From assembly GCA_900113385.1 (NCBI GenBank), contig FOPE01000013.1:1-64000 (forward strand): 64,000 nucleotides of DNA, given 5' to 3'. Of the stretch, positions 1 through 64,000 are shown in pieces (the first letter of the stretch is position 1; the number at the start of each line of letters is the position of its first letter). The stretch is from Lachnospiraceae bacterium C7. GTDB taxonomy: Bacteria > Bacillota > Clostridia > Lachnospirales > Lachnospiraceae. The notes beneath the pieces are model-generated. The model was not told the origin of the DNA. It ran no database searches and saw only the letters and a program-made list of their open reading frames with translations. Position numbers and translations under genes: made by a program.

Positions 1-235
1 CATGCTCTTTTAATTGATGATATAAGGAATATCCAAGACATCCTGCTTCATATCCACAAACAAATGTAACTTCTCCATCATATCTGGAGCGAACCTGCTC
101 CATGTATTTAAGAACAAGTTTGTAATCTGATGGTATTGTCTGCTTATATTCAACCTTATCTGTTTCGTAACTGTAACAACAAAGTGTGTACTGTTCCTTA
201 TGGACATCCATCCCAACATAAACTATACTATTCAT
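1..235 (-). CDS. IS110-family transposase, N-terminal part (cut by window edge)
   Basis: The reading frame starts at an ATG at 235-233 and stays open for 78 codons to the window edge, so only the N-terminus is present. The start reads MNSIVYVGMDVHKEQYTLCC, the typical opening of the IS110 RuvC-like DEDD recombinase domain, with the first acidic residue in GMDVHK. Later GYEAGCLGYSLYHQL also fits the family. A strong AGGAGG lies just upstream of the ATG (239-246 on the complement). IS110 enzymes catalyse seeksite-specific transposition directed by an element-encoded bridge RNA. The inverted-repeat-rich leader at 236-335 is the likely non-coding end of the element. Family assignment is firm; the subgroup (IS110 or IS1111) cannot be settled from this fragment. 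Confidence 0.85.
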   Translation of the reverse strand, partial: MNSIVYVGMDVHKEQYTLCCYSYETDKVEYKQTIPSDYKLVLKYMEQVRSRYDGEVTFVCGYEAGCLGYSLYHQLKEH

Positions 236-237
236 AT

Positions 238-335
238 GTGACCTCCTATTGTATGCGGTAATCCCTGTTACCTGATATTGTTTTTTCAATTAATATCTTA
301 CAGGTAAATCCACGAATCTACAATTGTGAGGTCAC
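238..335 (-). other. Noncoding end of the IS110 element with nested inverted repeats
   Basis: An 8-bp perfect inverted repeat (GTGACCTC at 238-245, GAGGTCAC at 328-335) encloses a second stem, TTACCTGATATT at 268-279 against AATAT at 292-296 plus CAGGTAA at 301-307. Such structure in the short noncoding end of an IS110 element is where a bridge RNA or terminal recognition structure is expected. The outer arm at 328-335 sits about where the interrupted neighbouring gene ends, so it probably marks the element boundary. The role is inferred. Confidence 0.45.
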
Positions 336-336
336 T

Positions 337-792
337 TCATATTGTCTCTGCAACAGATTGTGCAAAAATTGAAATCTTTGTCACATCATTAGCAGAAAAA
401 GCATACCATCTCATTTCATTAGTTTGAGTCAATTCCCCTTGAACAATATTTCCATTTTCAACCACATAGGCATAATTAGGATTTGTATTTTCTGGTGTTT
501 CTGTTGTAGCGAGTGTTCGATAACCACCAATCACTAGTTTCCTACCAGAATATGTTCTGTTATTACCATTAATTGAAAAATCAGCAATGTTATTACTATC
601 CTCATGTATTTCTGGATATATATCGCCTATTGTTAGATTTTCAACCTTATCATTACTACTTTGTATTATCACATCAGACATTGTTTTAGAATCAGCATTT
701 TGCGCATTCACATATGTTGGTTCTCCTAGTGCATAGACACCAAGAGAAATAATTGAAATAATACCTGCACATTTTTTAATAAAATTCCTCAT
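337..792 (-). pseudogene. Secreted protein, 3' end lost at the IS110 junction
   Basis: The chosen start is the ATG at 792 because GGAGG lies directly before it; an ATG 12 bases upstream overlaps that Shine-Dalgarno. The protein begins MRNFIKKCAGIISIISLG, a basic N-region and hydrophobic core of a signal peptide, with a likely cleavage around VNAQ. The rest is acidic and Asn-rich. The last visible segment (RWYAFSANDVTKISIFAQSV) resembles the start of a pre-peptidase C-terminal (PPC) beta-sandwich domain, which normally runs about 60 residues more. The frame instead stops at 337, within a few bases of the IS110 end, so the gene looks truncated by the insertion. Its function is unknown; exported, possibly surface-bound. 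Confidence 0.6.
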
Positions 793-1018
793 ATAAACCT
801 CCATAAAAATATTCTCTAGTTAACAGTTCTTATTACCTTTTTGTGTCAATCACCTACATAGATAATTCATTCATAGCCATGGGCAAAACTCCACACATAC
901 TGTGTTTACGCTGGTTTGCGAGGCATAGCAACCCTCTTAATTACTATTAAATTTATAGTAACAATCAGTTCCATATGGTATAATTGAATTATCACAAACA
1001 AACTACCGAAAGGAGCTG

Positions 1019-1634
1019 ATTGTTATCTATCGTCAAGAAATTTTACAGGACAACCGCCTGTTTACCTCTCAGCCTGTAGCTAAGTTTTATGATTCCCTTT
1101 TTCTAAACCTTGTTCTAAACCTTGTTCGCTCTTTCATTCCTGAGTATCCAAAAACTGGTAGAACGGGAGTTTTCTAATCATTCCATGATTTCCGCTCTTA
1201 TTGTCATGAAATGCGAATAGATTTCTGAGCTTGTTGACTATTTAAATAATAATCTCATCATTGCTCACTATTGTGGATTTGATATTACCTGTCCATTGCC
1301 TTCTTATTGGACTTTTGATCGTTTCCCTAGTAGGTTTTCTCATGAAGTTCTTACGAATATCATGCAGTCTCAGGTGTTGGCTCTCGCTGATAAAGGACTT
1401 ATTGATACCTCCTTCATCGGTTTAGATCCCCCCGATTGCTACCAATACTTCCCAAAACAATCCGAAATCCTTTTTAAACAATAAATTTAACCCTTCTACC
1501 CAGCCAAAAGCTGATAAGGACCGTAAACTTGGTGTTCATACCGCTTCCAATCAAGCCAATGAAAAGAAGTTTGAATTTTACTTGGGTTACAAGAATCATG
1601 TTTTGGTAGACTGCATTTCCTGTTATTATATTTA
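1019..1634 (+). pseudogene. Decayed IS1182-like DDE transposase
   Basis: Several frames each carry part of one transposase: IYRQEILQDNRLFTSQPVAK from about 1025, a central piece at 1296-1484 (PSYWTFDRFPSRFSHEVLTN), and from about 1500 a segment with PKADKDRKLGVHTASNQANE followed by YLGYKNHVLVDCIS. That last piece is the DDE-domain signature of IS1182-type transposases. Frameshifts and stops separate the pieces, a 12-bp in-frame duplication (TTCTAAACCTTG) lies near 1100-1125, and the similarity stops abruptly after DCIS near 1620, where the mobilizable element may begin. A 7-bp inverted repeat (TTACTAT/ATAGTAA) near 941-962 could be an element end. Confidence 0.65.
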
Positions 1635-1734
1635 AATATCGGCATATACTATCAAAAACTTAACCCGTACCAAACAACACAGCGCAATATGGTACGATAT
1701 AAAACACTGTGTTGCTGGCGGTCTTATAAATTAA

Positions 1735-3258
1735 TTATCGAGCCCTTCCATTCATTGGTGGATTGTAGATATATCCCCGTTCTTCCTGCCTTTTCTTGAC
1801 CTCGGCTTGTTTCTCTGTCAACTTTCTATGGAGTGAGTTTTCTCCATACTGTGATTCCCATTTCTTTACTTCTTCCTTGTAATCGTAGTAATCAGACGAA
1901 GCATTATTGTATAATCGGTAAAACTCATCCACTGTTTTATAACCATATTCCTGCACGATTTTTTTTAGTCGGGATTTCATATTGTCAACCTTTTCTGTGA
2001 GGTTATCATATTCCTCTTGCAACTTTTTCCTTTTACCTGCCTTGAAGATACCAGTACATTTTGCTAATTCCATATAGACATCATTTCGATCTGATTCTAC
2101 CTTGAATATTGCTTGATTTTGTTTTTTAAGCCTGTCATTAGCTTCCAACATCTGATTCCATTTTAGAAGTGATGCAGGAGCTTTCGGTCTAGGGGGAATA
2201 GCAGGCTTTTCTTCTTTTGGCTCTGCAACCCTTTTTGGTACAAATGTTTCTTTCTTAACAGGCTGTTCCTGTATATGGTCAGAAAATACCACAACATCCT
2301 TTTTCTCTTTTCGTAGTTCCAGTTTCAAAATAAACTCCCGAATCAGCTTCTCCAAAAATTCCACAGCATTGAATAATATCATAAACAAAAAAGTTCTATC
2401 GTGACCTCTTTCCTTGATGGATTGCTGTACCTTATCTACAACCTGTTCTTTTTTAACTGTTATGATTTCTTCTCTCGTAATACCAGTAACAAGAGCCTGA
2501 TCCACAGTTTTATTCCAAGCCTTTACCATGTCATTGGAATTTTTGATTGCCTGTTCTTTTGGATTGTTCTTCCCGATTTTTTTAGTGGCAAGGTAAACAT
2601 CCCCACGCTTGAATACAGCCAGTTTTTCTTTCTCGTCTTTTACAAGTCCATTCATCAGATCGGTGTAATATTCCTTAACCTCATCTAAAAAATTTTCCTG
2701 TTTGAAGCGTTTATCCTTAATGGTAAATATCTGTCTTTCATAGACTTCGCCTTTCTTGATGACCTTACACCTTTTGCGGATATGTCCATTCTCGTCTAGG
2801 ATTTCTTTCTTGGTACGGACATGATTCCCTTTTTCATCATAAAACATATTTCTGGTGGCAATCTTTTCTATCGGCTCATCAAGATAATTTCGTTCTGCAA
2901 AGATAAGATGGATATGATAATTCGTCTTTCTCTTGTTGTGGTGGAGTGCTGCAATACAGTCAACACCATACCGATTTTTGAATTTATCCGTCATATACTT
3001 TAGCAGTCCATCGGGCGAATAATCTACAAAGGATTCTGGCAAAGCAATAATTATTTCTCTTGCTTCGATACATTTCCCCTCAGTACCGCTTTTCTTAAAT
3101 TCTGCCTGATTGCACTTGGCAAGTTCCGTCCAAAATTTTCGGTCTGTGGTTTCATATACCGCATAGAGATTTTCCTGTTTCTTGTTACTGGAGATATAAT
3201 AGATTCTTCCACGAACATTATGGAGCTTTGACATCTGCACAAATGAATTTCTTGGCAT
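1735..3258 (-). CDS. MobA/MobL-family relaxase
   Basis: This 507-residue protein would nick the transfer origin of the surrounding mobilizable element and stay bound to the 5' end of the transferred strand. Residues 1-130 form the relaxase fold; the metal-binding histidines show as HH at 106-107 and HIH at 115-117 in the order HHNKRKTNYHIHLIF, matching the MobA/MobL three-histidine motif. The middle is basic and the C-terminal half (about 330-507) is charged and coiled-coil-like with a proline-rich linker near 345-360. The start ATG has an upstream AGGAG. The gene points away from the oriT-like hairpin at 3401-3457, the usual layout. No conjugation (type IV secretion) genes are visible, so transfer would depend on a helper element. 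Confidence 0.88.
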   Translation of the reverse strand: MPRNSFVQMSKLHNVRGRIYYISSNKKQENLYAVYETTDRKFWTELAKCNQAEFKKSGTEGKCIEAREIIIALPESFVDYSPDGLLKYMTDKFKNRYGVDCIAALHHNKRKTNYHIHLIFAERNYLDEPIEKIATRNMFYDEKGNHVRTKKEILDENGHIRKRCKVIKKGEVYERQIFTIKDKRFKQENFLDEVKEYYTDLMNGLVKDEKEKLAVFKRGDVYLATKKIGKNNPKEQAIKNSNDMVKAWNKTVDQALVTGITREEIITVKKEQVVDKVQQSIKERGHDRTFLFMILFNAVEFLEKLIREFILKLELRKEKKDVVVFSDHIQEQPVKKETFVPKRVAEPKEEKPAIPPRPKAPASLLKWNQMLEANDRLKKQNQAIFKVESDRNDVYMELAKCTGIFKAGKRKKLQEEYDNLTEKVDNMKSRLKKIVQEYGYKTVDEFYRLYNNASSDYYDYKEEVKKWESQYGENSLHRKLTEKQAEVKKRQEERGYIYNPPMNGRAR

Positions 3259-3400
3259 AGTGTATCTCCTTTCCCAGATTCATTTCTTGGAAAAGAGGAC
3301 AGATAAGATAGATGAGATGTGAGTAGTAAACTTTCCCTGTGAGCGAGTGCATAGGCACTCATCTTGCGAACACATCCGCCTGTCGGCGGCTAAGCCTCGC

Positions 3401-3457
3401 AGAGCGAAATACACAGAGTACAAAACGAAGTTTTGTGCGATGGGTGTATTTCGCTCT
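3401..3457. other. Candidate origin of transfer (oriT) hairpins
   Basis: A 14-bp perfect inverted repeat (AGAGCGAAATACAC at 3401-3414 and its complement at 3444-3457) encloses a smaller 7-bp hairpin (ACAAAAC at 3420-3426, GTTTTGT at 3430-3436). It lies 140 bp upstream of the relaxase start. Nested hairpins beside a nic site upstream of the relaxase are typical of mobilizable elements. The nic site cannot be placed from sequence alone. Confidence 0.55.
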
Positions 3458-3612
3458 CAAACGCCGAGGGCTTGTCTATGAAGTCCACTTTTAGCTGTAA
3501 CTGTTCCCTCAGCACCTAATTTTGTGCCTTAAATGGCACACTTTTTATGTGCCGTATCCGGCACTCCCTTTTTTGATGGGAATGATAGAAGAACTGTTAT
3601 GAAAATCAGCGA

Positions 3613-3752
3613 AACAATAGCAGTTTTTATGAAAACAATAGCACATTTACTATTGTTGATTTTTGACCATTTTTGAAACAATAGCACTTATGCTATTAAA
3701 ATCGGCAAAACAATAGCACGATTCGTTAGCATTTTCACCCTGACAATAGCAC
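3613..3752 (+). repeat. Five ACAATAGCA direct repeats (iteron-like)
   Basis: ACAATAGCA(C/G) occurs beginning at 3614, 3635, 3678, 3710 and 3743. The start-to-start distances are 21, 43, 32 and 33 bp, close to 2, 4, 3 and 3 helical turns. Several copies also carry an inverted partner, for example AACAATAG (3634-3641) with CTATTGTT (3650-3657), and AATAGCA with TGCTATT around 3681-3698. No ORF is visible across the block. A protein-binding array is the natural reading; what binds is unknown. Confidence 0.7.
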
Positions 3753-3802
3753 TGTGCTACTTTGCTTGCTCTTAAACTGTATCTGGCAAGAAAGTGGTAG
3801 TA

Positions 3803-4014
3803 AAAATTCCTATTAAATTTCTTTTTTAATAGTGTATTACTCTATTACATTTCCTTTTTCATAGTGGATTTTACTATTAACCTGTATCTGCGATTTTTTC
3901 TTTGAGTTCGTCAGTATCAGATGATGTTAATAAAAGAATTTACTATTAAAATCCGTTTTTAATAGTGCATTATTCTATTACATTTTGATTTTAATAGAGC
4001 TTTTTACTATTAAC
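3803..4014. repeat. Pair of ~79-bp direct repeats
   Basis: Positions 3803-3881 align without gaps to 3936-4014 at a constant offset of 133 bp, with roughly three quarters identity. Both contain TTTTTAATAGTG, TCTATTACATTT and TTACTATTAAC. The motif AATAG recurs in the preceding iteron-like array, so the families may share an ancestor. No coding potential is seen. Confidence 0.7.
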
Positions 4015-4020
4015 TCACAG

Positions 4021-4164
4021 CACCTTTTGTAAGTTGGGTGGACTTGTCCTACCACTTGGGTGGATGATTGCACCTATCTTATTTTCTGAAGTGTGTGGAC
4101 ATTTCATAACACCTTTTGCATCTTGGGTGGACTTGTCCTACCATCTGGGTGGACGATTGCACCC
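4021..4164. repeat. Pair of ~55-bp direct repeats with GGTGGAC dyads
   Basis: Positions 4021-4075 repeat at 4110-4164 (offset 89 bp) with few mismatches. Each copy holds TTGGGTGGACTTGTCCTACC, an imperfect dyad of GGTGGAC and GTCCTACC, followed by TGGGTGGA and GATTGCACC. The remainder of 3458-4303 shows no gene. This completes three consecutive repeat families between relaxase and excisionase. Confidence 0.7.
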
Positions 4165-4303
4165 ATTCACATTCATCTTGTCCTCATTTTCCAAAAGTTC
4201 TGGTTGTATCTGAGGACTTGCCCGTGATATAATCTATTTGCGTGTAGGTATATCATGGCTTTAAGTCAGATACATACCAGAGGGATGGTCTTAGGACTGT
4301 CCC

Positions 4304-4537
4304 TTATTCATTTTTCAAGTTTCCCTTGACCGCTTTTACTGCGTGTCTGTCTCGTAAATCTTTCCCCTCATTGAGAATCAGAAACTCGTCTAATCGTTCC
4401 CTGCGGATTAAGATTTTTCTTCCAACTCTAAGAATTGGCAGCTTTTCCCATTCCACAAGATTTCTAAGAGTGTTTCTTCCGATACCCGTGTAGTCGGCAG
4501 CTTCTTCAATGGAGAGAGCAAACTTTAATTCTGTCAT
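4304..4537 (-). CDS. Excisionase / MerR-like helix-turn-helix protein (Xis)
   Basis: The start is placed at the ATG at 4537, preceded by GGGGTGAT; an upstream in-frame ATG at 4579 lacks a site. The 77-residue product opens MTELKFALSIEEAADYTGIG, then RNTLRNLVEWEKLPILRVGR and KILIRRERLDEFL, the winged-helix layout of Tn916-type excisionases. Such proteins bend DNA at the element ends and direct the integrase towards excision. It is divergent from the repressor gene and transcribed from a near-perfect promoter in the shared region. Size and context fit the family well. Confidence 0.8.
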   Translation of the reverse strand: MTELKFALSIEEAADYTGIGRNTLRNLVEWEKLPILRVGRKILIRRERLDEFLILNEGKDLRDRHAVKAVKGNLKNE

Positions 4538-4598
4538 TATATCACCCCATTCCTGCGTAGGATTACAAGTCCTGTGCATTTTATTTCCTTTTCAAAAC

Positions 4599-4722
4599 TT
4601 GCGTTACGCAATTTCTTTGTACGGTAACTATACTGCATTTATTTAGTCTTGTCAAGCGTTGCGATATTTTGATAATTATTATTGAATTGCGTATTGCAAT
4701 ATATCGTGTTATGTGGTATAGT
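4599..4722. promoter_or_regulatory. Divergent promoters and operator dyads between xis and the repressor
   Basis: Rightward: TTGCAA at 4694-4699, 17-bp spacer, TATAGT at 4717-4722. Leftward: TTGACA (complement of 4650-4655), 17-bp spacer, TATAGT (complement of 4627-4632). Dyad operators TTGCGTTACGCAA (4599-4611) and TTGCGTATTGCAA (4687-4699) share TTGCG half sites, and a lone half site lies at 4659-4663. One operator covers the rightward -35 and a half site abuts the leftward -35, so the repressor probably controls both genes. Confidence 0.7.
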
Positions 4723-4753
4723 AATGACATACCGAAAAAGGAGGTTCGCAAGT

Positions 4754-5377
4754 ATGCTAAAAGATAAAGAATTGCGAAAGATAATCGGTAGCAGAGCAAA
4801 GAGCCGCAGACAGGAGTTAGGATTGAACCAACCTTATGTCGCTGAAAAGATGGGCGTGACAGCCTCAACCATTCAGAGATATGAAGCAGGAACGATTGAT
4901 AACACCAAGAAGATGACCTTAGAAGGTCTGGCAGATGCACTTCATGTATCTGTGGAATGGCTGAAAGGTGAGACAGACGAATACGAAACAGACATTACGG
5001 ATAAAAGAGAATTACAGATTCGTGATGTGATGACTTCCATTCTGAATAAGCTCCCTTACGATATGGAACAGTCCGAAAGTGACTTTTCCAAAGACCTGCT
5101 ACTACTGATGTTACAGGAATACGATCTGTTCGTGGATTCATTCCAGTTCGCTTGTAAGAATTTCAAAGGAAATGCAGATAACAAGGCACTCGCCCAGACA
5201 ATGGGGTTTGAATCCAATAAGGAATACAATGAGATTATGTTCCTTAGAGAAATCACCCACACCGTCAACGCATTTAACGATATGGGCGATATTGTAAGAC
5301 TGTACTCCAAAAATCCTGAGACAGCGAAAAATCGACTAGCCAATCTTTTATCAGAAAAAGATCCCGATTCGGTATAG
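4754..5377 (+). CDS. XRE-family repressor of the mobile element
   Basis: The start at 4754 has AAGGAGG at the proper distance; the longer open frame begins inside the promoter. The 207-residue product has an N-terminal helix-turn-helix (about residues 8-65, with AEKMGVTASTIQRYEAG as the recognition region) and a helical C-terminal domain of about 130 residues that probably dimerises. No LexA-type peptidase motif is evident, so release from repression is not obviously by RecA-driven self-cleavage. It sits between operator dyads and the integrase, and most likely keeps excisionase off. It may regulate itself through the operator that overlaps its -35. Confidence 0.8.
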   Translation: MLKDKELRKIIGSRAKSRRQELGLNQPYVAEKMGVTASTIQRYEAGTIDNTKKMTLEGLADALHVSVEWLKGETDEYETDITDKRELQIRDVMTSILNKLPYDMEQSESDFSKDLLLLMLQEYDLFVDSFQFACKNFKGNADNKALAQTMGFESNKEYNEIMFLREITHTVNAFNDMGDIVRLYSKNPETAKNRLANLLSEKDPDSV

Positions 5378-5460
5378 TATGGCAGACGGAACCATGATAT
5401 ACTTACACGCAAGAAGCATTTCATCAGTTCTGATTGCCGACAACGAAAGGAGTCACAATT

Positions 5461-6753
5461 ATGGCAAAAGGATCTGTAAGAAAGAAAGGCAAGAAATGGT
5501 ACTATCGCTTCTATGTAGAGGACGCAAGCGGTAACTTAGTACAAAAGGAATACGCTGGCACAGAAAGTAAAGCTGAGACAGAAAAGATGCTCAGACAGGC
5601 TATGGAGGATTACGATTCCAAGCGATTTGTTGCAAAGTCTGAAAATGTCACATTAGGCGAATTGCTTGATATGTGGGCTGAGGAAGAATTAAAGACTGGA
5701 ACGCTTAGTAATGGTACAGTTGAGAATTATTTGCAGGCTCTTGGTAGAATCAAGCAGCATCCAATCAGCAAGAGAAAGCTAAAGACTGTAACCGCTGAAC
5801 ACTTACAGGCATTTTTTGATCTTCTGGTATTCGGTGGCAAGGTTGAAGATTTTGAATCAAAGGGATATACAAAAGATTATGTCCACTCTTTCTCGGCAGT
5901 ATTGCAACAGTCATTCCGCTTTGCAGTATTTCCAAAGCAGCTTATTACTTTCAATCCAATGCAGTATATTGTTCTAAAGAAAAAGACGGATGATGTAAAC
6001 TTATTCGCTGATGAAGACGAAGAACCCCTTGACACTACTCCAATCACTTATGAACAGTATTTACAGCTTATGGAGTATCTGGAAAAGAAAAACAAGCCAG
6101 CTATCCTACCGATTCAGATCGCGTATTTTACAGGTTTACGACTTGGCGAAGTATGTGGACTGACATGGCAGGACATTAACCTTGAGGAACAGTATCTAAC
6201 TGTAAGACGAAGTATCCGCTACAATGGAGCAAGGCACAAAACAGAGATTGGACCGACAAAGAGAAAGAAAGTCCGCATCGTGGATTTTGGTGATACTCTA
6301 ACTGAAATCCTGCGAAAAGCCAAAAAGGAGCAGCGCAAGCAACCCTTAAAGTACGGAGAACTCTATCAGAGAAATTATTACAAAGAGGTCAAAGAGAAAA
6401 ACAGAGTGCATTATGAATTGTATCACTTAGATGGTACAGCAGACATTCCTCTGGACTATCAGGAAATCAACCTTGTATGTATCAGACCTGACGGAGCTTA
6501 TGAATCTCCCAATACTATTGGACTGGTTTGTAGAGCTGTCAAAGCAAAGCTCCCTGGATTTGAAAATTTTCACTTTCACGCTTTAAGACACACCTACACA
6601 ACCAATCTGCTCTCTAATGGAGCACAGCCAAAGGATGTGCAGGAATTACTCGGTCACTCAGATGTGAGAACTACCATGAATGTCTACGCACACGCTACCA
6701 GAGAAGCTAAGAGGGCATCTGCAAAACTCTTAGACAAGGTAGTCGGACAATAA
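5461..6753 (+). CDS. int: Tyrosine integrase (Tn916/phage type)
   Basis: The start at 5461 follows GAAAGGAG; the product is 430 residues. An N-terminal arm-binding domain (KGSVRKKGKKWYYRFYVED) is followed by a SAM-like core-binding domain (about 60-170) and the catalytic domain. The catalytic set is visible: R227 (FTGLRLGE), H373 and R376 (HALRH), H399 (LLGHSD) and nucleophile Y409 (NVYAHA). It would integrate and excise the mobilizable element through strand exchange via a 3'-phosphotyrosine link. It lies last in the element and is transcribed in the same direction as the repressor. The family is certain; the att core was not found. Confidence 0.93.
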   Translation: MAKGSVRKKGKKWYYRFYVEDASGNLVQKEYAGTESKAETEKMLRQAMEDYDSKRFVAKSENVTLGELLDMWAEEELKTGTLSNGTVENYLQALGRIKQHPISKRKLKTVTAEHLQAFFDLLVFGGKVEDFESKGYTKDYVHSFSAVLQQSFRFAVFPKQLITFNPMQYIVLKKKTDDVNLFADEDEEPLDTTPITYEQYLQLMEYLEKKNKPAILPIQIAYFTGLRLGEVCGLTWQDINLEEQYLTVRRSIRYNGARHKTEIGPTKRKKVRIVDFGDTLTEILRKAKKEQRKQPLKYGELYQRNYYKEVKEKNRVHYELYHLDGTADIPLDYQEINLVCIRPDGAYESPNTIGLVCRAVKAKLPGFENFHFHALRHTYTTNLLSNGAQPKDVQELLGHSDVRTTMNVYAHATREAKRASAKLLDKVVGQ

Positions 6754-7065
6754 TGAAAACAACAAAATTATAATCAAGTCGAGCTCCTGCGAGACTTGGT
6801 GCGAAATGCAGGTCAGCGTTAGCTGACATATTCCAAACAGCATTTCTGCACATCCTTGCGGAGCATTTATTATCTCGATAGAGATAATAACTTTCCCTTG
6901 TAGATACCTCATAAGGGCAAAAACAAGGGAAAAGGATACATAAAGGAAGGTCTGACATACCGCCAGACCGCATAAATCAAGGAAAGTTAGAATTACTTAT
7001 AGACAACTTTGAATTTAGTGGTAAGAATTATTAGTAATTTAATATATTGCACAGGGTTATATACT
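6754..7065. other. Right flank of the mobilizable element, no gene
   Basis: This stretch holds several hairpins: GTCAGC/GCTGAC near 6812-6827, a 10-bp perfect stem TTATTATCTC/GAGATAATAA at 6867-6890, and GGTCTG/CAGACC near 6948-6968. The right attachment site should lie here or just beyond, but no convincing direct repeat with the left flank (1620-1735) could be found by eye. AT content rises after about 7000, marking a change from the element to other accessory DNA. Confidence 0.4.
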
Positions 7066-7149
7066 TTGATTTCAAAAGAAATTAATAAAGATTATAAAAA
7101 GCGAACAATTTTATTATTTGTAGTTATTTTTTTGATAGGACTATTTTAA
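7066..7149 (+). CDS. Possible 27-residue membrane peptide
   Basis: A TTG-started frame encodes a basic N-terminus (ISKEINKDYKKR) followed by a hydrophobic tail (TILLFVVIFLIGLF). It is followed within 5 bases by a strong terminator and then the ribosome site of the next gene. There is no clear Shine-Dalgarno beyond a weak GGG, so it may not be translated. A tail-anchored peptide, a type I toxin-like peptide or the remnant of a larger gene are all possible. Confidence 0.3.
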   Translation: MISKEINKDYKKRTILLFVVIFLIGLF

Positions 7150-7153
7150 TCAA

Positions 7154-7189
7154 TATGTACTGATTGTTTAAATCAGTACATATTTTTTT
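7154..7189 (+). terminator. Terminator/attenuator just before the 7199 gene
   Basis: A 12-bp perfect stem (TATGTACTGATT at 7154-7165 with its complement at 7171-7182) is followed by seven T. The GGAGG of the next gene begins only a few bases later at about 7190. Its position suggests attenuation or a separate short transcript upstream. Confidence 0.75.
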
Positions 7190-7198
7190 GGAGGAAAA

Positions 7199-8340
7199 AT
7201 GTATTTAAAGATGCTAAAACTGATACAATTATATCGTTGGAGATTTTCAAAAAGTAATTTATCGAAAGAACAATATTTTGTCATGGATAATATAATAGGC
7301 ATAACAATAGGTTTATTATATTTGATTTTTTCATATGCTTTAATGACAAGTGTATGCAATTTTTTTATTATTATAGGTGTTGAGGTATTGATGATTTTCT
7401 CTGTTTTAAATCAATATTGGTTAAAAACAGTGGAACAGTATAAAGAGACTAGAAGCAAAAAAATACTTATGGTTACAAGAAATAAAATAAAATATTTAAT
7501 GTATTTATATTTAAAAAATAATTATTATGCAATACATTTTATGTTTTTTTGGTTTTTTCTGGAGAGTTTATTAGTATTTTTCAATATAAAACTGTTGGTG
7601 ATTAATTTTTTTGCCATGTTAGTTGTTATAGTGATTTTGGTAAAAGATTTTTATACGTCGTGTGGATTTAATAAAGTTAAAAAAAATCAAGGAAAATTTC
7701 ATGTATAAGAGATTACAATCAAAGTTATTTATATAGATATAATTTTTTAGTGTTACAAGAAAATCTGACTTTTATAATTGGAGCAGGAGTTGTATTATTT
7801 TTCAAACAAAATATAATAATTATTTATGAAAGTATATTTATGGTTTATATGGCATGTGTCCAATTACAGATTGAAAAGTATATGGATGATTATGATAATA
7901 CATATAAGAATTATTTATTTAAAAAAGCAATGGGCTGTGAAAAAAAGCATTGGATTGTTTCAAATGAGCTTGGAAGATTAGCCTTTAAAACGCGGCTTCA
8001 ATATTTTACTGTTTTCATAATGACAGAAATGTATAATTTATATGTAAATAATTTTAATGCTACGATTTTGGTATTGGGTAACACGGTATTATATTATGTA
8101 TTTACTGAAATGTATAATAGAAAAACATGGGAAGTATTAATAAAAAAACTTGGAAAAAGAGAAGTTTTTAAGCCTTTTGCGATGGGCTGCGTCGTGATTT
8201 ATATACAAGTTATTGTATTTACGGTTAACTTTTTGAAAATAGATTCAATAATTAAATGCATTATAGAAATAATTTTGGCTGGAATAGTATATGTTGTTCC
8301 TTTTGAAAAAATATTTTATAAATATGAGATAAAACTATAA
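7199..8340 (+). pseudogene. Polytopic membrane protein split by an A8-tract frameshift
   Basis: Two frames, 7199-7708 and one open from 7681 to 8340, join into a single protein of about 380 residues if one base is added at the run of eight A at 7679-7686. The second frame has no start of its own with a ribosome site (only a GTG at 7750). The first begins MYLKMLKLIQLYRWRFSKSN after GGAGG. Both halves are rich in hydrophobic helices, at least six in total, and the layout looks like an ABC-type permease subunit without an ATPase beside it on this strand. Family not recognised. It could be a true pseudogene, a phase-variable gene, or rescued by -1 slippage. Confidence 0.5.
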
Positions 8341-8352
8341 TTTTAAGCTAAA

Positions 8353-8390
8353 AAGGGCGTAAGATGAAATAAATTCACCTATACGCCCTT
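8353..8390. terminator. Bidirectional terminator between convergent genes
   Basis: AAGGGCGTA (8353-8361) pairs with TACGCCCTT (8382-8390), with A-rich and T-rich flanks on the two sides. It separates the rightward membrane gene from the leftward ABC transporter. Confidence 0.75.
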
Positions 8391-8399
8391 AATTTTTAT

Positions 8400-9029
8400 T
8401 TACAATTCAATTATGTGTTCGCAATTTGCTATAACATCATAATCGTGAGAAACTAACAATACAGTTTTACCTTCATTGTTTAACTGCTTTAGAAGATTCA
8501 TAACGATTTGTGTGTTTTCAGGATCCAAACTGCCAGTAGGTTCATCGGCTAAGATTAATTTGCATTTTTTTAGAATCAATCTAGCAATGGCTATGCGTTG
8601 TTGTTCACCTCCAGAACATGTACATACTTTTTTGAATAAAATGTCTTCATTTAATCCAACTTTATTTAACGCATCTATCATTAGTGATTTTGCAGTTTTT
8701 TTCGATTTCTTTTCTAAGACGATTTTTAAGTTTTCGTATACAGTTAAATCGTCAACAAGAGCATAATTTTGGAAGAGATATCCAATTGTATTTTTTAAGA
8801 TATTTAGTTTTTGTCGTTTGTTTGAAAAGTTTATAGTTTCACCATATATTTTAATAGTACCTTCAGCCTTTTCTAGTAGACCAATAATGTTTAGAAGAGT
8901 AGTCTTTCCACGACCACTATTTCCTTTTATGCCGACAAAGTCACCATCTTCAACTTCTAGGTTAAAATTATCTAAAATTACATGTTCGTTATAATTCTTT
9001 TTTATATTTTTTAAAACAATAGCTTTCAT
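8400..9029 (-). CDS. ABC transporter ATPase, lactococcin-972 export/immunity type
   Basis: The 209-residue ATPase has Walker A GNSGRGKT (36-43), Q-loop at FQNYALVDD (87-95), signature SGGEQQR (139-145), Walker B LILADEP (158-164) and H-loop H195. The text TIGYLFQNYALVDDLTVYEN is typical of the small ATPases paired with DUF1430-type membrane proteins in lactococcin-972-like loci. Walker A has Arg where most relatives have Ser or Cys. Its start lies 4 bases after the permease stop, so the two form one transcription unit. It would power export of, or protection against, a peptide at the membrane; the substrate is unknown. Confidence 0.75.
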   Translation of the reverse strand: MKAIVLKNIKKNYNEHVILDNFNLEVEDGDFVGIKGNSGRGKTTLLNIIGLLEKAEGTIKIYGETINFSNKRQKLNILKNTIGYLFQNYALVDDLTVYENLKIVLEKKSKKTAKSLMIDALNKVGLNEDILFKKVCTCSGGEQQRIAIARLILKKCKLILADEPTGSLDPENTQIVMNLLKQLNNEGKTVLLVSHDYDVIANCEHIIEL

Positions 9030-9033
9030 CTTG

Positions 9034-10899
9034 TTATTCTCCTTTTAAAATAAGTGTAGTATTTTTAAATGACTTAGCTTGTAGAATCATTAAAAATACG
9101 ATGGATTCAGGAATTATTAAAAGAATAAAGAAAGGATTGATACCTAAGCTTATAATTAATGTGATAATTCCGTTAATAATCAAAAATGTACTAATTTCTT
9201 TTAGGTTACTTCGGCCTAGAAGATTCTCGATTGCAAGCATTTTCTTTTTTATTTCATAATAAGAAAGAATACTCACATAATTAACAACAGCAACAGTAAC
9301 TAAGAGTATTACTAAAAATATTGTATTAGTCAGTAAAGAATATTTAATAGTTCCAGTAGTTTCGTTAAGTTCATCACTGAGGGGGCTTGCTTTAATTGAA
9401 GCATGTTCAATTTTTAGTTTGTCTATTTCTCTATTTATCAATTTAGCCTTTTCTTTTGTCATAAATATTTTTTGGTCAGATGAAATAGAAAAGTTGGATT
9501 TTAAAGGTGTTAATGATAATATCATGTTATATGAATAGCAACTAGGGTCAGTAAAATTTGTAATTTTTTGATTGTCTTTTATACATATACATTGATACTC
9601 TGTATTTGAATTATAATTTTTTTTGATAATATTTCTATCTGCCCAATATTTTTGGGGAATTAAAAGATAATTTTTTGAAGGAGAGAGGGTTATTCCGTTG
9701 TTGTTGTTATCTTTTATATTTAGTTTTGGTAACAGATTAGAAGATGCCTTGATACTATGAAAATTCAAATCTTCCGTGTCATTAACATCAATGGTATAAT
9801 TTTTATCAATATTTTCTTCAGGACAATATTCAAAACGGTAAATCCCGGTTTTGAAATTTGAAATATAAGTAGTCAATTTCTTGTTTGCTGTTGAAGGTTT
9901 ATAATTTCTTATATTTAATTCATATAAACTAAATTTATTTATAGAATTAGAATTATTTAATGTTAAGTAGAGTTCCTTGCTACTGCTAAAAACGTTCATT
10001 ATATTTATAAACAAAGTAGTAGTTAATACTATTTTAAATAAAAGTAATATTAGATATATAACAGTATTATTTCTATTGTTCTTTACACTTGTAGTTACAT
10101 TGAGAAAATTTATATATGGCAAACCTAATAAAGCTATAATTGAATATATAAGCAAGGTTAGTGAGGAAATAATGCCTACCAATTCAAAATAGTATAAAAG
10201 TTGTGATGCATCTTTTAAAAGTATATAAATGGAAAATGGTATTATAATTATCAATATTCCTTTGAGGGTAGTTAAAAGTTCTTTTTTATATAAAGATAAG
10301 GATATTGAAAATGTAGATTTACCATTTATTTTTAGAACTGCGATTTCTTTATTACGAGAAATATAATGCATTAGAGTAGCAAATACCGTAATTAAAGATA
10401 ACACAATTACAAATATGATGTTGCTTTGGAAAAATAAGTTATAACCAAGGTGAAAATTGTCACTATTGCAATAAGATGCGCTAATATCATTAGAACTTAA
10501 AATGTGTTGAATGTTATCTAAATCGTTTTTGCTGTTAGGTTCTATAAAAAAAATGTTTGTTTTTCGTTTATTTTCCTTTTTGTATTTTGATATGTATATA
10601 TTTTTGTTGGGTAAAAGGGATTTTTGTTTTCCTAATTTGATTTTGTTTGTAGGGTTTATTGCTTCTATTTTTACAGTCCTATTAAAAAAACCGTATTGAA
10701 CGAAATTGCGTATTTGAAATGTCAAATTGTTGCTTTGAGCGACATTAAGCATTTTGTTTATAGGCACATCTTCGTTTGTCATAATCATTAAGCATTTGTA
10801 ATTATTAGTGATAGAGATGTTTTGTAAATTGATGCTAAGCATAAAATATATTGACAATATTCCTATTGATATTCCTACAAATTTTAGAATTTTTTTCAT
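9034..10899 (-). CDS. DUF1430-like (bacteriocin-associated) membrane protein
   Basis: The start at 10899 follows GGAGG; a longer frame starts upstream without support. The 621-residue product has an N-terminal helix (about 5-23), an extracytoplasmic stretch to about 155, then membrane helices, a second extracytoplasmic region near 330-510 and C-terminal helices. HYISRNKEIAVLKINGKS is an FtsX/MacB-like coupling-helix motif. Size and arrangement fit the bacteriocin-associated integral membrane proteins of lactococcin-972 loci, which pair with the small ATPase that follows. No bacteriocin precursor gene lies in the 170 bp upstream, where these loci usually have one. It is very AT-rich. Confidence 0.6.
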   Translation of the reverse strand: MKKILKFVGISIGILSIYFMLSINLQNISITNNYKCLMIMTNEDVPINKMLNVAQSNNLTFQIRNFVQYGFFNRTVKIEAINPTNKIKLGKQKSLLPNKNIYISKYKKENKRKTNIFFIEPNSKNDLDNIQHILSSNDISASYCNSDNFHLGYNLFFQSNIIFVIVLSLITVFATLMHYISRNKEIAVLKINGKSTFSISLSLYKKELLTTLKGILIIIIPFSIYILLKDASQLLYYFELVGIISSLTLLIYSIIALLGLPYINFLNVTTSVKNNRNNTVIYLILLLFKIVLTTTLFINIMNVFSSSKELYLTLNNSNSINKFSLYELNIRNYKPSTANKKLTTYISNFKTGIYRFEYCPEENIDKNYTIDVNDTEDLNFHSIKASSNLLPKLNIKDNNNNGITLSPSKNYLLIPQKYWADRNIIKKNYNSNTEYQCICIKDNQKITNFTDPSCYSYNMILSLTPLKSNFSISSDQKIFMTKEKAKLINREIDKLKIEHASIKASPLSDELNETTGTIKYSLLTNTIFLVILLVTVAVVNYVSILSYYEIKKKMLAIENLLGRSNLKEISTFLIINGIITLIISLGINPFFILLIIPESIVFLMILQAKSFKNTTLILKGE

Positions 10900-10944
10900 A
10901 ACATTACCTCCATAAATTAATAATAACATTATATATAAAATAAA

Positions 10945-10987
10945 ATCAATAGTAGCAAAATGTTATTTTATTTTTGCTACTATTGAT
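10945..10987 (-). terminator. Terminator after tyrS
   Basis: A 16-bp perfect inverted repeat (10945-10960 and 10972-10987) is followed on the complement by TTTTATTTTATATA. It lies about 85 bases beyond the tyrS stop and upstream of the bacteriocin-type cassette. Confidence 0.75.
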
Positions 10988-11072
10988 GAAAATATTCTTT
11001 ATTTAATAATTTTGAAATTCTTATAGCAAGCTATTTCATAGATAAAAGGATTAGAATGATAAAATTCAACAA

Positions 11073-12296
11073 TTAAGCTAAAACTTTAGCAAATTTCTTT
11101 TTACCACGTTTCACAACTTTTCCTTCATCAGAAAAATCATCAAGTGTGTAGAATGTTTTAATGTCAGTTACTTTTTCGCCATCAACAGAAACACCACCTT
11201 GCTGTACAGCACGTCTAGCATCTGATCTTGTGTTCGCAAGTCCTGCAGCAACTAATACTCCCATGATATCGATTCTTCCATCAAGAAGATTTTCCTCAGT
11301 TAAAGTTACTTTAGGCATGTTTTCATCGGAACCTTGACCTAAGAATAATGCATGAGAAGCTTCTTTTGCTTTTGTTGCTTCATCTTCTCCATGAACAAGT
11401 TTAGTAAGTTCAAATGCAAGGATTTCTTTAGCTTCATTTAACTTAGCACCTTCCCATGATTCCATTGCTTCAATTTCTTCAAGAGGGATAAATGTAAGCA
11501 TCTTCATACATTTGATTACATCTGCATCTGCAACATTTCTCCAATACTGGAAGAATTCAAATGGTGAAGTTTTTTCTGGGTCAAGCCATACAGCACCGCC
11601 TACAGTTTTTCCCATTTTTTTGCCTTCTGAATTAAGAAGTAAGTTAATTGTCATTGCGTAAGCATCTTTTCCGAGTTTACGACGGATAAGTTCTGTACCA
11701 CCGAGCATGTTGCTCCACTGATCATTTCCACCAAATTCGAGGTTACATCCGTATTTCTGGAACAATGTATAGAAATCGAAACTTTGCATAATCATGTAGT
11801 TAAATTCAAGGAAGCTTAAACCACGAGCCATACGTTGCTTGTAACATTCTGCAGTAAGCATTCTATTAACTGAAAAATGTGGTCCAACTTCACGTAAAAC
11901 GTCAACATAATTTAAGTCCATAAGCCAATCAGCGTTGTTAGCAAGGATAGCTTTTCCATCTGAGAAATCAATGAAACGAGCCATTTGTTTTTTGAAACAA
12001 TCAACGTTGTGCTGAATAGTTTCTGGAGTCATCATCTGACGCATGTCTGTACGACCAGAAGGATCACCAATCATAGCTGTACCTCCACCGATAAGGGCAA
12101 TTGGTTTATTTCCTGCCATTTGTAAACGTTTCATAAGGCAAAGTGTCATAAAATGTCCTACATGTAAACTGTCAGCAGTTGGATCAAAACCAATGTAGAA
12201 AGTTGCTTTACCATTGTTAATTAATTCTTTGATTTCTTCTTCATCTGTTACCTGGGCAATAAGTCCACGGGCAACTAATTCGTCATATACTGTCAT
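11073..12296 (-). CDS. tyrS: Tyrosyl-tRNA synthetase
   Basis: The 407-residue enzyme charges tRNA-Tyr. The HIGH-type motif is HVGH (45-48), the KMSKS equivalent is KMGKT (227-231), and the tyrosine pocket is in QSFDFYTLFQ and GGNDQWSNM. An S4 RNA-binding domain occupies about 340-400 (ARRAVQQGGVSVDGEKV). The start at 12296 is chosen because GGAGG lies inside the ATGGAGG just upstream, making the earlier ATG part of the ribosome site. The gene is preceded by a T-box leader and followed by a strong terminator, so it forms its own unit. Family certain. Confidence 0.97.
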   Translation of the reverse strand: MTVYDELVARGLIAQVTDEEEIKELINNGKATFYIGFDPTADSLHVGHFMTLCLMKRLQMAGNKPIALIGGGTAMIGDPSGRTDMRQMMTPETIQHNVDCFKKQMARFIDFSDGKAILANNADWLMDLNYVDVLREVGPHFSVNRMLTAECYKQRMARGLSFLEFNYMIMQSFDFYTLFQKYGCNLEFGGNDQWSNMLGGTELIRRKLGKDAYAMTINLLLNSEGKKMGKTVGGAVWLDPEKTSPFEFFQYWRNVADADVIKCMKMLTFIPLEEIEAMESWEGAKLNEAKEILAFELTKLVHGEDEATKAKEASHALFLGQGSDENMPKVTLTEENLLDGRIDIMGVLVAAGLANTRSDARRAVQQGGVSVDGEKVTDIKTFYTLDDFSDEGKVVKRGKKKFAKVLA

Positions 12297-12384
12297 TTTT
12301 TCCTCCATAAAATTGATAATATTAAATTTAGATAAGTGTCAATTAACGATAATATAATTGACACATAAAGTTTTATAAAATAAA

Positions 12385-12650
12385 AAAACTCCCGTCCTTA
12401 AAAAAGGACGAGAGATAACTCGCGGTACCACCTTTGTTTGCATACTTATTGCTAAGAATGCCTCTGTAAGTGTCAATCAACACTTTAGTGCAATAACGAG
12501 CACCAATCCGTTGCAGCCTAATAGGTAAAAAACCGTTCAGTGCAATGCTAAAGGATGTATTCAGTAATTAATTAATCTAAAACCTCTCATCAACCGGTAA
12601 TTTTCTGTAGATGTCATAAATACTTACTTGTTCCTTATTATTGCTTTATC
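12385..12650 (-). promoter_or_regulatory. T-box riboswitch of tyrS
   Basis: On the complement the conserved T-box GGTGGTACCGCG lies at 12432-12421, followed by a terminator stem CGTCCTT/AAGGACG (12393-12410) and a T run. Uncharged tRNA-Tyr would pair its 3' end with the T-box and prevent termination. A candidate tyrosine specifier, UAC in GAAUACAUCC, lies at 12559-12557. The 5' boundary is approximate. Confidence 0.88.
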
Positions 12651-12744
12651 AATATAAGATTTGTAGTTGATTAAGTTCATTTAAACACAAATGAAAATAT
12701 ATGTCAACTGAAATTCTTCATTATAGAAATAAAAATTTTTTACC

Positions 12745-13743
12745 TTATCTATTACAAATGTAAAACATAAATGCAACATACATAATAAGCATAAATGCAC
12801 CTTCTTTTCGAGAAAGATGATCCTCTGTTTTACAGAAGATAGATGTAATTATAGTAAGTGCAACTAGTGTAATGGAATCAATTAGGTTGAATGCTTCAAA
12901 GCCCATAGGTGAAATAGTTGCTGAAAGTCCTAAAACCATAAGTACATTGAAGATATTAGAACCAATTGCATTTCCAAGAGCCATATCAACTTCGCCTTTG
13001 CAAGCGGCTACTACAGAAGTTACAAGTTCTGGTAAGCTTGTTCCAATTGAAACGATAGTAAGTCCGATTAAAGTTTCAGACATTCCGAAGTTTAAAGCAA
13101 TTGTTTTACAGCTATAAATTACAGCTTCGCCACCATAAATGATAGCAATAATGCCAATGACTATAAATAAAATGCATACAAATATGGAAGAAAGAATTTT
13201 TCCTTTAGTATTTGCATTATTTTCAGAAATTATAGTTTCGTTTTTATCATCAGCTGGTTTATTTACATTGGCCTGTTTTACAAGAGATCTAAGGTAAAAG
13301 GCAAATATAACTAATAAAATTATACCGTCTACACGGTTAAGTCCGTGTCCTATAACTCCTAACACAATAAGTAATATTGTTACAAAAAGTGAAAAAGGAA
13401 TATCTCTTGAAGTAACCTCTTTTTTTACTAAAATTGGACGTATAAGTGCACACATACCAATAGCAACGATAAGGTTAAAAATATTTGAACCAAGAACATT
13501 ACTAATGGCAAGAGAATTTTGTCCTGCAAGAGCAGCAGTTGCACTTACAGCTGTTTCTGGTAAACTTGTTCCCATGGCAACAATTGTAAGTCCTATAATC
13601 ATAGGAGGAATTTTGAATTTTGTCGCAATTTTAGAACTTCCAGATACAAATAAATTTGCTCCACCAATTAAACATACTAGGCCTAGAACAAGGCAAAAAA
13701 TCAGCGATGGAATGGAGCTGATAGTTGGCAAAAAATTTTGCAT
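12745..13743 (-). CDS. CaCA-family cation antiporter (Na+/Ca2+ exchanger-like)
   Basis: The 332-residue membrane protein has two homologous halves. The alpha-repeats show as GLTIVAMGTSLPETAVSATA with SNVLGSNIFN in the first half, and GLTIVSIGTSLPELVTSVVA with GNAIGSNIFN in the second. The acidic residues in TSLPE bind cations during exchange. A polar loop near 160-180 separates the halves. It resembles YrbG-type proteins, which export Ca2+ using a sodium gradient; the exact ions are not given by sequence. The start has AAAGGAG upstream. No linked genes suggest a specific stress. Confidence 0.92.
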   Translation of the reverse strand: MQNFLPTISSIPSLIFCLVLGLVCLIGGANLFVSGSSKIATKFKIPPMIIGLTIVAMGTSLPETAVSATAALAGQNSLAISNVLGSNIFNLIVAIGMCALIRPILVKKEVTSRDIPFSLFVTILLIVLGVIGHGLNRVDGIILLVIFAFYLRSLVKQANVNKPADDKNETIISENNANTKGKILSSIFVCILFIVIGIIAIIYGGEAVIYSCKTIALNFGMSETLIGLTIVSIGTSLPELVTSVVAACKGEVDMALGNAIGSNIFNVLMVLGLSATISPMGFEAFNLIDSITLVALTIITSIFCKTEDHLSRKEGAFMLIMYVAFMFYICNR

Positions 13744-13904
13744 TATTTTTTCTCCTTTTATTAAAAAAAATTATATGATTTTATATCGGAATAATTGTAC
13801 AAGAAAAAGAATTTTTTGGCAATAACATAAAAAAATTGAAACATAATTATTTGACTTTTAAAGGGCATAATGGTACTCTAAAATAGTATGAAAACGCAAT
13901 GAAG

Positions 13905-14310
13905 AAAAGAGTATTTTTGTAGAGCTAGCAAAGAGAGTCCTTATGTGGTGAAAAAGGAAGTAGAACTACATTAAGAAGATGGTTTTGGAGCGGTGGAACT
14001 GAACTTTTTTATGATATGAAGTTATAGCTTTATGTGATTTTAAGTATAATTTATATATTTAATTAAATTACATTACATTATATTATATTATATTTGTTAT
14101 TTAAGAGATAGGTTCTGACAGGGTCGCCTGTTATAGCGAGTGAGTAGAATATAAAAATAGCATATATTTAAACAAAGGTATATAAAAGTATAGCGTCATC
14201 TGGTATGCATGGTTTATTTTTTACTCAATGAGGCTTGTTTTGTGAGAAACAGGTAAAAAGAAGTGGTAACGCGATAATTCGTCTTCTGTTATAAACAGGA
14301 GGCTTTTTTT
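13905..14310 (+). promoter_or_regulatory. T-box riboswitch of metG
   Basis: The T-box AGTGGTAACGCGA (14262-14274) precedes a terminator GTCTTCTGT/ACAGGAGGC (14281-14303) with seven T. Upstream, from about 13905, lies a long structured leader with an AGAGAG motif near 13935, as in Stem I. The position directly before metG predicts an AUG specifier; candidates lie near 14010-14020, but the exact one is unclear. Confidence 0.82.
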
Positions 14311-14362
14311 ATTTTATTTTTATTTTACGCCGAGAGGCAATAAGAGACAAAGGAGAGTCATT

Positions 14363-16348
14363 ATGGCAACAAACAAAGGTAAATATTATATGACAACAGC
14401 CATTGCATATGCTTCAGGAAAACCTCATATTGGTAATACATATGAGATTGTTCTTGCTGATGCAATTGCAAGATATAAAAGAGCAGAAGGTTATGATGTA
14501 TATTTTCAGACTGGAACAGATGAACATGGTCAAAAAATTGAAGAAAAGGCAGAAGCTAAAGGAATTACACCTAAGCAGTATGTCGATGAAGTTTCTTCAG
14601 AAATTCATAGAATCTGGGATTTAGTAAACGCTTCATATGACAATTTCATCAGAACTACAGATGAAGATCATGAAAAATGCGTCAAAAAAATCTTCAAAAA
14701 ATTATATGACCAGGGAGACATTTATAAGAGCTCTTATGAAGGTCTTTACTGTACACCATGTGAATCATTCTGGACAGAATCTCAACTTGTAGATGGAAAA
14801 TGCCCAGACTGTGGTAGAGAAGTAAAACCTGCAAAAGAGGAAGCTTATTTCTTTAAAATGAGTAAATATGCTGATAAATTAATTGATTATATTAATGAAC
14901 ATCCAGAATTTATCCAGCCAGTAAGCCGTAAAAACGAAATGATGAATAACTTCTTATTACCTGGACTTCAAGATTTATGTGTGTCACGTACATCATTTGA
15001 TTGGGGTATCCCAGTAGATTTTGATCCAAAACACGTAGTATATGTATGGCTTGATGCGCTTACAAACTACATTACTAAAATCGGATACGATCCAGATGGA
15101 TCTTCAGAATTATTCAACAAAAATTGGCCAGCAGAATTGCATTTAATAGGTAAGGATATTGTAAGATTCCACACAATTTATTGGCCTATTTTCTTAATGG
15201 CACTTGATTTACCACTTCCAAAACAAGTATTTGGACATCCATGGTTATTACAGGGTGGAGAAAAAATGTCTAAATCAAAGGGAAATGTTATTTATGCTGA
15301 TGATTTAGTAGATTTATTTGGTGTAGATGCTACAAGATACTTTGTATTACATGAAATGCCATTTGAAAATGATGGTGTAATCACTTGGGATTTAGTAGTT
15401 GAAAGATATAACTCAGACCTTGCTAATATTCTTGGTAACCTTGTAAATAGAACAATTTCTATGAGTAATAAATACTTTGGCGGAGTTATTAAGAAAACAG
15501 GTGTCGAAGAAGAAGTTGATGCTTCTCTTAAAGAAGTTGTTTCTACTACAAGACAAAAAGTACAAGATAAGATGGATAAACTTAGAGTTGCAGATGCAAT
15601 TACAGAAGTATTTAACTTATTCCGCCGTTGCAACAAATATATAGATGAAACAACACCTTGGGTTCTTGCAAAAGATGAAGCAAAAATGGATAGATTATCA
15701 GAAGTTTTATATAACTTAGTTGAATCTATTACAGTTGGTGCAAGTATTCTTCACAGCTTCTTACCTGAAACAGCTGATAAAATCGTTGCACAGCTTAACA
15801 CAACAATTCGTGATTTCGATGAATTAGATCAGTTTGGTTTATATGAAAGTGGAAACAAAGTAGTAGAAAAACCTGAAATGTTATTTGCTAGATTAGACCA
15901 AAAAGAAGTTCAAGAAAAAGTAGATGCGATTATGGCAAAACAAAAAGAAGAATTTGCAGCAGAAAATCCAGAAACAGCAGAGTCTTCTGATGATGAAGAA
16001 GCAATTGATATTGAGTCTAAGGATGAAATTACTTTTGAAGACTTTGGAAAGATGCAGTTCCAGGTTGGAAAAATTATTGCATGTGAAGCAGTTCCAAAAT
16101 CAAAGAAACTTCTTTGTTCACAGGTAAAAGTAGGAAGCCAGATTAAACAGATTGTATCTGGAATCAGAAAATACTATACACCAGAAGAAATGGTTGGTAA
16201 AAAAGTTATGGTATTATGCAACTTAAAACCAGCTAAACTTGCTGGAGTTTTATCAGAAGGAATGTTACTTTGTGCAGAAGATGCAGAAGGCAACCTAGCA
16301 TTAATGAAACCAGAAAAAGATATGCCAAGTGGAGCAGAAATTGCATAA
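14363..16348 (+). CDS. metG: Methionyl-tRNA synthetase
   Basis: The 661-residue enzyme charges tRNA-Met. HIGN (22-25) and KMSKS (301-305) are the class I signatures. A zinc-knuckle insert near residues 130-150 has CTPC and CPDC. The anticodon-binding helical domain follows to about 520, then an acidic Glu/Ala-rich linker, and a C-terminal EMAP-II-type tRNA-binding domain from about 560 (MQFQVGKIIACEAVPKSKKL). This is the long dimeric form usual in Firmicutes. An AAAGGAGAG site precedes the ATG. Expression is governed by the upstream T-box. Confidence 0.97.
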   Translation: MATNKGKYYMTTAIAYASGKPHIGNTYEIVLADAIARYKRAEGYDVYFQTGTDEHGQKIEEKAEAKGITPKQYVDEVSSEIHRIWDLVNASYDNFIRTTDEDHEKCVKKIFKKLYDQGDIYKSSYEGLYCTPCESFWTESQLVDGKCPDCGREVKPAKEEAYFFKMSKYADKLIDYINEHPEFIQPVSRKNEMMNNFLLPGLQDLCVSRTSFDWGIPVDFDPKHVVYVWLDALTNYITKIGYDPDGSSELFNKNWPAELHLIGKDIVRFHTIYWPIFLMALDLPLPKQVFGHPWLLQGGEKMSKSKGNVIYADDLVDLFGVDATRYFVLHEMPFENDGVITWDLVVERYNSDLANILGNLVNRTISMSNKYFGGVIKKTGVEEEVDASLKEVVSTTRQKVQDKMDKLRVADAITEVFNLFRRCNKYIDETTPWVLAKDEAKMDRLSEVLYNLVESITVGASILHSFLPETADKIVAQLNTTIRDFDELDQFGLYESGNKVVEKPEMLFARLDQKEVQEKVDAIMAKQKEEFAAENPETAESSDDEEAIDIESKDEITFEDFGKMQFQVGKIIACEAVPKSKKLLCSQVKVGSQIKQIVSGIRKYYTPEEMVGKKVMVLCNLKPAKLAGVLSEGMLLCAEDAEGNLALMKPEKDMPSGAEIA

Positions 16349-16476
16349 ATTAGCATAGAAATTGTAAAAACATATATAGAGATTGTATAGACCTCTATAT
16401 TAAATCTATTTATACGAACTTTAAAAACTTGATTTAAACTCAAAGAAAAGCTATTTATAACTAGAAAATCATATAA

Positions 16477-16515
16477 CGCTCATGTGAAAACTAAAAAATC
16501 ACATGAGCGTTTTTT
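16477..16515 (+). terminator. Terminator after metG
   Basis: CGCTCATGTGA (16477-16487) pairs with TCACATGAGCG (16499-16509) followed by six T. The rest of the 392-base gap to the next gene shows only AT-rich sequence with no clear further feature. Confidence 0.85.
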
Positions 16516-16740
16516 GGAACTTTTTTACACTTAAATCGTAAAAAACGTAGGATTAAATAAAAAAATGCTATTAAAATACAAGATTATAGGGGTGTTTTAG
16601 TTGACGATTTATAATATAATGGGATAGGATTATTATGACGATAAAAAAGGTATAGATATTGATGATTTAAGCAGTTATTCTTGAACTTAATAATAGAAAT
16701 GTGATGGGGTACTGCAATCACGGAATGCGAGGTTTTTCAT

Positions 16741-17295
16741 ATGGAATTTTTAGATGTAGTAGATGAAAACGGTAACCCTACAGGTGAGAAAGTTGCACGA
16801 GAAGTTGCACACAGAGAAGGAAAGAGACATAGAACTGCCCATGTGTGGATTGTTCGAAATAAAAATGGCAAAATGGAGATTTTACTCCAAAAAAGAGCGG
16901 AAAATAAAGATTCTTTTCCAGGATGCTATGATATTTCAAGTGCAGGACATGTGCCGGCTGGTGCTGATTATGTACCATCAGCAATAAGGGAACTGAAGGA
17001 AGAACTAAATCTAGATGTAAAACCGGAGGATCTTAAAGATTTAGGATTATATCGAAAAGATACAAAGGATGATTTTTATGGAGAACCATATTTTGATCGA
17101 CAAGTAAGCCATATTTTTTTGCTTTGGGTTGATAAGGAAGCAAATCAATTTGTTTTACAAAAGGAAGAATTAGCAGATATCATGTGGATGAATTTAGATA
17201 GCTGCATAGAGGCAGTTAGAGAAAATTCAATTAAAAATTGCATGGATATTGAAGAGCTTATTAGAGTAAAGAAAGGTATAGAAGAGGGACAATAA
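16741..17295 (+). CDS. NUDIX hydrolase (IPP-isomerase-like subgroup)
   Basis: The 184-residue protein opens MEFLDVVDENGNPTGEKVAR and has a NUDIX segment SAGHVPAGADYVPSAIRELK followed by EELNL. The layout, including RHRTAHVWI-type text before the box, is that of the YfcD/IDI-like subgroup often next to DNA-repair or housekeeping genes. The first glutamate of the NUDIX box (G-x5-E) is replaced by alanine, while the REL-EEL core is intact. Metal binding by the core residues should persist, but activity may be altered. Its stop overlaps the next start by one base (TAATG), so it is co-translated with tatD. The substrate is not known. Confidence 0.85.
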   Translation: MEFLDVVDENGNPTGEKVAREVAHREGKRHRTAHVWIVRNKNGKMEILLQKRAENKDSFPGCYDISSAGHVPAGADYVPSAIRELKEELNLDVKPEDLKDLGLYRKDTKDDFYGEPYFDRQVSHIFLLWVDKEANQFVLQKEELADIMWMNLDSCIEAVRENSIKNCMDIEELIRVKKGIEEGQ

Positions 17296-18071
17296 TGATA
17301 TTTGAAACACATGCACACTATGATGACGAGAAATTTGACGGTGATAGAGAAGAATTACTTAGTAAAATGCAACCAGGAGGAATCGGTAGAATTATTAATG
17401 TAGGTTCTTCCATAGAAACAACTAAGACTACTATAGATATTGCAAAAAATCATGATTTTGTTTATGCAGCAGTTGGTGTTCATCCAAGTGATATAGATGG
17501 ATTAAATGAAGAGACTTTTGCATGGTTAAGAGAGCAAACTTCATGGGAGAAAACAGTTGCAATAGGTGAAATCGGACTTGATTATTATTGGGACAAAGAA
17601 GAAGAAGTTCAAAAACAGCAAAGATATTGGTTCAAACGCCAAATGGAGCTGGCAAGGGAAACAAACTTACCAGTAATTATTCACTCCAGGGATGCCGCAG
17701 CAGATACAATGAATCTTATGAAAGAGATTCATGCTGAGGAAATTCCTGGAGTGATTCATTGTTATTCATATTCACCAGAGATGGCAGAACAATTTATTAA
17801 AATGGGATATTATATCGGAGTTGGAGGAGTAGTTACTTTTAAAAATGGTAAAAAACTAAAGGAAACTGTGAAAAAAATTCCAATAGAAAGAATATTGTTA
17901 GAAACTGATTGCCCATATATGGCTCCAGAGCCAAATCGTGGAACAAGAAATCAGTCATTAAATATTCCATTTGTTGTAAAACAGATAGCTGAAATTAAAG
18001 GGATAAGTACACAAGAAGTCGAGGATATCACTTGGAATAACGCTATGAAACTTTTCTCAAAGGTAAAATAA
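17295..18071 (+). CDS. tatD: TatD-family metal-dependent DNase/hydrolase
   Basis: The 258-residue TIM-barrel protein begins MIFETHAHYDDEKF with the metal-binding HAH. Other conserved blocks are GEIGLDYYWD (glutamate ligand), NLPVIIHSRDA, GVIHCYS and LLETDCPYMAPEPNRG. TatD proteins act as 3'-5' exonucleases or endonucleases in DNA repair and fragment turnover, in the cytoplasm. It starts within the stop of the NUDIX gene, so both are translated from one message. Length is typical of the family. Confidence 0.93.
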   Translation: MIFETHAHYDDEKFDGDREELLSKMQPGGIGRIINVGSSIETTKTTIDIAKNHDFVYAAVGVHPSDIDGLNEETFAWLREQTSWEKTVAIGEIGLDYYWDKEEEVQKQQRYWFKRQMELARETNLPVIIHSRDAAADTMNLMKEIHAEEIPGVIHCYSYSPEMAEQFIKMGYYIGVGGVVTFKNGKKLKETVKKIPIERILLETDCPYMAPEPNRGTRNQSLNIPFVVKQIAEIKGISTQEVEDITWNNAMKLFSKVK

Positions 18072-18112
18072 GCAAATTCACTTTAAAAACAACTAAAATA
18101 TTTTAAAATAAC

Positions 18113-18141
18113 TTGAAATTACTTTCATATCCGTATATTAT
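18113..18141 (+). promoter_or_regulatory. Sigma-A promoter of the pentose-phosphate cluster
   Basis: TTGAAA at 18113-18118, a 17-bp spacer and TATTAT at 18136-18141 lie 37 bp before the araD start, which has its own GAAAGGAG. Both boxes are near consensus. Confidence 0.65.
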
Positions 18142-18177
18142 AAATATAGATAGAGGATTTGAAAGGAGAAACATTCT

Positions 18178-18882
18178 ATGTTAGAAGAATTAAAGAAAGA
18201 AGTATATGAAGCAAATATGCTTTTACCAAAATATCAATTAGTAACATTTACATGGGGAAATGTAAGTGGAATTGATAGAGAAAAAGGACTTTTCGTAATT
18301 AAACCAAGTGGAGTTGATTATGACAAATTAACACCAGAAGATATGGTAGTTGTAGATCTTGAGGGAAACAAGGTCGAAGGTAGATACAACCCATCTTCTG
18401 ATACACCAACTCATGTGGTTTTATATAATAGATTCCCAGAAATCGGTGGAGTTGTACATACACATTCTCCATGGGCTACAAGCTGGGCACAGGCAGGAAG
18501 AGATATTCCTTGCTATGGAACAACACATGCAGATTATTTATATGGTTCAGTTCCTTGCGTTCGTAACCTTACAAAAGAAGAAATTGATGAAGCTTATGAG
18601 AAAAACACAGGTGTTTTAATTGCTAATGAGTTTGAAAGAAGAAATCTTGATTACTCAGCTACACCAGCTGTTTTATGCAAGAACCATGGACCATTTACAT
18701 GGGGTAAAGATGCTCATGAAGCTGTTCACAATGCAGTTGTACTTGAAGAAGTTGGTAAAATGGCAGCACGCTGTGAGTTAATTAATCCACACAACACACC
18801 AGCTCCACAGGAACTTCAAGATAAGCATTACTATCGTAAACATGGTAAAGATGCATATTATGGACAGGGAAATGTTCAATAA
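18178..18882 (+). CDS. araD: L-ribulose-5-phosphate 4-epimerase
   Basis: The 234-residue class II aldolase-fold enzyme interconverts L-ribulose 5-phosphate and D-xylulose 5-phosphate. Visible motifs are TWGNVSGID (phosphate binding), [19 protein letters not shown], the zinc ligands [12 protein letters not shown] and a downstream histidine in [10 protein letters not shown]. Full length for AraD. It heads a run with transaldolase and the split transketolase, so arabinose-derived xylulose 5-phosphate would feed directly into the non-oxidative pentose phosphate steps encoded next door. No arabinose isomerase or kinase is in the window. Confidence 0.93.
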
Positions 18883-18925
18883 TATATAGTGTAACTTTAA
18901 AAAAGGTAAAGGGAGGAAGTTTATA

Positions 18926-19615
18926 ATGAAATTTTTTATTGACACAGCTAATGTAGAGGATATTAGAAAAGCAAATGACATGGGAGTTATTAGCGGAGTT
19001 ACAACAAACCCATCTTTAATCGCAAAAGAGGGTAGAGATTTTAACGAAGTTATCAAAGAAATCACTTCAATCGTAGATGGACCTATTAGTGGGGAAGTAA
19101 AGGCTACAACTACAGATGCACAGGGTATGATTGAAGAAGGTCGTGAAATCGCTAAAATTCATAAAAACATGGTAGTTAAAATTCCTATGACAGCTGAAGG
19201 ATTAAAGGCAATTAAAGTTTTAACATCAGAGGGAATTAAAACAAACTGTACATTAATTTTCTCAGCAAACCAGGCATTACTTGCTGCTGAGGCAGGTGCA
19301 ACATATGTATCACCTTTCCTTGGAAGATTAGATGATATTAATACACATGGTATTGAATTAATCAGACAGATTGCTGAAATTTTCGATATCTATGGATATG
19401 AGACAGAAATCATCGCAGCATCAGTTCGTAATACAATTCACGTAACTGATTGTGCTTTAGCTGGAGCAGATATTGCAACAGTTCCTTACAAAGTTATTGA
19501 GCAGATGACAAAACACCCATTAACAGATCAGGGAATTGAAAAATTCCAGAAAGATTATATTGCTGTATTCGGTGAAGAGATTACAGTTCACCATGATACA
19601 AGAGTTGCAAAATAA
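18926..19615 (+). CDS. tal: Transaldolase, small FSA-like type
   Basis: The 229-residue enzyme belongs to the short transaldolase/fructose-6-phosphate aldolase class. [14 protein letters not shown] and [16 protein letters not shown] are family hallmarks, and the Schiff-base lysine lies in [11 protein letters not shown] (about residue 87). [19 protein letters not shown] and [11 protein letters not shown] also match. It most likely moves three-carbon dihydroxyacetone units between sugar phosphates, given the transketolase genes 260 bp downstream. FSA-type aldolase activity cannot be ruled out on sequence alone. Start has GGGAGGAAG upstream. Confidence 0.92.
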
Positions 19616-19874
19616 TTATAAAAATTTAAGTAACTTTTGTAAGTCATGAATAATCTTTACAAAAAAGCAAAAATATACGCTTTTTTTAAGAAAAATAATG
19701 AATTAATTGCGCATATCTGTTACACTAGGTATGAAGAGATGGTAGAAAAATTGTAGATTTTACACATATTATATGCAAATTTTTGATAATTTAGAGTGTT
19801 GTATACACTTCAAAAGACAAACAATAGAAAATTCTGCCGTCTCGCGCACCTACAAGCATATAAGGAGAGAAAAA

Positions 19875-20714
19875 ATGACAGATTTAGAACTTCAGAAAAT
19901 CGCTGTTGAAGTCCGGAAAAATATTATTACCGGAGTTCATGCTGCAAAATCTGGACATCCAGGTGGATCTTTATCAGCAGCAGATGTATTTACTTATCTC
20001 TATTTTGAAGAGATGAATGTAGATCCAAAAAACCCTAAGAAAGAAGACAGAGATCGTTTTGTTTTATCTAAGGGACATACAGCACCAGGTTTATATGGTG
20101 TTTTAGCAGAGAGAGGATATTTCCCAAAATCTGAAATGGAGACATTAAGACACATTGGATCCGACTTACAGGGACACCCTGCAATACAACACACACCAGG
20201 ACTTGATATGTCTAGTGGTTCATTAGGACAGGGAGTATCAGCAGCTGTTGGTATGGCTCTTTCAGCAAAACTTTCAAATGATTCATATAGAGTATATACT
20301 CTTCTTGGAGACGGTGAAATCGAAGAAGGTCAAGTATGGGAAGCTGCAATGTTTGCAGGTTTCAGAAAATTAGATAATCTTTGTGTTATCGTTGATAATA
20401 ACGGATTACAAATTGATGGACCTGTTGATGAAGTATGTTCTCCATACCCAATTGACAAGAAATTTGAAGCATTTAATTTCCATGTAATTAATGTAGCTGA
20501 TGGAAATGATTTTTCACAGCTTAGAAAAGCTTTCGAAGAAGCAAAACAGACAAAAGGTCAGCCTACAGCTATCGTATTAAAGACAGTCAAAGGCAAGGGC
20601 GTTTCATTTATGGAAAACCAAGTTGGTTGGCATGGAAAAGCTCCTAACGATGATGAATTCAAAATTGCAATGGAAGATCTTAAGAAAGCAGGTGAAGCAT
20701 TATGTCAGAAGTAA
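19875..20714 (+). CDS. Transketolase, N-terminal (thiamine-diphosphate) subunit
   Basis: The start at 19875 follows AAGGAGAG; the product is 279 residues and opens MTDLELQKIAVEVRKNIITG. It corresponds to the N-terminal third of a standard transketolase, with AAKSGHPGGSLSAADV, SKGHTAPGLYGVLAERG and the thiamine-diphosphate-binding GDGEIEEGQVWEA...NNGLQIDG. The C-terminal partner overlaps its end by 13 bases, which implies coupled translation and a two-subunit enzyme. It shuttles two-carbon units between pentose phosphates. The split arrangement is common in Firmicutes and archaea. Confidence 0.93.
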   Translation: MTDLELQKIAVEVRKNIITGVHAAKSGHPGGSLSAADVFTYLYFEEMNVDPKNPKKEDRDRFVLSKGHTAPGLYGVLAERGYFPKSEMETLRHIGSDLQGHPAIQHTPGLDMSSGSLGQGVSAAVGMALSAKLSNDSYRVYTLLGDGEIEEGQVWEAAMFAGFRKLDNLCVIVDNNGLQIDGPVDEVCSPYPIDKKFEAFNFHVINVADGNDFSQLRKAFEEAKQTKGQPTAIVLKTVKGKGVSFMENQVGWHGKAPNDDEFKIAMEDLKKAGEALCQK

Positions 20715-21646
20715 AGAAGATTGCTACTAGAGAAAGTTATGGTAACGCTTTAGTTGAGCTTGGAAAAGAACATGATAATCTAGTTGTATTAGATGCAGAT
20801 CTTGCTGCAGCTACAAAAACTGGCATTTTCAAAAAAGCTTTCCCTGAAAGACATATCGATTGCGGTATTGCAGAATGTAATATGATGGGTGTTGCAGCAG
20901 GTATTGCTACAACAGGTAAAGTACCATTTTGTTCTACATTTGCTATGTTCGCAGCTGGTAGAGCATTTGAGCAGGTTCGTAACTCAGTTGGATACCCACA
21001 CTTAAATGTTAAAATTGGCGCAACACATGCTGGTATTTCAGTAGGTGAAGATGGCGCAACACACCAGTGTAATGAAGATATCGCACTTATGCGTACAATT
21101 CCAGGTATGACTATTATTAATCCATCAGATGATGTAGAAGCTAAAGCAGCAGTTAAAGCTGCTTATGAGATGGATGGCCCAGTTTATTTAAGATTTGGCC
21201 GTTTAGCTGTACCAGTAATTAACGACAGACCAGATTACAAATTTGAAATTGGTAAAGGTATTGTTTTAAAAGAAGGAACAGACCTTACAATTTTTGCTAC
21301 AGGACTTGAAGTAAATGAATCTCTTCAGGCAGCAGAAATGCTTGAAAAAGATGGAGTTTCTGTAGAAGTTGTAAATATCCACACAATTAAACCACTTGAT
21401 GTTGATTTAGTAGTTAAATCTGCTAAGAAGACTGGAAAAGTAGTTACAGTAGAAGAACATTCTGTAATTGGTGGACTTGGTGGAGCCGTAGCTGAGACTC
21501 TTATGGAGAACGCTCCAGTACCTATGAAGAGAATCGGTGTTTACGACACATTTGGAGAGTCAGGCCCAGCCGTTGAATTACTTAAGAAGTATCGTTTAGA
21601 TGCTACAGGAATTTACGAGCAGGTAAAAGAATTTTTAAATAAATAA
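20702..21646 (+). CDS. Transketolase, C-terminal (pyrimidine-binding) subunit
   Basis: The 314-residue subunit begins MSEVKKIATRESYGNALVEL. It includes DADLAAATKTGIF, the conserved glutamate region ERHIDCGIAECNMMGVAAGI that activates the thiamine cofactor, GATHAGISVGEDGATHQCNED and a C-terminal transketolase domain (VVTVEEHSVIGGLGGAVAE). The ATG lies inside the 3' end of the upstream subunit gene, so both are made in a fixed ratio. A terminator follows at 21676. Together the two subunits form a complete transketolase. Confidence 0.93.
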   Translation: MSEVKKIATRESYGNALVELGKEHDNLVVLDADLAAATKTGIFKKAFPERHIDCGIAECNMMGVAAGIATTGKVPFCSTFAMFAAGRAFEQVRNSVGYPHLNVKIGATHAGISVGEDGATHQCNEDIALMRTIPGMTIINPSDDVEAKAAVKAAYEMDGPVYLRFGRLAVPVINDRPDYKFEIGKGIVLKEGTDLTIFATGLEVNESLQAAEMLEKDGVSVEVVNIHTIKPLDVDLVVKSAKKTGKVVTVEEHSVIGGLGGAVAETLMENAPVPMKRIGVYDTFGESGPAVELLKKYRLDATGIYEQVKEFLNK

Positions 21647-21675
21647 AAAAATATTAATCGTAAGATTTGAATTAT

Positions 21676-21709
21676 CCCAGGTGCATCCTATCCATGTACC
21701 TGGGTTTTT
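21676..21709 (+). terminator. Terminator after the transketolase genes
   Basis: CCCAGGT (21676-21682) pairs with ACCTGGG (21698-21704), extended by GCAT/ATGT in the loop side, and is followed by TTTTTC. Confidence 0.85.
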
Positions 21710-21853
21710 CATTTTTGACTTAAAAAATATATCTTAGTAGAAATTAATCATAGACGAAATATATTTTAGTTGAGATGCACCCGTCTCTAAGCAAGGCATA
21801 GGCGGGGACAAAATACGGGGACACGATAGGAACAGCAGAAAGTGAGGAAAATG

Positions 21854-22654
21854 ATGATTAAAGCAGCAATTTTTGATATAGACAATACTATGTATAGTTT
21901 TTTAGATTGTGATAAGGTAGCATCTAAAAAAATAGCAGATTACATAGAAGACAATTTTGCTATTAAACCAGAAGTGTCTTTAGAGGTGATAGAATCACTT
22001 AAAGCCCAGCAAAAGGCGAGAATTGGCCATGATATTGGCGCAATTCATAGTAGAGTTATAAGATTTCAAATGTTTTTAGAAAAGATGAATTTACCAATAT
22101 GTCCACATACTGCAATTTTAACAAGAATGTATTGGGATTGTATGTTAGAACAAATGAAATTAGAAGAAGGAATGGAGGATTTTATAAAAGATCTTAAAGG
22201 CAAAGGCGTAAAAATAGGCGTTTGTACGGATATGACAGCTTTAATTCAATACGATAAGATTGAAAAGTTAGGGTTAAGTCAATATATAGATTTTCTAGTT
22301 TCAAGTGAAGAGTCAGGGGCAGAAAAGCCAAAGGGAAGAATGTTTGATTTAGTTATGAAAAAAATCAATGAAATTTCAAAGGAAAAGGTTTATCCACAGG
22401 AATGTATTTTCATTGGCGACTCTATTAAGAAAGATGTTAAAGGACCATCAGATTATGGAATGAATGGGTTATGGTACTCAAAATACACAAAAGATAAAGA
22501 AATTAAAAGTAGATTTTTTAAAGACAATGATATAAAAATAGCAAAATATTCTTTAAATGAAGCTATGAGTGAAATAAATAGCAAATTGAAAAAAGTAGTT
22601 GAATTAAACAATATGGGAGAAAATATCATAATGGAAATAGAAAGTTTTAAATAG
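21854..22654 (+). CDS. HAD-superfamily hydrolase
   Basis: The ATG at 21854 is preferred, with GTGAGGA as ribosome site; ATG at 21851 and GTG at 21842 are alternatives. The product of about 266 residues shows HAD motif I FDIDNTMY, motif II VCTDMTA, the lysine in GAEKPKGRMFD and motif IV FIGDSIKKDVKGP. The helical cap between motifs I and II is of the C1 type, as in haloacid dehalogenase-like phosphatases of the YjjG/phosphoglycolate group. Substrate not predictable. The C-terminal 40 residues after the fold (SRFFKDNDIKIAKYSLNEAM) are an extension of unknown role. Confidence 0.85.
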   Translation: MIKAAIFDIDNTMYSFLDCDKVASKKIADYIEDNFAIKPEVSLEVIESLKAQQKARIGHDIGAIHSRVIRFQMFLEKMNLPICPHTAILTRMYWDCMLEQMKLEEGMEDFIKDLKGKGVKIGVCTDMTALIQYDKIEKLGLSQYIDFLVSSEESGAEKPKGRMFDLVMKKINEISKEKVYPQECIFIGDSIKKDVKGPSDYGMNGLWYSKYTKDKEIKSRFFKDNDIKIAKYSLNEAMSEINSKLKKVVELNNMGENIIMEIESFK

Positions 22655-22662
22655 AAAAAAAT

Positions 22663-22684
22663 AGGGCCACCATTTGGCGGCCCT
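22663..22684 (-). terminator. Leftward terminator hairpin
   Basis: AGGGCC (22663-22668) pairs with GGCCCT (22679-22684). On the complement it is followed by a run of seven T, so it would stop leftward transcription coming from the 22830-23381 gene. Confidence 0.65.
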
Positions 22685-22829
22685 AAGGGGAGTATTATGA
22701 AAAAGATTAATAGTTATGTCGATAAACAATAACTGTTGCTCAACTATGTTTATATACTAACAGTCTAATGTGAAGGGATTGTGATTAAAATTTTAAAACT
22801 GTATTAATGTTGTATTAAAGTTGTGTTAA

Positions 22830-23381
22830 CTAATTTTTTCCCTCAATTTCATTGATAAAATGCAAATCTTTTTTAATATAGTTTACGAGAAAATCAGAAT
22901 TAAAATATTCTGGTTCATCAAAATTTGCTTTTGCTAAATCGAGTCCATTATTATAAGAGCAGAATAAAGCAAATTTAATTCTAAAGGAAGCTTGTTCTTT
23001 AATGACTTCAAGAGCTTCTTCTTTTGTTTCTACTCCCCACATGTCATAGAAATCGTCTTCAGTGCAGTCGTTGAAAGTCATATCTTCTTCTTCTAAACCA
23101 TCTTCGATTTCTGCAAGTTCAAGTTTGTAGGCACTTTCGATTTCTTCATCGTCAAGATCCCAAGTACTGTTTGTAATTACTTGTTCTAAAATTTTGTTGG
23201 CAATCTCTTCAAGATAAGAGTTTTCTTGTGAAGCAAAAAAAGCATTTGCAATAATATCCTCTGATAGATCAGGACGAACTTCTTTTGCGGCCTCAAGGTA
23301 ATCGTTAGAACAAAAAAGTACAACTTCTTTTTCAAATGGAATCTCTTTGTAATCAAATAAGTTTGTAAAACGTGATTTCAT
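22830..23381 (-). CDS. Solo trigger-factor C-domain-like protein
   Basis: The 183-residue acidic protein has no signal peptide or membrane helix. The segment IANKILEQVITNSTWDLDDE, with EIESAYKLELAEIE, then an acidic loop and KEQASFRIKFALFCSYNNG follows the order of the trigger factor C-terminal (SurA-like) chaperone domain: helix, beta-break, helix, then the long REQA.RVK.-type helix. It lacks the ribosome-binding and PPIase domains. It might act as a small cytoplasmic chaperone or holdase. The match is by eye and moderate. The gene stands alone with a promoter region at 23400-23470 and a terminator at 22663-22684. Confidence 0.5.
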   Translation of the reverse strand: MKSRFTNLFDYKEIPFEKEVVLFCSNDYLEAAKEVRPDLSEDIIANAFFASQENSYLEEIANKILEQVITNSTWDLDDEEIESAYKLELAEIEDGLEEEDMTFNDCTEDDFYDMWGVETKEEALEVIKEQASFRIKFALFCSYNNGLDLAKANFDEPEYFNSDFLVNYIKKDLHFINEIEGKN

Positions 23382-23632
23382 AATTTTTAAAATCCTTCCT
23401 ATATAAATATATGGCCGAGTTTATCATATGAACTTTGGCCAGTGGTTTCATACTTAACTATTTTTTTCAAGTCGCTTTTATTATCTCACAATTTAAAAGA
23501 AAACTCCACAGGAATATATTTGCTATAAAAAAAACGAAACAAGCAATATCAAGCCTTCCCTTTATATTATATACATACTAAAATACACGATAATTAAAAA
23601 CATGGTCAAATTTGACAATCAAAAAAACAACC

Positions 23633-23661
23633 TTGAAAGCTAAAAAGAGCCATGGTATTAT
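23633..23661 (+). promoter_or_regulatory. Sigma-A promoter of the sRNA candidate
   Basis: TTGAAA (23633-23638), 17-bp spacer, TATTAT (23656-23661). The predicted start is near 23668, with no ORF of note before the terminator at 23799-23833. Confidence 0.65.
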
Positions 23662-23667
23662 ATACGT

Positions 23668-23833
23668 GTTGAAGCGATAGATTAGTAAACGAATTATATT
23701 TTCCCCCCGTAATTCGTTTGACTATATATTGTAAACCATTTCCTTAAATTCCTTTATTAATTATATTACCTTATGTTCTGTTAGGAATCAGAACGATGCA
23801 CCAGAAATGCGAAAGCATTTGTGGTGTTTTTTT
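23668..23833 (+). ncRNA. Small RNA candidate with a C6 hairpin loop
   Basis: A promoter and a terminator bracket about 166 nt with no coding frame. Three stems are visible: AAACGAATTA (23687-23696) with TAATTCGTTT (23710-23719) closing the 13-nt loop UAUUUUCCCCCCG; GUUCUG (23775-23780) with CAGAAC (23789-23794); and a terminator CACCAGAAATGC (23799-23810) with GCATTTGTGGTG (23815-23826) plus seven T. Firmicute sRNAs often use UCCC-rich loops to bind G-rich ribosome sites. The rest of 23382-24074 is AT-rich and apparently empty. No match to a known RNA family could be checked. Confidence 0.6.
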
Positions 23834-24074
23834 ATATAAAAATAATTTTGATTACGTAGGGGAAAATTATGAATTAAGAAATGCAAATTACGCTTTATAG
23901 ATTATGCTTTATATATTGTGTTTTATAAATTACAAACAAGTAATTGTTGACAACTATTAGAAATTAGTTTAGTGTTATGTGTAAGGTTTGTATTATATAA
24001 GATTTGAATTTAATATATTGAACCTTGGTTAAATGATACATTTTTATATTTTGATTGGAAGAGAGGTGTAGAAA

Positions 24075-24524
24075 GTGAATGACATTATTAGTCGATACAA
24101 GAGAATAATTGCCATTGTAGCTATTTTCGCAAGTGTGACTTGTTGCATTTGGTTTGCTAGTTTTTCTACACACCTTATAGAAGAGATTTTGGGTGATAGA
24201 AGTTCTGAGAGCTCTATTCATACAGAAGTGAGGTTGGTTAAGAAATCTAACCTTACATACATTGGAAAGTGTATTATAGAGGCAGAAGATGACGTACCTA
24301 TTAACGATGACATGTATAAAGTTAGATACAAATCTAGTATCGAAAATACGTTGAATTTGTTATTGTTAGGATTTTTATTTTTGATCATAACTAATGCGTT
24401 GAGGCATTTAGTTCAATATTATAGATATGGCATAGTAGACGACGATACTACGGTTTTGTGGCGTAGGATAGTGAGATATATTCATGTCAAGCATGGAAAA
24501 AAAGAAGCAGTTATTCTCTATTAA
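24075..24524 (+). CDS. Two-helix membrane protein, unknown
   Basis: The 149-residue protein has an N-terminal membrane helix (about 11-32, IIAIVAIFASVTCCIWFASF), an extracytoplasmic or cytoplasmic loop of about 55 residues, a second helix (about 93-110, LNLLLLGFLFLIITNAL), and a basic tail (WRRIVRYIHVKHGKK). The start has GAGAGGTG upstream (24060-24066). No family recognised. A 32-residue single-helix protein gene follows 48 bp downstream in the same direction, and both end before a shared terminator at 24773. Confidence 0.6.
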   Translation: MNDIISRYKRIIAIVAIFASVTCCIWFASFSTHLIEEILGDRSSESSIHTEVRLVKKSNLTYIGKCIIEAEDDVPINDDMYKVRYKSSIENTLNLLLLGFLFLIITNALRHLVQYYRYGIVDDDTTVLWRRIVRYIHVKHGKKEAVILY

Positions 24525-24572
24525 TATAATTTTTGCAGATTGATTATGTTAATAGATGGGAGGCTCGATATT

Positions 24573-24671
24573 ATGGAAAACATCATTGTATATGTACTTG
24601 GTGCAATTGTAGTGATTGCAGGAATATACGTGTTTTACGTAGAAAATTTTCATGACGATGAAAATAAATAA
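24573..24671 (+). CDS. Small single-helix membrane protein (32 residues)
   Basis: The product starts MENIIVYVLGAIVVIAGIYV and ends with a short acidic tail (ENFHDDENK). GGGAGG lies 13 bases before the ATG. One hydrophobic helix with a charged C-terminus suggests a small regulator or partner of a membrane complex, possibly the protein encoded at 24075-24524. Function unknown. Confidence 0.55.
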   Translation: MENIIVYVLGAIVVIAGIYVFYVENFHDDENK

Positions 24672-24772
24672 TAGCTTTCAAGAAAATAAACTGTACTTAT
24701 AATAACTGTTTTTAAAAACTAGTAACACAAAAAACGACAAAACTGAACAGAACAACTTGTACTTATGAAAAA

Positions 24773-24806
24773 CACCTATTAGAGGATTGGGAACCTCTAG
24801 TAGGTG
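24773..24806. terminator. Bidirectional terminator
   Basis: CACCTA-TAGAGG (24773-24785) pairs with CCTCTA-TAGGTG (24794-24806), followed by TATTTTTTT. It separates the rightward small membrane genes from the leftward glucosidase. Confidence 0.8.
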
Positions 24807-24813
24807 TATTTTT

Positions 24814-26415
24814 TTATTTAATAATAACAAAAGATTCAGGAGCAAGTGTAATAGATGTGTCTGTAATTGTTGCCACATCACAAGAATTACTTCGGCAAAT
24901 TGAGTAAATTATACTGCTTCCTGTAGGTACGCCAGCCTTTTGTTTTAAGGTAGATGGATTAATGGCTATAAATAGGTCGCCTCTTTTATAAATAAATGGA
25001 AGTGTATCCTTTTTTGCATATACTATCTCTAAATTATTTTGGGAATTTAGATCAGAATATTTGTGGCGCAAAGCTAAAATCTCTTTTACGGTGTTAAGCA
25101 AAGAATCTGGATCTTGCTGTTGAGCTTCTACAGTAGGAGCATCAGAAGATGAATCTACAGGTAGATAAATATCTTCTGGAAAAGCTTCTGAAAAGCCAAG
25201 ATTTTTCTTGTTTGACCACTGCATAGGAGTACGACTTCCAGTGCGACCGTATCCACCTTCTTTTGTAGGAATGTCAAGGTAGCGCATGCCTATTTCATCT
25301 CCATAGTATAAAAAAGGAACTCCAGGCATAGTGAAAATGAAAGCATAAGCTAGCTTTAATTCTGAATAGCTAAGGGTACGACGTGGACGTGGAGTGTCGT
25401 GATTGCAGGTTATTATGCTGACGTAGCCGTGATTTTCTTTGGCGGATTCATACATTGGTAAATAATCATCTAAAAAGCGCATAATATCCCCATTTCCGTC
25501 CCTTTTAAAGAAACTCCTATCAACTGTTACATCAACTTTTTTCTGGTTTATTCCGCTAGTATTTGCGTTATCTTTTGAATTGCTGTAATCACGCATAAGT
25601 GTGCTGTAACCTGTTCCAGGATTGTTAAGCAAAAAGTCCATATGAAAGCCAGCACTGAGAGATTGCTTTGGATTAGCCCATTCTGAGACAAGGGCTGCTT
25701 CTGGGTAGTCTTTGTCTAGCATTTTGCGGACGTCTTTCCATATGGCGCAAGTTCCAGTGCGATTTTCATCTTCACCTTTTACAAGGTAGTTTGCCATATC
25801 CACTCTAAATCCGTCACATCCACGATCTAACCAAAACCTCATAACATCTTTCATAGCTTCTTTTGTTTTTTGACATTCAGGATCTTTATAAGACATTTGC
25901 CAAGGCTCAGTAGGGTTGAAAAATCCATAATTTAATGCAGGCTGACATTTATAGAAATTCAGCATATATATACCGTCACGTTGGCTTTCACCTGCAACGT
26001 ATGGATATTTTTCGATTCTAAAACAGTGGTCAGCCCAAACGTACCTATCTGAGTATTCATTGCGTTCTTGCTTTTGGCTTTCCCTAAACCATTTATGCTC
26101 TTCTGAAGTGTGACCAGGCACAAGATCTAAAAGGATGTGCATATCTCTTTTGTGGGCCTCCCCAAAAAGTCGATAAAGATCGGAGTTTGTTCCATATCTA
26201 GGAGCAACCTTTTTGTAATCTCTAACATCGTAGCCTCCGTCTTTAAAAGGTGAATCATAACATGGATTAATCCAAATGGCGTTGCATCCTAAGTCTTTTA
26301 TATAATCTAATTTTTCAGTGATACCGTCTATGTCACCGATACCATCGCCGTTTGTGTCATTGAAGGATTGTGGATATACTTCGTAAAAAACGGCATCTTC
26401 TAACCATTTTGGCAT
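24814..26415 (-). CDS. GH13 alpha-glucosidase / oligo-1,6-glucosidase-like
   Basis: The 533-residue cytoplasmic enzyme is a GH13 (alpha-amylase clan) glycosidase. Region I is LLDLVPGHTS (96-104), region II GFRVDMAN with nucleophile D206, region III SEW with acid/base E245, and region IV TCNHDTPR with D340. There is no signal peptide, so it acts on imported oligosaccharides. The PQSFNDTNGDGIGDIDGI calcium-like site is present. GAMQWS-type text (GSRTPMQWSNKKNLGFSEA) is typical of the oligo-1,6-glucosidase/trehalose-6-phosphate hydrolase subfamily. GAGGAGG precedes the ATG. No sugar transporter is linked, so the substrate is open. Confidence 0.88.
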   Translation of the reverse strand: MPKWLEDAVFYEVYPQSFNDTNGDGIGDIDGITEKLDYIKDLGCNAIWINPCYDSPFKDGGYDVRDYKKVAPRYGTNSDLYRLFGEAHKRDMHILLDLVPGHTSEEHKWFRESQKQERNEYSDRYVWADHCFRIEKYPYVAGESQRDGIYMLNFYKCQPALNYGFFNPTEPWQMSYKDPECQKTKEAMKDVMRFWLDRGCDGFRVDMANYLVKGEDENRTGTCAIWKDVRKMLDKDYPEAALVSEWANPKQSLSAGFHMDFLLNNPGTGYSTLMRDYSNSKDNANTSGINQKKVDVTVDRSFFKRDGNGDIMRFLDDYLPMYESAKENHGYVSIITCNHDTPRPRRTLSYSELKLAYAFIFTMPGVPFLYYGDEIGMRYLDIPTKEGGYGRTGSRTPMQWSNKKNLGFSEAFPEDIYLPVDSSSDAPTVEAQQQDPDSLLNTVKEILALRHKYSDLNSQNNLEIVYAKKDTLPFIYKRGDLFIAINPSTLKQKAGVPTGSSIIYSICRSNSCDVATITDTSITLAPESFVIIK

Positions 26416-26677
26416 TGTAAAAACCTCCTCATAATATTAATATGCTAGTTTGTGTGTTAAAAATAAGTGTAAAAAATAAGAATAAGTATTAAAAATTAAA
26501 TATAAAAAGTAACTACGAAAAAAAGCGAAAATATCTACATATAAAATTATAACATAATAAATTAAAAATAAAATAAATTTTTGAAAATATTTGCGGAAAT
26601 TTAAATTCTAAAATTGTTTTGGGAAATTTGTTGTGAAAATTATTATTATTAATTAGAGAAGAATAGATAAATAAAAA

Positions 26678-26703
26678 AGCTGTACAAGAAATCTTGTACA
26701 GCT
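26678..26703 (-). terminator. Terminator after tRNA-Glu
   Basis: AGCTGTACAAGA pairs with its complement across 26678-26703, followed on the complement by TTTTTTAT. It lies directly after the tRNA 3' end. Confidence 0.8.
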
Positions 26704-26705
26704 AG

Positions 26706-26777
26706 CAGTTCGTACGGGAATCGAACCCGTGATTCCGCCTTGAGAGGGCGGCGTCTTAACCGCTTGACCAACGAACC
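26706..26777 (-). tRNA. tRNA-Glu (anticodon CUC)
   Basis: The 72-nt gene folds into the cloverleaf: acceptor GGTTCGT with ACGAACU (one G-U at the first pair), D-arm with GGTCAAGCGGTTAAGAC, anticodon arm CCGCC/GGCGG with loop CUCUCAA (anticodon CUC at 26744-26742), and T-arm with GGTTCGATTCC. CCA is not encoded. The D-arm text is typical of tRNA-Glu in this bacterial group. Confidence 0.95.
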
Positions 26778-26842
26778 GTGTATTATAATATCACGGCTCA
26801 ATGAAAAAAGCAACCCTTTTTTTGAAAAAAATGAATTTTTTT

Positions 26843-27367
26843 TTATTTCTTGGCATTTTTAGCTTTTTGGGCTAGCTTTACGTATGATTTAGCGTTATTA
26901 ATATTGCTATCGACTTCACCCTTTGTAACTGTTCTGATAACCTTTGCAGGATTTCCAAAGGCCAGAGAATTATCGGGAAGGACCTTGCCTTGAGTAATAA
27001 GTGCACCAGCTCCAATTATGCAGTTTTTGCCAATTTTAGCATCATTTAAAATGATTGCACCCATTCCTATAAGAGTGTTGTCTCCAACGCTACAACCATG
27101 TACAATGGCGCCGTGACCGATAGTTACGTTTTTCCCTATGTGTACTGGATGAGCGTGATCGCAGTGTAAGACAGCGCAATCTTGGATATTGGTGTTATCT
27201 TCAATTACAATTTTATCTTCATCTCCACGGATTACGGAATTATACCAAACTCCACAACCTTTACCGATAGTTACATCTCCAAGAACAGTGGCTCCTTCAG
27301 CTATATATACAGAAGTATTTATTTCAGGAGTAATTGTTTGGTTCTCTTCGTTAGAATTGTTAATCAT
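26843..27367 (-). CDS. Gamma-carbonic-anhydrase-like hexapeptide protein
   Basis: The 174-residue protein is a left-handed beta-helix built of hexapeptide repeats (for example GVWYNSVIRGDED, IGKNVTIGHGAIVHGC, IGMGAIILNDAKIG). Histidines at DCAVLHCD, TIGHGA and IVHGC fit the zinc ligands of gamma-class carbonic anhydrases; a catalytic role is not proven because many relatives are acyltransferase-like or inactive. A short Asn/Glu-rich N-terminal extension and a Lys-rich C-terminal helix flank the fold. Trimeric in relatives. GGAGG lies before the ATG, and a 17-bp tandem repeat array sits in the upstream region. Confidence 0.82.
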   Translation of the reverse strand: MINNSNEENQTITPEINTSVYIAEGATVLGDVTIGKGCGVWYNSVIRGDEDKIVIEDNTNIQDCAVLHCDHAHPVHIGKNVTIGHGAIVHGCSVGDNTLIGMGAIILNDAKIGKNCIIGAGALITQGKVLPDNSLAFGNPAKVIRTVTKGEVDSNINNAKSYVKLAQKAKNAKK

Positions 27368-27393
27368 AATGTATCCTCCTTAATTCCATCAAT

Positions 27394-27461
27394 GTTTAGT
27401 CTGACATTATGTTTAGTCTGACATTATATTAAGCTTAGCATTATTTTAAGCCTAGCATTAT
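27394..27461. repeat. Four tandem 17-bp repeats upstream of the carbonic-anhydrase gene
   Basis: Units at 27394-27410, 27411-27427, 27428-27444 and 27445-27461. The first two are identical (GTTTAGTCTGACATTAT); units 3 and 4 differ in the middle (TTAAGCTTAGCATTAT, TTAAGCCTAGCATTAT). On the complement each unit starts ATAATG, like repeated -10 boxes. They lie 27-94 bp before the start codon of the leftward gene. Confidence 0.85.
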
Positions 27462-27673
27462 GTTGCCTTTTTTTCAATGGGCAGATATAATATATGCAGT
27501 AGGCAAATGCTATAGTTATATTACAAACTAAATGATAATATCAAGTGGCGTTTCCTGAAATAAAAACAATAAAGAGAAAGGAAAATACTGATAACTACAC
27601 AATTGATAATTAAACTTGTAATAGATTAACTTGTAATAATTAACTTGATTAAGTTTTCAGTAACGGTGAAAAT

Positions 27674-27907
27674 ATGGTAAATCCAGCATCTATTATGAAA
27701 ATGATGTCTCTAAGAAACAAATTTGTAGGAAATCATCCTAAGGTTGCAGAATTTTTTAAAAAGGTATTAGCAAGTGGACTTCCAGAAGGTACAGTTATTG
27801 AGATGACAGTTACAAAACCAGGACAGGAGCCAATTACTGCAAATATGAAGGTACTTCAATCTGATATTGAAATGATGGAAGAACTTAAGAATTTAAGTGG
27901 AAAATAA
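27674..27907 (+). CDS. Conserved-looking small cytoplasmic protein, unknown
   Basis: The 77-residue product (starts MVNPASIMKMMSLRNKFVGN) has a helical N-terminus with two basic stretches, a central AxGLPEGTVIEMTVTKPGQE beta-like segment and an acidic-helical C-terminus. The upstream GGTGAAAAT is a weak ribosome site. No family recognised. It is a monocistronic gene ended by a strong terminator at 27959. The 200-base gap before it holds AT-rich DNA with no clear element. Confidence 0.6.
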   Translation: MVNPASIMKMMSLRNKFVGNHPKVAEFFKKVLASGLPEGTVIEMTVTKPGQEPITANMKVLQSDIEMMEELKNLSGK

Positions 27908-27958
27908 TAACATAAAGTAAACGATAGAAAAAATATACGTAATATAAAATAAAAATAT

Positions 27959-28001
27959 GGGCTTTGTACAAACTTGAAAAAAGTAGTACGAAGCCCTTTT
28001 T
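27959..28001 (+). terminator. Terminator after the 77-residue protein gene
   Basis: GGGCTT-GTAC (27959-27968) pairs with GTAC-AAGCCC (27986-27996), then five T. A strong intrinsic terminator. Confidence 0.8.
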
Positions 28002-28132
28002 GTCTGCCATATACGGACTGTCAGTACCAAAGGCAGGTAGGTATTTGTATATATTACACAAAAAAATGAATTTTTTCTAAAAAAACTAAAAATTAAAATA
28101 TGGATACTGAAAAAAATAATCAGTATAGGTAG

Positions 28133-28288
28133 AAGTGATATGTTTCCGCTTTAGGCACAGGGTACAAAAACATTGTTTCAACACTGAAAATATCGCTTTC
28201 TGTTGTGAATCCAACAATTAGCGGAAAAAATAGAATTACCATAATTACCATCTTGTCATGGACAGAGGCGGAAACGGTTTAGTCACTT
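28133..28288. ncRNA. Noncoding segment closed by long-range complementary arms
   Basis: AAGTGA (28133-28138) and GTTTCCGC (28142-28149) pair with GCGGAAAC (28268-28275) and TCACTT (28283-28288), closing about 155 nt. Inside, CAACA with TGTTG and GAAA with TTTC near 28190-28220 form another hairpin, and CAACA near 28230 offers an alternative partner. A long closed rod with an internal bubble recalls 6S RNA, but no conserved sequence could be checked. No clear terminator follows. Strand is unresolved. Confidence 0.3.
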
Positions 28289-28389
28289 TTAGGATAATTT
28301 ATAAAAAGTTAGTTGTGCATAATGGTGAAAAAGTGCAAAAATCGCAAAAAACACTGGATTATTTTGGTATATATTGCTATAATATTACA

Positions 28390-28836
28390 TGTACCTGATA
28401 AATAATGAAACAAGGAGGGAGTAATTATTATTAATAAGATGGTATAAAGGAAAAATTATCAGGGTGTATAGTAAATCGATAAGTTGATCACGGCGAGGCT
28501 TGTTGGTTTGTTAATAAGGCGTAAGTAAAACAGGCAATATCAATATGAGAGAGTTGAATAATTAAAATGTTTTAATTCTAAGCACGTTGGGGAGCGGCGC
28601 TTGAGGAATAAATTGGGAACAGGGATATAAAATATATTAGGAATGCAATATATAGTCATAAACAGATGAATAATCATCAAACTTTATTTATCACATTGAG
28701 AGGTAAGTCGTTTGGGGAAGCGACAAGCCTAGTCGAATTAAAATGGAGAAGTACTATTAGGTTGGGGGACCAATAGGACGTAAAAGAAGACACTACTTGA
28801 TAACTGTGGGGACAGTTATTGAAGTAGTGTCTTTTG
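28390..28836 (+). ncRNA. Large structured RNA candidate with UGGGGA hexaloop hairpins
   Basis: A -10 TATAAT (28378-28383) leads to about 450 noncoding nt ending in a terminator (AGACACTACTT and complement, 28787-28831). Stems include CCTGATAA (28394-28401) with TTATCAGG (28456-28463), GCTTGTT (28498-28504) with AACAGGC (28529-28535), and four hairpins whose loops are UGGGGA or UGGGGG at 28588-28593, 28713-28718, 28763-28768 and 28807-28812, the last inside the terminator. No ORF with a start fits. It is not recognisable as RNase P, tmRNA or SRP RNA. Large ornate RNAs of other classes, or a multi-site protein-binding RNA, are options. Confidence 0.65.
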
Positions 28837-28852
28837 TTTATATAATCTAATT

Positions 28853-29245
28853 TTATTTTTTTTGTAAAGTATGATTCTTTAGGTTTTCTTTGGCAATGGT
28901 TTTGTCTAGCTTAATATAACCATTGCTCTCTAAAATATAGATGAATTTAACAAGCCTATCATAAAGCGGTTCTGCCTCTTTTCCAAACTTTGTATGAACA
29001 GCCTTACCAATTGTATATACAGTTGTTTTGCCATCGATACGGGTCCAAATATAGCTTCCTAGAGGGTCCATATCTAAACGGCTTACAGCTGGTCGCTTGA
29101 AAAATTTCTGAGCCACCTTATCGAAGAATTTATTGTTTTCCTGAATTATAGTTACTATGCCTTCGTCATTTTTTTCCCATTTATAATCAGGGTTATGAGA
29201 AGGTACATAGTCTAAATAATTTTCTGCTTTTGATTTTTTTGCCAT
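28853..29245 (-). CDS. PqqD-like protein (RiPP-recognition-element fold)
   Basis: The 130-residue cytoplasmic protein contains a PqqD-like winged-helix core: GIVTIIQENNKFFDKVAQKF, then SRLDMDPLGSYIWTRIDGKT and TVYTIGKAVHTKFGKEAEPL. Such domains bind leader peptides of ribosomal peptides in RiPP pathways, but many stand-alone copies exist. No radical SAM or precursor-peptide gene is adjacent; an OPT-family peptide transporter lies 160 bp upstream on the same strand, separated by a terminator at 29344-29386. It may bind a peptide or act as a regulator; this is inference. AAAGGAG precedes the ATG. Confidence 0.75.
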   Translation of the reverse strand: MAKKSKAENYLDYVPSHNPDYKWEKNDEGIVTIIQENNKFFDKVAQKFFKRPAVSRLDMDPLGSYIWTRIDGKTTVYTIGKAVHTKFGKEAEPLYDRLVKFIYILESNGYIKLDKTIAKENLKNHTLQKK

Positions 29246-29343
29246 TTTTACTCCTTTATAAATATTACTGCTTCAAAAAATATAAAGCGGTATAATAATA
29301 CATTATAACAAATATAGCGAAAAAACTCTTTGGTATATGAAAA

Positions 29344-29386
29344 AATCCTCATCTAATCTAAAGTATTTCTAAACTAGATGAGGATT
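29344..29386 (-). terminator. Terminator after the OPT transporter gene
   Basis: AATCCTCATCTA (29344-29355) pairs with TAGATGAGGATT (29375-29386); on the complement the stem is followed by TTTTT. It lies 20 bases past the transporter stop. Confidence 0.8.
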
Positions 29387-29405
29387 ATGTTATCTAATTG
29401 TCAAA

Positions 29406-31358
29406 TTAGTTTTTCTTGTTTTTTCTTAATGTAAAGTATACTAAGCTTACGATTAATAATGCAAAGAATGCGATTCCACCGAAGTCTCCAAGTAATGTGT
29501 TTGGACCACCGATAGCAATTACGTCAGCAAGTGTGCTATTGCCACTCATTGGAACGATAGCAAAGATTGCAAGTAAGATACCAATGATACCTTCTCCGGC
29601 AATTAAACCTGATGAGTAAAGGATACCGTTTGTAATCTTTTCGTCTTTTTCAGCTTCAGTCTCGTGTTTCTTAATGTTTTCTACATAGTATCTAACAAGT
29701 CCACCAATCATAATTGGAACTGAGATACTGATTGGTAAGTATAAACCAATGGCGATTGGAAGTACAGGAAGTTGTAATACTTCAAGTGTAACTGCAATTG
29801 CAACACCAGCAAATACTAATCCCCAAGGTAAGTTACCACCCATAACACCTTCAACTACGAGTTTCATTAAAGCAGCTTGTGGAGCTGGAAGTGAATCTGT
29901 ACCATATCCCCAAGCACGATCTAATAAGTATAATACACCAGCAATAGCAAGACCTGATGAAATTACACCGATGAATTCACCAATCTGCTGTCTCTTTGGA
30001 GTAGCACCTACGATGAAACCAGTTTTTAAATCTTGTGATGTATCACCAGCGATAGCTGCGATGATACAAATTACAGTACCAATCATGATTGAAGCAATCA
30101 TTCCGTTGATACCTGTATTACCAGTAGCTTTAAGAAGAGCTGTTGCAATTAATAATGTGGCAATAGCCATACCAGATACTGGGTTATTTGAACTTCCTAC
30201 TAAACCTACCATACGAGATGATACAGTTGCGAAGAAGAAACCAAATACTAAAATAAGAATAATGGATCCAAAATTAAATGGAAGTCCAGGTGTAAGTAAG
30301 AGAACAACACAAATAACTAGAACGGTAGCAAGGATAAATGGTAATGGTAAATCCTGGTTAGTTCTGAGTGATGTATCAGCTGAAGAATCTTTTTCCTTTA
30401 AAGATTTTAAGTTATCAGCGAATGTTTTAATAATAAGTGGTGTAGATTTAGCAAGTGAAATAATACCACCTGCAGCTACGGCACCTGCACCGATATAACG
30501 GATGTAGTTTTTCCATAAGTCTGCTGGAGCAAGAGCAGAGATTGCCATGTTTTTATCAGCTGATGCTACAACTGGTAAAACAATTGCATCTCCACCGAAA
30601 ATGCTGATAAGTGGCATGATTACGAACCAAGCTAATAATCCACCGGCGAACATATAAGAAGCAATCTTAAGTCCGCAAATATAACCAACACCGGCTAAGG
30701 CTGGAAGAATATCTCCACCAATAGCAGAACCTTTGTATTTTTTTATATCAAAGTTAACGCTACTTGGGAAAATCTTTAATCCATCAGCGATAAATTTATA
30801 AGCTGCTGAAATTCCAAGACCAGCGAATACAGTACTAGCAGCAGAACCACCAGTTTCACCAGCGATAAGAACTTCGGCACAAGCTGTTCCTTCTGGATAA
30901 GGAATTACACCGTGCTCTTTTACGATTAACGCACTACGAAGTGGAATCATAAATAAAACACCAAGTAAACCACCTGCAATTGAAACAATTGCAATAGCAG
31001 GGAAGGAGATTGTTGCTCCTTTGTGTCCTTCACGTAACCACATGAAGATTGCTGGTAAAGTAAAGATAGCACCAGCGGCTAATGACTCACCGGCAGAACC
31101 GATAGTCTGTACAAGGTTATTTTCAAGGATTGAATCACGTTTTAAAACAAAACGAATTAATCCCATTGATACTACTGCAGCTGGAATAGAAGCTGAAACT
31201 GTCATACCAACACGAAGTCCAAGGTATGCGTTAGCAGCACCAAACACAACTGCAAGGATCACACCAAGAATAATTGAAGTCACTGTAAGCTCTGGCGCAA
31301 CTTGGTCAGCAGCTACATATGGCTTAAATTCTTGGCTAGAAGAGTTTGCTTTTTTCAT
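29406..31358 (-). CDS. OPT-family oligopeptide transporter
   Basis: The 650-residue membrane protein has about 15 hydrophobic helices and the OPT family text: ELTVTSIILGVILAVVFGAA near the N-terminus, NAYLGLRVGMTVSASIPAAV, YPEGTACAEVLIAGETGG and SGLIAGEGIIGILLAIFAIV near the C-terminus. Family members import peptides or metal-peptide conjugates by proton symport. The start follows AAGGAG. Nothing in the sequence fixes the substrate. The downstream PqqD-like gene may be a partner. Codon use and length are ordinary for the family. Confidence 0.93.
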   Translation of the reverse strand: MKKANSSSQEFKPYVAADQVAPELTVTSIILGVILAVVFGAANAYLGLRVGMTVSASIPAAVVSMGLIRFVLKRDSILENNLVQTIGSAGESLAAGAIFTLPAIFMWLREGHKGATISFPAIAIVSIAGGLLGVLFMIPLRSALIVKEHGVIPYPEGTACAEVLIAGETGGSAASTVFAGLGISAAYKFIADGLKIFPSSVNFDIKKYKGSAIGGDILPALAGVGYICGLKIASYMFAGGLLAWFVIMPLISIFGGDAIVLPVVASADKNMAISALAPADLWKNYIRYIGAGAVAAGGIISLAKSTPLIIKTFADNLKSLKEKDSSADTSLRTNQDLPLPFILATVLVICVVLLLTPGLPFNFGSIILILVFGFFFATVSSRMVGLVGSSNNPVSGMAIATLLIATALLKATGNTGINGMIASIMIGTVICIIAAIAGDTSQDLKTGFIVGATPKRQQIGEFIGVISSGLAIAGVLYLLDRAWGYGTDSLPAPQAALMKLVVEGVMGGNLPWGLVFAGVAIAVTLEVLQLPVLPIAIGLYLPISISVPIMIGGLVRYYVENIKKHETEAEKDEKITNGILYSSGLIAGEGIIGILLAIFAIVPMSGNSTLADVIAIGGPNTLLGDFGGIAFFALLIVSLVYFTLRKNKKN

Positions 31359-31634
31359 CTTTTTTCTCCTTTATATTTAAGTTGAGTTTATATGTATGTA
31401 CGAGTGGGTTATATATAAATTTGTGCTGGAAATACAAAAAACTGAAAGTGTATTAATAATAGCTTAACAGAAATGCATCCCACACAAACAAATGTAATCG
31501 TACGAATTACAATTATAGCATAAAGTTGTATAAAAAAAAAGACGATAAGGTACATATTAATAGAATAATTATGCAAAAAATAATAAAATTCCCTTATATT
31601 TATTCTATTAAAGCTGGCAGTAGAAAAAAAGGGG

Positions 31635-31663
31635 TTGTTAAAAAAAGCTTCTTATAGTATTAT
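31635..31663 (+). promoter_or_regulatory. Sigma-A promoter of the cobalamin-riboswitch operon
   Basis: TTGTTA (31635-31640), 17-bp spacer, TATTAT (31658-31663), about 25 bp before the riboswitch. The rest of the 31359-31634 gap is AT-rich with nothing else clear. Confidence 0.6.
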
Positions 31664-31686
31664 TGTCAGTGAAATTTTGACAAACG

Positions 31687-31912
31687 CAATAGGTGTCGAC
31701 TATTTAGAACTTTGCAGATAGCTTAGTAACCCTATTTTTACAGGGGATAAGAGCTTATAATTGCAAAAAATCAGTCGGTGAAAAGGGAAACAGGTTAGAA
31801 TCCTGTACGAACTCGTCACTGTATTTGGTGTTCAAGCACATGCCACTGAGAAATTGGGAAGGCGCTAGATTAGGACAATGTACCACACCATAAGCCAGGA
31901 GACCTGCCTATT
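31687..31912 (+). promoter_or_regulatory. Cobalamin (B12) riboswitch
   Basis: P1 pairs CAATAGG (31687-31693) with CCTATTG (31906-31912). The core has AAAGGGAAACAGGTTAGAAT, CACTGT, GCCACTG, TTGGGAAGGC and the B12 box AGCCAGGAGACCTGCC (31893-31908). Adenosyl- or other cobalamin binding would lower expression of the five-gene operon, through the terminator at 32096-32127 just ahead of the first gene. Confidence 0.95.
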
Positions 31913-32095
31913 GTTATACAAAAGCTTTAGCTTTTACCACGAGTAATTGGTAGTATAATATTTAGAAGTTTTGTTGTTATATATGTTGGTTCGGTAAATT
32001 ATCGTTATTTTGCTTTATTGTTAACTGATAAAATAAAATACTAATTTACTCCTTTTTTATGCCCCCTAATATGTAGCAACTGTTTCTTTTTCGGC

Positions 32096-32127
32096 CCTTT
32101 ACTCTTGATAGAAGTAAAGGTTTTTTT
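32096..32127 (+). terminator. Riboswitch-linked terminator
   Basis: CCTTTACT (32096-32103) pairs with AGTAAAGG (32113-32120), followed by seven T; the ribosome site AGGAGA of the first gene begins 7 bases later. Likely the riboswitch expression platform. Confidence 0.8.
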
Positions 32128-32147
32128 AACGAAAAGGAGAATTGAAC

Positions 32148-33080
32148 ATGAAAAAAAGAATAGTTACAAGATTACTTGCTGTTTCTTGTGTTGTAGTTCT
32201 AGGTGTAGGATTATTAGCAGGATGTGGTAAAACTGTAGCAGAAGACAGAAAAAGCAAAGGAGAAAAAACAGAAAGTACTATGCAAGCAACTAAAAAAAGA
32301 ATACTTGTAGTTAGTTTTGGAACAAGTTACAACGATAGCAGAAATATTACTATCGGTGGAATTGAAAATTCTGTTAGAGAGGCTTATCCAGATTATGAAG
32401 TCCGCCGTGCATTTACTTCACAGATTATTATTGATAAGTTAAAAAAGAGAGACGGATTAGAAATTAACAACGTAAAACAAGCATTAGATGAGGCTGTTAA
32501 TGATGGAGTAACAGAGCTTGTAGTTCAACCAACTCATTTAATGGATGGTATTGAATACAATGATCTTAAAAAAGAAGTTGATAAATATAAAAAGAAATTC
32601 AAAAAAGTTTCTTTAGGAGAACCTCTTTTGACTGATGATGAAGATTATGAAAAAGTAGTAAAAGCTATTACAGCAAGAACTGCTTCATATGATGATGGGC
32701 AAACAGCCATTTGCTTTATGGGACACGGAACAGATGCAGAGTCTAATAAAGATTATGCAAAATTACAAGAAGTAGTTACAAAAGACGGATTTGAAAATTA
32801 CTATATTGGAACTGTTGAAGCAACACCATCAGTTGATGATTTAATTAAAGCAGTTAACGAAAAAGGAAAATATAAAAAAGTCGTAGTAATGCCACTTATG
32901 GTAGTTGCCGGCGATCATGCAAATAATGATATGGCAGGAGACGATGAAGATTCATGGAAATCAAAATTTGAAGCAGCAGGTTATGATGTTACATGTATTC
33001 TTGAAGGTCTTGGACAAAATTATGACGTAGAACAAATTTATGTTCAGCATACAAAGGATGCCATTAAAAAGTTAAACTAA
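32148..33080 (+). CDS. cbiK: CbiK-type sirohydrochlorin cobaltochelatase, lipoprotein
   Basis: The start at 32148 is favoured by AGGAGA eight bases upstream. The 310-residue protein starts with a lipoprotein signal ending LLAGC (C26), so it acts outside the membrane, unlike the usual cytoplasmic form. The chelatase domain (50-310) has ILVVSFGTSYNDSR, H130 (QPTHLMDG), H193 (MGHGTDAES) and H257 (VAGDHANNDMAGDD), which fit the metal-binding histidines of CbiK. CbiK inserts Co2+ into sirohydrochlorin early in anaerobic B12 synthesis. Here it heads a B12-regulated uptake operon, so metal insertion or removal at the cell surface is a plausible role. Confidence 0.9.
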   Translation: MKKRIVTRLLAVSCVVVLGVGLLAGCGKTVAEDRKSKGEKTESTMQATKKRILVVSFGTSYNDSRNITIGGIENSVREAYPDYEVRRAFTSQIIIDKLKKRDGLEINNVKQALDEAVNDGVTELVVQPTHLMDGIEYNDLKKEVDKYKKKFKKVSLGEPLLTDDEDYEKVVKAITARTASYDDGQTAICFMGHGTDAESNKDYAKLQEVVTKDGFENYYIGTVEATPSVDDLIKAVNEKGKYKKVVVMPLMVVAGDHANNDMAGDDEDSWKSKFEAAGYDVTCILEGLGQNYDVEQIYVQHTKDAIKKLN

Positions 33081-33096
33081 TGATAAGGATGCAAAA

Positions 33097-34104
33097 ATGA
33101 AGAGAATATTAAAAACTTTTTTAGTAGCTGTTCTTACTATATTAATAGTAAGTCAGAGTAGCCTTGAAATTCGTGCCACAGAAAGCATGTCTGATAAGGT
33201 AGCAAGCGGTAGTGAAAGAGCTAGCCAAAGCAATGTTGAAGAAGAAGGAATGACACCAATTTCTGGCAAAGATGTTAATGATGGAACATATGACGTTAAA
33301 GTAGAATCTAGTTCAGCAATGTTCAACATTACAAAAGCAACGCTTAATGTAAAAGAAGGAAAAATGACTTCTGTAATTACATTAAGTGGTAAGGGGTATT
33401 TAAAGCTTTTCATGGGTAAAGGCGAAGAAGCTGTAAAAAAAGACGAAACTGCTTTTTCCAAATATTTAGAAGATGAAACAGGGGCATACACATACGAAAT
33501 TCCAGTAGAGAGTCTTGATAAAGGACTACAGTGTACTGGTTTTAGTAAAAGAAAAGAAAAATGGTATGATCATGAGATTTTATTTAGAGCAGACTCTTTA
33601 CCACACGGAGCTATAAAAACATCGGCTTCAAAAGCTCACAAAAAACTTCCTATTGAAAAAGTTAAACTTGATGATGGGGCTTATACAATAAAGGTACAAT
33701 TAAAGGGTGGTTCAGGTCGTGCTAGCATTGACTCTCCAGCAAAAGTTACAGTTAAAGATAAAGAAGCAACTGCGATTATTAAATGGAGTAGTGCAAATTA
33801 TGACTACATGATTGTTAATGGAAAAAAATATAAAACAATTAATAAAAAAGGTAATTCCCAGTTTGAAATTCCAATTGTAGCTTTTAATGAAGAAATGACT
33901 GTAATTGGGGATACAACTGCAATGAGTAAACCTCATGAAATAGAATACACACTTAAATTTGACTTAAATAGTGCACAGGTTGTTGAGGAAAGATCTTCAT
34001 ATACAAAAGGACTTTTAACTATAGGTGCTTTATGTTTTGTAGCAGTACTTGTAGGGAGCGTAATGGTAATTATTTCCAAAATGAGGAAAAAGAAAGATGA
34101 ATAA
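33097..34104 (+). CDS. NEAT-like surface protein with C-terminal anchor helix
   Basis: The 335-residue protein has a signal peptide (1-27), then two related beta-rich domains (about 60-165 and 190-290), each with DGTY/DGAY, NVKEGKMTSVITLSG- and GKGYLKLFMGK-type text in the first and GSGRASIDSPAKVTV with SSANYDYMIVNGKKY in the second. They resemble NEAT (iron-transport-associated) domains, which bind haem or other tetrapyrroles in Gram-positive bacteria. A single hydrophobic helix (about 306-328) and a lysine-rich tail (MRKKKDE) anchor it in the membrane, with no LPXTG motif. The substrate-binding gene overlaps it by 8 bases. NEAT assignment is by pattern only. Confidence 0.65.
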   Translation: MKRILKTFLVAVLTILIVSQSSLEIRATESMSDKVASGSERASQSNVEEEGMTPISGKDVNDGTYDVKVESSSAMFNITKATLNVKEGKMTSVITLSGKGYLKLFMGKGEEAVKKDETAFSKYLEDETGAYTYEIPVESLDKGLQCTGFSKRKEKWYDHEILFRADSLPHGAIKTSASKAHKKLPIEKVKLDDGAYTIKVQLKGGSGRASIDSPAKVTVKDKEATAIIKWSSANYDYMIVNGKKYKTINKKGNSQFEIPIVAFNEEMTVIGDTTAMSKPHEIEYTLKFDLNSAQVVEERSSYTKGLLTIGALCFVAVLVGSVMVIISKMRKKKDE

Positions 34105-35377
34105 ACACAACAAAATAAAACTTAATATAAAGAAACTAACAGTGATAAGCATACTTTTTAGTATGCTTTTTACTGTATATGGGTGTACAACCACATATCA
34201 TAACGATAGTATGGGGATTGAAAATGCTAAAAAAACACCAGATAAAGAAAATGATATAAAAAATAAAGACAGAAAACCACCGAAAATAAATGGTTTGAAA
34301 TTTGAAAAAAAGTTAGAACTTAAGTACGCCAAAGGATTTGATGTTTTTTATTACACAAATAAGAAAACAAATCAAACTTATAAATATATAAGAGTTTATA
34401 ATAGTGGAGATTATATTTTAGTTCCAGATAATTCTGACGATGTGAAAAAATTAGTTGGAAAAAAAGTGCAGGTAATTAAATGCCCAAGTAACAATATTTA
34501 TCTTGCAGCGTCAGCTTCAATGGCATTATTTGATAGATTAGATGCGCTTTCATACATTAAATTTAGCGGAACAACAGCAGAAAATTGGTATATAGAAGAT
34601 GCCAAAAAAGCTATGGAAAATGGAGACATTCTTTTTGCAGGAAAATATTCTCAACCAGATTATGAGCAGTTAGTAAGCAAAAAGTGTAGTTTAGCAATAG
34701 AATCAACTATGATTTTACACACACCAGAAGTAAAAGAAAAACTTGAAGAGCTAAATATCCCAGTTTTTATCGATACTTCAAGCTATGAAAATAATCCATT
34801 AGGTAGAACTGAGTGGATAAAACTATATGGGGCAATGACTAATAAAGAAGATGTGGCTCAAGAATTTTTTGATAAGCAAGAAGAAAAGGTTAATAGTGTT
34901 TCTAATTTGACTTCCCAAAATGAAAAAACACAAAAAATAAAAAAGGCTCCAAAAGTAGCTTTCTTTTTTGTGAATTCAACAGGTAAAGTAGTAGTAAGAA
35001 AAAGTGATGATTATATAGCAACTATGATTGGATTAGGCGGTGGAAAGTATGTATTTACTAACCTAAAAAATAGTAATGAAAATAATAAAAGTGGTTCTGT
35101 GACTATATCTATGGAAGAGTTTTATAGTAAAGCAAAGGACTGCGATTACTTAATTTATAACGCCACCATTGATGCTCCAATTAAAAGTATTGATGATCTA
35201 AAGACAAAGAATAAATTATTTAAGGAATTTAAAGCAGTAAAAAATAACAAAGTATATTCTACGGATAAATATATGTATCAAGCTACGGATATAGTGGGAG
35301 AATTAGTGCTAGATATTAATTATATGATTAATGGAAAAGATGAAGAAATGACGTTTATAAAACATATTAAGGAGTAA
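34097..35377 (+). CDS. ABC transporter substrate-binding lipoprotein (BtuF/FepB-like)
   Basis: The 426-residue protein has a lipobox ending VYGC (C30), a Lys/Asn-rich linker, and a periplasmic-binding fold of the helical-backbone type. Conserved features are VPDNSDDVKKLVGKKVQVI, ASASMALFDRLDAL, an EST-type IESTMILHTPEVKEKLEELN and VFIDTSSYENNPLGRTEW. A short low-complexity insert (SNLTSQNEKTQKIKK) lies near residue 275. Paired with the FecCD permease and ATPase downstream, it would deliver a corrinoid, haem or metal chelate. B12-riboswitch control favours a corrinoid or tetrapyrrole. It overlaps the NEAT-like gene and is 5 bases from the permease start. Confidence 0.85.
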   Translation: MNKHNKIKLNIKKLTVISILFSMLFTVYGCTTTYHNDSMGIENAKKTPDKENDIKNKDRKPPKINGLKFEKKLELKYAKGFDVFYYTNKKTNQTYKYIRVYNSGDYILVPDNSDDVKKLVGKKVQVIKCPSNNIYLAASASMALFDRLDALSYIKFSGTTAENWYIEDAKKAMENGDILFAGKYSQPDYEQLVSKKCSLAIESTMILHTPEVKEKLEELNIPVFIDTSSYENNPLGRTEWIKLYGAMTNKEDVAQEFFDKQEEKVNSVSNLTSQNEKTQKIKKAPKVAFFFVNSTGKVVVRKSDDYIATMIGLGGGKYVFTNLKNSNENNKSGSVTISMEEFYSKAKDCDYLIYNATIDAPIKSIDDLKTKNKLFKEFKAVKNNKVYSTDKYMYQATDIVGELVLDINYMINGKDEEMTFIKHIKE

Positions 35378-35382
35378 TTTCT

Positions 35383-36375
35383 ATGATACAAAATAAAACT
35401 AGTTTAAATAAATACAAGAGAATAATTATAGTTTTTACCATTCTAATAGCTCTTTTAATCTTTTTTACAATTTTAAGCATCTTTAATGGAACCGTTGGTT
35501 TATCAGATAAAAATGCTATAGATATTATTATAAAGATTAGAATACCAAGAATGCTTGAGGCAATGATACTAGGCGGGGCATTGGCTCTTTCTGGTTACCT
35601 GCTTCAAACATATTTTATGAATCCAATAGCAGGTCCATTTGTACTTGGAATTTCTTCGGGAGCAAAGATGTTTGTAGCATTTACAATGATTTTTTTCCTT
35701 AAAATAACAAGAAGTGTTTCGTCTATAACTCTAATATTAGCAGCTTTTGTTGGAGCATTAGCTTCAACTGCAATTATTTTGCTAGTTTCAAAAAAAGTAA
35801 ATCATATGGCTTCCCTTTTAGTAGCAGGTATTATGATTGGTTATATTTGTTCTGCCATCACAGATTTTATGGTGACATTTGCTGAGGATGAGGATATAGT
35901 AAATCTTCATGGCTGGTCAAAAGGTAGCTTTTCAGGAAGCAATTACGACAATGTAATTATTTCGGCAGGTCTAGTAATTAGCATTTTCGTCTTAATATTG
36001 TTCTGTTCAAAGCCTATTGGAGCCTTGCAATTAGGTGAAGGTTATGCTATGTCCATGGGAGTTGACGTAAAAAAATTTAGATTAATTTTAATTTTACTGT
36101 CAAGTCTATTATCTGCTTGCGTTACAGCATTTGCAGGACCAATATCTTTTGTGGGAATAGCAGTGCCCTATTTAATTAAACAAAGCCTAAATACGACAAA
36201 GCCAGTGTTTACAGTGCCTGGAGCATTTCTGGGTGGAGGCGTATTTTGCATGGGGTGCGATCTTGTGGCGAGGACAGTTTTTGCACCTTTAGAATTAAAT
36301 ATAAGTACAGTAACATCAATTTTTGGAGCACCAGTTGTAATTTTTATGCTTATTTCTAGAAACCAAAAGAAATAA
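35383..36375 (+). CDS. FecCD/BtuC-type ABC permease
   Basis: The 330-residue membrane protein has the FecCD family pattern: RIPRMLEAMILGGALALSGY near the start, NPIAGPFVLGISSGAKMFVA, GWSKGSFSG, SMGVDVKKFRLILILLSSLL and PISFVGIAVPYLIK near the end. About nine or ten membrane helices. It forms the channel of a type II importer for the B12-regulated system. The start lies 5 bases after the preceding stop with GGAG upstream. The family is certain, while the substrate is inferred from riboswitch context. Confidence 0.92.
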   Translation: MIQNKTSLNKYKRIIIVFTILIALLIFFTILSIFNGTVGLSDKNAIDIIIKIRIPRMLEAMILGGALALSGYLLQTYFMNPIAGPFVLGISSGAKMFVAFTMIFFLKITRSVSSITLILAAFVGALASTAIILLVSKKVNHMASLLVAGIMIGYICSAITDFMVTFAEDEDIVNLHGWSKGSFSGSNYDNVIISAGLVISIFVLILFCSKPIGALQLGEGYAMSMGVDVKKFRLILILLSSLLSACVTAFAGPISFVGIAVPYLIKQSLNTTKPVFTVPGAFLGGGVFCMGCDLVARTVFAPLELNISTVTSIFGAPVVIFMLISRNQKK

Positions 36376-36402
36376 TAGAAAATAGAAAGGAGGAGATTAT
36401 AG

Positions 36403-37506
36403 GTGAAAAATGAAGTACTAAGTGTGAAATTAGAAGGCCTAAATGTAGGATACAGAGGAAAAACCATTGTAAAAAAGATAAATTTAGATATAATAAAAGG
36501 AGAAATAGTTGTATTAATTGGGCCTAATGGATCGGGCAAATCTACAGTTTTAAAAAGCATAATTAAACAACTTAAAATCATTGAAGGCGGAATTTATATA
36601 CAAGGAAGGAAACTAGAGGACTATACCCAGGGAAAACTAGCAAAACAGGTGTCAGTGATGCTTACGGACAAAATTACAACTGATATCATGACAGTAAGGG
36701 ACGTTGTAGAGATGGGAAGATACCCTTATACAGGTAGATTTGGGGTGCTTTCTAAAGAAGATAAGGCAATTGTTGAGGAGGCAATGAAGGCGGTAGAAAT
36801 ACAAAAATTGTCCAATTTTAATTTTAATGAATTAAGTGATGGACAAAAGCAAAGAGTGCTACTAGCAAGAGCAATATGTCAAAAAACAGATATTTTGGTT
36901 CTAGATGAGCCTACATCATATTTGGACATTAAGCACAAAATGGCATTACTTAATGTTTTAAAAAAATTAGCGAGAAAAGAAAACAAGGCAATTATTGTGT
37001 CCTTGCATGAAGTGGATTTAGCCCAGAAGATAGCGGATAAGTTGGTGTGCATTAAAGACCAAAAAGCTTCTGTTAGCGAAAATCAAATAGGTGAGAATAT
37101 AAATGAAATTTTTGAACTAGAAGATAAAAATGGATTTTTTGATCCTATTTTTTCTTCATTGGAATTTCCAAAAGTCCCAGGAGAACCTAAAGTAATGGTA
37201 CTATCTAGTGGTGGAAGTGGTATTCCGATTTATAGAAAGTTGCAAAAAGATGGAATTCCTTTTCACGGAGGAGTGCTGTTTGAGAACGATTTAGATTATC
37301 ATTTGGCAAAAAGAATAGCAGCCAATGTAATATCAGTGGCTGCATTCCATGAAATTTCTGATTATGAGGTTGCCTTGGCTCAAAAGATAGTTAATGAGGT
37401 TGATGAGGTTTTTTTAACTAATTTAACTTTTGGGCCAAGTAATGAAAAAATGAAACTAATAATTAACTACGCAAGAAAGTGCAATAAACTAGTAGAAATA
37501 CATTAG
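36403..37506 (+). CDS. ABC importer ATPase with an extra C-terminal domain
   Basis: The GTG start at 36403 follows AGGAGGAG. Residues 1-245 are an FepC/BtuD-type ATPase: Walker A GPNGSGKS, LTDKITTDIMTVRDVVEMGR, signature LSDGQKQR, Walker B LDEPTSYLD and H-loop LHEVD. From about 250 to the end (367) there is an additional domain starting PKVPGEPKVMVLSSGGSGIP, with ALAQKIVNEVDEVFLTNLTF and a C-terminal RKCNKLVEIH. I do not recognise this domain. It may regulate the importer or bind a ligand. The gene ends 4 bases into the convergent AraC gene. Confidence 0.85.
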   Translation: MKNEVLSVKLEGLNVGYRGKTIVKKINLDIIKGEIVVLIGPNGSGKSTVLKSIIKQLKIIEGGIYIQGRKLEDYTQGKLAKQVSVMLTDKITTDIMTVRDVVEMGRYPYTGRFGVLSKEDKAIVEEAMKAVEIQKLSNFNFNELSDGQKQRVLLARAICQKTDILVLDEPTSYLDIKHKMALLNVLKKLARKENKAIIVSLHEVDLAQKIADKLVCIKDQKASVSENQIGENINEIFELEDKNGFFDPIFSSLEFPKVPGEPKVMVLSSGGSGIPIYRKLQKDGIPFHGGVLFENDLDYHLAKRIAANVISVAAFHEISDYEVALAQKIVNEVDEVFLTNLTFGPSNEKMKLIINYARKCNKLVEIH

Positions 37507-38450
37507 GCTTTTTCTGCATTTTCTTTCCGCAATTCTCTGGGAGTGCATTTAAATTTTTGATAAAATGCTTTGGAAAAATAACTTAAATGATTAAAACCAC
37601 AAGATGAAGCTATTGTGGTTATAGACTCTGTTGTGCCCTTGAGTAAGTTATAACTCATATTCAGCCTATAGGAATTTAAAAAATCATTGGGAGATTGATG
37701 CAAGTAAGCTTGGAAGATAGTACAACATTTACTACGGCTTACATTTCCTGAGGCTGCTATATCATTTAAAGTTATTTTTTTGTCATAATTAGCCTGAATA
37801 AATGAAACCATATTACGTTGAATCTCAAGATCAGCGTTTTTCTTGGTAATCGGCTTAATAAAGTTAAGACTGATGGCTTCTTCAGGTAGTTTTGAGTAAA
37901 TACTGCTAAAAATAATATTCAAAAAACCAATAATGCTTAGTTCATAAGCTTTTGGTTTGGAATTTTCTAAAGAAACTATTTTATCAATCATAGGGCGAAT
38001 AGCAGCGGTTTGCTTACCAGTCGCAGGATAATAAAAATATGATTGAGCAAAATCATTATAAAAAGGCTCTACATAATCTGCTTGTAGAGTTTCAATATCT
38101 GTAAAAATTCTTGGATGAACCAAAATTCTTTCATATTTACATTCTTTTTTTGATATAGAATATTCGAAATGTAATTGCTGAGAATTAATAAAAATGCAAT
38201 CATCTTCATGTAAGTGAATTACTTTTGTGTTGACTCTACAACTCATTTCGCCACTAATAATACGTATTAATTCAAAGTCTGCGTGCCAGTGAGGCATAGT
38301 ATTGTAACTTGGATAGTCCGATATTTTTTCTTCCCTTATATATAAAGGTACATCTGGTCGATTGTACTTTACTGTATTTAAAACGTTCGAACTACTTGAG
38401 ACGTTTAAGTCCAATTCGTAGGTAACGTCTATTTTATCTTGTACGGCCAT
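37503..38450 (-). CDS. AraC-family transcriptional regulator
   Basis: The 315-residue regulator has an N-terminal cupin sensor (about 35-150, MPHWHADFELIRIISGEMSC) and a C-terminal double helix-turn-helix from about 215 (KKITLNDIAASGNVSRSKCC and SITTIASSCGFNHLSYFSKA, then FYQKFKCTPRELR). It overlaps the convergent importer ATPase by 4 bases. Sugar or small-molecule sensing is likely; no adjacent target is obvious, and regulation of the neighbouring chemoreceptor or the importer is only a guess. The start has a weak AAAGGGG upstream. Confidence 0.9.
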   Translation of the reverse strand: MAVQDKIDVTYELDLNVSSSSNVLNTVKYNRPDVPLYIREEKISDYPSYNTMPHWHADFELIRIISGEMSCRVNTKVIHLHEDDCIFINSQQLHFEYSISKKECKYERILVHPRIFTDIETLQADYVEPFYNDFAQSYFYYPATGKQTAAIRPMIDKIVSLENSKPKAYELSIIGFLNIIFSSIYSKLPEEAISLNFIKPITKKNADLEIQRNMVSFIQANYDKKITLNDIAASGNVSRSKCCTIFQAYLHQSPNDFLNSYRLNMSYNLLKGTTESITTIASSCGFNHLSYFSKAFYQKFKCTPRELRKENAEKA

Positions 38451-38930
38451 TAAAAAGTCCCCCTTTAACTTTCTATTGACTAAATTGTAAAAATGGAAAT
38501 ACTATAGAATTAAATTTAAAAACAAAAATAACTAATTTAAATCTAAGTCAAAATTGCTATAAAATATTTGAAAAAATTAATTTGAAACAAAAATTTAAGA
38601 CACTTAAAACTAGCCAAACCCCTCAAAAAAATACTAATCACAATTCTTATAATTTAATTATACTGAAAAAAGAAAATATTTCAAATTGATTTTTGCGATT
38701 TTTTTGAATAATCGTACAGGGGAATAAAATGGCTATAAGACACATTTTAGAGGGGAAAGGAAATAAAACTTAGAAAAAAAGCAGATTTTTAAGAAATAAA
38801 ATCTTAAATTAATAAGATAAAAAAACGATGTCAAGGGGATAAAATATAACAAAAGTATCTATTTTACTAAAAAAAGCAACTTTTTTTGAAAAAGTTAAAA
38901 AGACAAAAATAAAATATATAGATAAAAAAT
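38451..38930. other. AT-rich gap with no gene
   Basis: About 480 bases of AT-rich DNA between the AraC start and the chemoreceptor terminator. I see no ORF, repeat or RNA element; the leftward AraC promoter should lie in the first 100 bases but no good boxes stand out. Confidence 0.5.
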
Positions 38931-38992
38931 CCCTCTTTGCTAGAAATTTGGCATTACTTGTTTTTGGCAAGGGCCTATTCTAGTAAAGAGGG
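38931..38992 (-). terminator. Terminator after the 39001 chemoreceptor gene
   Basis: CCCTCTTT-CTAGAA (38931-38945) pairs with TTCTAG-AAAGAGGG (38977-38992) around a long loop, and is followed on the complement by ATTTTTTATC. Confidence 0.8.
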
Positions 38993-39000
38993 TGTTAAAA

Positions 39001-41109
39001 TTAGTCGATTCTAAACATTCCTAGAGATTCTTTAATACCTGCAGCAGATTCTGTTACTGTGTTAGCTGAATCTGCAACTTCTTCGCTTTCAGCAGCAACT
39101 TGTTCTGCAGAAGCAGCAAGTTTTTCAACAGAAGCTGAAACTTCTTGGCTACTTGCTGATTGTTCTTCAGATATAGCTGCAACTGACGATGCGATATTGT
39201 CAACATTGCTCATCATATCCATCATATCTTTAATAGTTGCATTTGTATTTTGAACATCATCATAAATTTCTGCAAATGTAGTTCCGGCAACAGTCACAGC
39301 CTGTGAACTAGAAGCTATTTCATCAACATTTTGTTTTGATTTCTCAGAAAGCTGTTCAATCTGAGCTGTAATGTCTTTGATAATAGCAGCAATCTGAGTA
39401 GTTGAATCTGCAGAGTCAGAGGCAAGGTTACCTATTTCACTAGCAACTACTGCAAAACCTTTACCAGCTTCACCAGCACGAGCAGCTTCAATAGAAGCGT
39501 TAAGTGAAAGTAGGTTAGTCTGTTCAGCAATAGAATTGATCATTTCGATAATAGAGTTAATCTTTTGAGTTGATTCGCCTACAGCAGAAACAACATCATT
39601 CATTTCATCCATAGAGTTTGCAATACCTTGCATACCTTTTTGAACGTTTTCCATATCTTTTTGACCGTTTTGTGCTTTTGTTACAAGAGAATTCATAGTT
39701 TCATTAGCGTCATCACCTTTGGTCATAAGGTCGCTAACTTCACCAGCCAAATCTGTAGCATTATTAGCAAGTTCAGTAACAGCATCTGTCATACCATCCA
39801 TAGCAAGTCGAATCTGTTCCATAGATGTAGATTGTTCAGTGGCTTGATTACTTAAAGCTTCTGAAGAATGTTTACTGTTTTCAGCTTGTAATGCTAAGTT
39901 ATCAGATGTAGTTTGGGTTGATGCAATAAAGTCACGCATTTGTGAAACGAAGTCTTGTAGCGAATTACTCATAACACCAATTTCATCATTAGAGTTAGAG
40001 TGGATATTAACAGTAAAGTTACCGTTAGTAATCTCGTGTGTAATATCTGTAATGTGATTAATAGGTTTAGAAACGAGTTGTTTAATAAATACGAATAATA
40101 CACTTGCAATTATTATAATAGCAACAACCAAAATGCAGTAACCTATTTTTTGGAATTCATTTACTTCTTGTAATACAGTACTTTCTTTTACGTTACAAGT
40201 CAAAACCCATCCAGTATTTCCTACTTTTGCAGGAGCAACATAATAGTTTAGACCATCACTTGCTTTAATAAGTGTTGTTGGATTTTTATCACCATAATTT
40301 ATAGTGTTAGTAGCTTTATCTAGTACAGATGGTAAATCTTTTAAAAATACATCAGTATCAGATACTTCAGTTAATTTTTTGCCGACAAGTTTTTTATCGC
40401 TATATGATAAAATATCATCTCCGCTTAGTACCATCATTGTACCACTGTTTAAAGGTTTTACTGATGATACTTTGTCAATAAGAGATGTAAGAATAATATC
40501 AGCACCAGCTACACCGGAACGACCGTCTTTTAAAGTGATTTTACGAGACATAGTAATAACTGTAGCGCCAGTATCATGGCTTACATATGGAGAGCCAACG
40601 AACTTGAATGTGTCATTTTCAAGACCAGGAGCATACCATCCACGTTGTGTAGGATCATAATCTTCCTCATAACAGGGATCGGTGTCAGCAGAGTAATCAG
40701 CTTTATCATACTGATTATAGTAATAATATTTTTTGTCAGAAAAACCAACGTACACACCAGAACGACATAATTTAGAGTATTCACGAGTAGGCTCTAAAAT
40801 ACGCAAAATGTCTGCGTCAGACTTGATATCTGTGTGCTCGAGAGATGAAACAACACCGTCAAAATTGGTAATAACAGGGGAAACATCAGCAGCTAAAGAT
40901 TCAGCTTGGTAATGAGCTTCATTATCGAGGGAGTCTTTTGCTGAAGTGGTAATTATGGATTTTGCATTTTGCATTAGAACCATAATTAAGATAATGGTTG
41001 AAATCGCAATAAGCGGAACCAAAATCGCAATAAGTTTTCCACTGACAGACTTAAAAAGCGCTGGTTTAGTCTTAACAGCAGTGGAATTCTTTTCTTGGGT
41101 TTTACGCAT
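39001..41109 (-). CDS. Methyl-accepting chemotaxis protein with dCache-like sensor
   Basis: The start at 41109 has AAGGAGG; upstream ATG at 41160 lacks one. The 702-residue receptor has a first membrane helix (about 25-45, [20 protein letters not shown]), an extracytoplasmic dCache-like domain (about 50-310, with the YYYNQ and [11 protein letters not shown]-like sequence [18 protein letters not shown]), a second helix (about 330-350), HAMP ([20 protein letters not shown]) and the signalling domain with the hairpin tip [20 protein letters not shown]. It would sense a ligand outside and act on CheA. A sigma-D-like promoter at 41234-41260 fits motility control. Confidence 0.93.
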
Positions 41110-41233
41110 ATTAAGTGCCTCCTTAAAATTTTTTTGTACTAAAATGATCAATGTAGTCATTATCTAAAAGAAATAACTCCATTTTTTGACGTAATAAACA
41201 CGTAGAATAAGTACATAAATATTTATATTGATG

Positions 41234-41260
41234 TTATCGGAATAAACTAATTATAATTTG
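41234..41260 (-). promoter_or_regulatory. Sigma-D (FliA-type) promoter of the chemoreceptor
   Basis: On the complement, CAAA (41260-41257), 15-bp spacer and TCCGATAA (41241-41234). Consensus for flagellar sigma-D is TAAA-N15-GCCGATAA. Predicted 5' leader is about 115 nt. Confidence 0.6.
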
Positions 41261-42107
41261 GAAAAATGGCATTAGAAAAAAATTAAATTTTTATAAAGAA
41301 AGTGAATTTAACATCTTTGAAATGTGCACAAAATACGTATAGATATAGATTTATATAAAATAAATACCTCATCAAAGGCATGAATGATGAGGTATTTATT
41401 AATTGCATATTTAAAACGATGAAAACACGATCGAAGCTTTCATACATATATATATGATAATGTCATATCAATTTATATGCAAGTAGAAAATAAAAAAAAG
41501 AGGATATTTCAGAAAAAACGACGAAATCTCCTTGAATTATCAGACACACTTAAAAGTAATTAAGCTAATATAATAATACTTTTTTCCATTTGAAATAAGT
41601 ATTTTTTTTTCAATTAAAAAAATTTAATCACTTATCACTAACAAAAAACACAAAAATTTAGAGTGAAAAGAGCAAAAAAACACAAAAATTAATACAATTT
41701 TAAAAGGGGTAAAAAAAATTCCATGCAATCAATATGAAATGTGAACAAAAATGCAAAAAAATTAAATAATCAAAATGTGAAAATCTTATAAAAAAACAAT
41801 CGAAAAACGTGAGCATATAGCTAAAGGCTCGAAGTGTTGACTTTGTGCAAAATGGTGTTAAAATTGCAATATAAGTACAGTTTGTTCATTAAAAACATAC
41901 GATAATACATACTTGTATACAATCATGCTTTATCATAAGTGTCAAAAAAACACGAAAAAATTTGTATATTATGTCCATGGTAAAATATACATATTTATAT
42001 CAGCTTACTTAATTCCCAAAACGAGCCGATATTTAAAAAGAAGTTTGAGTGCTATATAAGTTTATTATTGTGCATTACATGTATTCAGAAAGGAAGTGAA
42101 TCATAAG
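41261..42107. other. Gap before the ATP synthase operon, with an orphan hairpin
   Basis: A 15-bp perfect inverted repeat AATAAATACCTCATC (41359-41373) with its complement at 41386-41400 is followed on the complement by TTTTATA, so it would stop leftward transcription, though no leftward gene ends here. An imperfect AGGAT-ATTTC stem lies at 41501-41534. A weak promoter TTGACT (41837-41842) might serve atpB. Otherwise AT-rich and empty. Confidence 0.5.
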
Positions 42108-42803
42108 ATGGATGCTCTTGTTAAAAATTTGTTAGAAGAGCTCAATTGTGAAACGGTATTTAAGATCCCGGTTTTGGGAGGAATTCCTGTTTCTGAATCA
42201 GTAGTAGTCACCTGGATTATTATGGCAATAGTAATGTTGCTAAGTTTAATTCTGGTACGAAATCTGAGTGTTGAACATCCAAGTAAAAGACAAGTTGCTA
42301 TCGAGGCCGTTGTTAAAAGCGGACACGATTTCTTTAGCGACATTATGGACGGTGAAGGCAAGCAATTTTATTTTTACTTGATGACAGTCATGGTTTACAT
42401 CGGTATATCAAATTTAATTGGTCTATTTGGATTTAAACCCCCAACAAAAGATTTGAATGTTACAGCAGCGCTAGCTATTATGAGTATTATTTTAATACAA
42501 ACAGCTGGAATAGCTAAAAAAGGTGTACGTGGATGGATTAGAAGCTTTAAGGAGCCTATGATAATTCTTACACCAATTAACATTCTAGAATTATTTATTA
42601 AACCATTGTCGTTATGTATGCGACTTTTTGGTAATGTACTAGGTGCGTTCGTAATCATGGAACTTATTAAATTAGTAGTTCCTGCATTTGTACCACTAGT
42701 ATTTAGCCTATACTTTGACATCTTTGATGGATTAATTCAGGCGTACGTATTCGTTTTCCTAACAGGATTATTTATGGCAGAGGCCATGGAAAGCGAAGAT
42801 TAA
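42108..42803 (+). CDS. atpB: ATP synthase subunit a
   Basis: The start at 42108 is spaced from AGGAAGTGA; a GTG at 42096 lies within that site. The 231-residue protein has the a-subunit membrane helices, with the essential arginine in PLSLCMRLFGNVLGAFV, and ends ...AYVFVFLTGLFMAEAME-like. It forms the ion half-channels next to the c-ring. First gene of an eight-gene operon in standard order B-E-F-H-A-G-D-C; atpI is absent. The N-terminus (MDALVKNLLEELNCETVFKI) is short. Confidence 0.93.
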   Translation: MDALVKNLLEELNCETVFKIPVLGGIPVSESVVVTWIIMAIVMLLSLILVRNLSVEHPSKRQVAIEAVVKSGHDFFSDIMDGEGKQFYFYLMTVMVYIGISNLIGLFGFKPPTKDLNVTAALAIMSIILIQTAGIAKKGVRGWIRSFKEPMIILTPINILELFIKPLSLCMRLFGNVLGAFVIMELIKLVVPAFVPLVFSLYFDIFDGLIQAYVFVFLTGLFMAEAMESED

Positions 42804-42865
42804 TGACTATTAAGGTCAAAAGAAGATAATAAATATTATCATTTATAGAAAAGGAGATAATCATT

Positions 42866-43087
42866 ATGACATTAGCAGCAATCGGAGCGGGAATCGCAGT
42901 ATTAACAGGTATTGGAGCAGGATTTGGAATCGGTAAAGCAACAGCTTCAGCAGTAGATGCAATTGCTAGACAGCCAGAAGCAGATAAAAAAATCAGAACT
43001 ACTTTATTAATCGGTTGTGCTCTTGCAGAGGCAACAGCTATTTATGGTTTCGTAATCGGACTTTTAGTAATTATGGTACTTAAATAA
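42866..43087 (+). CDS. atpE: ATP synthase subunit c
   Basis: The 73-residue hairpin protein makes the rotating c-ring. Helix 1 has GAGFGIGKATASAVDAIARQ and helix 2 has GCALAEATAIYGFVIGLLVI with the ion-binding glutamate E55. In sodium-type c-subunits a glutamine precedes this region in helix 1 and a serine follows the glutamate; here those positions are Ile and Ala. That points to proton use rather than sodium (inference from family residues). AAGGAGATAATC precedes the ATG. Confidence 0.95.
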   Translation: MTLAAIGAGIAVLTGIGAGFGIGKATASAVDAIARQPEADKKIRTTLLIGCALAEATAIYGFVIGLLVIMVLK

Positions 43088-43168
43088 TCCAATAGGATAA
43101 AGAGACTATTAATTATTAAAAATACGAAGCCAACATTGAGATGTTGGAGAGAGAGTAAAGGTGATAAA

Positions 43169-43618
43169 ATGATAAATCTCAGTCCAGCAACTTTTTGCTT
43201 TACTATACTTAATATCATAATTATGTTCGTATTTTTAAAAATATTTGTTTTTCAAAAAGTCATGGATGTAATTAATGAAAGAGAAAAAAGAATACAAAAA
43301 CAGTTTACTGATGCGCAGACTGCTCAAGAAGAAGCAGAGAGCTTAAAAGTTCAGTATGGAGAAGCATTATCAAATGCTAGAGAAGAAGCAGAATCGCTTG
43401 TTACAAAAGCAAAAGAAAATGCTGAGAAAGAAAGAGCTAAGATTCTTGCAGATACTCGTGTTGAAAGTGAACAGTTAATAGAGAAAGCAAAAGAAAATAT
43501 TAAAGCAGAGCAGAAAAAAGCACAGATTGAGGCACAGGCTGAGATCGCCAAACTTGCTATTTCTGCAGCTAGAAAGATTATAAAGACAGGTGAAAAGAGT
43601 GACGCAGGCAGCAATTAA
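43169..43618 (+). CDS. atpF: ATP synthase subunit b
   Basis: The start at 43169 follows AAAGGTGAT. The 149-residue protein has an N-terminal membrane helix (ATFCFTILNIIIMFVFLKIF) and a long charged coiled-coil (from about 40) rich in Glu, Lys and Ala that forms the stator stalk. The 3' end overlaps the delta gene by 20 bases. Operon neighbours are atpE upstream and atpH downstream. Confidence 0.94.
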   Translation: MINLSPATFCFTILNIIIMFVFLKIFVFQKVMDVINEREKRIQKQFTDAQTAQEEAESLKVQYGEALSNAREEAESLVTKAKENAEKERAKILADTRVESEQLIEKAKENIKAEQKKAQIEAQAEIAKLAISAARKIIKTGEKSDAGSN

Positions 43619-44111
43619 TCAGGCAAAAGTTCTGTATGGGTTGTGCCAGGATCGTTCTGTTATTAAGAATTTAGAAAGCATGTATACTGCAACACCAGCT
43701 TTAGAGCAAGTGTTAAACAGTCCGGTAGTGCCACTAGTGAAGAAATTCAACATAATTGAAGAAATTTCAAACAGAACTAACCAGCCTGAAATTATAAAAA
43801 ATTATTTAAAAACAATGTGCCGAAATGACGAAATTGATGAAGTAAAAGATGCAATTACATACTTCTATCAAATGTGTGATAAGGCAGAAAATATAATTAG
43901 ATCTGAGGCAGTGTTTGCATCGGAGCCTTCTGAGGAAAAAAAGGCAGAGATTGTAAGTTTTTTACAGAGCAAATATCCAGGTCAAAAAATTGATTTAAGC
44001 ATCCAGGTGGACCCTGAAATATTAGGTGGAGTACTTGTAAGAGTAGGAAACACAGAATATGATCATAGTTACGATGGCTGTTTAAAACAACTTGAAAGAA
44101 AACTAACTTAG
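43599..44111 (+). CDS. atpH: ATP synthase subunit delta
   Basis: The GTG at 43599 is chosen with AGGTGA five bases before it; a GTG at 43590 is inside that site. The 170-residue product begins MTQAAINQAKVLYGLCQDRS, with an N-terminal helical bundle and a C-terminal ILGGVLVRVGNTEYDHSYDG, the usual OSCP/delta ending. It links F1 to the b stalk. Overlaps the end of atpF by 20 bases, so translation is probably coupled. Confidence 0.92.
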   Translation: MTQAAINQAKVLYGLCQDRSVIKNLESMYTATPALEQVLNSPVVPLVKKFNIIEEISNRTNQPEIIKNYLKTMCRNDEIDEVKDAITYFYQMCDKAENIIRSEAVFASEPSEEKKAEIVSFLQSKYPGQKIDLSIQVDPEILGGVLVRVGNTEYDHSYDGCLKQLERKLT

Positions 44112-44123
44112 GAGGTGAATCCT

Positions 44124-45650
44124 GTGGGCGCAATTAGTGCAACAGATATAATCTCCATTATCCAAGAAGAAATCGAAAATTTTACATGGGATGAAAAAGA
44201 ACGTCAGACTGGAGAAGTAATTTACGTAGGTGACGGAATTGCAACAGTTTACGGAATTGACCATGCAGAATACGGCGAGATTGTAGTTTTTGATAATGGT
44301 GTAAAAGGTATGGTTCAGGATATCCGTCATAATGAGATTGGTGTAATCTTATTCGGCAGAGACACAGGAATCAAAGAAGGTACAAAAGTAACAAGAACAG
44401 AAAAAAGAGCAGGTGTTCCAGTAGGTGATGAGTTCGTAGGAAGAATTATCAATGCCTTAGGTGAACCTATTGATGGAAAAGGTGAAATCAAAGCAGATGG
44501 TTATAATCCTATTGAAAAAGAAGCACCAGGTATCGTAGATCGTAAATCAGTAGATACACCGCTTGAAACTGGAATTTTAGCAATTGACTCAATGTTCCCT
44601 ATTGGTAGAGGACAAAGAGAGTTAATCATTGGAGATAGACAAACAGGTAAGACTTCAATTGCTACAGATACAATTATCAACCAAAAAGGTAAGGATACAA
44701 TTTGTGTATATGTAGCAATTGGACAAAAAGCATCAACAGTTGCAAAAGTTGTATCAACTCTTGAAAAAAATGGTGCTATGGATTACTCAATTGTTTTATC
44801 ATCAACAGCAAGTGACCCAGTTTCACTTCAGTATATCGCTCCTTATGCAGGAACTGCTATTGCAGAGTACTTCATGAATAAAGGAAAAGATGTACTTATT
44901 GTATATGATGATTTATCAAAACATGCAGTTGCTTACAGAGCAATTTCATTGTTATTAGAGCGTTCACCAGGACGTGAAGCATATCCAGGTGACGTATTCT
45001 ATTTACATTCAAGATTGTTAGAGCGTTCAAGTCGTTTGTCAGATGAATTAGGTGGAGGTTCAATTACAGCCCTTCCTATTATAGAGACACAGTCAGGTGA
45101 TGTATCAGCATACATCCCAACAAACGTAATTTCTATCACAGATGGACAGATATTCTTAGAGTCGAACCTTTTCTTCGAAGGTATGAGACCAGCGGTTAAC
45201 GTAGGTTTATCTGTATCCCGTGTAGGTGGAGCAGCTCAGACAAAGGCTATGAAAAAAGCATCAGGAAGTATCCGTATTGACTTAGCACAGTACAGAGAGA
45301 TGGAAGTGTTTACACAGTTTGCTTCAGATCTTGATGAACAGACAAAAGCACAGTTACAACACGGAAGCTCATTAATGCAATTATTAAAACAGCCTCTTAA
45401 TCATCCACTTTCATTACATGAGCAGGTTATTACACTTACTCTTGCAAATGAAGGATTCTTTGATCTTTTTGAAGTTAAAAAGGTTAAAGAAGCTCAAGGA
45501 GATGTATTGTCATTTATGGATTCTACACATCCTGAGATTGGACAACAAATTGAAACTAGTAAAACAATTGATGACGAGCTTGTAAGTTCATTACTTAAAG
45601 CTGCTGATGAATACAAAGAAAGCAGAAACTTAGTAAGCAGTCAAGAATAA
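44124..45650 (+). CDS. atpA: ATP synthase subunit alpha
   Basis: The GTG at 44124 follows GGAGGTGA by five bases; an earlier GTG at 44115 is part of that site. The 508-residue subunit has a Walker [10 protein letters not shown], the DELSD-like [20 protein letters not shown] and [17 protein letters not shown]. It carries non-catalytic nucleotide sites and forms the F1 hexamer with beta. Full length for the family. Spaced 13 bases from atpH. Confidence 0.97.
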
Positions 45651-45668
45651 AAATAAGCAGGTGTTTAA

Positions 45669-46568
45669 ATGGCAAATACAAAAGAGATAAAAGATAGAAT
45701 GAATAGTATACAAGACACTTTAAAGATTACAAATGCCATGTATATGATTTCATCATCTAAATTAAAGAAAGCTAAAAAACGCCTAGAAGAAACGGAACCA
45801 TATTTTTATACTTTACAATCTGCCATGGCTCGTATTTTACGTCATATTCCAGATATAGAGAGCATTTACTTTAAGAGTAATGAAGGAAAAAATAGGGAAG
45901 ACGTAAAAGTTGGATATATTGTAGTAACTGCAGATAAAGGTTTGGCTGGTGCATATAATCACAATGTTTTAAAACTTGCAGAAGAGCATTTAAAACATTG
46001 CCCAAATTCACAACTTTTCGTATTAGGAGAGTTAGGACGTCATTATTTTGAGCAGAGAAATATAAATATTGACCAGCAATTCCATTATACAGTTCAAAAT
46101 CCATCTCTTAATAGAGCTAGAAATATTTCAGAAACAATATTAGAGCTTTATTTAAAAGAGGAGCTTGATGAAGTATATATTATTTATACTCGTATGGAAA
46201 ATGCTATGCAGGAAGAAGCCCATTTTATGCAGTTGTTACCGCTTAAGAAAACGGACTTTAATGCAGCAGATATTCCAACAGACGTACAAATGGAAGACTT
46301 AAAATTTGATCCATCTCCAGAAAAGGTTATGGATCAAATAGTTCCAGATTATATAGTAGGTTTCGTATATGGTGCGCTAGTAGAGTCATTTTCTAGTGAA
46401 CACAACGCACGTATGATGGCGATGGAAGCAGCAACAAAGAGTGCAAAAGACATGCTTCATTCGTTAGATATTTTATACAACCGCGCTAGGCAGGCAGCGA
46501 TTACACAGGAGATTACTGAAGTAATAGCAGGTGCTAAATCGCAGAAAAAGAAAAAGAAGAAAAAATAA
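45669..46568 (+). CDS. atpG: ATP synthase subunit gamma
   Basis: The 299-residue central-stalk subunit starts MANTKEIKDRMNSIQDTLKI and ends with the usual C-terminal helix RARQAAITQEITEVIAGA, followed by a poly-lysine tail. The two terminal helices form the coiled-coil that rotates in F1. The central Rossmann-like region is somewhat diverged. AGGTG precedes the ATG. Lies between atpA and atpD. Confidence 0.95.
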   Translation: MANTKEIKDRMNSIQDTLKITNAMYMISSSKLKKAKKRLEETEPYFYTLQSAMARILRHIPDIESIYFKSNEGKNREDVKVGYIVVTADKGLAGAYNHNVLKLAEEHLKHCPNSQLFVLGELGRHYFEQRNINIDQQFHYTVQNPSLNRARNISETILELYLKEELDEVYIIYTRMENAMQEEAHFMQLLPLKKTDFNAADIPTDVQMEDLKFDPSPEKVMDQIVPDYIVGFVYGALVESFSSEHNARMMAMEAATKSAKDMLHSLDILYNRARQAAITQEITEVIAGAKSQKKKKKKK

Positions 46569-46630
46569 TAATAACAAATAAAAATAAATAGCAAAACTTA
46601 AAATATACACGCAATATTCAAATTAAGTAA

Positions 46631-48061
<1,431 letters not shown>

Positions 48062-48104
48062 TGTTTGTTTGTGTCGATTCATATTTAGCGGAGGTTAGAT
48101 AGAG

Positions 48105-48521
48105 ATGAATACATATTATTTAAGAGTAATAGCTGCCACTGGAGAGTTTTTCCATGGAAAAGTTCGATCTGCTATCGTTCCACAGTTTGATGGAGAAAAA
48201 GAAATTTTAGCTCACCACGAAGATATGATTATAGCAATTAAAGGCGGAGAAATGAGATTCCAAGTGGAAGACTCAGATGAATGGCAAGAGGTCTTAGTTG
48301 GAAAAGGATTTGCGCAGATCGCAAATAACCGTGTAGTTATATTGGTGGAAACGGCAGAACGTCCTGAAGATATTGATAGGGCAAGAGCAGAAGAAGCTAA
48401 AGAAAGAGCAGAAGAACAGCTTAGACAAAAGCAAAGTATTCAAGAATATTATCATTCTAGAGCTTCGCTTCAAAGAGCCATGGCTAGACTTAAAGTCACA
48501 AGTGGAAGACGTAATTCATAA
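48105..48521 (+). CDS. atpC: ATP synthase subunit epsilon
   Basis: The 138-residue subunit has an N-terminal beta-sandwich (AATGEFFHGKVRSAIVPQFD, HHEDMIIAIKGGEMRF) and a C-terminal helical hairpin rich in Ala, Glu, Arg (RARAEEAKERAEEQLRQKQS). It contacts gamma and the c-ring and in relatives inhibits ATP hydrolysis. Ends the atp operon, followed by the terminator at 48552-48598. Confidence 0.95.
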   Translation: MNTYYLRVIAATGEFFHGKVRSAIVPQFDGEKEILAHHEDMIIAIKGGEMRFQVEDSDEWQEVLVGKGFAQIANNRVVILVETAERPEDIDRARAEEAKERAEEQLRQKQSIQEYYHSRASLQRAMARLKVTSGRRNS

Positions 48522-48551
48522 AGTGAATATATAAAAATATTATATAGTAAT

Positions 48552-48598
48552 AAGTGCAATAGATTAGTTTATAAACTGATTTATTGCACTTTTTTTAT
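48552..48598 (+). terminator. Terminator of the atp operon
   Basis: AAGTGCAATA (48552-48561) pairs with TATTGCACTT (48582-48591), with inner AGTTT/AAACT pairing, and is followed by T7. Confidence 0.85.
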
Positions 48599-48720
48599 TA
48601 TGATTTAGTTTTGAAAAATTAATGTTAAATTAAAAACAAAAAGGAAACAAAAGTAATGTTTAAGTAATGATAAGGGAGTATAATGTGTGCAAAAAGCGTA
48701 TTGTTAAAAAGGAGCATATG

Positions 48721-49410
48721 ATGGAGAAAACAATTATTGAAGTAAAAGATTTATGCAAAGAATATGGAAGCCATGAAAATAAGGTGGAGGCCTTATCAAA
48801 TATATCTTTTAGCATTAAAAAAGGAGAATTTGTAGCAGTAGTAGGAACATCAGGTTCTGGTAAAAGTACTCTTTTAAATTTGTTGGGAGGTTTAGATGTC
48901 CCAACATCAGGAAAAATAAAAATTGCAGATAAAGATATGACTGCATTGAAAAATGATAAATTAACTAGATTTAGAAGTAAACATATTGGATTTGTTTTTC
49001 AGAATTATAGCTTAATTCCAGTGTTAAATGTATATGACAATGTAGTTTTAGGTGCAACGATTAACGGTAAATGTAAAATAGACCATGAAAAAGCAAAATC
49101 ATTAATGGAATCTTTACAGATTTGGAATAAGAGAAAAAATTATCCAAACGAATTATCGGGAGGTCAGCAACAAAGGGTTGCAATAGCAAGAGCTCTATTT
49201 GTAGAACCAGACATTATTTTGGCAGATGAGCCTACAGGAAATCTTGATCAAAAAAATACATTAGAAGTAATGAATCTATTAGGTGAATGCTCAAAAAAAT
49301 ATAATCAGACAATCATTATGGTTACTCATGAAAATGATATGGCTGCAAAATGTGATAGACAGATCCGTATTAGTGACGGAAAACTAGAAGAGGTGACAGC
49401 AAATGTATAA
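48721..49410 (+). CDS. ABC transporter ATPase (MacB/LolD/BceA type)
   Basis: The start at 48721 has AAGGAG upstream; ATG at 48718 is only 3 bases from it. The 229-residue ATPase has Walker A GTSGSGKST, FVFQNYSLIPVLNVYDNVVL, signature LSGGQQQRVAIARAL, Walker B ILADEPTGNLD and H-loop VTHE. It overlaps the permease start by 8 bases. Such pairs export peptides or lipoproteins, or act with two-component systems in antimicrobial peptide resistance. A response regulator follows, but it is broken. Confidence 0.9.
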   Translation: MEKTIIEVKDLCKEYGSHENKVEALSNISFSIKKGEFVAVVGTSGSGKSTLLNLLGGLDVPTSGKIKIADKDMTALKNDKLTRFRSKHIGFVFQNYSLIPVLNVYDNVVLGATINGKCKIDHEKAKSLMESLQIWNKRKNYPNELSGGQQQRVAIARALFVEPDIILADEPTGNLDQKNTLEVMNLLGECSKKYNQTIIMVTHENDMAAKCDRQIRISDGKLEEVTANV

Positions 49411-51946
49411 AATTTCGTGGCAGTATATAAAGAAAAATATAAATAATACTTTTGCATTATTGTTATGTATTGTTGTATCAACAATTTTATTAGTAGGTGT
49501 TACATCAACTTTAAAAAGTATGCAGATTAATAAAAGTCAATATTATGCCAAACAAACAGGAAATTATCAATATAAATACCGAATTGAAAATGAGAATTAT
49601 AAAAACATTGAAAAAAAGATAGAGAATTCCAAAGCAGATGTAAAATCTTGGAGTATTTTGAGCCGAATGTATTCTGTAGACAAGCCAAAGTATTTTGATT
49701 TATATTTATGCGATAGAAATTTCTTTAAGCAAAATAATATTAAACTACTTAATGGAAGATATCCAAATAAAAAAGGCGAAATGCTAATTGAAGAGTGGAG
49801 CATATCTAATATGTCGTTGACTAAGGCGATTAACTCAACTATGAAATTTCAAGGTAAAAAATATAAAATAGTTGGTATAGTGTCGGATTCATACATGAAA
49901 ACATCAAATACAAATGTAGGTTATACATTTGTAGATGTTGAGGAACCAACTAGTCCTAAGTATGAGGTAAATGTAAATTTTGATTATCAATCAGATATTT
50001 TAAAAGAAAGTAAAACATTAAAAGATGAACTTAAAGTTTCTTCAAAAAAATATCTAGTTAATAGAGATACCACAGAAGCTTTAGGTTATTATGCTGCATC
50101 CGAAGACGAAAGTACTTTTGCACAAATTGTAGAGCAGATTGTATCAAATGAAAAGGTTATTGCGATATTATTTGCAGTGTTTGGATGTTTTATTACATAT
50201 AGTGTATTAAATATAATTTTGACACAAAGAATGAGACAATATGGAATACTAGTAACATTAGGCGCAACTAAATATAAATTGTTTAGAATCATATTTAATG
50301 AACTATTAACTCTCTTAATAGTAGGCTATTCGATAGGTGCAGTAGTAGGATTTTATGGCTCAAAAATCTTGTTTAAATTACGACCAAATGATTATATAGT
50401 ATCACAGTCTAATATTTTCATATTAAGCAAAAATGCTATAAGCATTGGGTTTGCGATATACCTTATTTTAATTGCAGTGATGTCATATATTATAACTTAC
50501 AAAATAAATAAGAAAACTTTGCTTAACTCATTCGGAGAAATAAGTAAACATTTAAAGAAAAAAAGAATTATTTTATCTAGTAAAAAAAGAGATTTAATTC
50601 CTTCTATTTTTTCAAGATATCGTAAAATGAGACCGGGATCTTTTGCATGCACTATTATTTCTTTAGCTCTTTGCGGAGTTATACTTTGCGGATCTAATTA
50701 TTATTTTTCTACTATTAAAGAAGAAAATAAAATGAGAGTTGCAGGTGGATATGAAGGGTTAGCTTATGACTATGCTTTTAAATCAGAAAATAACGTTTTT
50801 GATTCAGGACTAAAAAATAGCGATTTAGATAGACTTAAAAAGGTTGATGGAATTAAAAACATATATGCGTTTAAGCAATTTATGGGAGAAACTAAACTTC
50901 ATAAGAAACAGATGGTATCAGATGCTTCATACAAAGAAGCAAATAAAGATAAGCGATTAAAGGGCTATTTCAACGGAATATTAAATAAAGATTTAAATAA
51001 TAACTATTTATTAAAAGGTGACATAAATGGTTATGATGATGATATGCTTGAAAAAGAGAAGATGTATCTTGAAACAGGAAAAATAGATAAAGCAAAACTT
51101 GATACGGGAAAATATGTAATAGTGATTATTCCAGTTGATGGCGCAACAGGAGCAACTAATACCATTTTAAATATTAAAGCTGGAGACACATTAGAAGTTA
51201 AAACACCAAAATTACAAAATCAAAATGAGCTAGATATTTTAACATTCAAAGGCGATGAAGCAAGATATGAAACTAAAAAGTTAACTGTATTAGCAACAGT
51301 TCGTATGGGATTAGTATCTAGCGATTATTGGACAGCTGGTAATGGCTTAGATTTGATTATGTCAAATAAAGAAATGGAAAAGTTATATGGAATTTCAAAA
51401 TATGATATAGCTTGTGCTGATAAAACAGAAGACGTAGATAGTGCAAAGTTAGCAAATGATGTACAAGAAGTTGTTAAGGATGTTCCAAGAATGAATTTCC
51501 AAGATAACAGAACACAGTTAGAAGAACAAAACGCAAGTTTACGTCGCCAGCAAAATTTGATAGATGTCTTGGCAATTTCCGTTATTTTAATTAGTATTTT
51601 TAATATGCTTAATAGTATGCGACATATGTTTTCATCAAGAAAAAAAGAAATTGGAATAATTCGAGCAATTGGAACGAACGAGAAAAAAATATTGAGAGTA
51701 ATGGCCAAAGAAGGGGCAATATATGGTATTTATACAAACTTATGCATGATTTTAGGAATATATATTGTTACTAATTTAATGTGTCAACACCTTAAAAGTG
51801 TATGTTTTCTTTATCATCCAGTTGTAAAATACGATTTAAAGGCAATAGTTTTCATTGCAATTATAAACTTAGTTGTAAGCATTTTTACAGCTATAGTATC
51901 AATTAAAAAAGTACTTTCAGAACATGTTGTTACAAATATGTTATAA
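49403..51946 (+). CDS. FtsX-like ABC permease (MacB/BceB type)
   Basis: The 847-residue membrane protein has an N-terminal helix, an extracytoplasmic part to about 240, three helices with MRQYGILVTLGATKYKLF as the first FtsX motif, another set of helices, a large extracytoplasmic region (about 440-690), and a C-terminal FtsX domain with SRKKEIGIIRAIGTNEKKIL. Two FtsX domains fit the MacB/BceB/VraG class. Its ATPase gene overlaps by 8 bases, and a response-regulator gene follows, the usual setting of a peptide-sensing resistance module. The substrate is unknown. Confidence 0.88.
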   Translation: MYKISWQYIKKNINNTFALLLCIVVSTILLVGVTSTLKSMQINKSQYYAKQTGNYQYKYRIENENYKNIEKKIENSKADVKSWSILSRMYSVDKPKYFDLYLCDRNFFKQNNIKLLNGRYPNKKGEMLIEEWSISNMSLTKAINSTMKFQGKKYKIVGIVSDSYMKTSNTNVGYTFVDVEEPTSPKYEVNVNFDYQSDILKESKTLKDELKVSSKKYLVNRDTTEALGYYAASEDESTFAQIVEQIVSNEKVIAILFAVFGCFITYSVLNIILTQRMRQYGILVTLGATKYKLFRIIFNELLTLLIVGYSIGAVVGFYGSKILFKLRPNDYIVSQSNIFILSKNAISIGFAIYLILIAVMSYIITYKINKKTLLNSFGEISKHLKKKRIILSSKKRDLIPSIFSRYRKMRPGSFACTIISLALCGVILCGSNYYFSTIKEENKMRVAGGYEGLAYDYAFKSENNVFDSGLKNSDLDRLKKVDGIKNIYAFKQFMGETKLHKKQMVSDASYKEANKDKRLKGYFNGILNKDLNNNYLLKGDINGYDDDMLEKEKMYLETGKIDKAKLDTGKYVIVIIPVDGATGATNTILNIKAGDTLEVKTPKLQNQNELDILTFKGDEARYETKKLTVLATVRMGLVSSDYWTAGNGLDLIMSNKEMEKLYGISKYDIACADKTEDVDSAKLANDVQEVVKDVPRMNFQDNRTQLEEQNASLRRQQNLIDVLAISVILISIFNMLNSMRHMFSSRKKEIGIIRAIGTNEKKILRVMAKEGAIYGIYTNLCMILGIYIVTNLMCQHLKSVCFLYHPVVKYDLKAIVFIAIINLVVSIFTAIVSIKKVLSEHVVTNML

Positions 51947-52040
51947 TAATGGAAATGTAAGGATTGGTTACTAGAGGACAAATTGGACATTGCAGTTCAG
52001 TTTGTCCTTGAAATGTTATTATAGACAGGAAGGCAAAGAC

Positions 52041-52728
52041 ATGAAGGCACTAATTATAGGGAAAAATATTATGTTTAAGCAGATAGTAAAAAAAGTTTTT
52101 AAAGAAAATGATTCTTTATCTTTTGAAGAAAATATAGAAATGGCTTTAGAAAATGAAAATTTATTAAAATATGACTTTATAGGGGCTTGTATAGATTATA
52201 AAAATAGGGGGGGGTGACATAGGAGATGAAGGCGATTTATTAGAACTTTTTTCTTATGTTAAGGAGATGAATAAAGAAAATATATTTTTTATAGTTTCTA
52301 ATAAATATAGTGCAAAACTAGAAAAGAAAATTTTAAAATATGAAAAAGCGGAGTATACATCGAGACTGGATATATCAGATGTAGTAGAGATGAGGTTAAA
52401 AAAACTATTAGAGTATCATAAAAATCGTGTACTGGTGGTAAAGGATATTGTATTTGATTTAGATAACAATACAGTTAACAAGGGTGGAAAAAATTTAGAG
52501 TTAACAAAAAATCAAATGGTGATTTTACAAATCTTTATGGAAAATCCTAACAAAATAGTACCGAGGGAATATATAATCGATAGAATATGGGATTGTGATA
52601 TAGAAAAAACTAATACCCTTAATGTAGAAATGTGCAGACTTAGAAAAAAATTGGGGGAAGGGAAGACGTATTTCGTAAATGTAAAGGGAATCGGATATAA
52701 ATTTTATGAAAATCAAAAAGTGGTATAA
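52041..52728 (+). pseudogene. OmpR-family response regulator, split at a G8 tract
   Basis: The start at 52041 follows AGGAAGG. The first frame stops at a TGA immediately after eight G (52207-52214). Removing one G (giving G7) joins it to the frame that runs to 52728, yielding about 228 residues. The receiver half is degenerate: it lacks the usual DD acidic pair (ALIIGKNIM) and has CID where the phosphate-accepting aspartate lies, with no KP-type lysine. The C-terminal half is a winged helix (NLELTKNQMVILQIF, REYIIDRIW, VEMCRLRKKL, KGIGYKF). No histidine kinase gene is adjacent. It probably controls the upstream ABC transporter, perhaps without phosphorylation. Confidence 0.7.
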
Positions 52729-52793
52729 TCTAAAAAAGTAAATAACAACGAATATTAAAAAATATGGACTTAATGACAGTACAATGGAAAGTT

Positions 52794-53759
52794 TTATATT
52801 ACAATACGGCCAAGTTGTTTAAGCATGTTTCTATCACTTTTTATAGTTGATCCACTTGTAGTGAGCATATTTCCAGTGATTGTTGAGCTGATTCCACAGG
52901 AAAAAGCTTCTTTTCCATTATTAGGAAGAAGTTTACGACCACCAGCTAAACGGATATCGGCAGAAGGGTTAATTAATCTAAAGATAGCGATAGTTCTAAG
53001 TATTTCATCAGGTGAAAGTGGAGCTTGGTTTTCTAAAGGAGTTCCTGGAATAGCCATTAAAACATTTATAGGAATTGATTTTATTTTTAAATTTTGTAAA
53101 GTTAAAGCCATGTCAATTCTATCTTGCCATGTTTCTCCCATACCTATAATTCCACCAGAACAAACATTAAAACCTACAGATTGCGCTAATTTTATTGTAG
53201 CTATTTTTTCGTCAAACGAATGTGTAGTACAAATATGAGGAAAATACCTTCTTGAAGTTTCTATGTTATCGTGGTAATTGCGAACACCAACATCATAAAG
53301 TTTTTTAAACTGATTCTTAGTTAAAAATCCCAAAGACGCACACAATGAAAGAGTTGTCTCCTTATTTATTTTTGAATAAATGTCCAGGGCTTGTTCAAAC
53401 TCTTTTCCACTTAAACTTTTGCCAGAAGTTACAATCGCAAATCGATTTACCCCTTCACTAGCATTATTGCGGGCTTCTCTTAAAATTAAATCGCCATTTA
53501 TAAAATTATAATTTTTGCAAGAGGTATGATTGTAGGATGACTGGGCACAATACTTGCAGTTTTCACCACAATTGCCACTTTTTCCATTAATTATAGTACA
53601 CAAATCTACAGTGTCACCACAGAAAGCTTTGCGGATACGGTTTGCTGCTTCTTTTAGCTCAGAGAGGTCACATGTGACCAAAAAATCTAAGTTATCATCT
53701 TTTTGCAATAATTTCCCATTTATTATTTCATTTGCCAATTCTAATAAATTCACTTTCAT
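52794..53759 (-). CDS. bioB: Biotin synthase
   Basis: The 321-residue radical SAM enzyme inserts sulfur into dethiobiotin. The iron-sulfur/SAM motif is GENCKYCAQSS (CxxxCxxC around residue 63-70). Conserved text includes IGMGETWQDRIDMALTLQ, PINVLMAIPGTPLE and RLAGGRKLLP. GGGAGG lies before the ATG. No bioA, bioD or bioF is in the window. The divergent bioY gene and the BirA box between them suggest that the cell takes up biotin or its late precursor and completes the last step. Confidence 0.93.
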   Translation of the reverse strand: MKVNLLELANEIINGKLLQKDDNLDFLVTCDLSELKEAANRIRKAFCGDTVDLCTIINGKSGNCGENCKYCAQSSYNHTSCKNYNFINGDLILREARNNASEGVNRFAIVTSGKSLSGKEFEQALDIYSKINKETTLSLCASLGFLTKNQFKKLYDVGVRNYHDNIETSRRYFPHICTTHSFDEKIATIKLAQSVGFNVCSGGIIGMGETWQDRIDMALTLQNLKIKSIPINVLMAIPGTPLENQAPLSPDEILRTIAIFRLINPSADIRLAGGRKLLPNNGKEAFSCGISSTITGNMLTTSGSTIKSDRNMLKQLGRIVI

Positions 53760-53920
53760 AACTAAACCTCCCGGAAAATGTAATATTAAATATTTATTTA
53801 ATAAAAAAATATAATTATCGTCTTAAGGACAATTTTTTTTACAAGTAAAATACCCAAAACATTGGATAATTTTTTTGAAACGATTTTCTAACAAAGCAAG
53901 TATAAAACTAAAAAAATGAA

Positions 53921-53951
53921 TTGTCAACCCAAAAATAAAACAGGTTGACAA
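53921..53951. promoter_or_regulatory. BirA operator between bioB and bioY
   Basis: TTGTCAACC (53921-53929) and GGTTGACAA (53943-53951) form a dyad matching the BirA consensus TTGTTAAC-N15-GTTAACAA with a 15-base spacer between the inner octamers. Biotin-loaded BirA would repress bioY, 70 bp downstream, and possibly bioB. Confidence 0.75.
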
Positions 53952-54022
53952 TCAAAAGCGTTGTAATTATAATGTGGTTGTAAATTATTAAAAATTGATA
54001 TAATTTAGGAGGAGCAAAAATT

Positions 54023-54607
54023 ATGGACAATATGAAAATCTCAAGGGAAAAATCTAATAGTTCTGTATTTTTTAGTGTAAAAAATATGACAACCATTGCA
54101 ATGATGACAGCAGTTATATGTGTTTTAGGACCTTTTTCAGTACCTATTGGTCGGGTGCCTATTTCTCTTTTACCATTGGCTGTTTTTCTTGCGGTATACA
54201 TTATTGGAACTGTTAGAGGAACAATTGCTTATAGTATTTATTTGTTGCTAGGTTTATTTGGGGCATCTGTTTTTGGAGGGGGCTCAGGAGGACCTAGTGT
54301 AGTATTTGGTCCAACAGGAGGATATTTGGTATCCTTTATTTTTATGGCATTATTAAGTGGATTTTTTATTCACAGATTTTATAAAAATGTTGTAATCCAG
54401 GGCATTGGAATGTTTTTAGGAATCCTTCTAGCTTATGGGTGTGGAACAATTTGGTTTATGATTTTAATGAAATGTAATCTTATGGTAGCACTTACACAAT
54501 GCGTTTTCCCATTTATTCCTTTTGATATTGTAAAGGTTATAGTGGGAATTATAGTGGGTAGATCTGTTAGACGTAGACTTATCGCTGCTAATGTAATAGA
54601 AGATTAA
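54023..54607 (+). CDS. bioY: Biotin transporter BioY
   Basis: The 194-residue membrane protein is the substrate-binding S-component of an ECF transporter or acts alone. BioY marks are IAMMTAVICVLGPFSVPIGR, VPISLLPLAVFLAVYIIG, LGLFGASVFGGGSGGPSVVF and GPTGGYLVSF with six helices. AGGAGGAG precedes the ATG. The BirA box at 53921-53951 lies just upstream, so it is biotin-repressed. No ECF A or T genes are in the window. Confidence 0.94.
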   Translation: MDNMKISREKSNSSVFFSVKNMTTIAMMTAVICVLGPFSVPIGRVPISLLPLAVFLAVYIIGTVRGTIAYSIYLLLGLFGASVFGGGSGGPSVVFGPTGGYLVSFIFMALLSGFFIHRFYKNVVIQGIGMFLGILLAYGCGTIWFMILMKCNLMVALTQCVFPFIPFDIVKVIVGIIVGRSVRRRLIAANVIED

Positions 54608-54690
54608 GTGACAAGAAAGAAAAATTATGTTTTTTAGCATTTATATAAAAAGTTTAAATAAAAAAATCGAATAAAAATTCAAATAAAAAT

Positions 54691-54718
54691 AGGCGCCCTA
54701 TTAAATTATAGGACGCCT
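54691..54718. terminator. Bidirectional terminator after bioY
   Basis: AGGCGCCCTAT (54691-54701) pairs with ATAGGACGCCT (54708-54718), flanked by A-rich and T-rich tracts, between convergent bioY and the metal-binding protein gene. Confidence 0.8.
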
Positions 54719-54753
54719 TTAATATATAAAAAATTTGGTTAAAATATTAGGAA

Positions 54754-55011
54754 CTACTTAAAAAGTTTAGAAAAGAAACCTTTCTTTTCATAAGGTTCTT
54801 CAGAAGAATCAAGATATTCATAACCTATATCTGTAATGGCTTTTTTTATTGCAGAAGAATCAATATGTTTTTCAGAGATAATTATTGATTCACCTGATGT
54901 ATGAGATGAACTAACACTTTTTACATTAAAAGTATTTCTGATTTTGTCGTTTATATGGCTTTCACACATGCCACACATCATTCCATCAATTTTTACAGTT
55001 GTTTTAAACAT
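54754..55011 (-). CDS. HMA-domain metal-binding protein (CopZ-like)
   Basis: The 85-residue protein has a heavy-metal-associated fold with metal motif GMMCGMCESH (CxxC around residues 13-16), ending in a basic tail (KKGFFSKLFK). Such small proteins carry Cu(I) or similar soft metals to ATPases or regulators. No copper ATPase is adjacent. The ferredoxin-like second half (SSAIKKAITDIGYEYLD) fits the beta-alpha-beta pattern. TTAGGAGG precedes the ATG. Confidence 0.88.
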   Translation of the reverse strand: MFKTTVKIDGMMCGMCESHINDKIRNTFNVKSVSSSHTSGESIIISEKHIDSSAIKKAITDIGYEYLDSSEEPYEKKGFFSKLFK

Positions 55012-55095
55012 GGTTAATACCTCCTAACAGTTATTATAGCAGTGTGTTATAAACTGGGCAATTATAATTGCCCAATTTAGAAAAAAAGGATTAAT

Positions 55096-56457
55096 TTAAC
55101 TGAATTCTGGGCGTTTTAGCTCATAAATTATCATTATTGTACATGCTAATGCTGCTGTAAAGTCTGCAATTGGTCCAGCATACATAATTCCATCTATTCC
55201 CATGAAAATAGGAAGAATAAGAATCAAAGGTAAAAGGAAAAGTATTTGTCGAGTTAAAGATAATACAATACCTTTGATGGGTTTTCCAATAGCCGTAAAG
55301 AAATTTGATGAAATAGGCTGCATAAAACATATACAAATAAAAAATAAAAATATCCTAAAATAGTTTTCGGAAAATCTAAAATAAAGTTCACTAGCTGTAC
55401 CATTGTCAAATAATCCAATGATTTGTCTTGGAAATACCTGAAACATAATAAATGAAACGATACTTATAACGGCACCACTTCGAATTGCCAATAGGTACGC
55501 TTTTTTTACACGTTTATAATTCTTAGCTCCGTAGTTAAAGCTGGCAATAGGCTGTAATCCTTGAGATATACCGATGATAAAAGAGAAGAATACCTGAGAA
55601 ACTTTTGTTATAAGACCAACGCAAGTAATAGGAATTTCTTCACCGTATACAGAATGACTTCCGTAGTATTTTAATGATTTATTCATTACAATTTGCACAA
55701 TCATAATAGCAACTTGATTAAAGCAAGGTGCTGCACCAAGGGAAATTATTTTTATTAAATATTTTCCGTGAGGGATAAAAACGTCTTTGGTTAATTTCAC
55801 GGTTTTAAAATGTGTAAAGTAAACGATTACAATTAAAAACGATATGATTTGACCTATGATTGTAGCAAAAGCGGCACCAGTCATGCCCCATTTAAATCCA
55901 AATACGAATATTGCATCTAAAATTGTGTTTATTATAGCGCCAGTTAAATTTATTATCATGGTCATCTTAGGACTGCCATCGGCACGAACTAAATGGCCAC
56001 CGCCAGTAGCTAAAATTAAAAATGGAAATCCAATAGCAGTGATTCTAGTATATTCAGTTGCATATCCTAAAACACTTGTAGGGGAACCAAAAAACAATAA
56101 CATGGGTTCCATAAAAAGTTCTGAAATGATAAGTAAGACAAGTCCACATAAAAACATCATTGTAGCGGAATTGCCGATATAGTATTTAGCGCGTTTAGTA
56201 TTACCTTCACCCATTGACAAGTTGAAAGCAGAAGCACCACCTATACCAAATAGTAGTGCGCAAGCAACACATGAGATACTAAGAGGAAATACGATGTTCG
56301 TAGCGGCATTTCCTAGTCCACCAATTGATCTACCAATAAAAAATTGATCAACAATATTATAAAGAGAACTAACTAACATAGCGATAATGCTTGGAATTGC
56401 GAATTGTCTAAGAAGTTTTTTCTCGGAAACAGTTGCCAGTGGATTTTGATTTTGCAT
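55096..56457 (-). CDS. MATE-family efflux protein
   Basis: The 453-residue protein has twelve membrane helices in two bundles, with the MATE text NIVDQFFIGRSIGGLGNAAT near the N-terminus and GISQGLQPIASFNYGAKNYK in the second half. MATE proteins export drugs or metabolites with sodium or protons. Substrate unknown. It resembles the NorM/MepA-like (DinF group) Firmicute branch. AAAGGTG precedes the ATG. No linked regulator. Confidence 0.92.
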   Translation of the reverse strand: MQNQNPLATVSEKKLLRQFAIPSIIAMLVSSLYNIVDQFFIGRSIGGLGNAATNIVFPLSISCVACALLFGIGGASAFNLSMGEGNTKRAKYYIGNSATMMFLCGLVLLIISELFMEPMLLFFGSPTSVLGYATEYTRITAIGFPFLILATGGGHLVRADGSPKMTMIINLTGAIINTILDAIFVFGFKWGMTGAAFATIIGQIISFLIVIVYFTHFKTVKLTKDVFIPHGKYLIKIISLGAAPCFNQVAIMIVQIVMNKSLKYYGSHSVYGEEIPITCVGLITKVSQVFFSFIIGISQGLQPIASFNYGAKNYKRVKKAYLLAIRSGAVISIVSFIMFQVFPRQIIGLFDNGTASELYFRFSENYFRIFLFFICICFMQPISSNFFTAIGKPIKGIVLSLTRQILFLLPLILILPIFMGIDGIMYAGPIADFTAALACTIMIIYELKRPEFS

Positions 56458-56611
56458 TTAATCACACCTTTCTTAATATAATATAAAATGAAATATTTTT
56501 TGATTTTGCCTATAGTATTATAACATATTAGATATGCTTATTGTAATCATGCAAATTAATTATAATGCGTTATTTTCGTTGAAAATATAAGAAAGAATGT
56601 GCTATATTGAA

Positions 56612-56681
56612 GTGGGTTATATAAGCCTGTAATGGGGTCAGGCGTTTCTACAACTACCGTAAATAGTTCACTATAACTCAT
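56612..56681 (+). promoter_or_regulatory. Purine-class riboswitch (guanine-type specificity base)
   Basis: P1: GTGGGTTAT (56612-56620) with ATAACTCAT (56673-56681). P2: GCCTG/CAGGC near 56624-56643. J2/3 GTTTCTAC, P3 AACTA-CCGTAAA-TAGTT and J3/1 CACTAT follow, as in the purine aptamer; the C in CACTAT is the base that marks guanine binding. Loop L2 (UAAUGGGGU) differs from the usual GAUAUGG but keeps GG for kissing with CC of L3. The ribosome site AAGGAGG lies 6 bases past P1, suggesting translational control. Confidence 0.82.
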
Positions 56682-56703
56682 AATAAGAAGGAGGTAATCT
56701 TTT

Positions 56704-58086
56704 ATGAATTATGATGTAATTATTATAGGAGCGGGACCAGGAGGTATTTTTTCAGCCTATGAATTAATACAAAAAAAACCTGAATTAAAAGTAGCAGTAT
56801 TTGAAGAGGGAGCCTCTTTAGAGCAAAGACATTGCCCAATAGACGGAGATAAAGTAAAAAGTTGCATTAAATGTAAAACATGTTCTATAATGAGTGGATT
56901 TGGAGGTGCAGGTGCATTTTCAGATGGAAAGTATAATATTACAAATGATTTTGGTGGAACATTATATGAGCATATTGGAAAAGAAAAAGCTATTGATTTA
57001 ATGAAATATGTTGATGAGATAAATATTACACATGGTGGCGAAGGCACTAAAATGTATTCAACAGCCGGAACTGGTTTGAAAAAATTATGTATTCAAAATA
57101 AACTAACATTACTTGATGCGTCAGTTAGACATTTAGGCACAGATAAAAATTATGTAGTGTTAGGAAATATATATAATGAATTGAAAGATAAAATTGATTT
57201 CTTTTTCCACACTCCAATTAAATCAGTTGAACGTTTAGAGAGTGGTTACAGAGTGATTTATTCTGAAAAAGGTGTTGAAACACATAAAGATTGTGAAAAA
57301 TGTATTATTTCTGTAGGACGAAGCGGAAGCAAGTGGATGCAACATGTATGTGATGAACTTGACATTCCAACTAAATCTAATCGTGTAGATATTGGAGTTC
57401 GAGTTGAATTGCCAGCCGTAGTTTTTTCGCATTTAACAGATGAATTATATGAAAGTAAAATTGTATATAGAACAGAAAAATTTGAAGATAGAGTTAGAAC
57501 ATTCTGTATGAACCCTTACGGAAGTGTTGTAAATGAAAACACAAATGGAATTATTACAGTTAATGGTCACAGTTATGATGACCCTTCACTTAGAACAGAA
57601 AATACTAACTTTGCGTTATTAGTTTCAAAACATTTCACTGCACCATTTAAAGATAGTAACGGATATGGTGAAAGTATTGCACGTTTATCTAATATGTTAG
57701 GTGGCGGAGTAATAGTGCAAAGATTTGGAGATTTAATTAGGGGCCGTAGAAGTAATGCTAAGAGAATAGAGGAAGGTACAGTTCGTCCTACTTTAGCAGC
57801 TACACCAGGTGATTTAAGTCTTGTTTTACCTAAAAGAATTTTAGATGGGATTATTGAAATGATTAATGCCTTAGATAAAATTGCACCAGGTACAGCAAAT
57901 GATGACACATTATTGTATGGTGTTGAAGTAAAATTCTATAATATGGAAGTAGATATTGATGATAATCTTGAATCAAAATATAAAGGTTTATATATTATAG
58001 GAGATGGAAGTGGTGTTACACATTCGCTTTCACATGCATCTGCAAGTGGAGTTTATGTTGCGGATAGAATTGTAGAAAATAACTAA
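56704..58086 (+). CDS. FAD-dependent oxidoreductase (COG2509-like)
   Basis: The 460-residue protein has an N-terminal dinucleotide-binding motif VIIIGAGPGGIFSAYEL, a cysteine cluster CPIDGDKVKSCIKCKTCSI followed by MSGFGGAGAFSDGKYN, and a C-terminal FAD loop LYIIGDGSGVTHSLSHASAS. It resembles the uncharacterised FAD-dependent dehydrogenase family often annotated as NAD(FAD)-utilizing; substrate unknown. The cysteines at about 44-62 may coordinate a metal or act in redox. AAGGAGG precedes the ATG. It follows a purine-class riboswitch, suggesting a role tied to purine levels. Confidence 0.82.
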   Translation: MNYDVIIIGAGPGGIFSAYELIQKKPELKVAVFEEGASLEQRHCPIDGDKVKSCIKCKTCSIMSGFGGAGAFSDGKYNITNDFGGTLYEHIGKEKAIDLMKYVDEINITHGGEGTKMYSTAGTGLKKLCIQNKLTLLDASVRHLGTDKNYVVLGNIYNELKDKIDFFFHTPIKSVERLESGYRVIYSEKGVETHKDCEKCIISVGRSGSKWMQHVCDELDIPTKSNRVDIGVRVELPAVVFSHLTDELYESKIVYRTEKFEDRVRTFCMNPYGSVVNENTNGIITVNGHSYDDPSLRTENTNFALLVSKHFTAPFKDSNGYGESIARLSNMLGGGVIVQRFGDLIRGRRSNAKRIEEGTVRPTLAATPGDLSLVLPKRILDGIIEMINALDKIAPGTANDDTLLYGVEVKFYNMEVDIDDNLESKYKGLYIIGDGSGVTHSLSHASASGVYVADRIVENN

Positions 58087-58188
58087 TAGTAGTGTTATTT
58101 TTTAATTCTTAAAATGGATTTATAACAGAGGATATGTATCTGGAATTTTAGGACTACCAAAATAAAAAAAATATACAGTTTATAAGGC

Positions 58189-58232
58189 CACCAAATGTTA
58201 GAAGGTTATAGCTAACATTTGGTGTTTTTTTT
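58189..58232 (+). terminator. Terminator after the oxidoreductase gene
   Basis: CACCAAATGTTA (58189-58200) pairs with TAACATTTGGTG (58213-58224), then eight T. The next promoter overlaps its 3' side. Confidence 0.88.
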
Positions 58233-58239
58233 CCGATAA
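58213..58239 (+). promoter_or_regulatory. Sigma-D-like promoter of the second chemoreceptor
   Basis: TAAC (58213-58216), 15-bp spacer and TCCGATAA (58232-58239); consensus TAAA-N15-GCCGATAA. It overlaps the terminator hairpin and lies 77 bp before the receptor gene start. Confidence 0.55.
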
Positions 58240-58315
58240 ATCTCTTAGAGGATTATGTCTTTTAACTATAAAATTATAGATAAATCTTATTAATATTTTC
58301 CAGGAGGTTTAATGA

Positions 58316-59908
58316 ATGAAAAGCAAAGAAAGTATAGCAAGTTTAATCAAACAACTATTAAATAGAATATTTATTATTGTAGTAGTTGTATCTGTTGTTA
58401 TGATAGCAAGTTTGTATATGTTTACAAGATATACGGCTGTTGTAAATCAAGCTGGTGTAGTTAGGGGTGGAAGCCAAAGAGCTGTAAAACAGGTGTTAGC
58501 AGGTCAAGACGGAGCAGAAATGATTTCTAAAATTGATACTTTGATTAGCACATTAGATGGAAAAATGCGTTTAGGAAAATTCCCAAGTAGCAGAGAAAAA
58601 GTAGAAAGTTATTGGAAAAATGATATGGCTGAAGCTATTAGTAATTATAAAAATGCTGATAAAAAGGATCCATCAGAAATTTTAGATAAAAGTGAAACGT
58701 TTTTTACATTAACAAATGCAATGGTTGATGATGCTCAGTCTGTTGTAGATACTTTAGCCATTGTTTTGTATATTTTATTAATAGCATTTGTTGTGGTTAC
58801 ATACTTTGTTGTAAGAAGTGTAAATAAGATTTTTGCTGATAGAGTAGTAGAACCAATTATGGAATTAGAAGGAAGTTTAAATGATTTTGCAGAGGGACAT
58901 TTAAGTAACGAGTTTGTATATGAACGTGATGATGAAATCGGTGTATTATATGGGCTTTTAAATAATATGCGAGAAGGTTTAGTGGGATACGTTCAAGACA
59001 TTGATGAAAACTTAAATGTTATGGCAAAAGGAGATTTAATAACAAAAACAGGAATGGAATATATAGGGGACTATGTTTCTATTCAAGATAATATTAATCA
59101 CATTAGAGAATCTTTGTGCAACGAAATGCGTACGTTAGGAGAACTTGCAAATAACGTAGCAATTAGTTCTGGAGAGGTTTCTAAGGTTTCTCAAAGTCTT
59201 GCAGAAGGAGCAATGAGTCAAACAGAAAGTATACAGGATTTACAGGATAAGATTCATGTAACTATGGAAGAAAATGAAAAAGTCGAAAGTTATGTTACTG
59301 AGGCTATGAAATCAAGTTCTAACACTAAAAATAGCGTAGAAGAAAGTAAGGTTCAGATGAATAATGTAGTTGAAGCAATGGGAGAAATTTCTAAGGCTTC
59401 TGAAGAAATTAAGGCAATTTTAGTTGCGTTAGAGGGAATTACTAATCAGACAAGTTTGCTTTCACTTAATGCATCAATCGAAGCAGCTCGTGCAGGAGAA
59501 GCTGGAAAAGGCTTTGCAGTTGTAGCGGAAGAAGTTCGTCAATTAGCAGAGCAATCAGCTAAGTCTACACAAGATATTAGTGCCTTAATTGCAAACACTT
59601 TAGAGAGTATTGAAAACGGAACTAAGGTAGTTAACGTTGCAGCAGATTCATTAACAGGTATTACTGAAAATACAGACGCAGTTGATAATATTATTGAAAA
59701 ACTTAAAGAACAAAGTGATTCTCAATTTGGAATGATGCAAGAAATTGGAAGTTTATCTTCTGAGATACTTGGAGTTGTAACAGATAACTCAGCTGTTTCA
59801 GAAGAATGTGCAGCATCAAGTACAGAGCTTTCGGATTACTCAGATGCTTTAAAAGAAAGTGTTAATAAGTTTGTAACATGCGAAATAGCAAAGAATAGAG
59901 CACAATAA
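58316..59908 (+). CDS. Methyl-accepting chemotaxis protein with PilJ-like sensor
   Basis: The 530-residue receptor has a first membrane helix (about 17-37), an extracytoplasmic segment to about 145 with NQAGVVRGGSQRAVKQVLAG, a pattern like the PilJ/NarX-type sensor helices, a second helix (about 148-168), HAMP (VVEPIMELEGSLNDFAEGHL) and the signalling domain with [20 protein letters not shown] at the tip. Smaller than the receptor at 39001. AGGAGG precedes the ATG. Sigma-D-like promoter upstream at 58213-58239. Confidence 0.92.
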   Translation: MKSKESIASLIKQLLNRIFIIVVVVSVVMIASLYMFTRYTAVVNQAGVVRGGSQRAVKQVLAGQDGAEMISKIDTLISTLDGKMRLGKFPSSREKVESYWKNDMAEAISNYKNADKKDPSEILDKSETFFTLTNAMVDDAQSVVDTLAIVLYILLIAFVVVTYFVVRSVNKIFADRVVEPIMELEGSLNDFAEGHLSNEFVYERDDEIGVLYGLLNNMREGLVGYVQDIDENLNVMAKGDLITKTGMEYIGDYVSIQDNINHIRESLCNEMRTLGELANNVAISSGEVSKVSQSLAEGAMSQTESIQDLQDKIHVTMEENEKVESYVTEAMKSSSNTKNSVEESKVQMNNVVEAMGEISKASEEIKAILVALEGITNQTSLLSLNASIEAARAGEAGKGFAVVAEEVRQLAEQSAKSTQDISALIANTLESIENGTKVVNVAADSLTGITENTDAVDNIIEKLKEQSDSQFGMMQEIGSLSSEILGVVTDNSAVSEECAASSTELSDYSDALKESVNKFVTCEIAKNRAQ

Positions 59909-59950
59909 AAGACAGTATAGGAAAATATTAATATAAAATCTATAAATATA

Positions 59951-60021
59951 AAGGACGTAGCTAGATTATGTCGATTTTAATGATAGAGATTAAAATTCGG
60001 CATAGTAGTTACGTCCTTTTT
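59951..60021 (+). terminator. Terminator after the second chemoreceptor
   Basis: AAGGACGTA (59951-59959) pairs with TACGTCCTT (60010-60018) around an inner stem (ATTTTAA/TTAAAAT), then T4. Confidence 0.8.
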
Positions 60022-60091
60022 ATAAAAAACATTTGACTAATGTGATTTTAGTTCATAAAATAGGTATATAAAAATAGGAGTAATTAAATAT

Positions 60092-60763
60092 ATGGAAGTG
60101 AAATTGACACAAGAAGATATACCAGAGATTTTAAGATATTTGGCGTATAAAGATCAATATCTTGATGAGGAGTTAAAAAAACAAGTTTTAGATTGTATGG
60201 AAAAGGTCAATAAAGCTGCAGAACCAAAAGAGATATACAAGGTTTTTAAAATGGAAAAAGGGAATATTCCAAAAGAACTATATTTTCTTACAGGAGAGGA
60301 AATAAAAAAACATCTTAATGGTTGTAATGAAATTATTATAATGGCAGCTACTTTAGGAGTAAAAGTAGAAAAAGTTATGATGAGAGAACAAATAAAAAAC
60401 ATGTCGAATGCATTGATAATGGATTCATGTGCAAGTGTTTTAATAGAAGCTGTATGTGATACTTTCGAATCAAAGATTAGAAAAAATATTTCAAAAGAGA
60501 GTAAGTTTTTAACAACGCGTTTTTCCCCAGGATATGGTGATTTGCCAATTGAAATTCAAAAAGAGTTTTGTAATGCATTAAATGCTACAAAAACAATAGG
60601 ACTAACTGTAAGTGAAAGTGGGATTATGATACCTAGAAAATCGGTGACAGCAGTGCTAGGAATATCAGATTATCCCGTAAAAAAAAATAAAAGAACTTGC
60701 AACGAGTGTAATTTAAAGGGAAGTTGTAGATTTAGAAAGAATGGAGTAGGTTGTAGTGAATAA
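60092..60763 (+). CDS. MetH activation-domain protein
   Basis: The 223-residue protein matches the reactivation domain of cobalamin-dependent methionine synthase, here a separate gene. RFSPGYGDLPIEIQ is the SAM-binding signature and PRKSVTAVLGI follows. It would re-methylate oxidised cob(II)alamin of MetH using SAM and an electron donor. The C-terminus has a four-cysteine cluster CNECNLKGSCRFRKNGVGC, absent in classic MetH, that may bind an iron-sulfur cluster as the electron source (inference). It overlaps MetH by 8 bases. Ribosome site AGGAG precedes the ATG. Confidence 0.9.
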   Translation: MEVKLTQEDIPEILRYLAYKDQYLDEELKKQVLDCMEKVNKAAEPKEIYKVFKMEKGNIPKELYFLTGEEIKKHLNGCNEIIIMAATLGVKVEKVMMREQIKNMSNALIMDSCASVLIEAVCDTFESKIRKNISKESKFLTTRFSPGYGDLPIEIQKEFCNALNATKTIGLTVSESGIMIPRKSVTAVLGISDYPVKKNKRTCNECNLKGSCRFRKNGVGCSE

Positions 60764-63275
60764 TATTATTTTTTTAGATGGTGGAATGGGAACAATGCTA
60801 CAGGAGGCAGGATTAAAGCCAGGTGAGCATCCAGAGGAGTTTGGATATAACAATCCACAAATAGTAAAAGAAGTTCATAAAAAGTATTTAAAGGCAGGTA
60901 GTGATGTTCTTTATGCAAATACTTTTGGAGCAAATTCTCATAAGTTAAGAGGCTGTAATATAGATACAAAAACAGCTGTTTTTTCTGGAATAAAAATCGC
61001 AAAAGAAGCTATAAAAGAATTTAAAAGTGAAATAAAAAAAGAAGATAATGACCTAGGTCAAAAGTCTAATAAAGGCCAAAGAGTTGCATTAGATGTAGGG
61101 CCAATAGGAGAGTTATTAGAACCTCTTGGAACACTTAGTTTTGAGGAAGCCTATGAGGTTTATAAAGAAGTTATGGTGGCTGGAAAAGATGCAGGGGCAG
61201 ATGTAATTGTTATAGAAACATTTACAGATTTATTAGATGCTAAGGCAGCAGTTCTTGCGGTAAAAGAAAATACAGATTTGCCGGTTTGGGTTACTATGAC
61301 TTTTGAAGAAAGCGGACGCACTTTTACAGGAACAACAGTGGAGTCAATGGCTCTTACTATGACAGGGTTAGGTGTAGATGGGATTGGAGTGAATTGTTCA
61401 TTAGGACCTAAGGAGATTTTGAAGTTTGCAAAAATACTTAAGGAATGGACTAATCTACCAATAATAATTAAGCCAAATGCAGGATTGCCTGATCCAGCCA
61501 CAGGGGAATATATGTTAAAAGCTGATGATTTTGGAACAGAAATGCTAGAGTATTTGCCACTAGAAGTGGATATTTTAGGAGGATGTTGTGGAACAAATCC
61601 TCAGTATATAAAAAGTCTTGTGGATAAAGTAAATGGCTACAAAAAAGAAAATAGTGTAGATAATAGTGTGGGTAAAGAAGTTGAAACTAGCACCATAAAA
61701 AATGGCGTTTGTTCTAGTACAAATGTTTCTAGATTTGGAGGAGTTAGAGTTATTGGTGAGAGGCTTAATCCTACTGGTAAGAAGCGTTTTAAACAGGCAT
61801 TAGTTGAGCATGATTATGAGTATATATGCAGAGTTGCTTTAGATGAAGAAGAAGCAGGAGCTGACATTTTAGATGTTAATGTTGGTGTGCCAGGTGCAGA
61901 TGAAAAAAGTTTGATGGTAGATGTTATAAAGGAACTTCAAGGGATAGTCTCTATTCCACTACAGATTGATTCTTCTAATCCTGATGTAATTGAGGCAGCT
62001 CTTAGAGTTTACGCAGGAAAACCTATAATAAATTCTGTTAATGCAGATGATGAAAAATTAGAAGCTATTTTACCATTAGCAAAAAAATATGGCGCGGCAA
62101 TTATAGGATTAGCCCTTGATGAAAGTGGAATTCCACAAACTGCAGAAGGAAGATTTGAAAAAGCTAAATATATTATGGATAAAGCATTAGCTTATGGAAT
62201 AAAAAAAGATGATATTTTAATAGATTGTTTGACACTTACAGTTTCAGCTCAGCAAAACCAGGCAAAAGAAACTTTAAAAGCTGTAAACATGGTTAAGGAG
62301 CAATTGGGATTGCATTGTACCCTAGGTGTTAGTAATATTTCTTTTGGCTTGCCAGCAAGAAAGCATATTACAGAAAATTTCTTGGTTCAAGCAATGTATT
62401 GCGGGTTAGATTTCCCAATTATTAATCCAAATGTTTTAAGCCTTATGGATGCTGTTGCATCTTTTAAAGTATTGTCTTGTGAAGACGATAATTGCAATAA
62501 TTACATAAGCCGATTTTCTGACAGAGTGGAAACTGTAACCATTTCAAATCAGAATGGAACAAAAAATGTCAATGATAAAAATAGTAAATCAAGTGAAAAT
62601 AATGGTGATAGGAGTAATGGAAAAGAAAAAGTCGAAGACTCTAAGGATAGTGAAGAAAGTCCCATAAAAACAGCTGTTTTAAAGGGACTTGCAGAGGAAA
62701 CTAAAAGGCTCTCCGTAGAGTTGCTAGAGGAAAAGACAGAAATTGAAGTAATAAATGAATTTTTGATTCCGGCTTTAGATGAGGTTGGAGTTTTATATGA
62801 GAAACAGAAAATATTTTTACCACAGCTAATTAATTCAGCAAATGCAGCTTGTGCAGCTTTTGATATGATTAAAGACAGAATTGCCAATCGTGGAGGAGAA
62901 AGCGTTTCAAAAGGAAAAATTATTGTGGCAACTGTAAAAGGGGATATCCATGATATTGGAAAAAATATAGTCAAAGTCATACTAGAAAATTATGGATATA
63001 AGATAATTGATTTAGGTAGAGATGTGCCAGTAGAAAAGGTTGTAGATACAGTATTAGCTGAGGATGTTAAACTAGTAGGTTTATCAGCTCTTATGACTAC
63101 TACACTTCCAGCGATGAAGGAAACTATTGTAGAGGTAAAAAAAGTAGCACCTAATTGCAAAATATGGGTAGGTGGAGCTGTTTTGACCCCAGATTATGCA
63201 AAGGAAATAGGAGCTGATTTTTATGCAAGGGATGCAAGGGAATCAGTTGACATTGCTAAGAAAATTTTAGGCTAA
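60756..63275 (+). CDS. metH: Cobalamin-dependent methionine synthase (no activation domain)
   Basis: The GTG start at 60756 follows GGAGTAGG. The 839-residue enzyme has a homocysteine methyltransferase domain (1-290; zinc cysteines in GVNCSLG and GGCCGTNP), a pterin-binding domain (about 330-590; GERLNPTGKKRFKQAL, DVNVGVPGADE), and a cap/B12 domain (about 640-839) with DIHDIGKN, H732 being the cobalt ligand. Activation is by the preceding gene product. A Ser/Asn/Lys-rich linker of about 35 residues (NDKNSKSSENNGDRSNGKEK) separates pterin and cap domains, longer than usual. It makes methionine from homocysteine with methyl-THF. Confidence 0.95.
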   Translation: MNNIIFLDGGMGTMLQEAGLKPGEHPEEFGYNNPQIVKEVHKKYLKAGSDVLYANTFGANSHKLRGCNIDTKTAVFSGIKIAKEAIKEFKSEIKKEDNDLGQKSNKGQRVALDVGPIGELLEPLGTLSFEEAYEVYKEVMVAGKDAGADVIVIETFTDLLDAKAAVLAVKENTDLPVWVTMTFEESGRTFTGTTVESMALTMTGLGVDGIGVNCSLGPKEILKFAKILKEWTNLPIIIKPNAGLPDPATGEYMLKADDFGTEMLEYLPLEVDILGGCCGTNPQYIKSLVDKVNGYKKENSVDNSVGKEVETSTIKNGVCSSTNVSRFGGVRVIGERLNPTGKKRFKQALVEHDYEYICRVALDEEEAGADILDVNVGVPGADEKSLMVDVIKELQGIVSIPLQIDSSNPDVIEAALRVYAGKPIINSVNADDEKLEAILPLAKKYGAAIIGLALDESGIPQTAEGRFEKAKYIMDKALAYGIKKDDILIDCLTLTVSAQQNQAKETLKAVNMVKEQLGLHCTLGVSNISFGLPARKHITENFLVQAMYCGLDFPIINPNVLSLMDAVASFKVLSCEDDNCNNYISRFSDRVETVTISNQNGTKNVNDKNSKSSENNGDRSNGKEKVEDSKDSEESPIKTAVLKGLAEETKRLSVELLEEKTEIEVINEFLIPALDEVGVLYEKQKIFLPQLINSANAACAAFDMIKDRIANRGGESVSKGKIIVATVKGDIHDIGKNIVKVILENYGYKIIDLGRDVPVEKVVDTVLAEDVKLVGLSALMTTTLPAMKETIVEVKKVAPNCKIWVGGAVLTPDYAKEIGADFYARDARESVDIAKKILG

Positions 63276-63310
63276 AGACTCATAAAGTTACAATAGCGAG
63301 GAGATTTATT

Positions 63311-64000
63311 ATGTTAAAAAAGTTAGAAAATTTATTAGAAGGAAAAGATAAAGATAGCCAATATTTTTTGTTTGATGGTGGTTTTGGCACCTATTATAGT
63401 GAAAAATACAATGACATTAGTTCAAAATGTGAAATGGCGAACATTACATATTCCAAAAGAGTATTAGATATTCACAAAGAATACATTTTAGCAGGGGCAG
63501 ATGCCATAAAAACTAATACATTTGGTGCTTTTAGGGATACTTTTGGAGATGACTGTAGCAATATTATAAGGGAAGGTGTAGCCTTAGCAAGGCAGGCAAT
63601 TTTAGAAACTAATAGTGAAAAAACAGTTAGAAATATTCACAAAGAAATAGAGATTTTTGCTGATTTAGGTCCAACGCCCAGAGAAATAGTAAGTGAACAA
63701 ATTCAACAATATAAAGAAGTAGTAGATATATTTTTGGAGTGTGGAGTTTCTAATTTCTTGTTTGAAACTTTAAGTGATGTGCAAGCAGTTAAGGAAATTG
63801 CCAAATACATAAAGGAAAAAGAAAAGAATAGTACGATAGTAGTTTCTTTTGGTGTAATGCCTGATGGTTACTCAAGAGAAGGTTTTTTTTACAGAGATTT
63901 ATTAGAAAGAGCTGCGTATGATAAAAATATAGATGCAATTGGATTAAACTGCGTTTCTAGTGCACTACATATATATAGTTTGATTCGTAGACTAGTTAAA
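63311..64000 (+). CDS. Homocysteine methyltransferase domain (probable MetF fusion), cut by window edge
   Basis: The ATG at 63311 follows GAGGAG and the frame is open to the edge (230 codons). The domain matches S-methyltransferases of the MetH/BHMT type: FLFDGGFGTYYSEKY, GADAIKTNTFGAF, FADLGPTPREIVSEQ, FLFETLSDVQAVKEIA, VVSFGVMPDGYS and GLNCVSSA with the first zinc cysteine. In many Firmicutes such a gene downstream of metH is fused to a methylene-THF reductase (YitJ type), which would supply methyl-THF; that part would lie beyond the window. It is 36 bases after MetH, in the same operon. Confidence 0.85.
   Translation, partial: MLKKLENLLEGKDKDSQYFLFDGGFGTYYSEKYNDISSKCEMANITYSKRVLDIHKEYILAGADAIKTNTFGAFRDTFGDDCSNIIREGVALARQAILETNSEKTVRNIHKEIEIFADLGPTPREIVSEQIQQYKEVVDIFLECGVSNFLFETLSDVQAVKEIAKYIKEKEKNSTIVVSFGVMPDGYSREGFFYRDLLERAAYDKNIDAIGLNCVSSALHIYSLIRRLVK

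Follow-up and report, generated by a model that had tools for sequence, protein, structure and literature searches.

The candidate RNA gene and its locus

The window analysed here is a stretch of 64,000 nt from Lachnospiraceae bacterium C7 (source genome, G000), in which the intergenic region 28384-28840 is flanked by a gene of 77 aa (27674-27907, + strand) and a convergent PqqD-like gene (28853-29245, - strand; Pfam PF05402), followed by an OPT transporter gene (29406-31358, - strand). A homolog of the region was found, at the same locus and with the same gene order, in one other genome of the genus, that of the second carrier species (G040). The following elements, all on the + strand, were delineated:

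28254..28277, upstream element TGTCATGGACA-N5-GGAAACGG, conserved, 100 nt ahead of the -10 and perhaps bound by a regulator
28355..28383, promoter with a weak -35 TGGATT, a 17-nt spacer and an extended -10 TGC-TATAAT (28375-28383)
28390..28838, candidate noncoding RNA of ~450 nt, its ends placed from the promoter and the terminator hairpin
28394..28463, P1, in which CCUGAUAA (28394-28401) pairs with UUAUCAGG (28456-28463)
28402..28423, invariant block AUAAUGAAACAAGGAGGGAGUA inside P1, containing the CsrA-like ACAAGGA (28410-28416)
28470..28512, P2 hairpin with a conserved tip AGUUGAUCACGGYGAGGCU and a covarying 7-bp base
28580..28602, H1, AAGC-A-CGU-UGGGGA-GCG-GC-GCUU, with the core CGU-UGGGGA-GCG at 28585-28596
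28707..28724, H2, GUCGUU-UGGGGA-AGCGAC, with a UGGGGA loop
28754..28776, H3, CUAUU-A-GGU-UGGGGG-ACC-AAUAG, with a UGGGGG loop at 28763-28768 and A28759 bulged
28779..28789, invariant CGUAAAAGAAG, which runs into the terminator hairpin
28785..28835, H4, terminator hairpin, with AUAACUG-UGGGGA-CAGUUAU at 28800-28819 (loop 28807-28812), a long hairpin in the minimum free energy (MFE) structure

We take this to be a real structured RNA gene. An initial inspection of the letters (the sequence-only reading) had proposed a noncoding RNA of ~450 nt bracketed by a promoter and a terminator, which agrees with the extended -10 kept in the second carrier, the terminator-like hairpin and the absence of any ORF of at least 60 aa on either strand of the RNA stretch. 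The -35, the -10 and their spacing are all kept in the second carrier, and this conserved promoter sequence would drive a free-standing transcript of ~450 nt. A consensus promoter scan, which demands at least 4/6 matches in each hexamer, did not report the promoter, and a terminator scanner reported nothing at the 3′ end of the RNA, where the hairpin is long and the T run interrupted. When folded (28384-28840), the region reaches an MFE of -106.5 kcal/mol, with a z-score of -5.0 relative to 100 shuffles. The upstream element is identical in the second carrier except for the 5-nt spacer, and the exact pattern occurs once per genome in both carriers, which suggests that transcription may be regulated; its GGAAACGG end vaguely resembles the core of a CcpA site.

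A protein-coding gene was considered and rejected, the comparison of the two carriers revealing no conserved reading frame. No short ORF of the + strand (at least 12 codons) is common to the RNA and its homolog over the full length. A TTG frame of 13-14 codons has the same start in both species and is shifted by a 2-nt gap, and a 36-codon ORF of the source genome has no same-start counterpart in the homolog, its last codons, at H3, lying in the frame of a 21-codon ORF of the latter.

The covariance search of Rfam 15 at gathering threshold gave no match to a catalogued family, in line with the novelty that the initial reading had made dependent on such a check. At E-values up to 10, only two matches were obtained, far below gathering scores and both over the terminator region, one of them on the opposite strand; the stretch upstream of the RNA gave nothing credible. 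A literature search on UGGGGA loops and on structured RNAs of Lachnospiraceae found nothing relevant, PMC11109978 and PMC6429828 being checked for a small set of words on genus, family and size.

Repeated UGGGG[A/G] hairpins and their conservation

The four hairpins with a UGGGGA or UGGGGG loop first noticed by eye are all present in the sequence, the 5′ start of the third having been placed one base off. An equally good reading of each loop is a GGGG tetraloop with a U-A closing pair, or U-G in the case of the third hairpin. The RNA of the source genome holds four copies of the motif UGGGG[AG], whereas 2000 dinucleotide shuffles average 0.56 and never reach four; the homolog holds three (0.45 expected, P 0.006). 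Four copies within 235 nt form the densest cluster in a 367-kb sample of the genome, in which two other places hold three. In addition, at least three flanking pairs enclose the motif in 4/4 cases in the RNA and 3/3 in its homolog, versus 10 of the 107 occurrences elsewhere in the sample. The GGGG loops and AAGGAGGGAG are predicted to be mostly unpaired; in the source genome, the unpaired probability of the loop G is only ~0.3 for three of the four in H2 and ~0.5 for two in H3.

Several parts of the gene are identical or near-identical in the second carrier, namely the extended -10, the 5′ block (30 nt identical from 28394), the P2 tip, H2 and H3 in their loops and inner stems, and the block preceding the terminator (CGUAAAAGAAG, 11 nt identical). 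By comparison, identity in 30-nt bins is 30-70% ahead of the promoter, and the central part of the RNA (~28530-28650) does no better, with 43-54% per bin in an alignment that misplaced H1. The initial claim that unrelated stems carry conserved loops holds for H1-H3, whose loops are kept, but not for the terminator hairpin H4, whose loop is not; the evolutionary signal therefore consists of three loops rather than four.

Compensatory changes in the stems, which had been set beforehand as a test together with invariant loops, were found in the second carrier, but this is one relative only. H1, misplaced by MAFFT, was found there with the same loop and has the same shape in the MFE structure, including the 1x2 internal loop. 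All four pairs of its outer helix are changed on both sides, a count that does not amount to proven column homology since the helix was registered by hand; two-sided changes concern 0/4 pairs of the inner stem. At the base of P2, two of seven pairs are changed on both sides, two on one side and none is broken. The loop and inner stem of H2 are identical and 2/7 pairs show two-sided changes, the outer pairs going from U-A to A-U and from G-C to U-A. H3 keeps its loop and, apart from one one-sided change, its inner stem, with one two-sided change (1/9 pairs) and one broken pair further out. Pooled over six hand-registered helices (31 pairs), 15 pairs are unchanged, six changed on one side, nine on both sides and one is broken. 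The covariation of P1 and P2 is weak by a shuffle control (116/500 shuffles reach the observed score), as two sequences permit little more. Both strands of P1 are identical in the two species and so carry no covariation signal, and its helix is absent from the single-sequence MFE structure of the homolog. We take the repeated hairpin to be kept by selection at the loop.

Distribution of the RNA

The RNA is lineage-specific or fast-diverging, with two species of one genus as carriers so far. BLAST against 40 relatives at an E-value of 0.001 retrieved the source genome only. Within the genus, 47 of the 62 genomes gave a match at E up to 1, of which only the two carriers fell below 0.001, the rest being short matches (up to 10 candidates scored per genome). 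Two covariance models, R1 for the 5′ part of the RNA and R2 for H2-H3, scored convincingly in the same two genomes alone among the 62. Three weak places for R1 (E 0.09-0.52) were judged to be chance from the alignments of all three and a reading of two loci. Nine weak places were obtained for R2 (E 0.013-0.86); the best four of the nine were aligned and two were read, both appearing by eye to be coding. In 397 genomes of the family, which spans at least 334 genera, R1 matched the source genome only, with stricter filters, at most eight candidates scored per genome and the second carrier not among the sample. The exact motif pattern likewise occurred in the source genome only among these 397 and was absent from viral contigs, and plasmids and phages gave no match to the RNA.

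The neighbouring 77-aa gene is present in 44/62 genomes of the genus. At 30 of its loci (up to 1.5 kb on each side, both strands), the H2 and H3 strings were found only in the two carriers. None of the other 28 holds more than two of the six short motif strings tried, and each has at most one UGGGG[AG] with three flanking pairs per strand, with up to three UGGGG[AG] in 235 nt. The 77-aa gene alone is thus no guide to the presence of the RNA. Two distant PqqD-like loci held no motif beyond one match with two mismatches.

Possible partners of the loops

The structured RNA probably acts in trans, and a CsrB-like sponge had been put forward for its loops. A sponge of the CsrB/RsmZ type would bind several CsrA dimers through GGA loops and single strands, thereby freeing flagellar and carbon-storage mRNAs. 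Like CsrB, CsrC and RsmZ, the RNA is a free-standing structured molecule with a G-rich loop motif repeated on unrelated stems, in a genome that encodes csrA; this gene (PF02599) was detected in 58/62 genomes of the genus, both carriers included. The GGA triplets are mildly more exposed than in shuffles (mean unpaired probability 0.72 and 0.74 in the two species versus 0.57 and 0.65, reached by 2% and 7% of 60), and their density ranks second of 118 intergenic strands, level with a third, in a rough scan. The two GGA of the block AUAAUGAAACAAGGAGGGAGUA are predicted to be unpaired at 93-98% in the source genome and 82-100% in the second carrier, and the invariant ACAAGGA, also predicted to be unpaired, fits the ACA and GGA of the CsrA SELEX consensus (PMC7652899), so that CsrA may bind there without the RNA being a CsrB. 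However, GGA is not enriched: each species has 13, a number that 27% and 50% of 60 dinucleotide shuffles equal or exceed (30% and 42% with 2000 shuffles), whereas E. coli CsrB in the same test has 22 GGA versus 14.2 (reached by 2%) and 17 exposed GGA versus 4.4 (reached by 0%). The repeated UGGGG[A/G] loops do not fit the hexaloop ANGGAN described for RsmE (PMC7652899), being without its A, and the GGA of the third runs into the stem. Moreover, the host is not a gammaproteobacterium and has fliW (Pfam FliW) adjoining csrA in the source genome, while CsrB-family sRNAs are named for Gammaproteobacteria and FliW as the protein that antagonises CsrA in B. subtilis (PMC7652899). We therefore consider a CsrA sponge quite unlikely, and the proposal is not supported for the loops. 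Independently of the RNA, a divergent CsrA-like frame (~80-175 aa, 30-65 bits) was observed in many species of the genus, mostly beside a standard CsrA (~90 bits); it was not seen in the two carriers, which have one CsrA match each.

Base-pairing partners of the loops were sought as well. CCC, UCC and CUC are absent from the RNA in both species, which leaves the loops without a strong partner inside the molecule. UCCCC occurred at none of 272 sampled translation starts (-40..+20; control windows 0-3; ~13% of the genome sampled). The two genomes together hold 17 matches to the 10-nt complement pattern of loops 2 and 3, with eight versus six for the reversed control in the source genome and nine versus one in the second carrier (two of the nine being the RNA itself). 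Of these, four fall on the antisense strand of the RNAs themselves and 11 on that of an ORF; one is sense within an ORF and one lies outside ORFs of at least 80 aa, opposite to the strand of both neighbours. The complement pattern of the 5′ block gave 32 versus 44 for the reversed control in the source genome and 54 versus 46 in the second carrier. With no UCCCC at the 272 starts and a single sense-strand 10-nt complement of loops 2 and 3 within an ORF, antisense action of the loops is weak as a candidate. No C-rich sRNA partner was recognised in the 367-kb (13%) sample, nor by exact 10-mers in both genomes; of the UCCCC occurrences in its noncoding sequence, three were read closely and yielded no convincing sRNA. 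Shorter loop-loop contacts, or shorter C-rich stretches as partners of the loops, are possible.

These results bear on a sponge of the RosA/RsaI type, in which the G-rich loops and the AAGGAGGGAG strand would trap other small RNAs by their C-rich seeds. Several accessible GGGG loops without a C-rich partner inside the RNA, the excess of loop-2/3 complements over the reversed control in the second carrier and the vaguely CcpA-like end of the upstream element would all suit it. According to PMC8216469, there is precedent in Firmicutes. RosA of B. subtilis, ~229 nt long and repressed by CcpA, is described there as the first sponge to be confirmed in a Gram-positive bacterium; three of its regions are G-rich and potentially complementary to the C-rich RoxS and FsrA. 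RsaI of S. aureus contains two G-rich regions. Similarly to RosA and RsaI/RsaOG, the present RNA is a stand-alone molecule of Firmicutes with several exposed G-rich regions, but it is about twice as long as RosA, carries its G runs in GGGG hairpin loops and has no Rfam match. No C-rich partner RNA was recognised in the sample, and the long complements of loops 2 and 3 are almost all antisense to ORFs; we regard such a sponge as unlikely. A structural or multimeric (ornate) RNA, with GGGG loops engaged in tertiary or intermolecular contacts such as a G-quadruplex among the loops of one or several copies, would account for a large, well folded, lineage-specific RNA with conserved loops, and GOLLD, ROOL and OLE are reported to form homo-oligomers (PMC12286853). 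The likeness to these three is that of a large structured noncoding RNA; the differences are its size of ~450 nt, the lack of evidence for oligomer contacts and the absence of a match to ROOL, part of the early suggestion, or to the other families catalogued in Rfam. Since the RNA has no C-rich loop for kissing (no CCC) and the second carrier keeps just three GGGG tracts in hairpin loops, this explanation appears very unlikely. A fortuitous cluster of G-rich hairpins, in an intergenic stretch that is transcribed but has no function, would agree with the failure of the searches run to find the RNA in 60/62 genomes of the genus and with its poorly conserved middle. Yet the promoter, the 30-nt invariant block, the P2 tip and covarying stems are kept in a second species whose upstream sequence has diverged, and the fold is far more stable than its shuffles, making chance highly improbable.

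We tentatively favour a trans-acting RNA, specific to its lineage, in which the GGGG hairpins would serve as repeated binding sites, most likely for a protein. Loops kept while stems change, UGGGG[AG] beyond shuffles in both species and the stability of the fold argue for it, and a protein is the partner suggested by a loop that is conserved although no base-pairing targets are evident; the restriction to two sequences, the unconserved H4 loop, the poorly conserved middle and the excess of loop-2/3 complements over the reversed control in the second carrier argue against it. The hairpins of variable stem ending in U-GGGG-A/G would then be several copies of one binding site on which an RNA-binding protein could dock, and the RNA might titrate or gather several copies of this protein, while the invariant AACAAGGAGGGAG close to the 5′ end may also be bound, by this partner or by a different one. 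We know of no protein that binds UGGGGA hairpins. It is conceivable, if rather doubtful, that the RNA represents a new family in which the U-GGGG-R hairpin docks an unrecognised RNA-binding protein of Firmicutes, or CsrA at a non-canonical site, as a protein-titrating sponge of Clostridia. Should a protein bind the loops, a handful of point mutations together with a single pull-down would identify a regulator of motile Clostridia that binds RNA; should C-rich RNAs bind them, the principle of RosA and RsaI would extend to Clostridia.

Other RNAs were noticed in the course of this work. Rfam identified three known elements in the window:

12401-12650, - strand, T-box leader
31755-31925, + strand, cobalamin riboswitch, preceding a CbiK-like gene and another whose NEAT match is below cut-off
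56597-56693, + strand, purine riboswitch

A second large noncoding RNA candidate of ~600 nt lies in the source genome at G000:C72:~31050-31665 (+), with a fold z-score of -3.2 (20 shuffles); an Rfam search that allowed E-values up to 1 gave no match to it. The candidate ends shortly upstream of an exonuclease III-like gene, recognised in the second carrier by Pfam Exo_endo_phos and in the source genome from its first codons. A DNA search matched 14/62 genomes of the genus, its own included, at E up to 1e-4, so that this candidate is conserved more widely than the ~450-nt RNA with GGGG loops. In an alignment of six species, GGAGGUACGGUCCAAAAGGAAC, AAGAAGCAACC and GAGGUAUAGUCCAUUGGAAA stand out as consensus blocks, and the terminator stem covaries, most of the two-sided changes (9/32 predicted pairs) being located in it.
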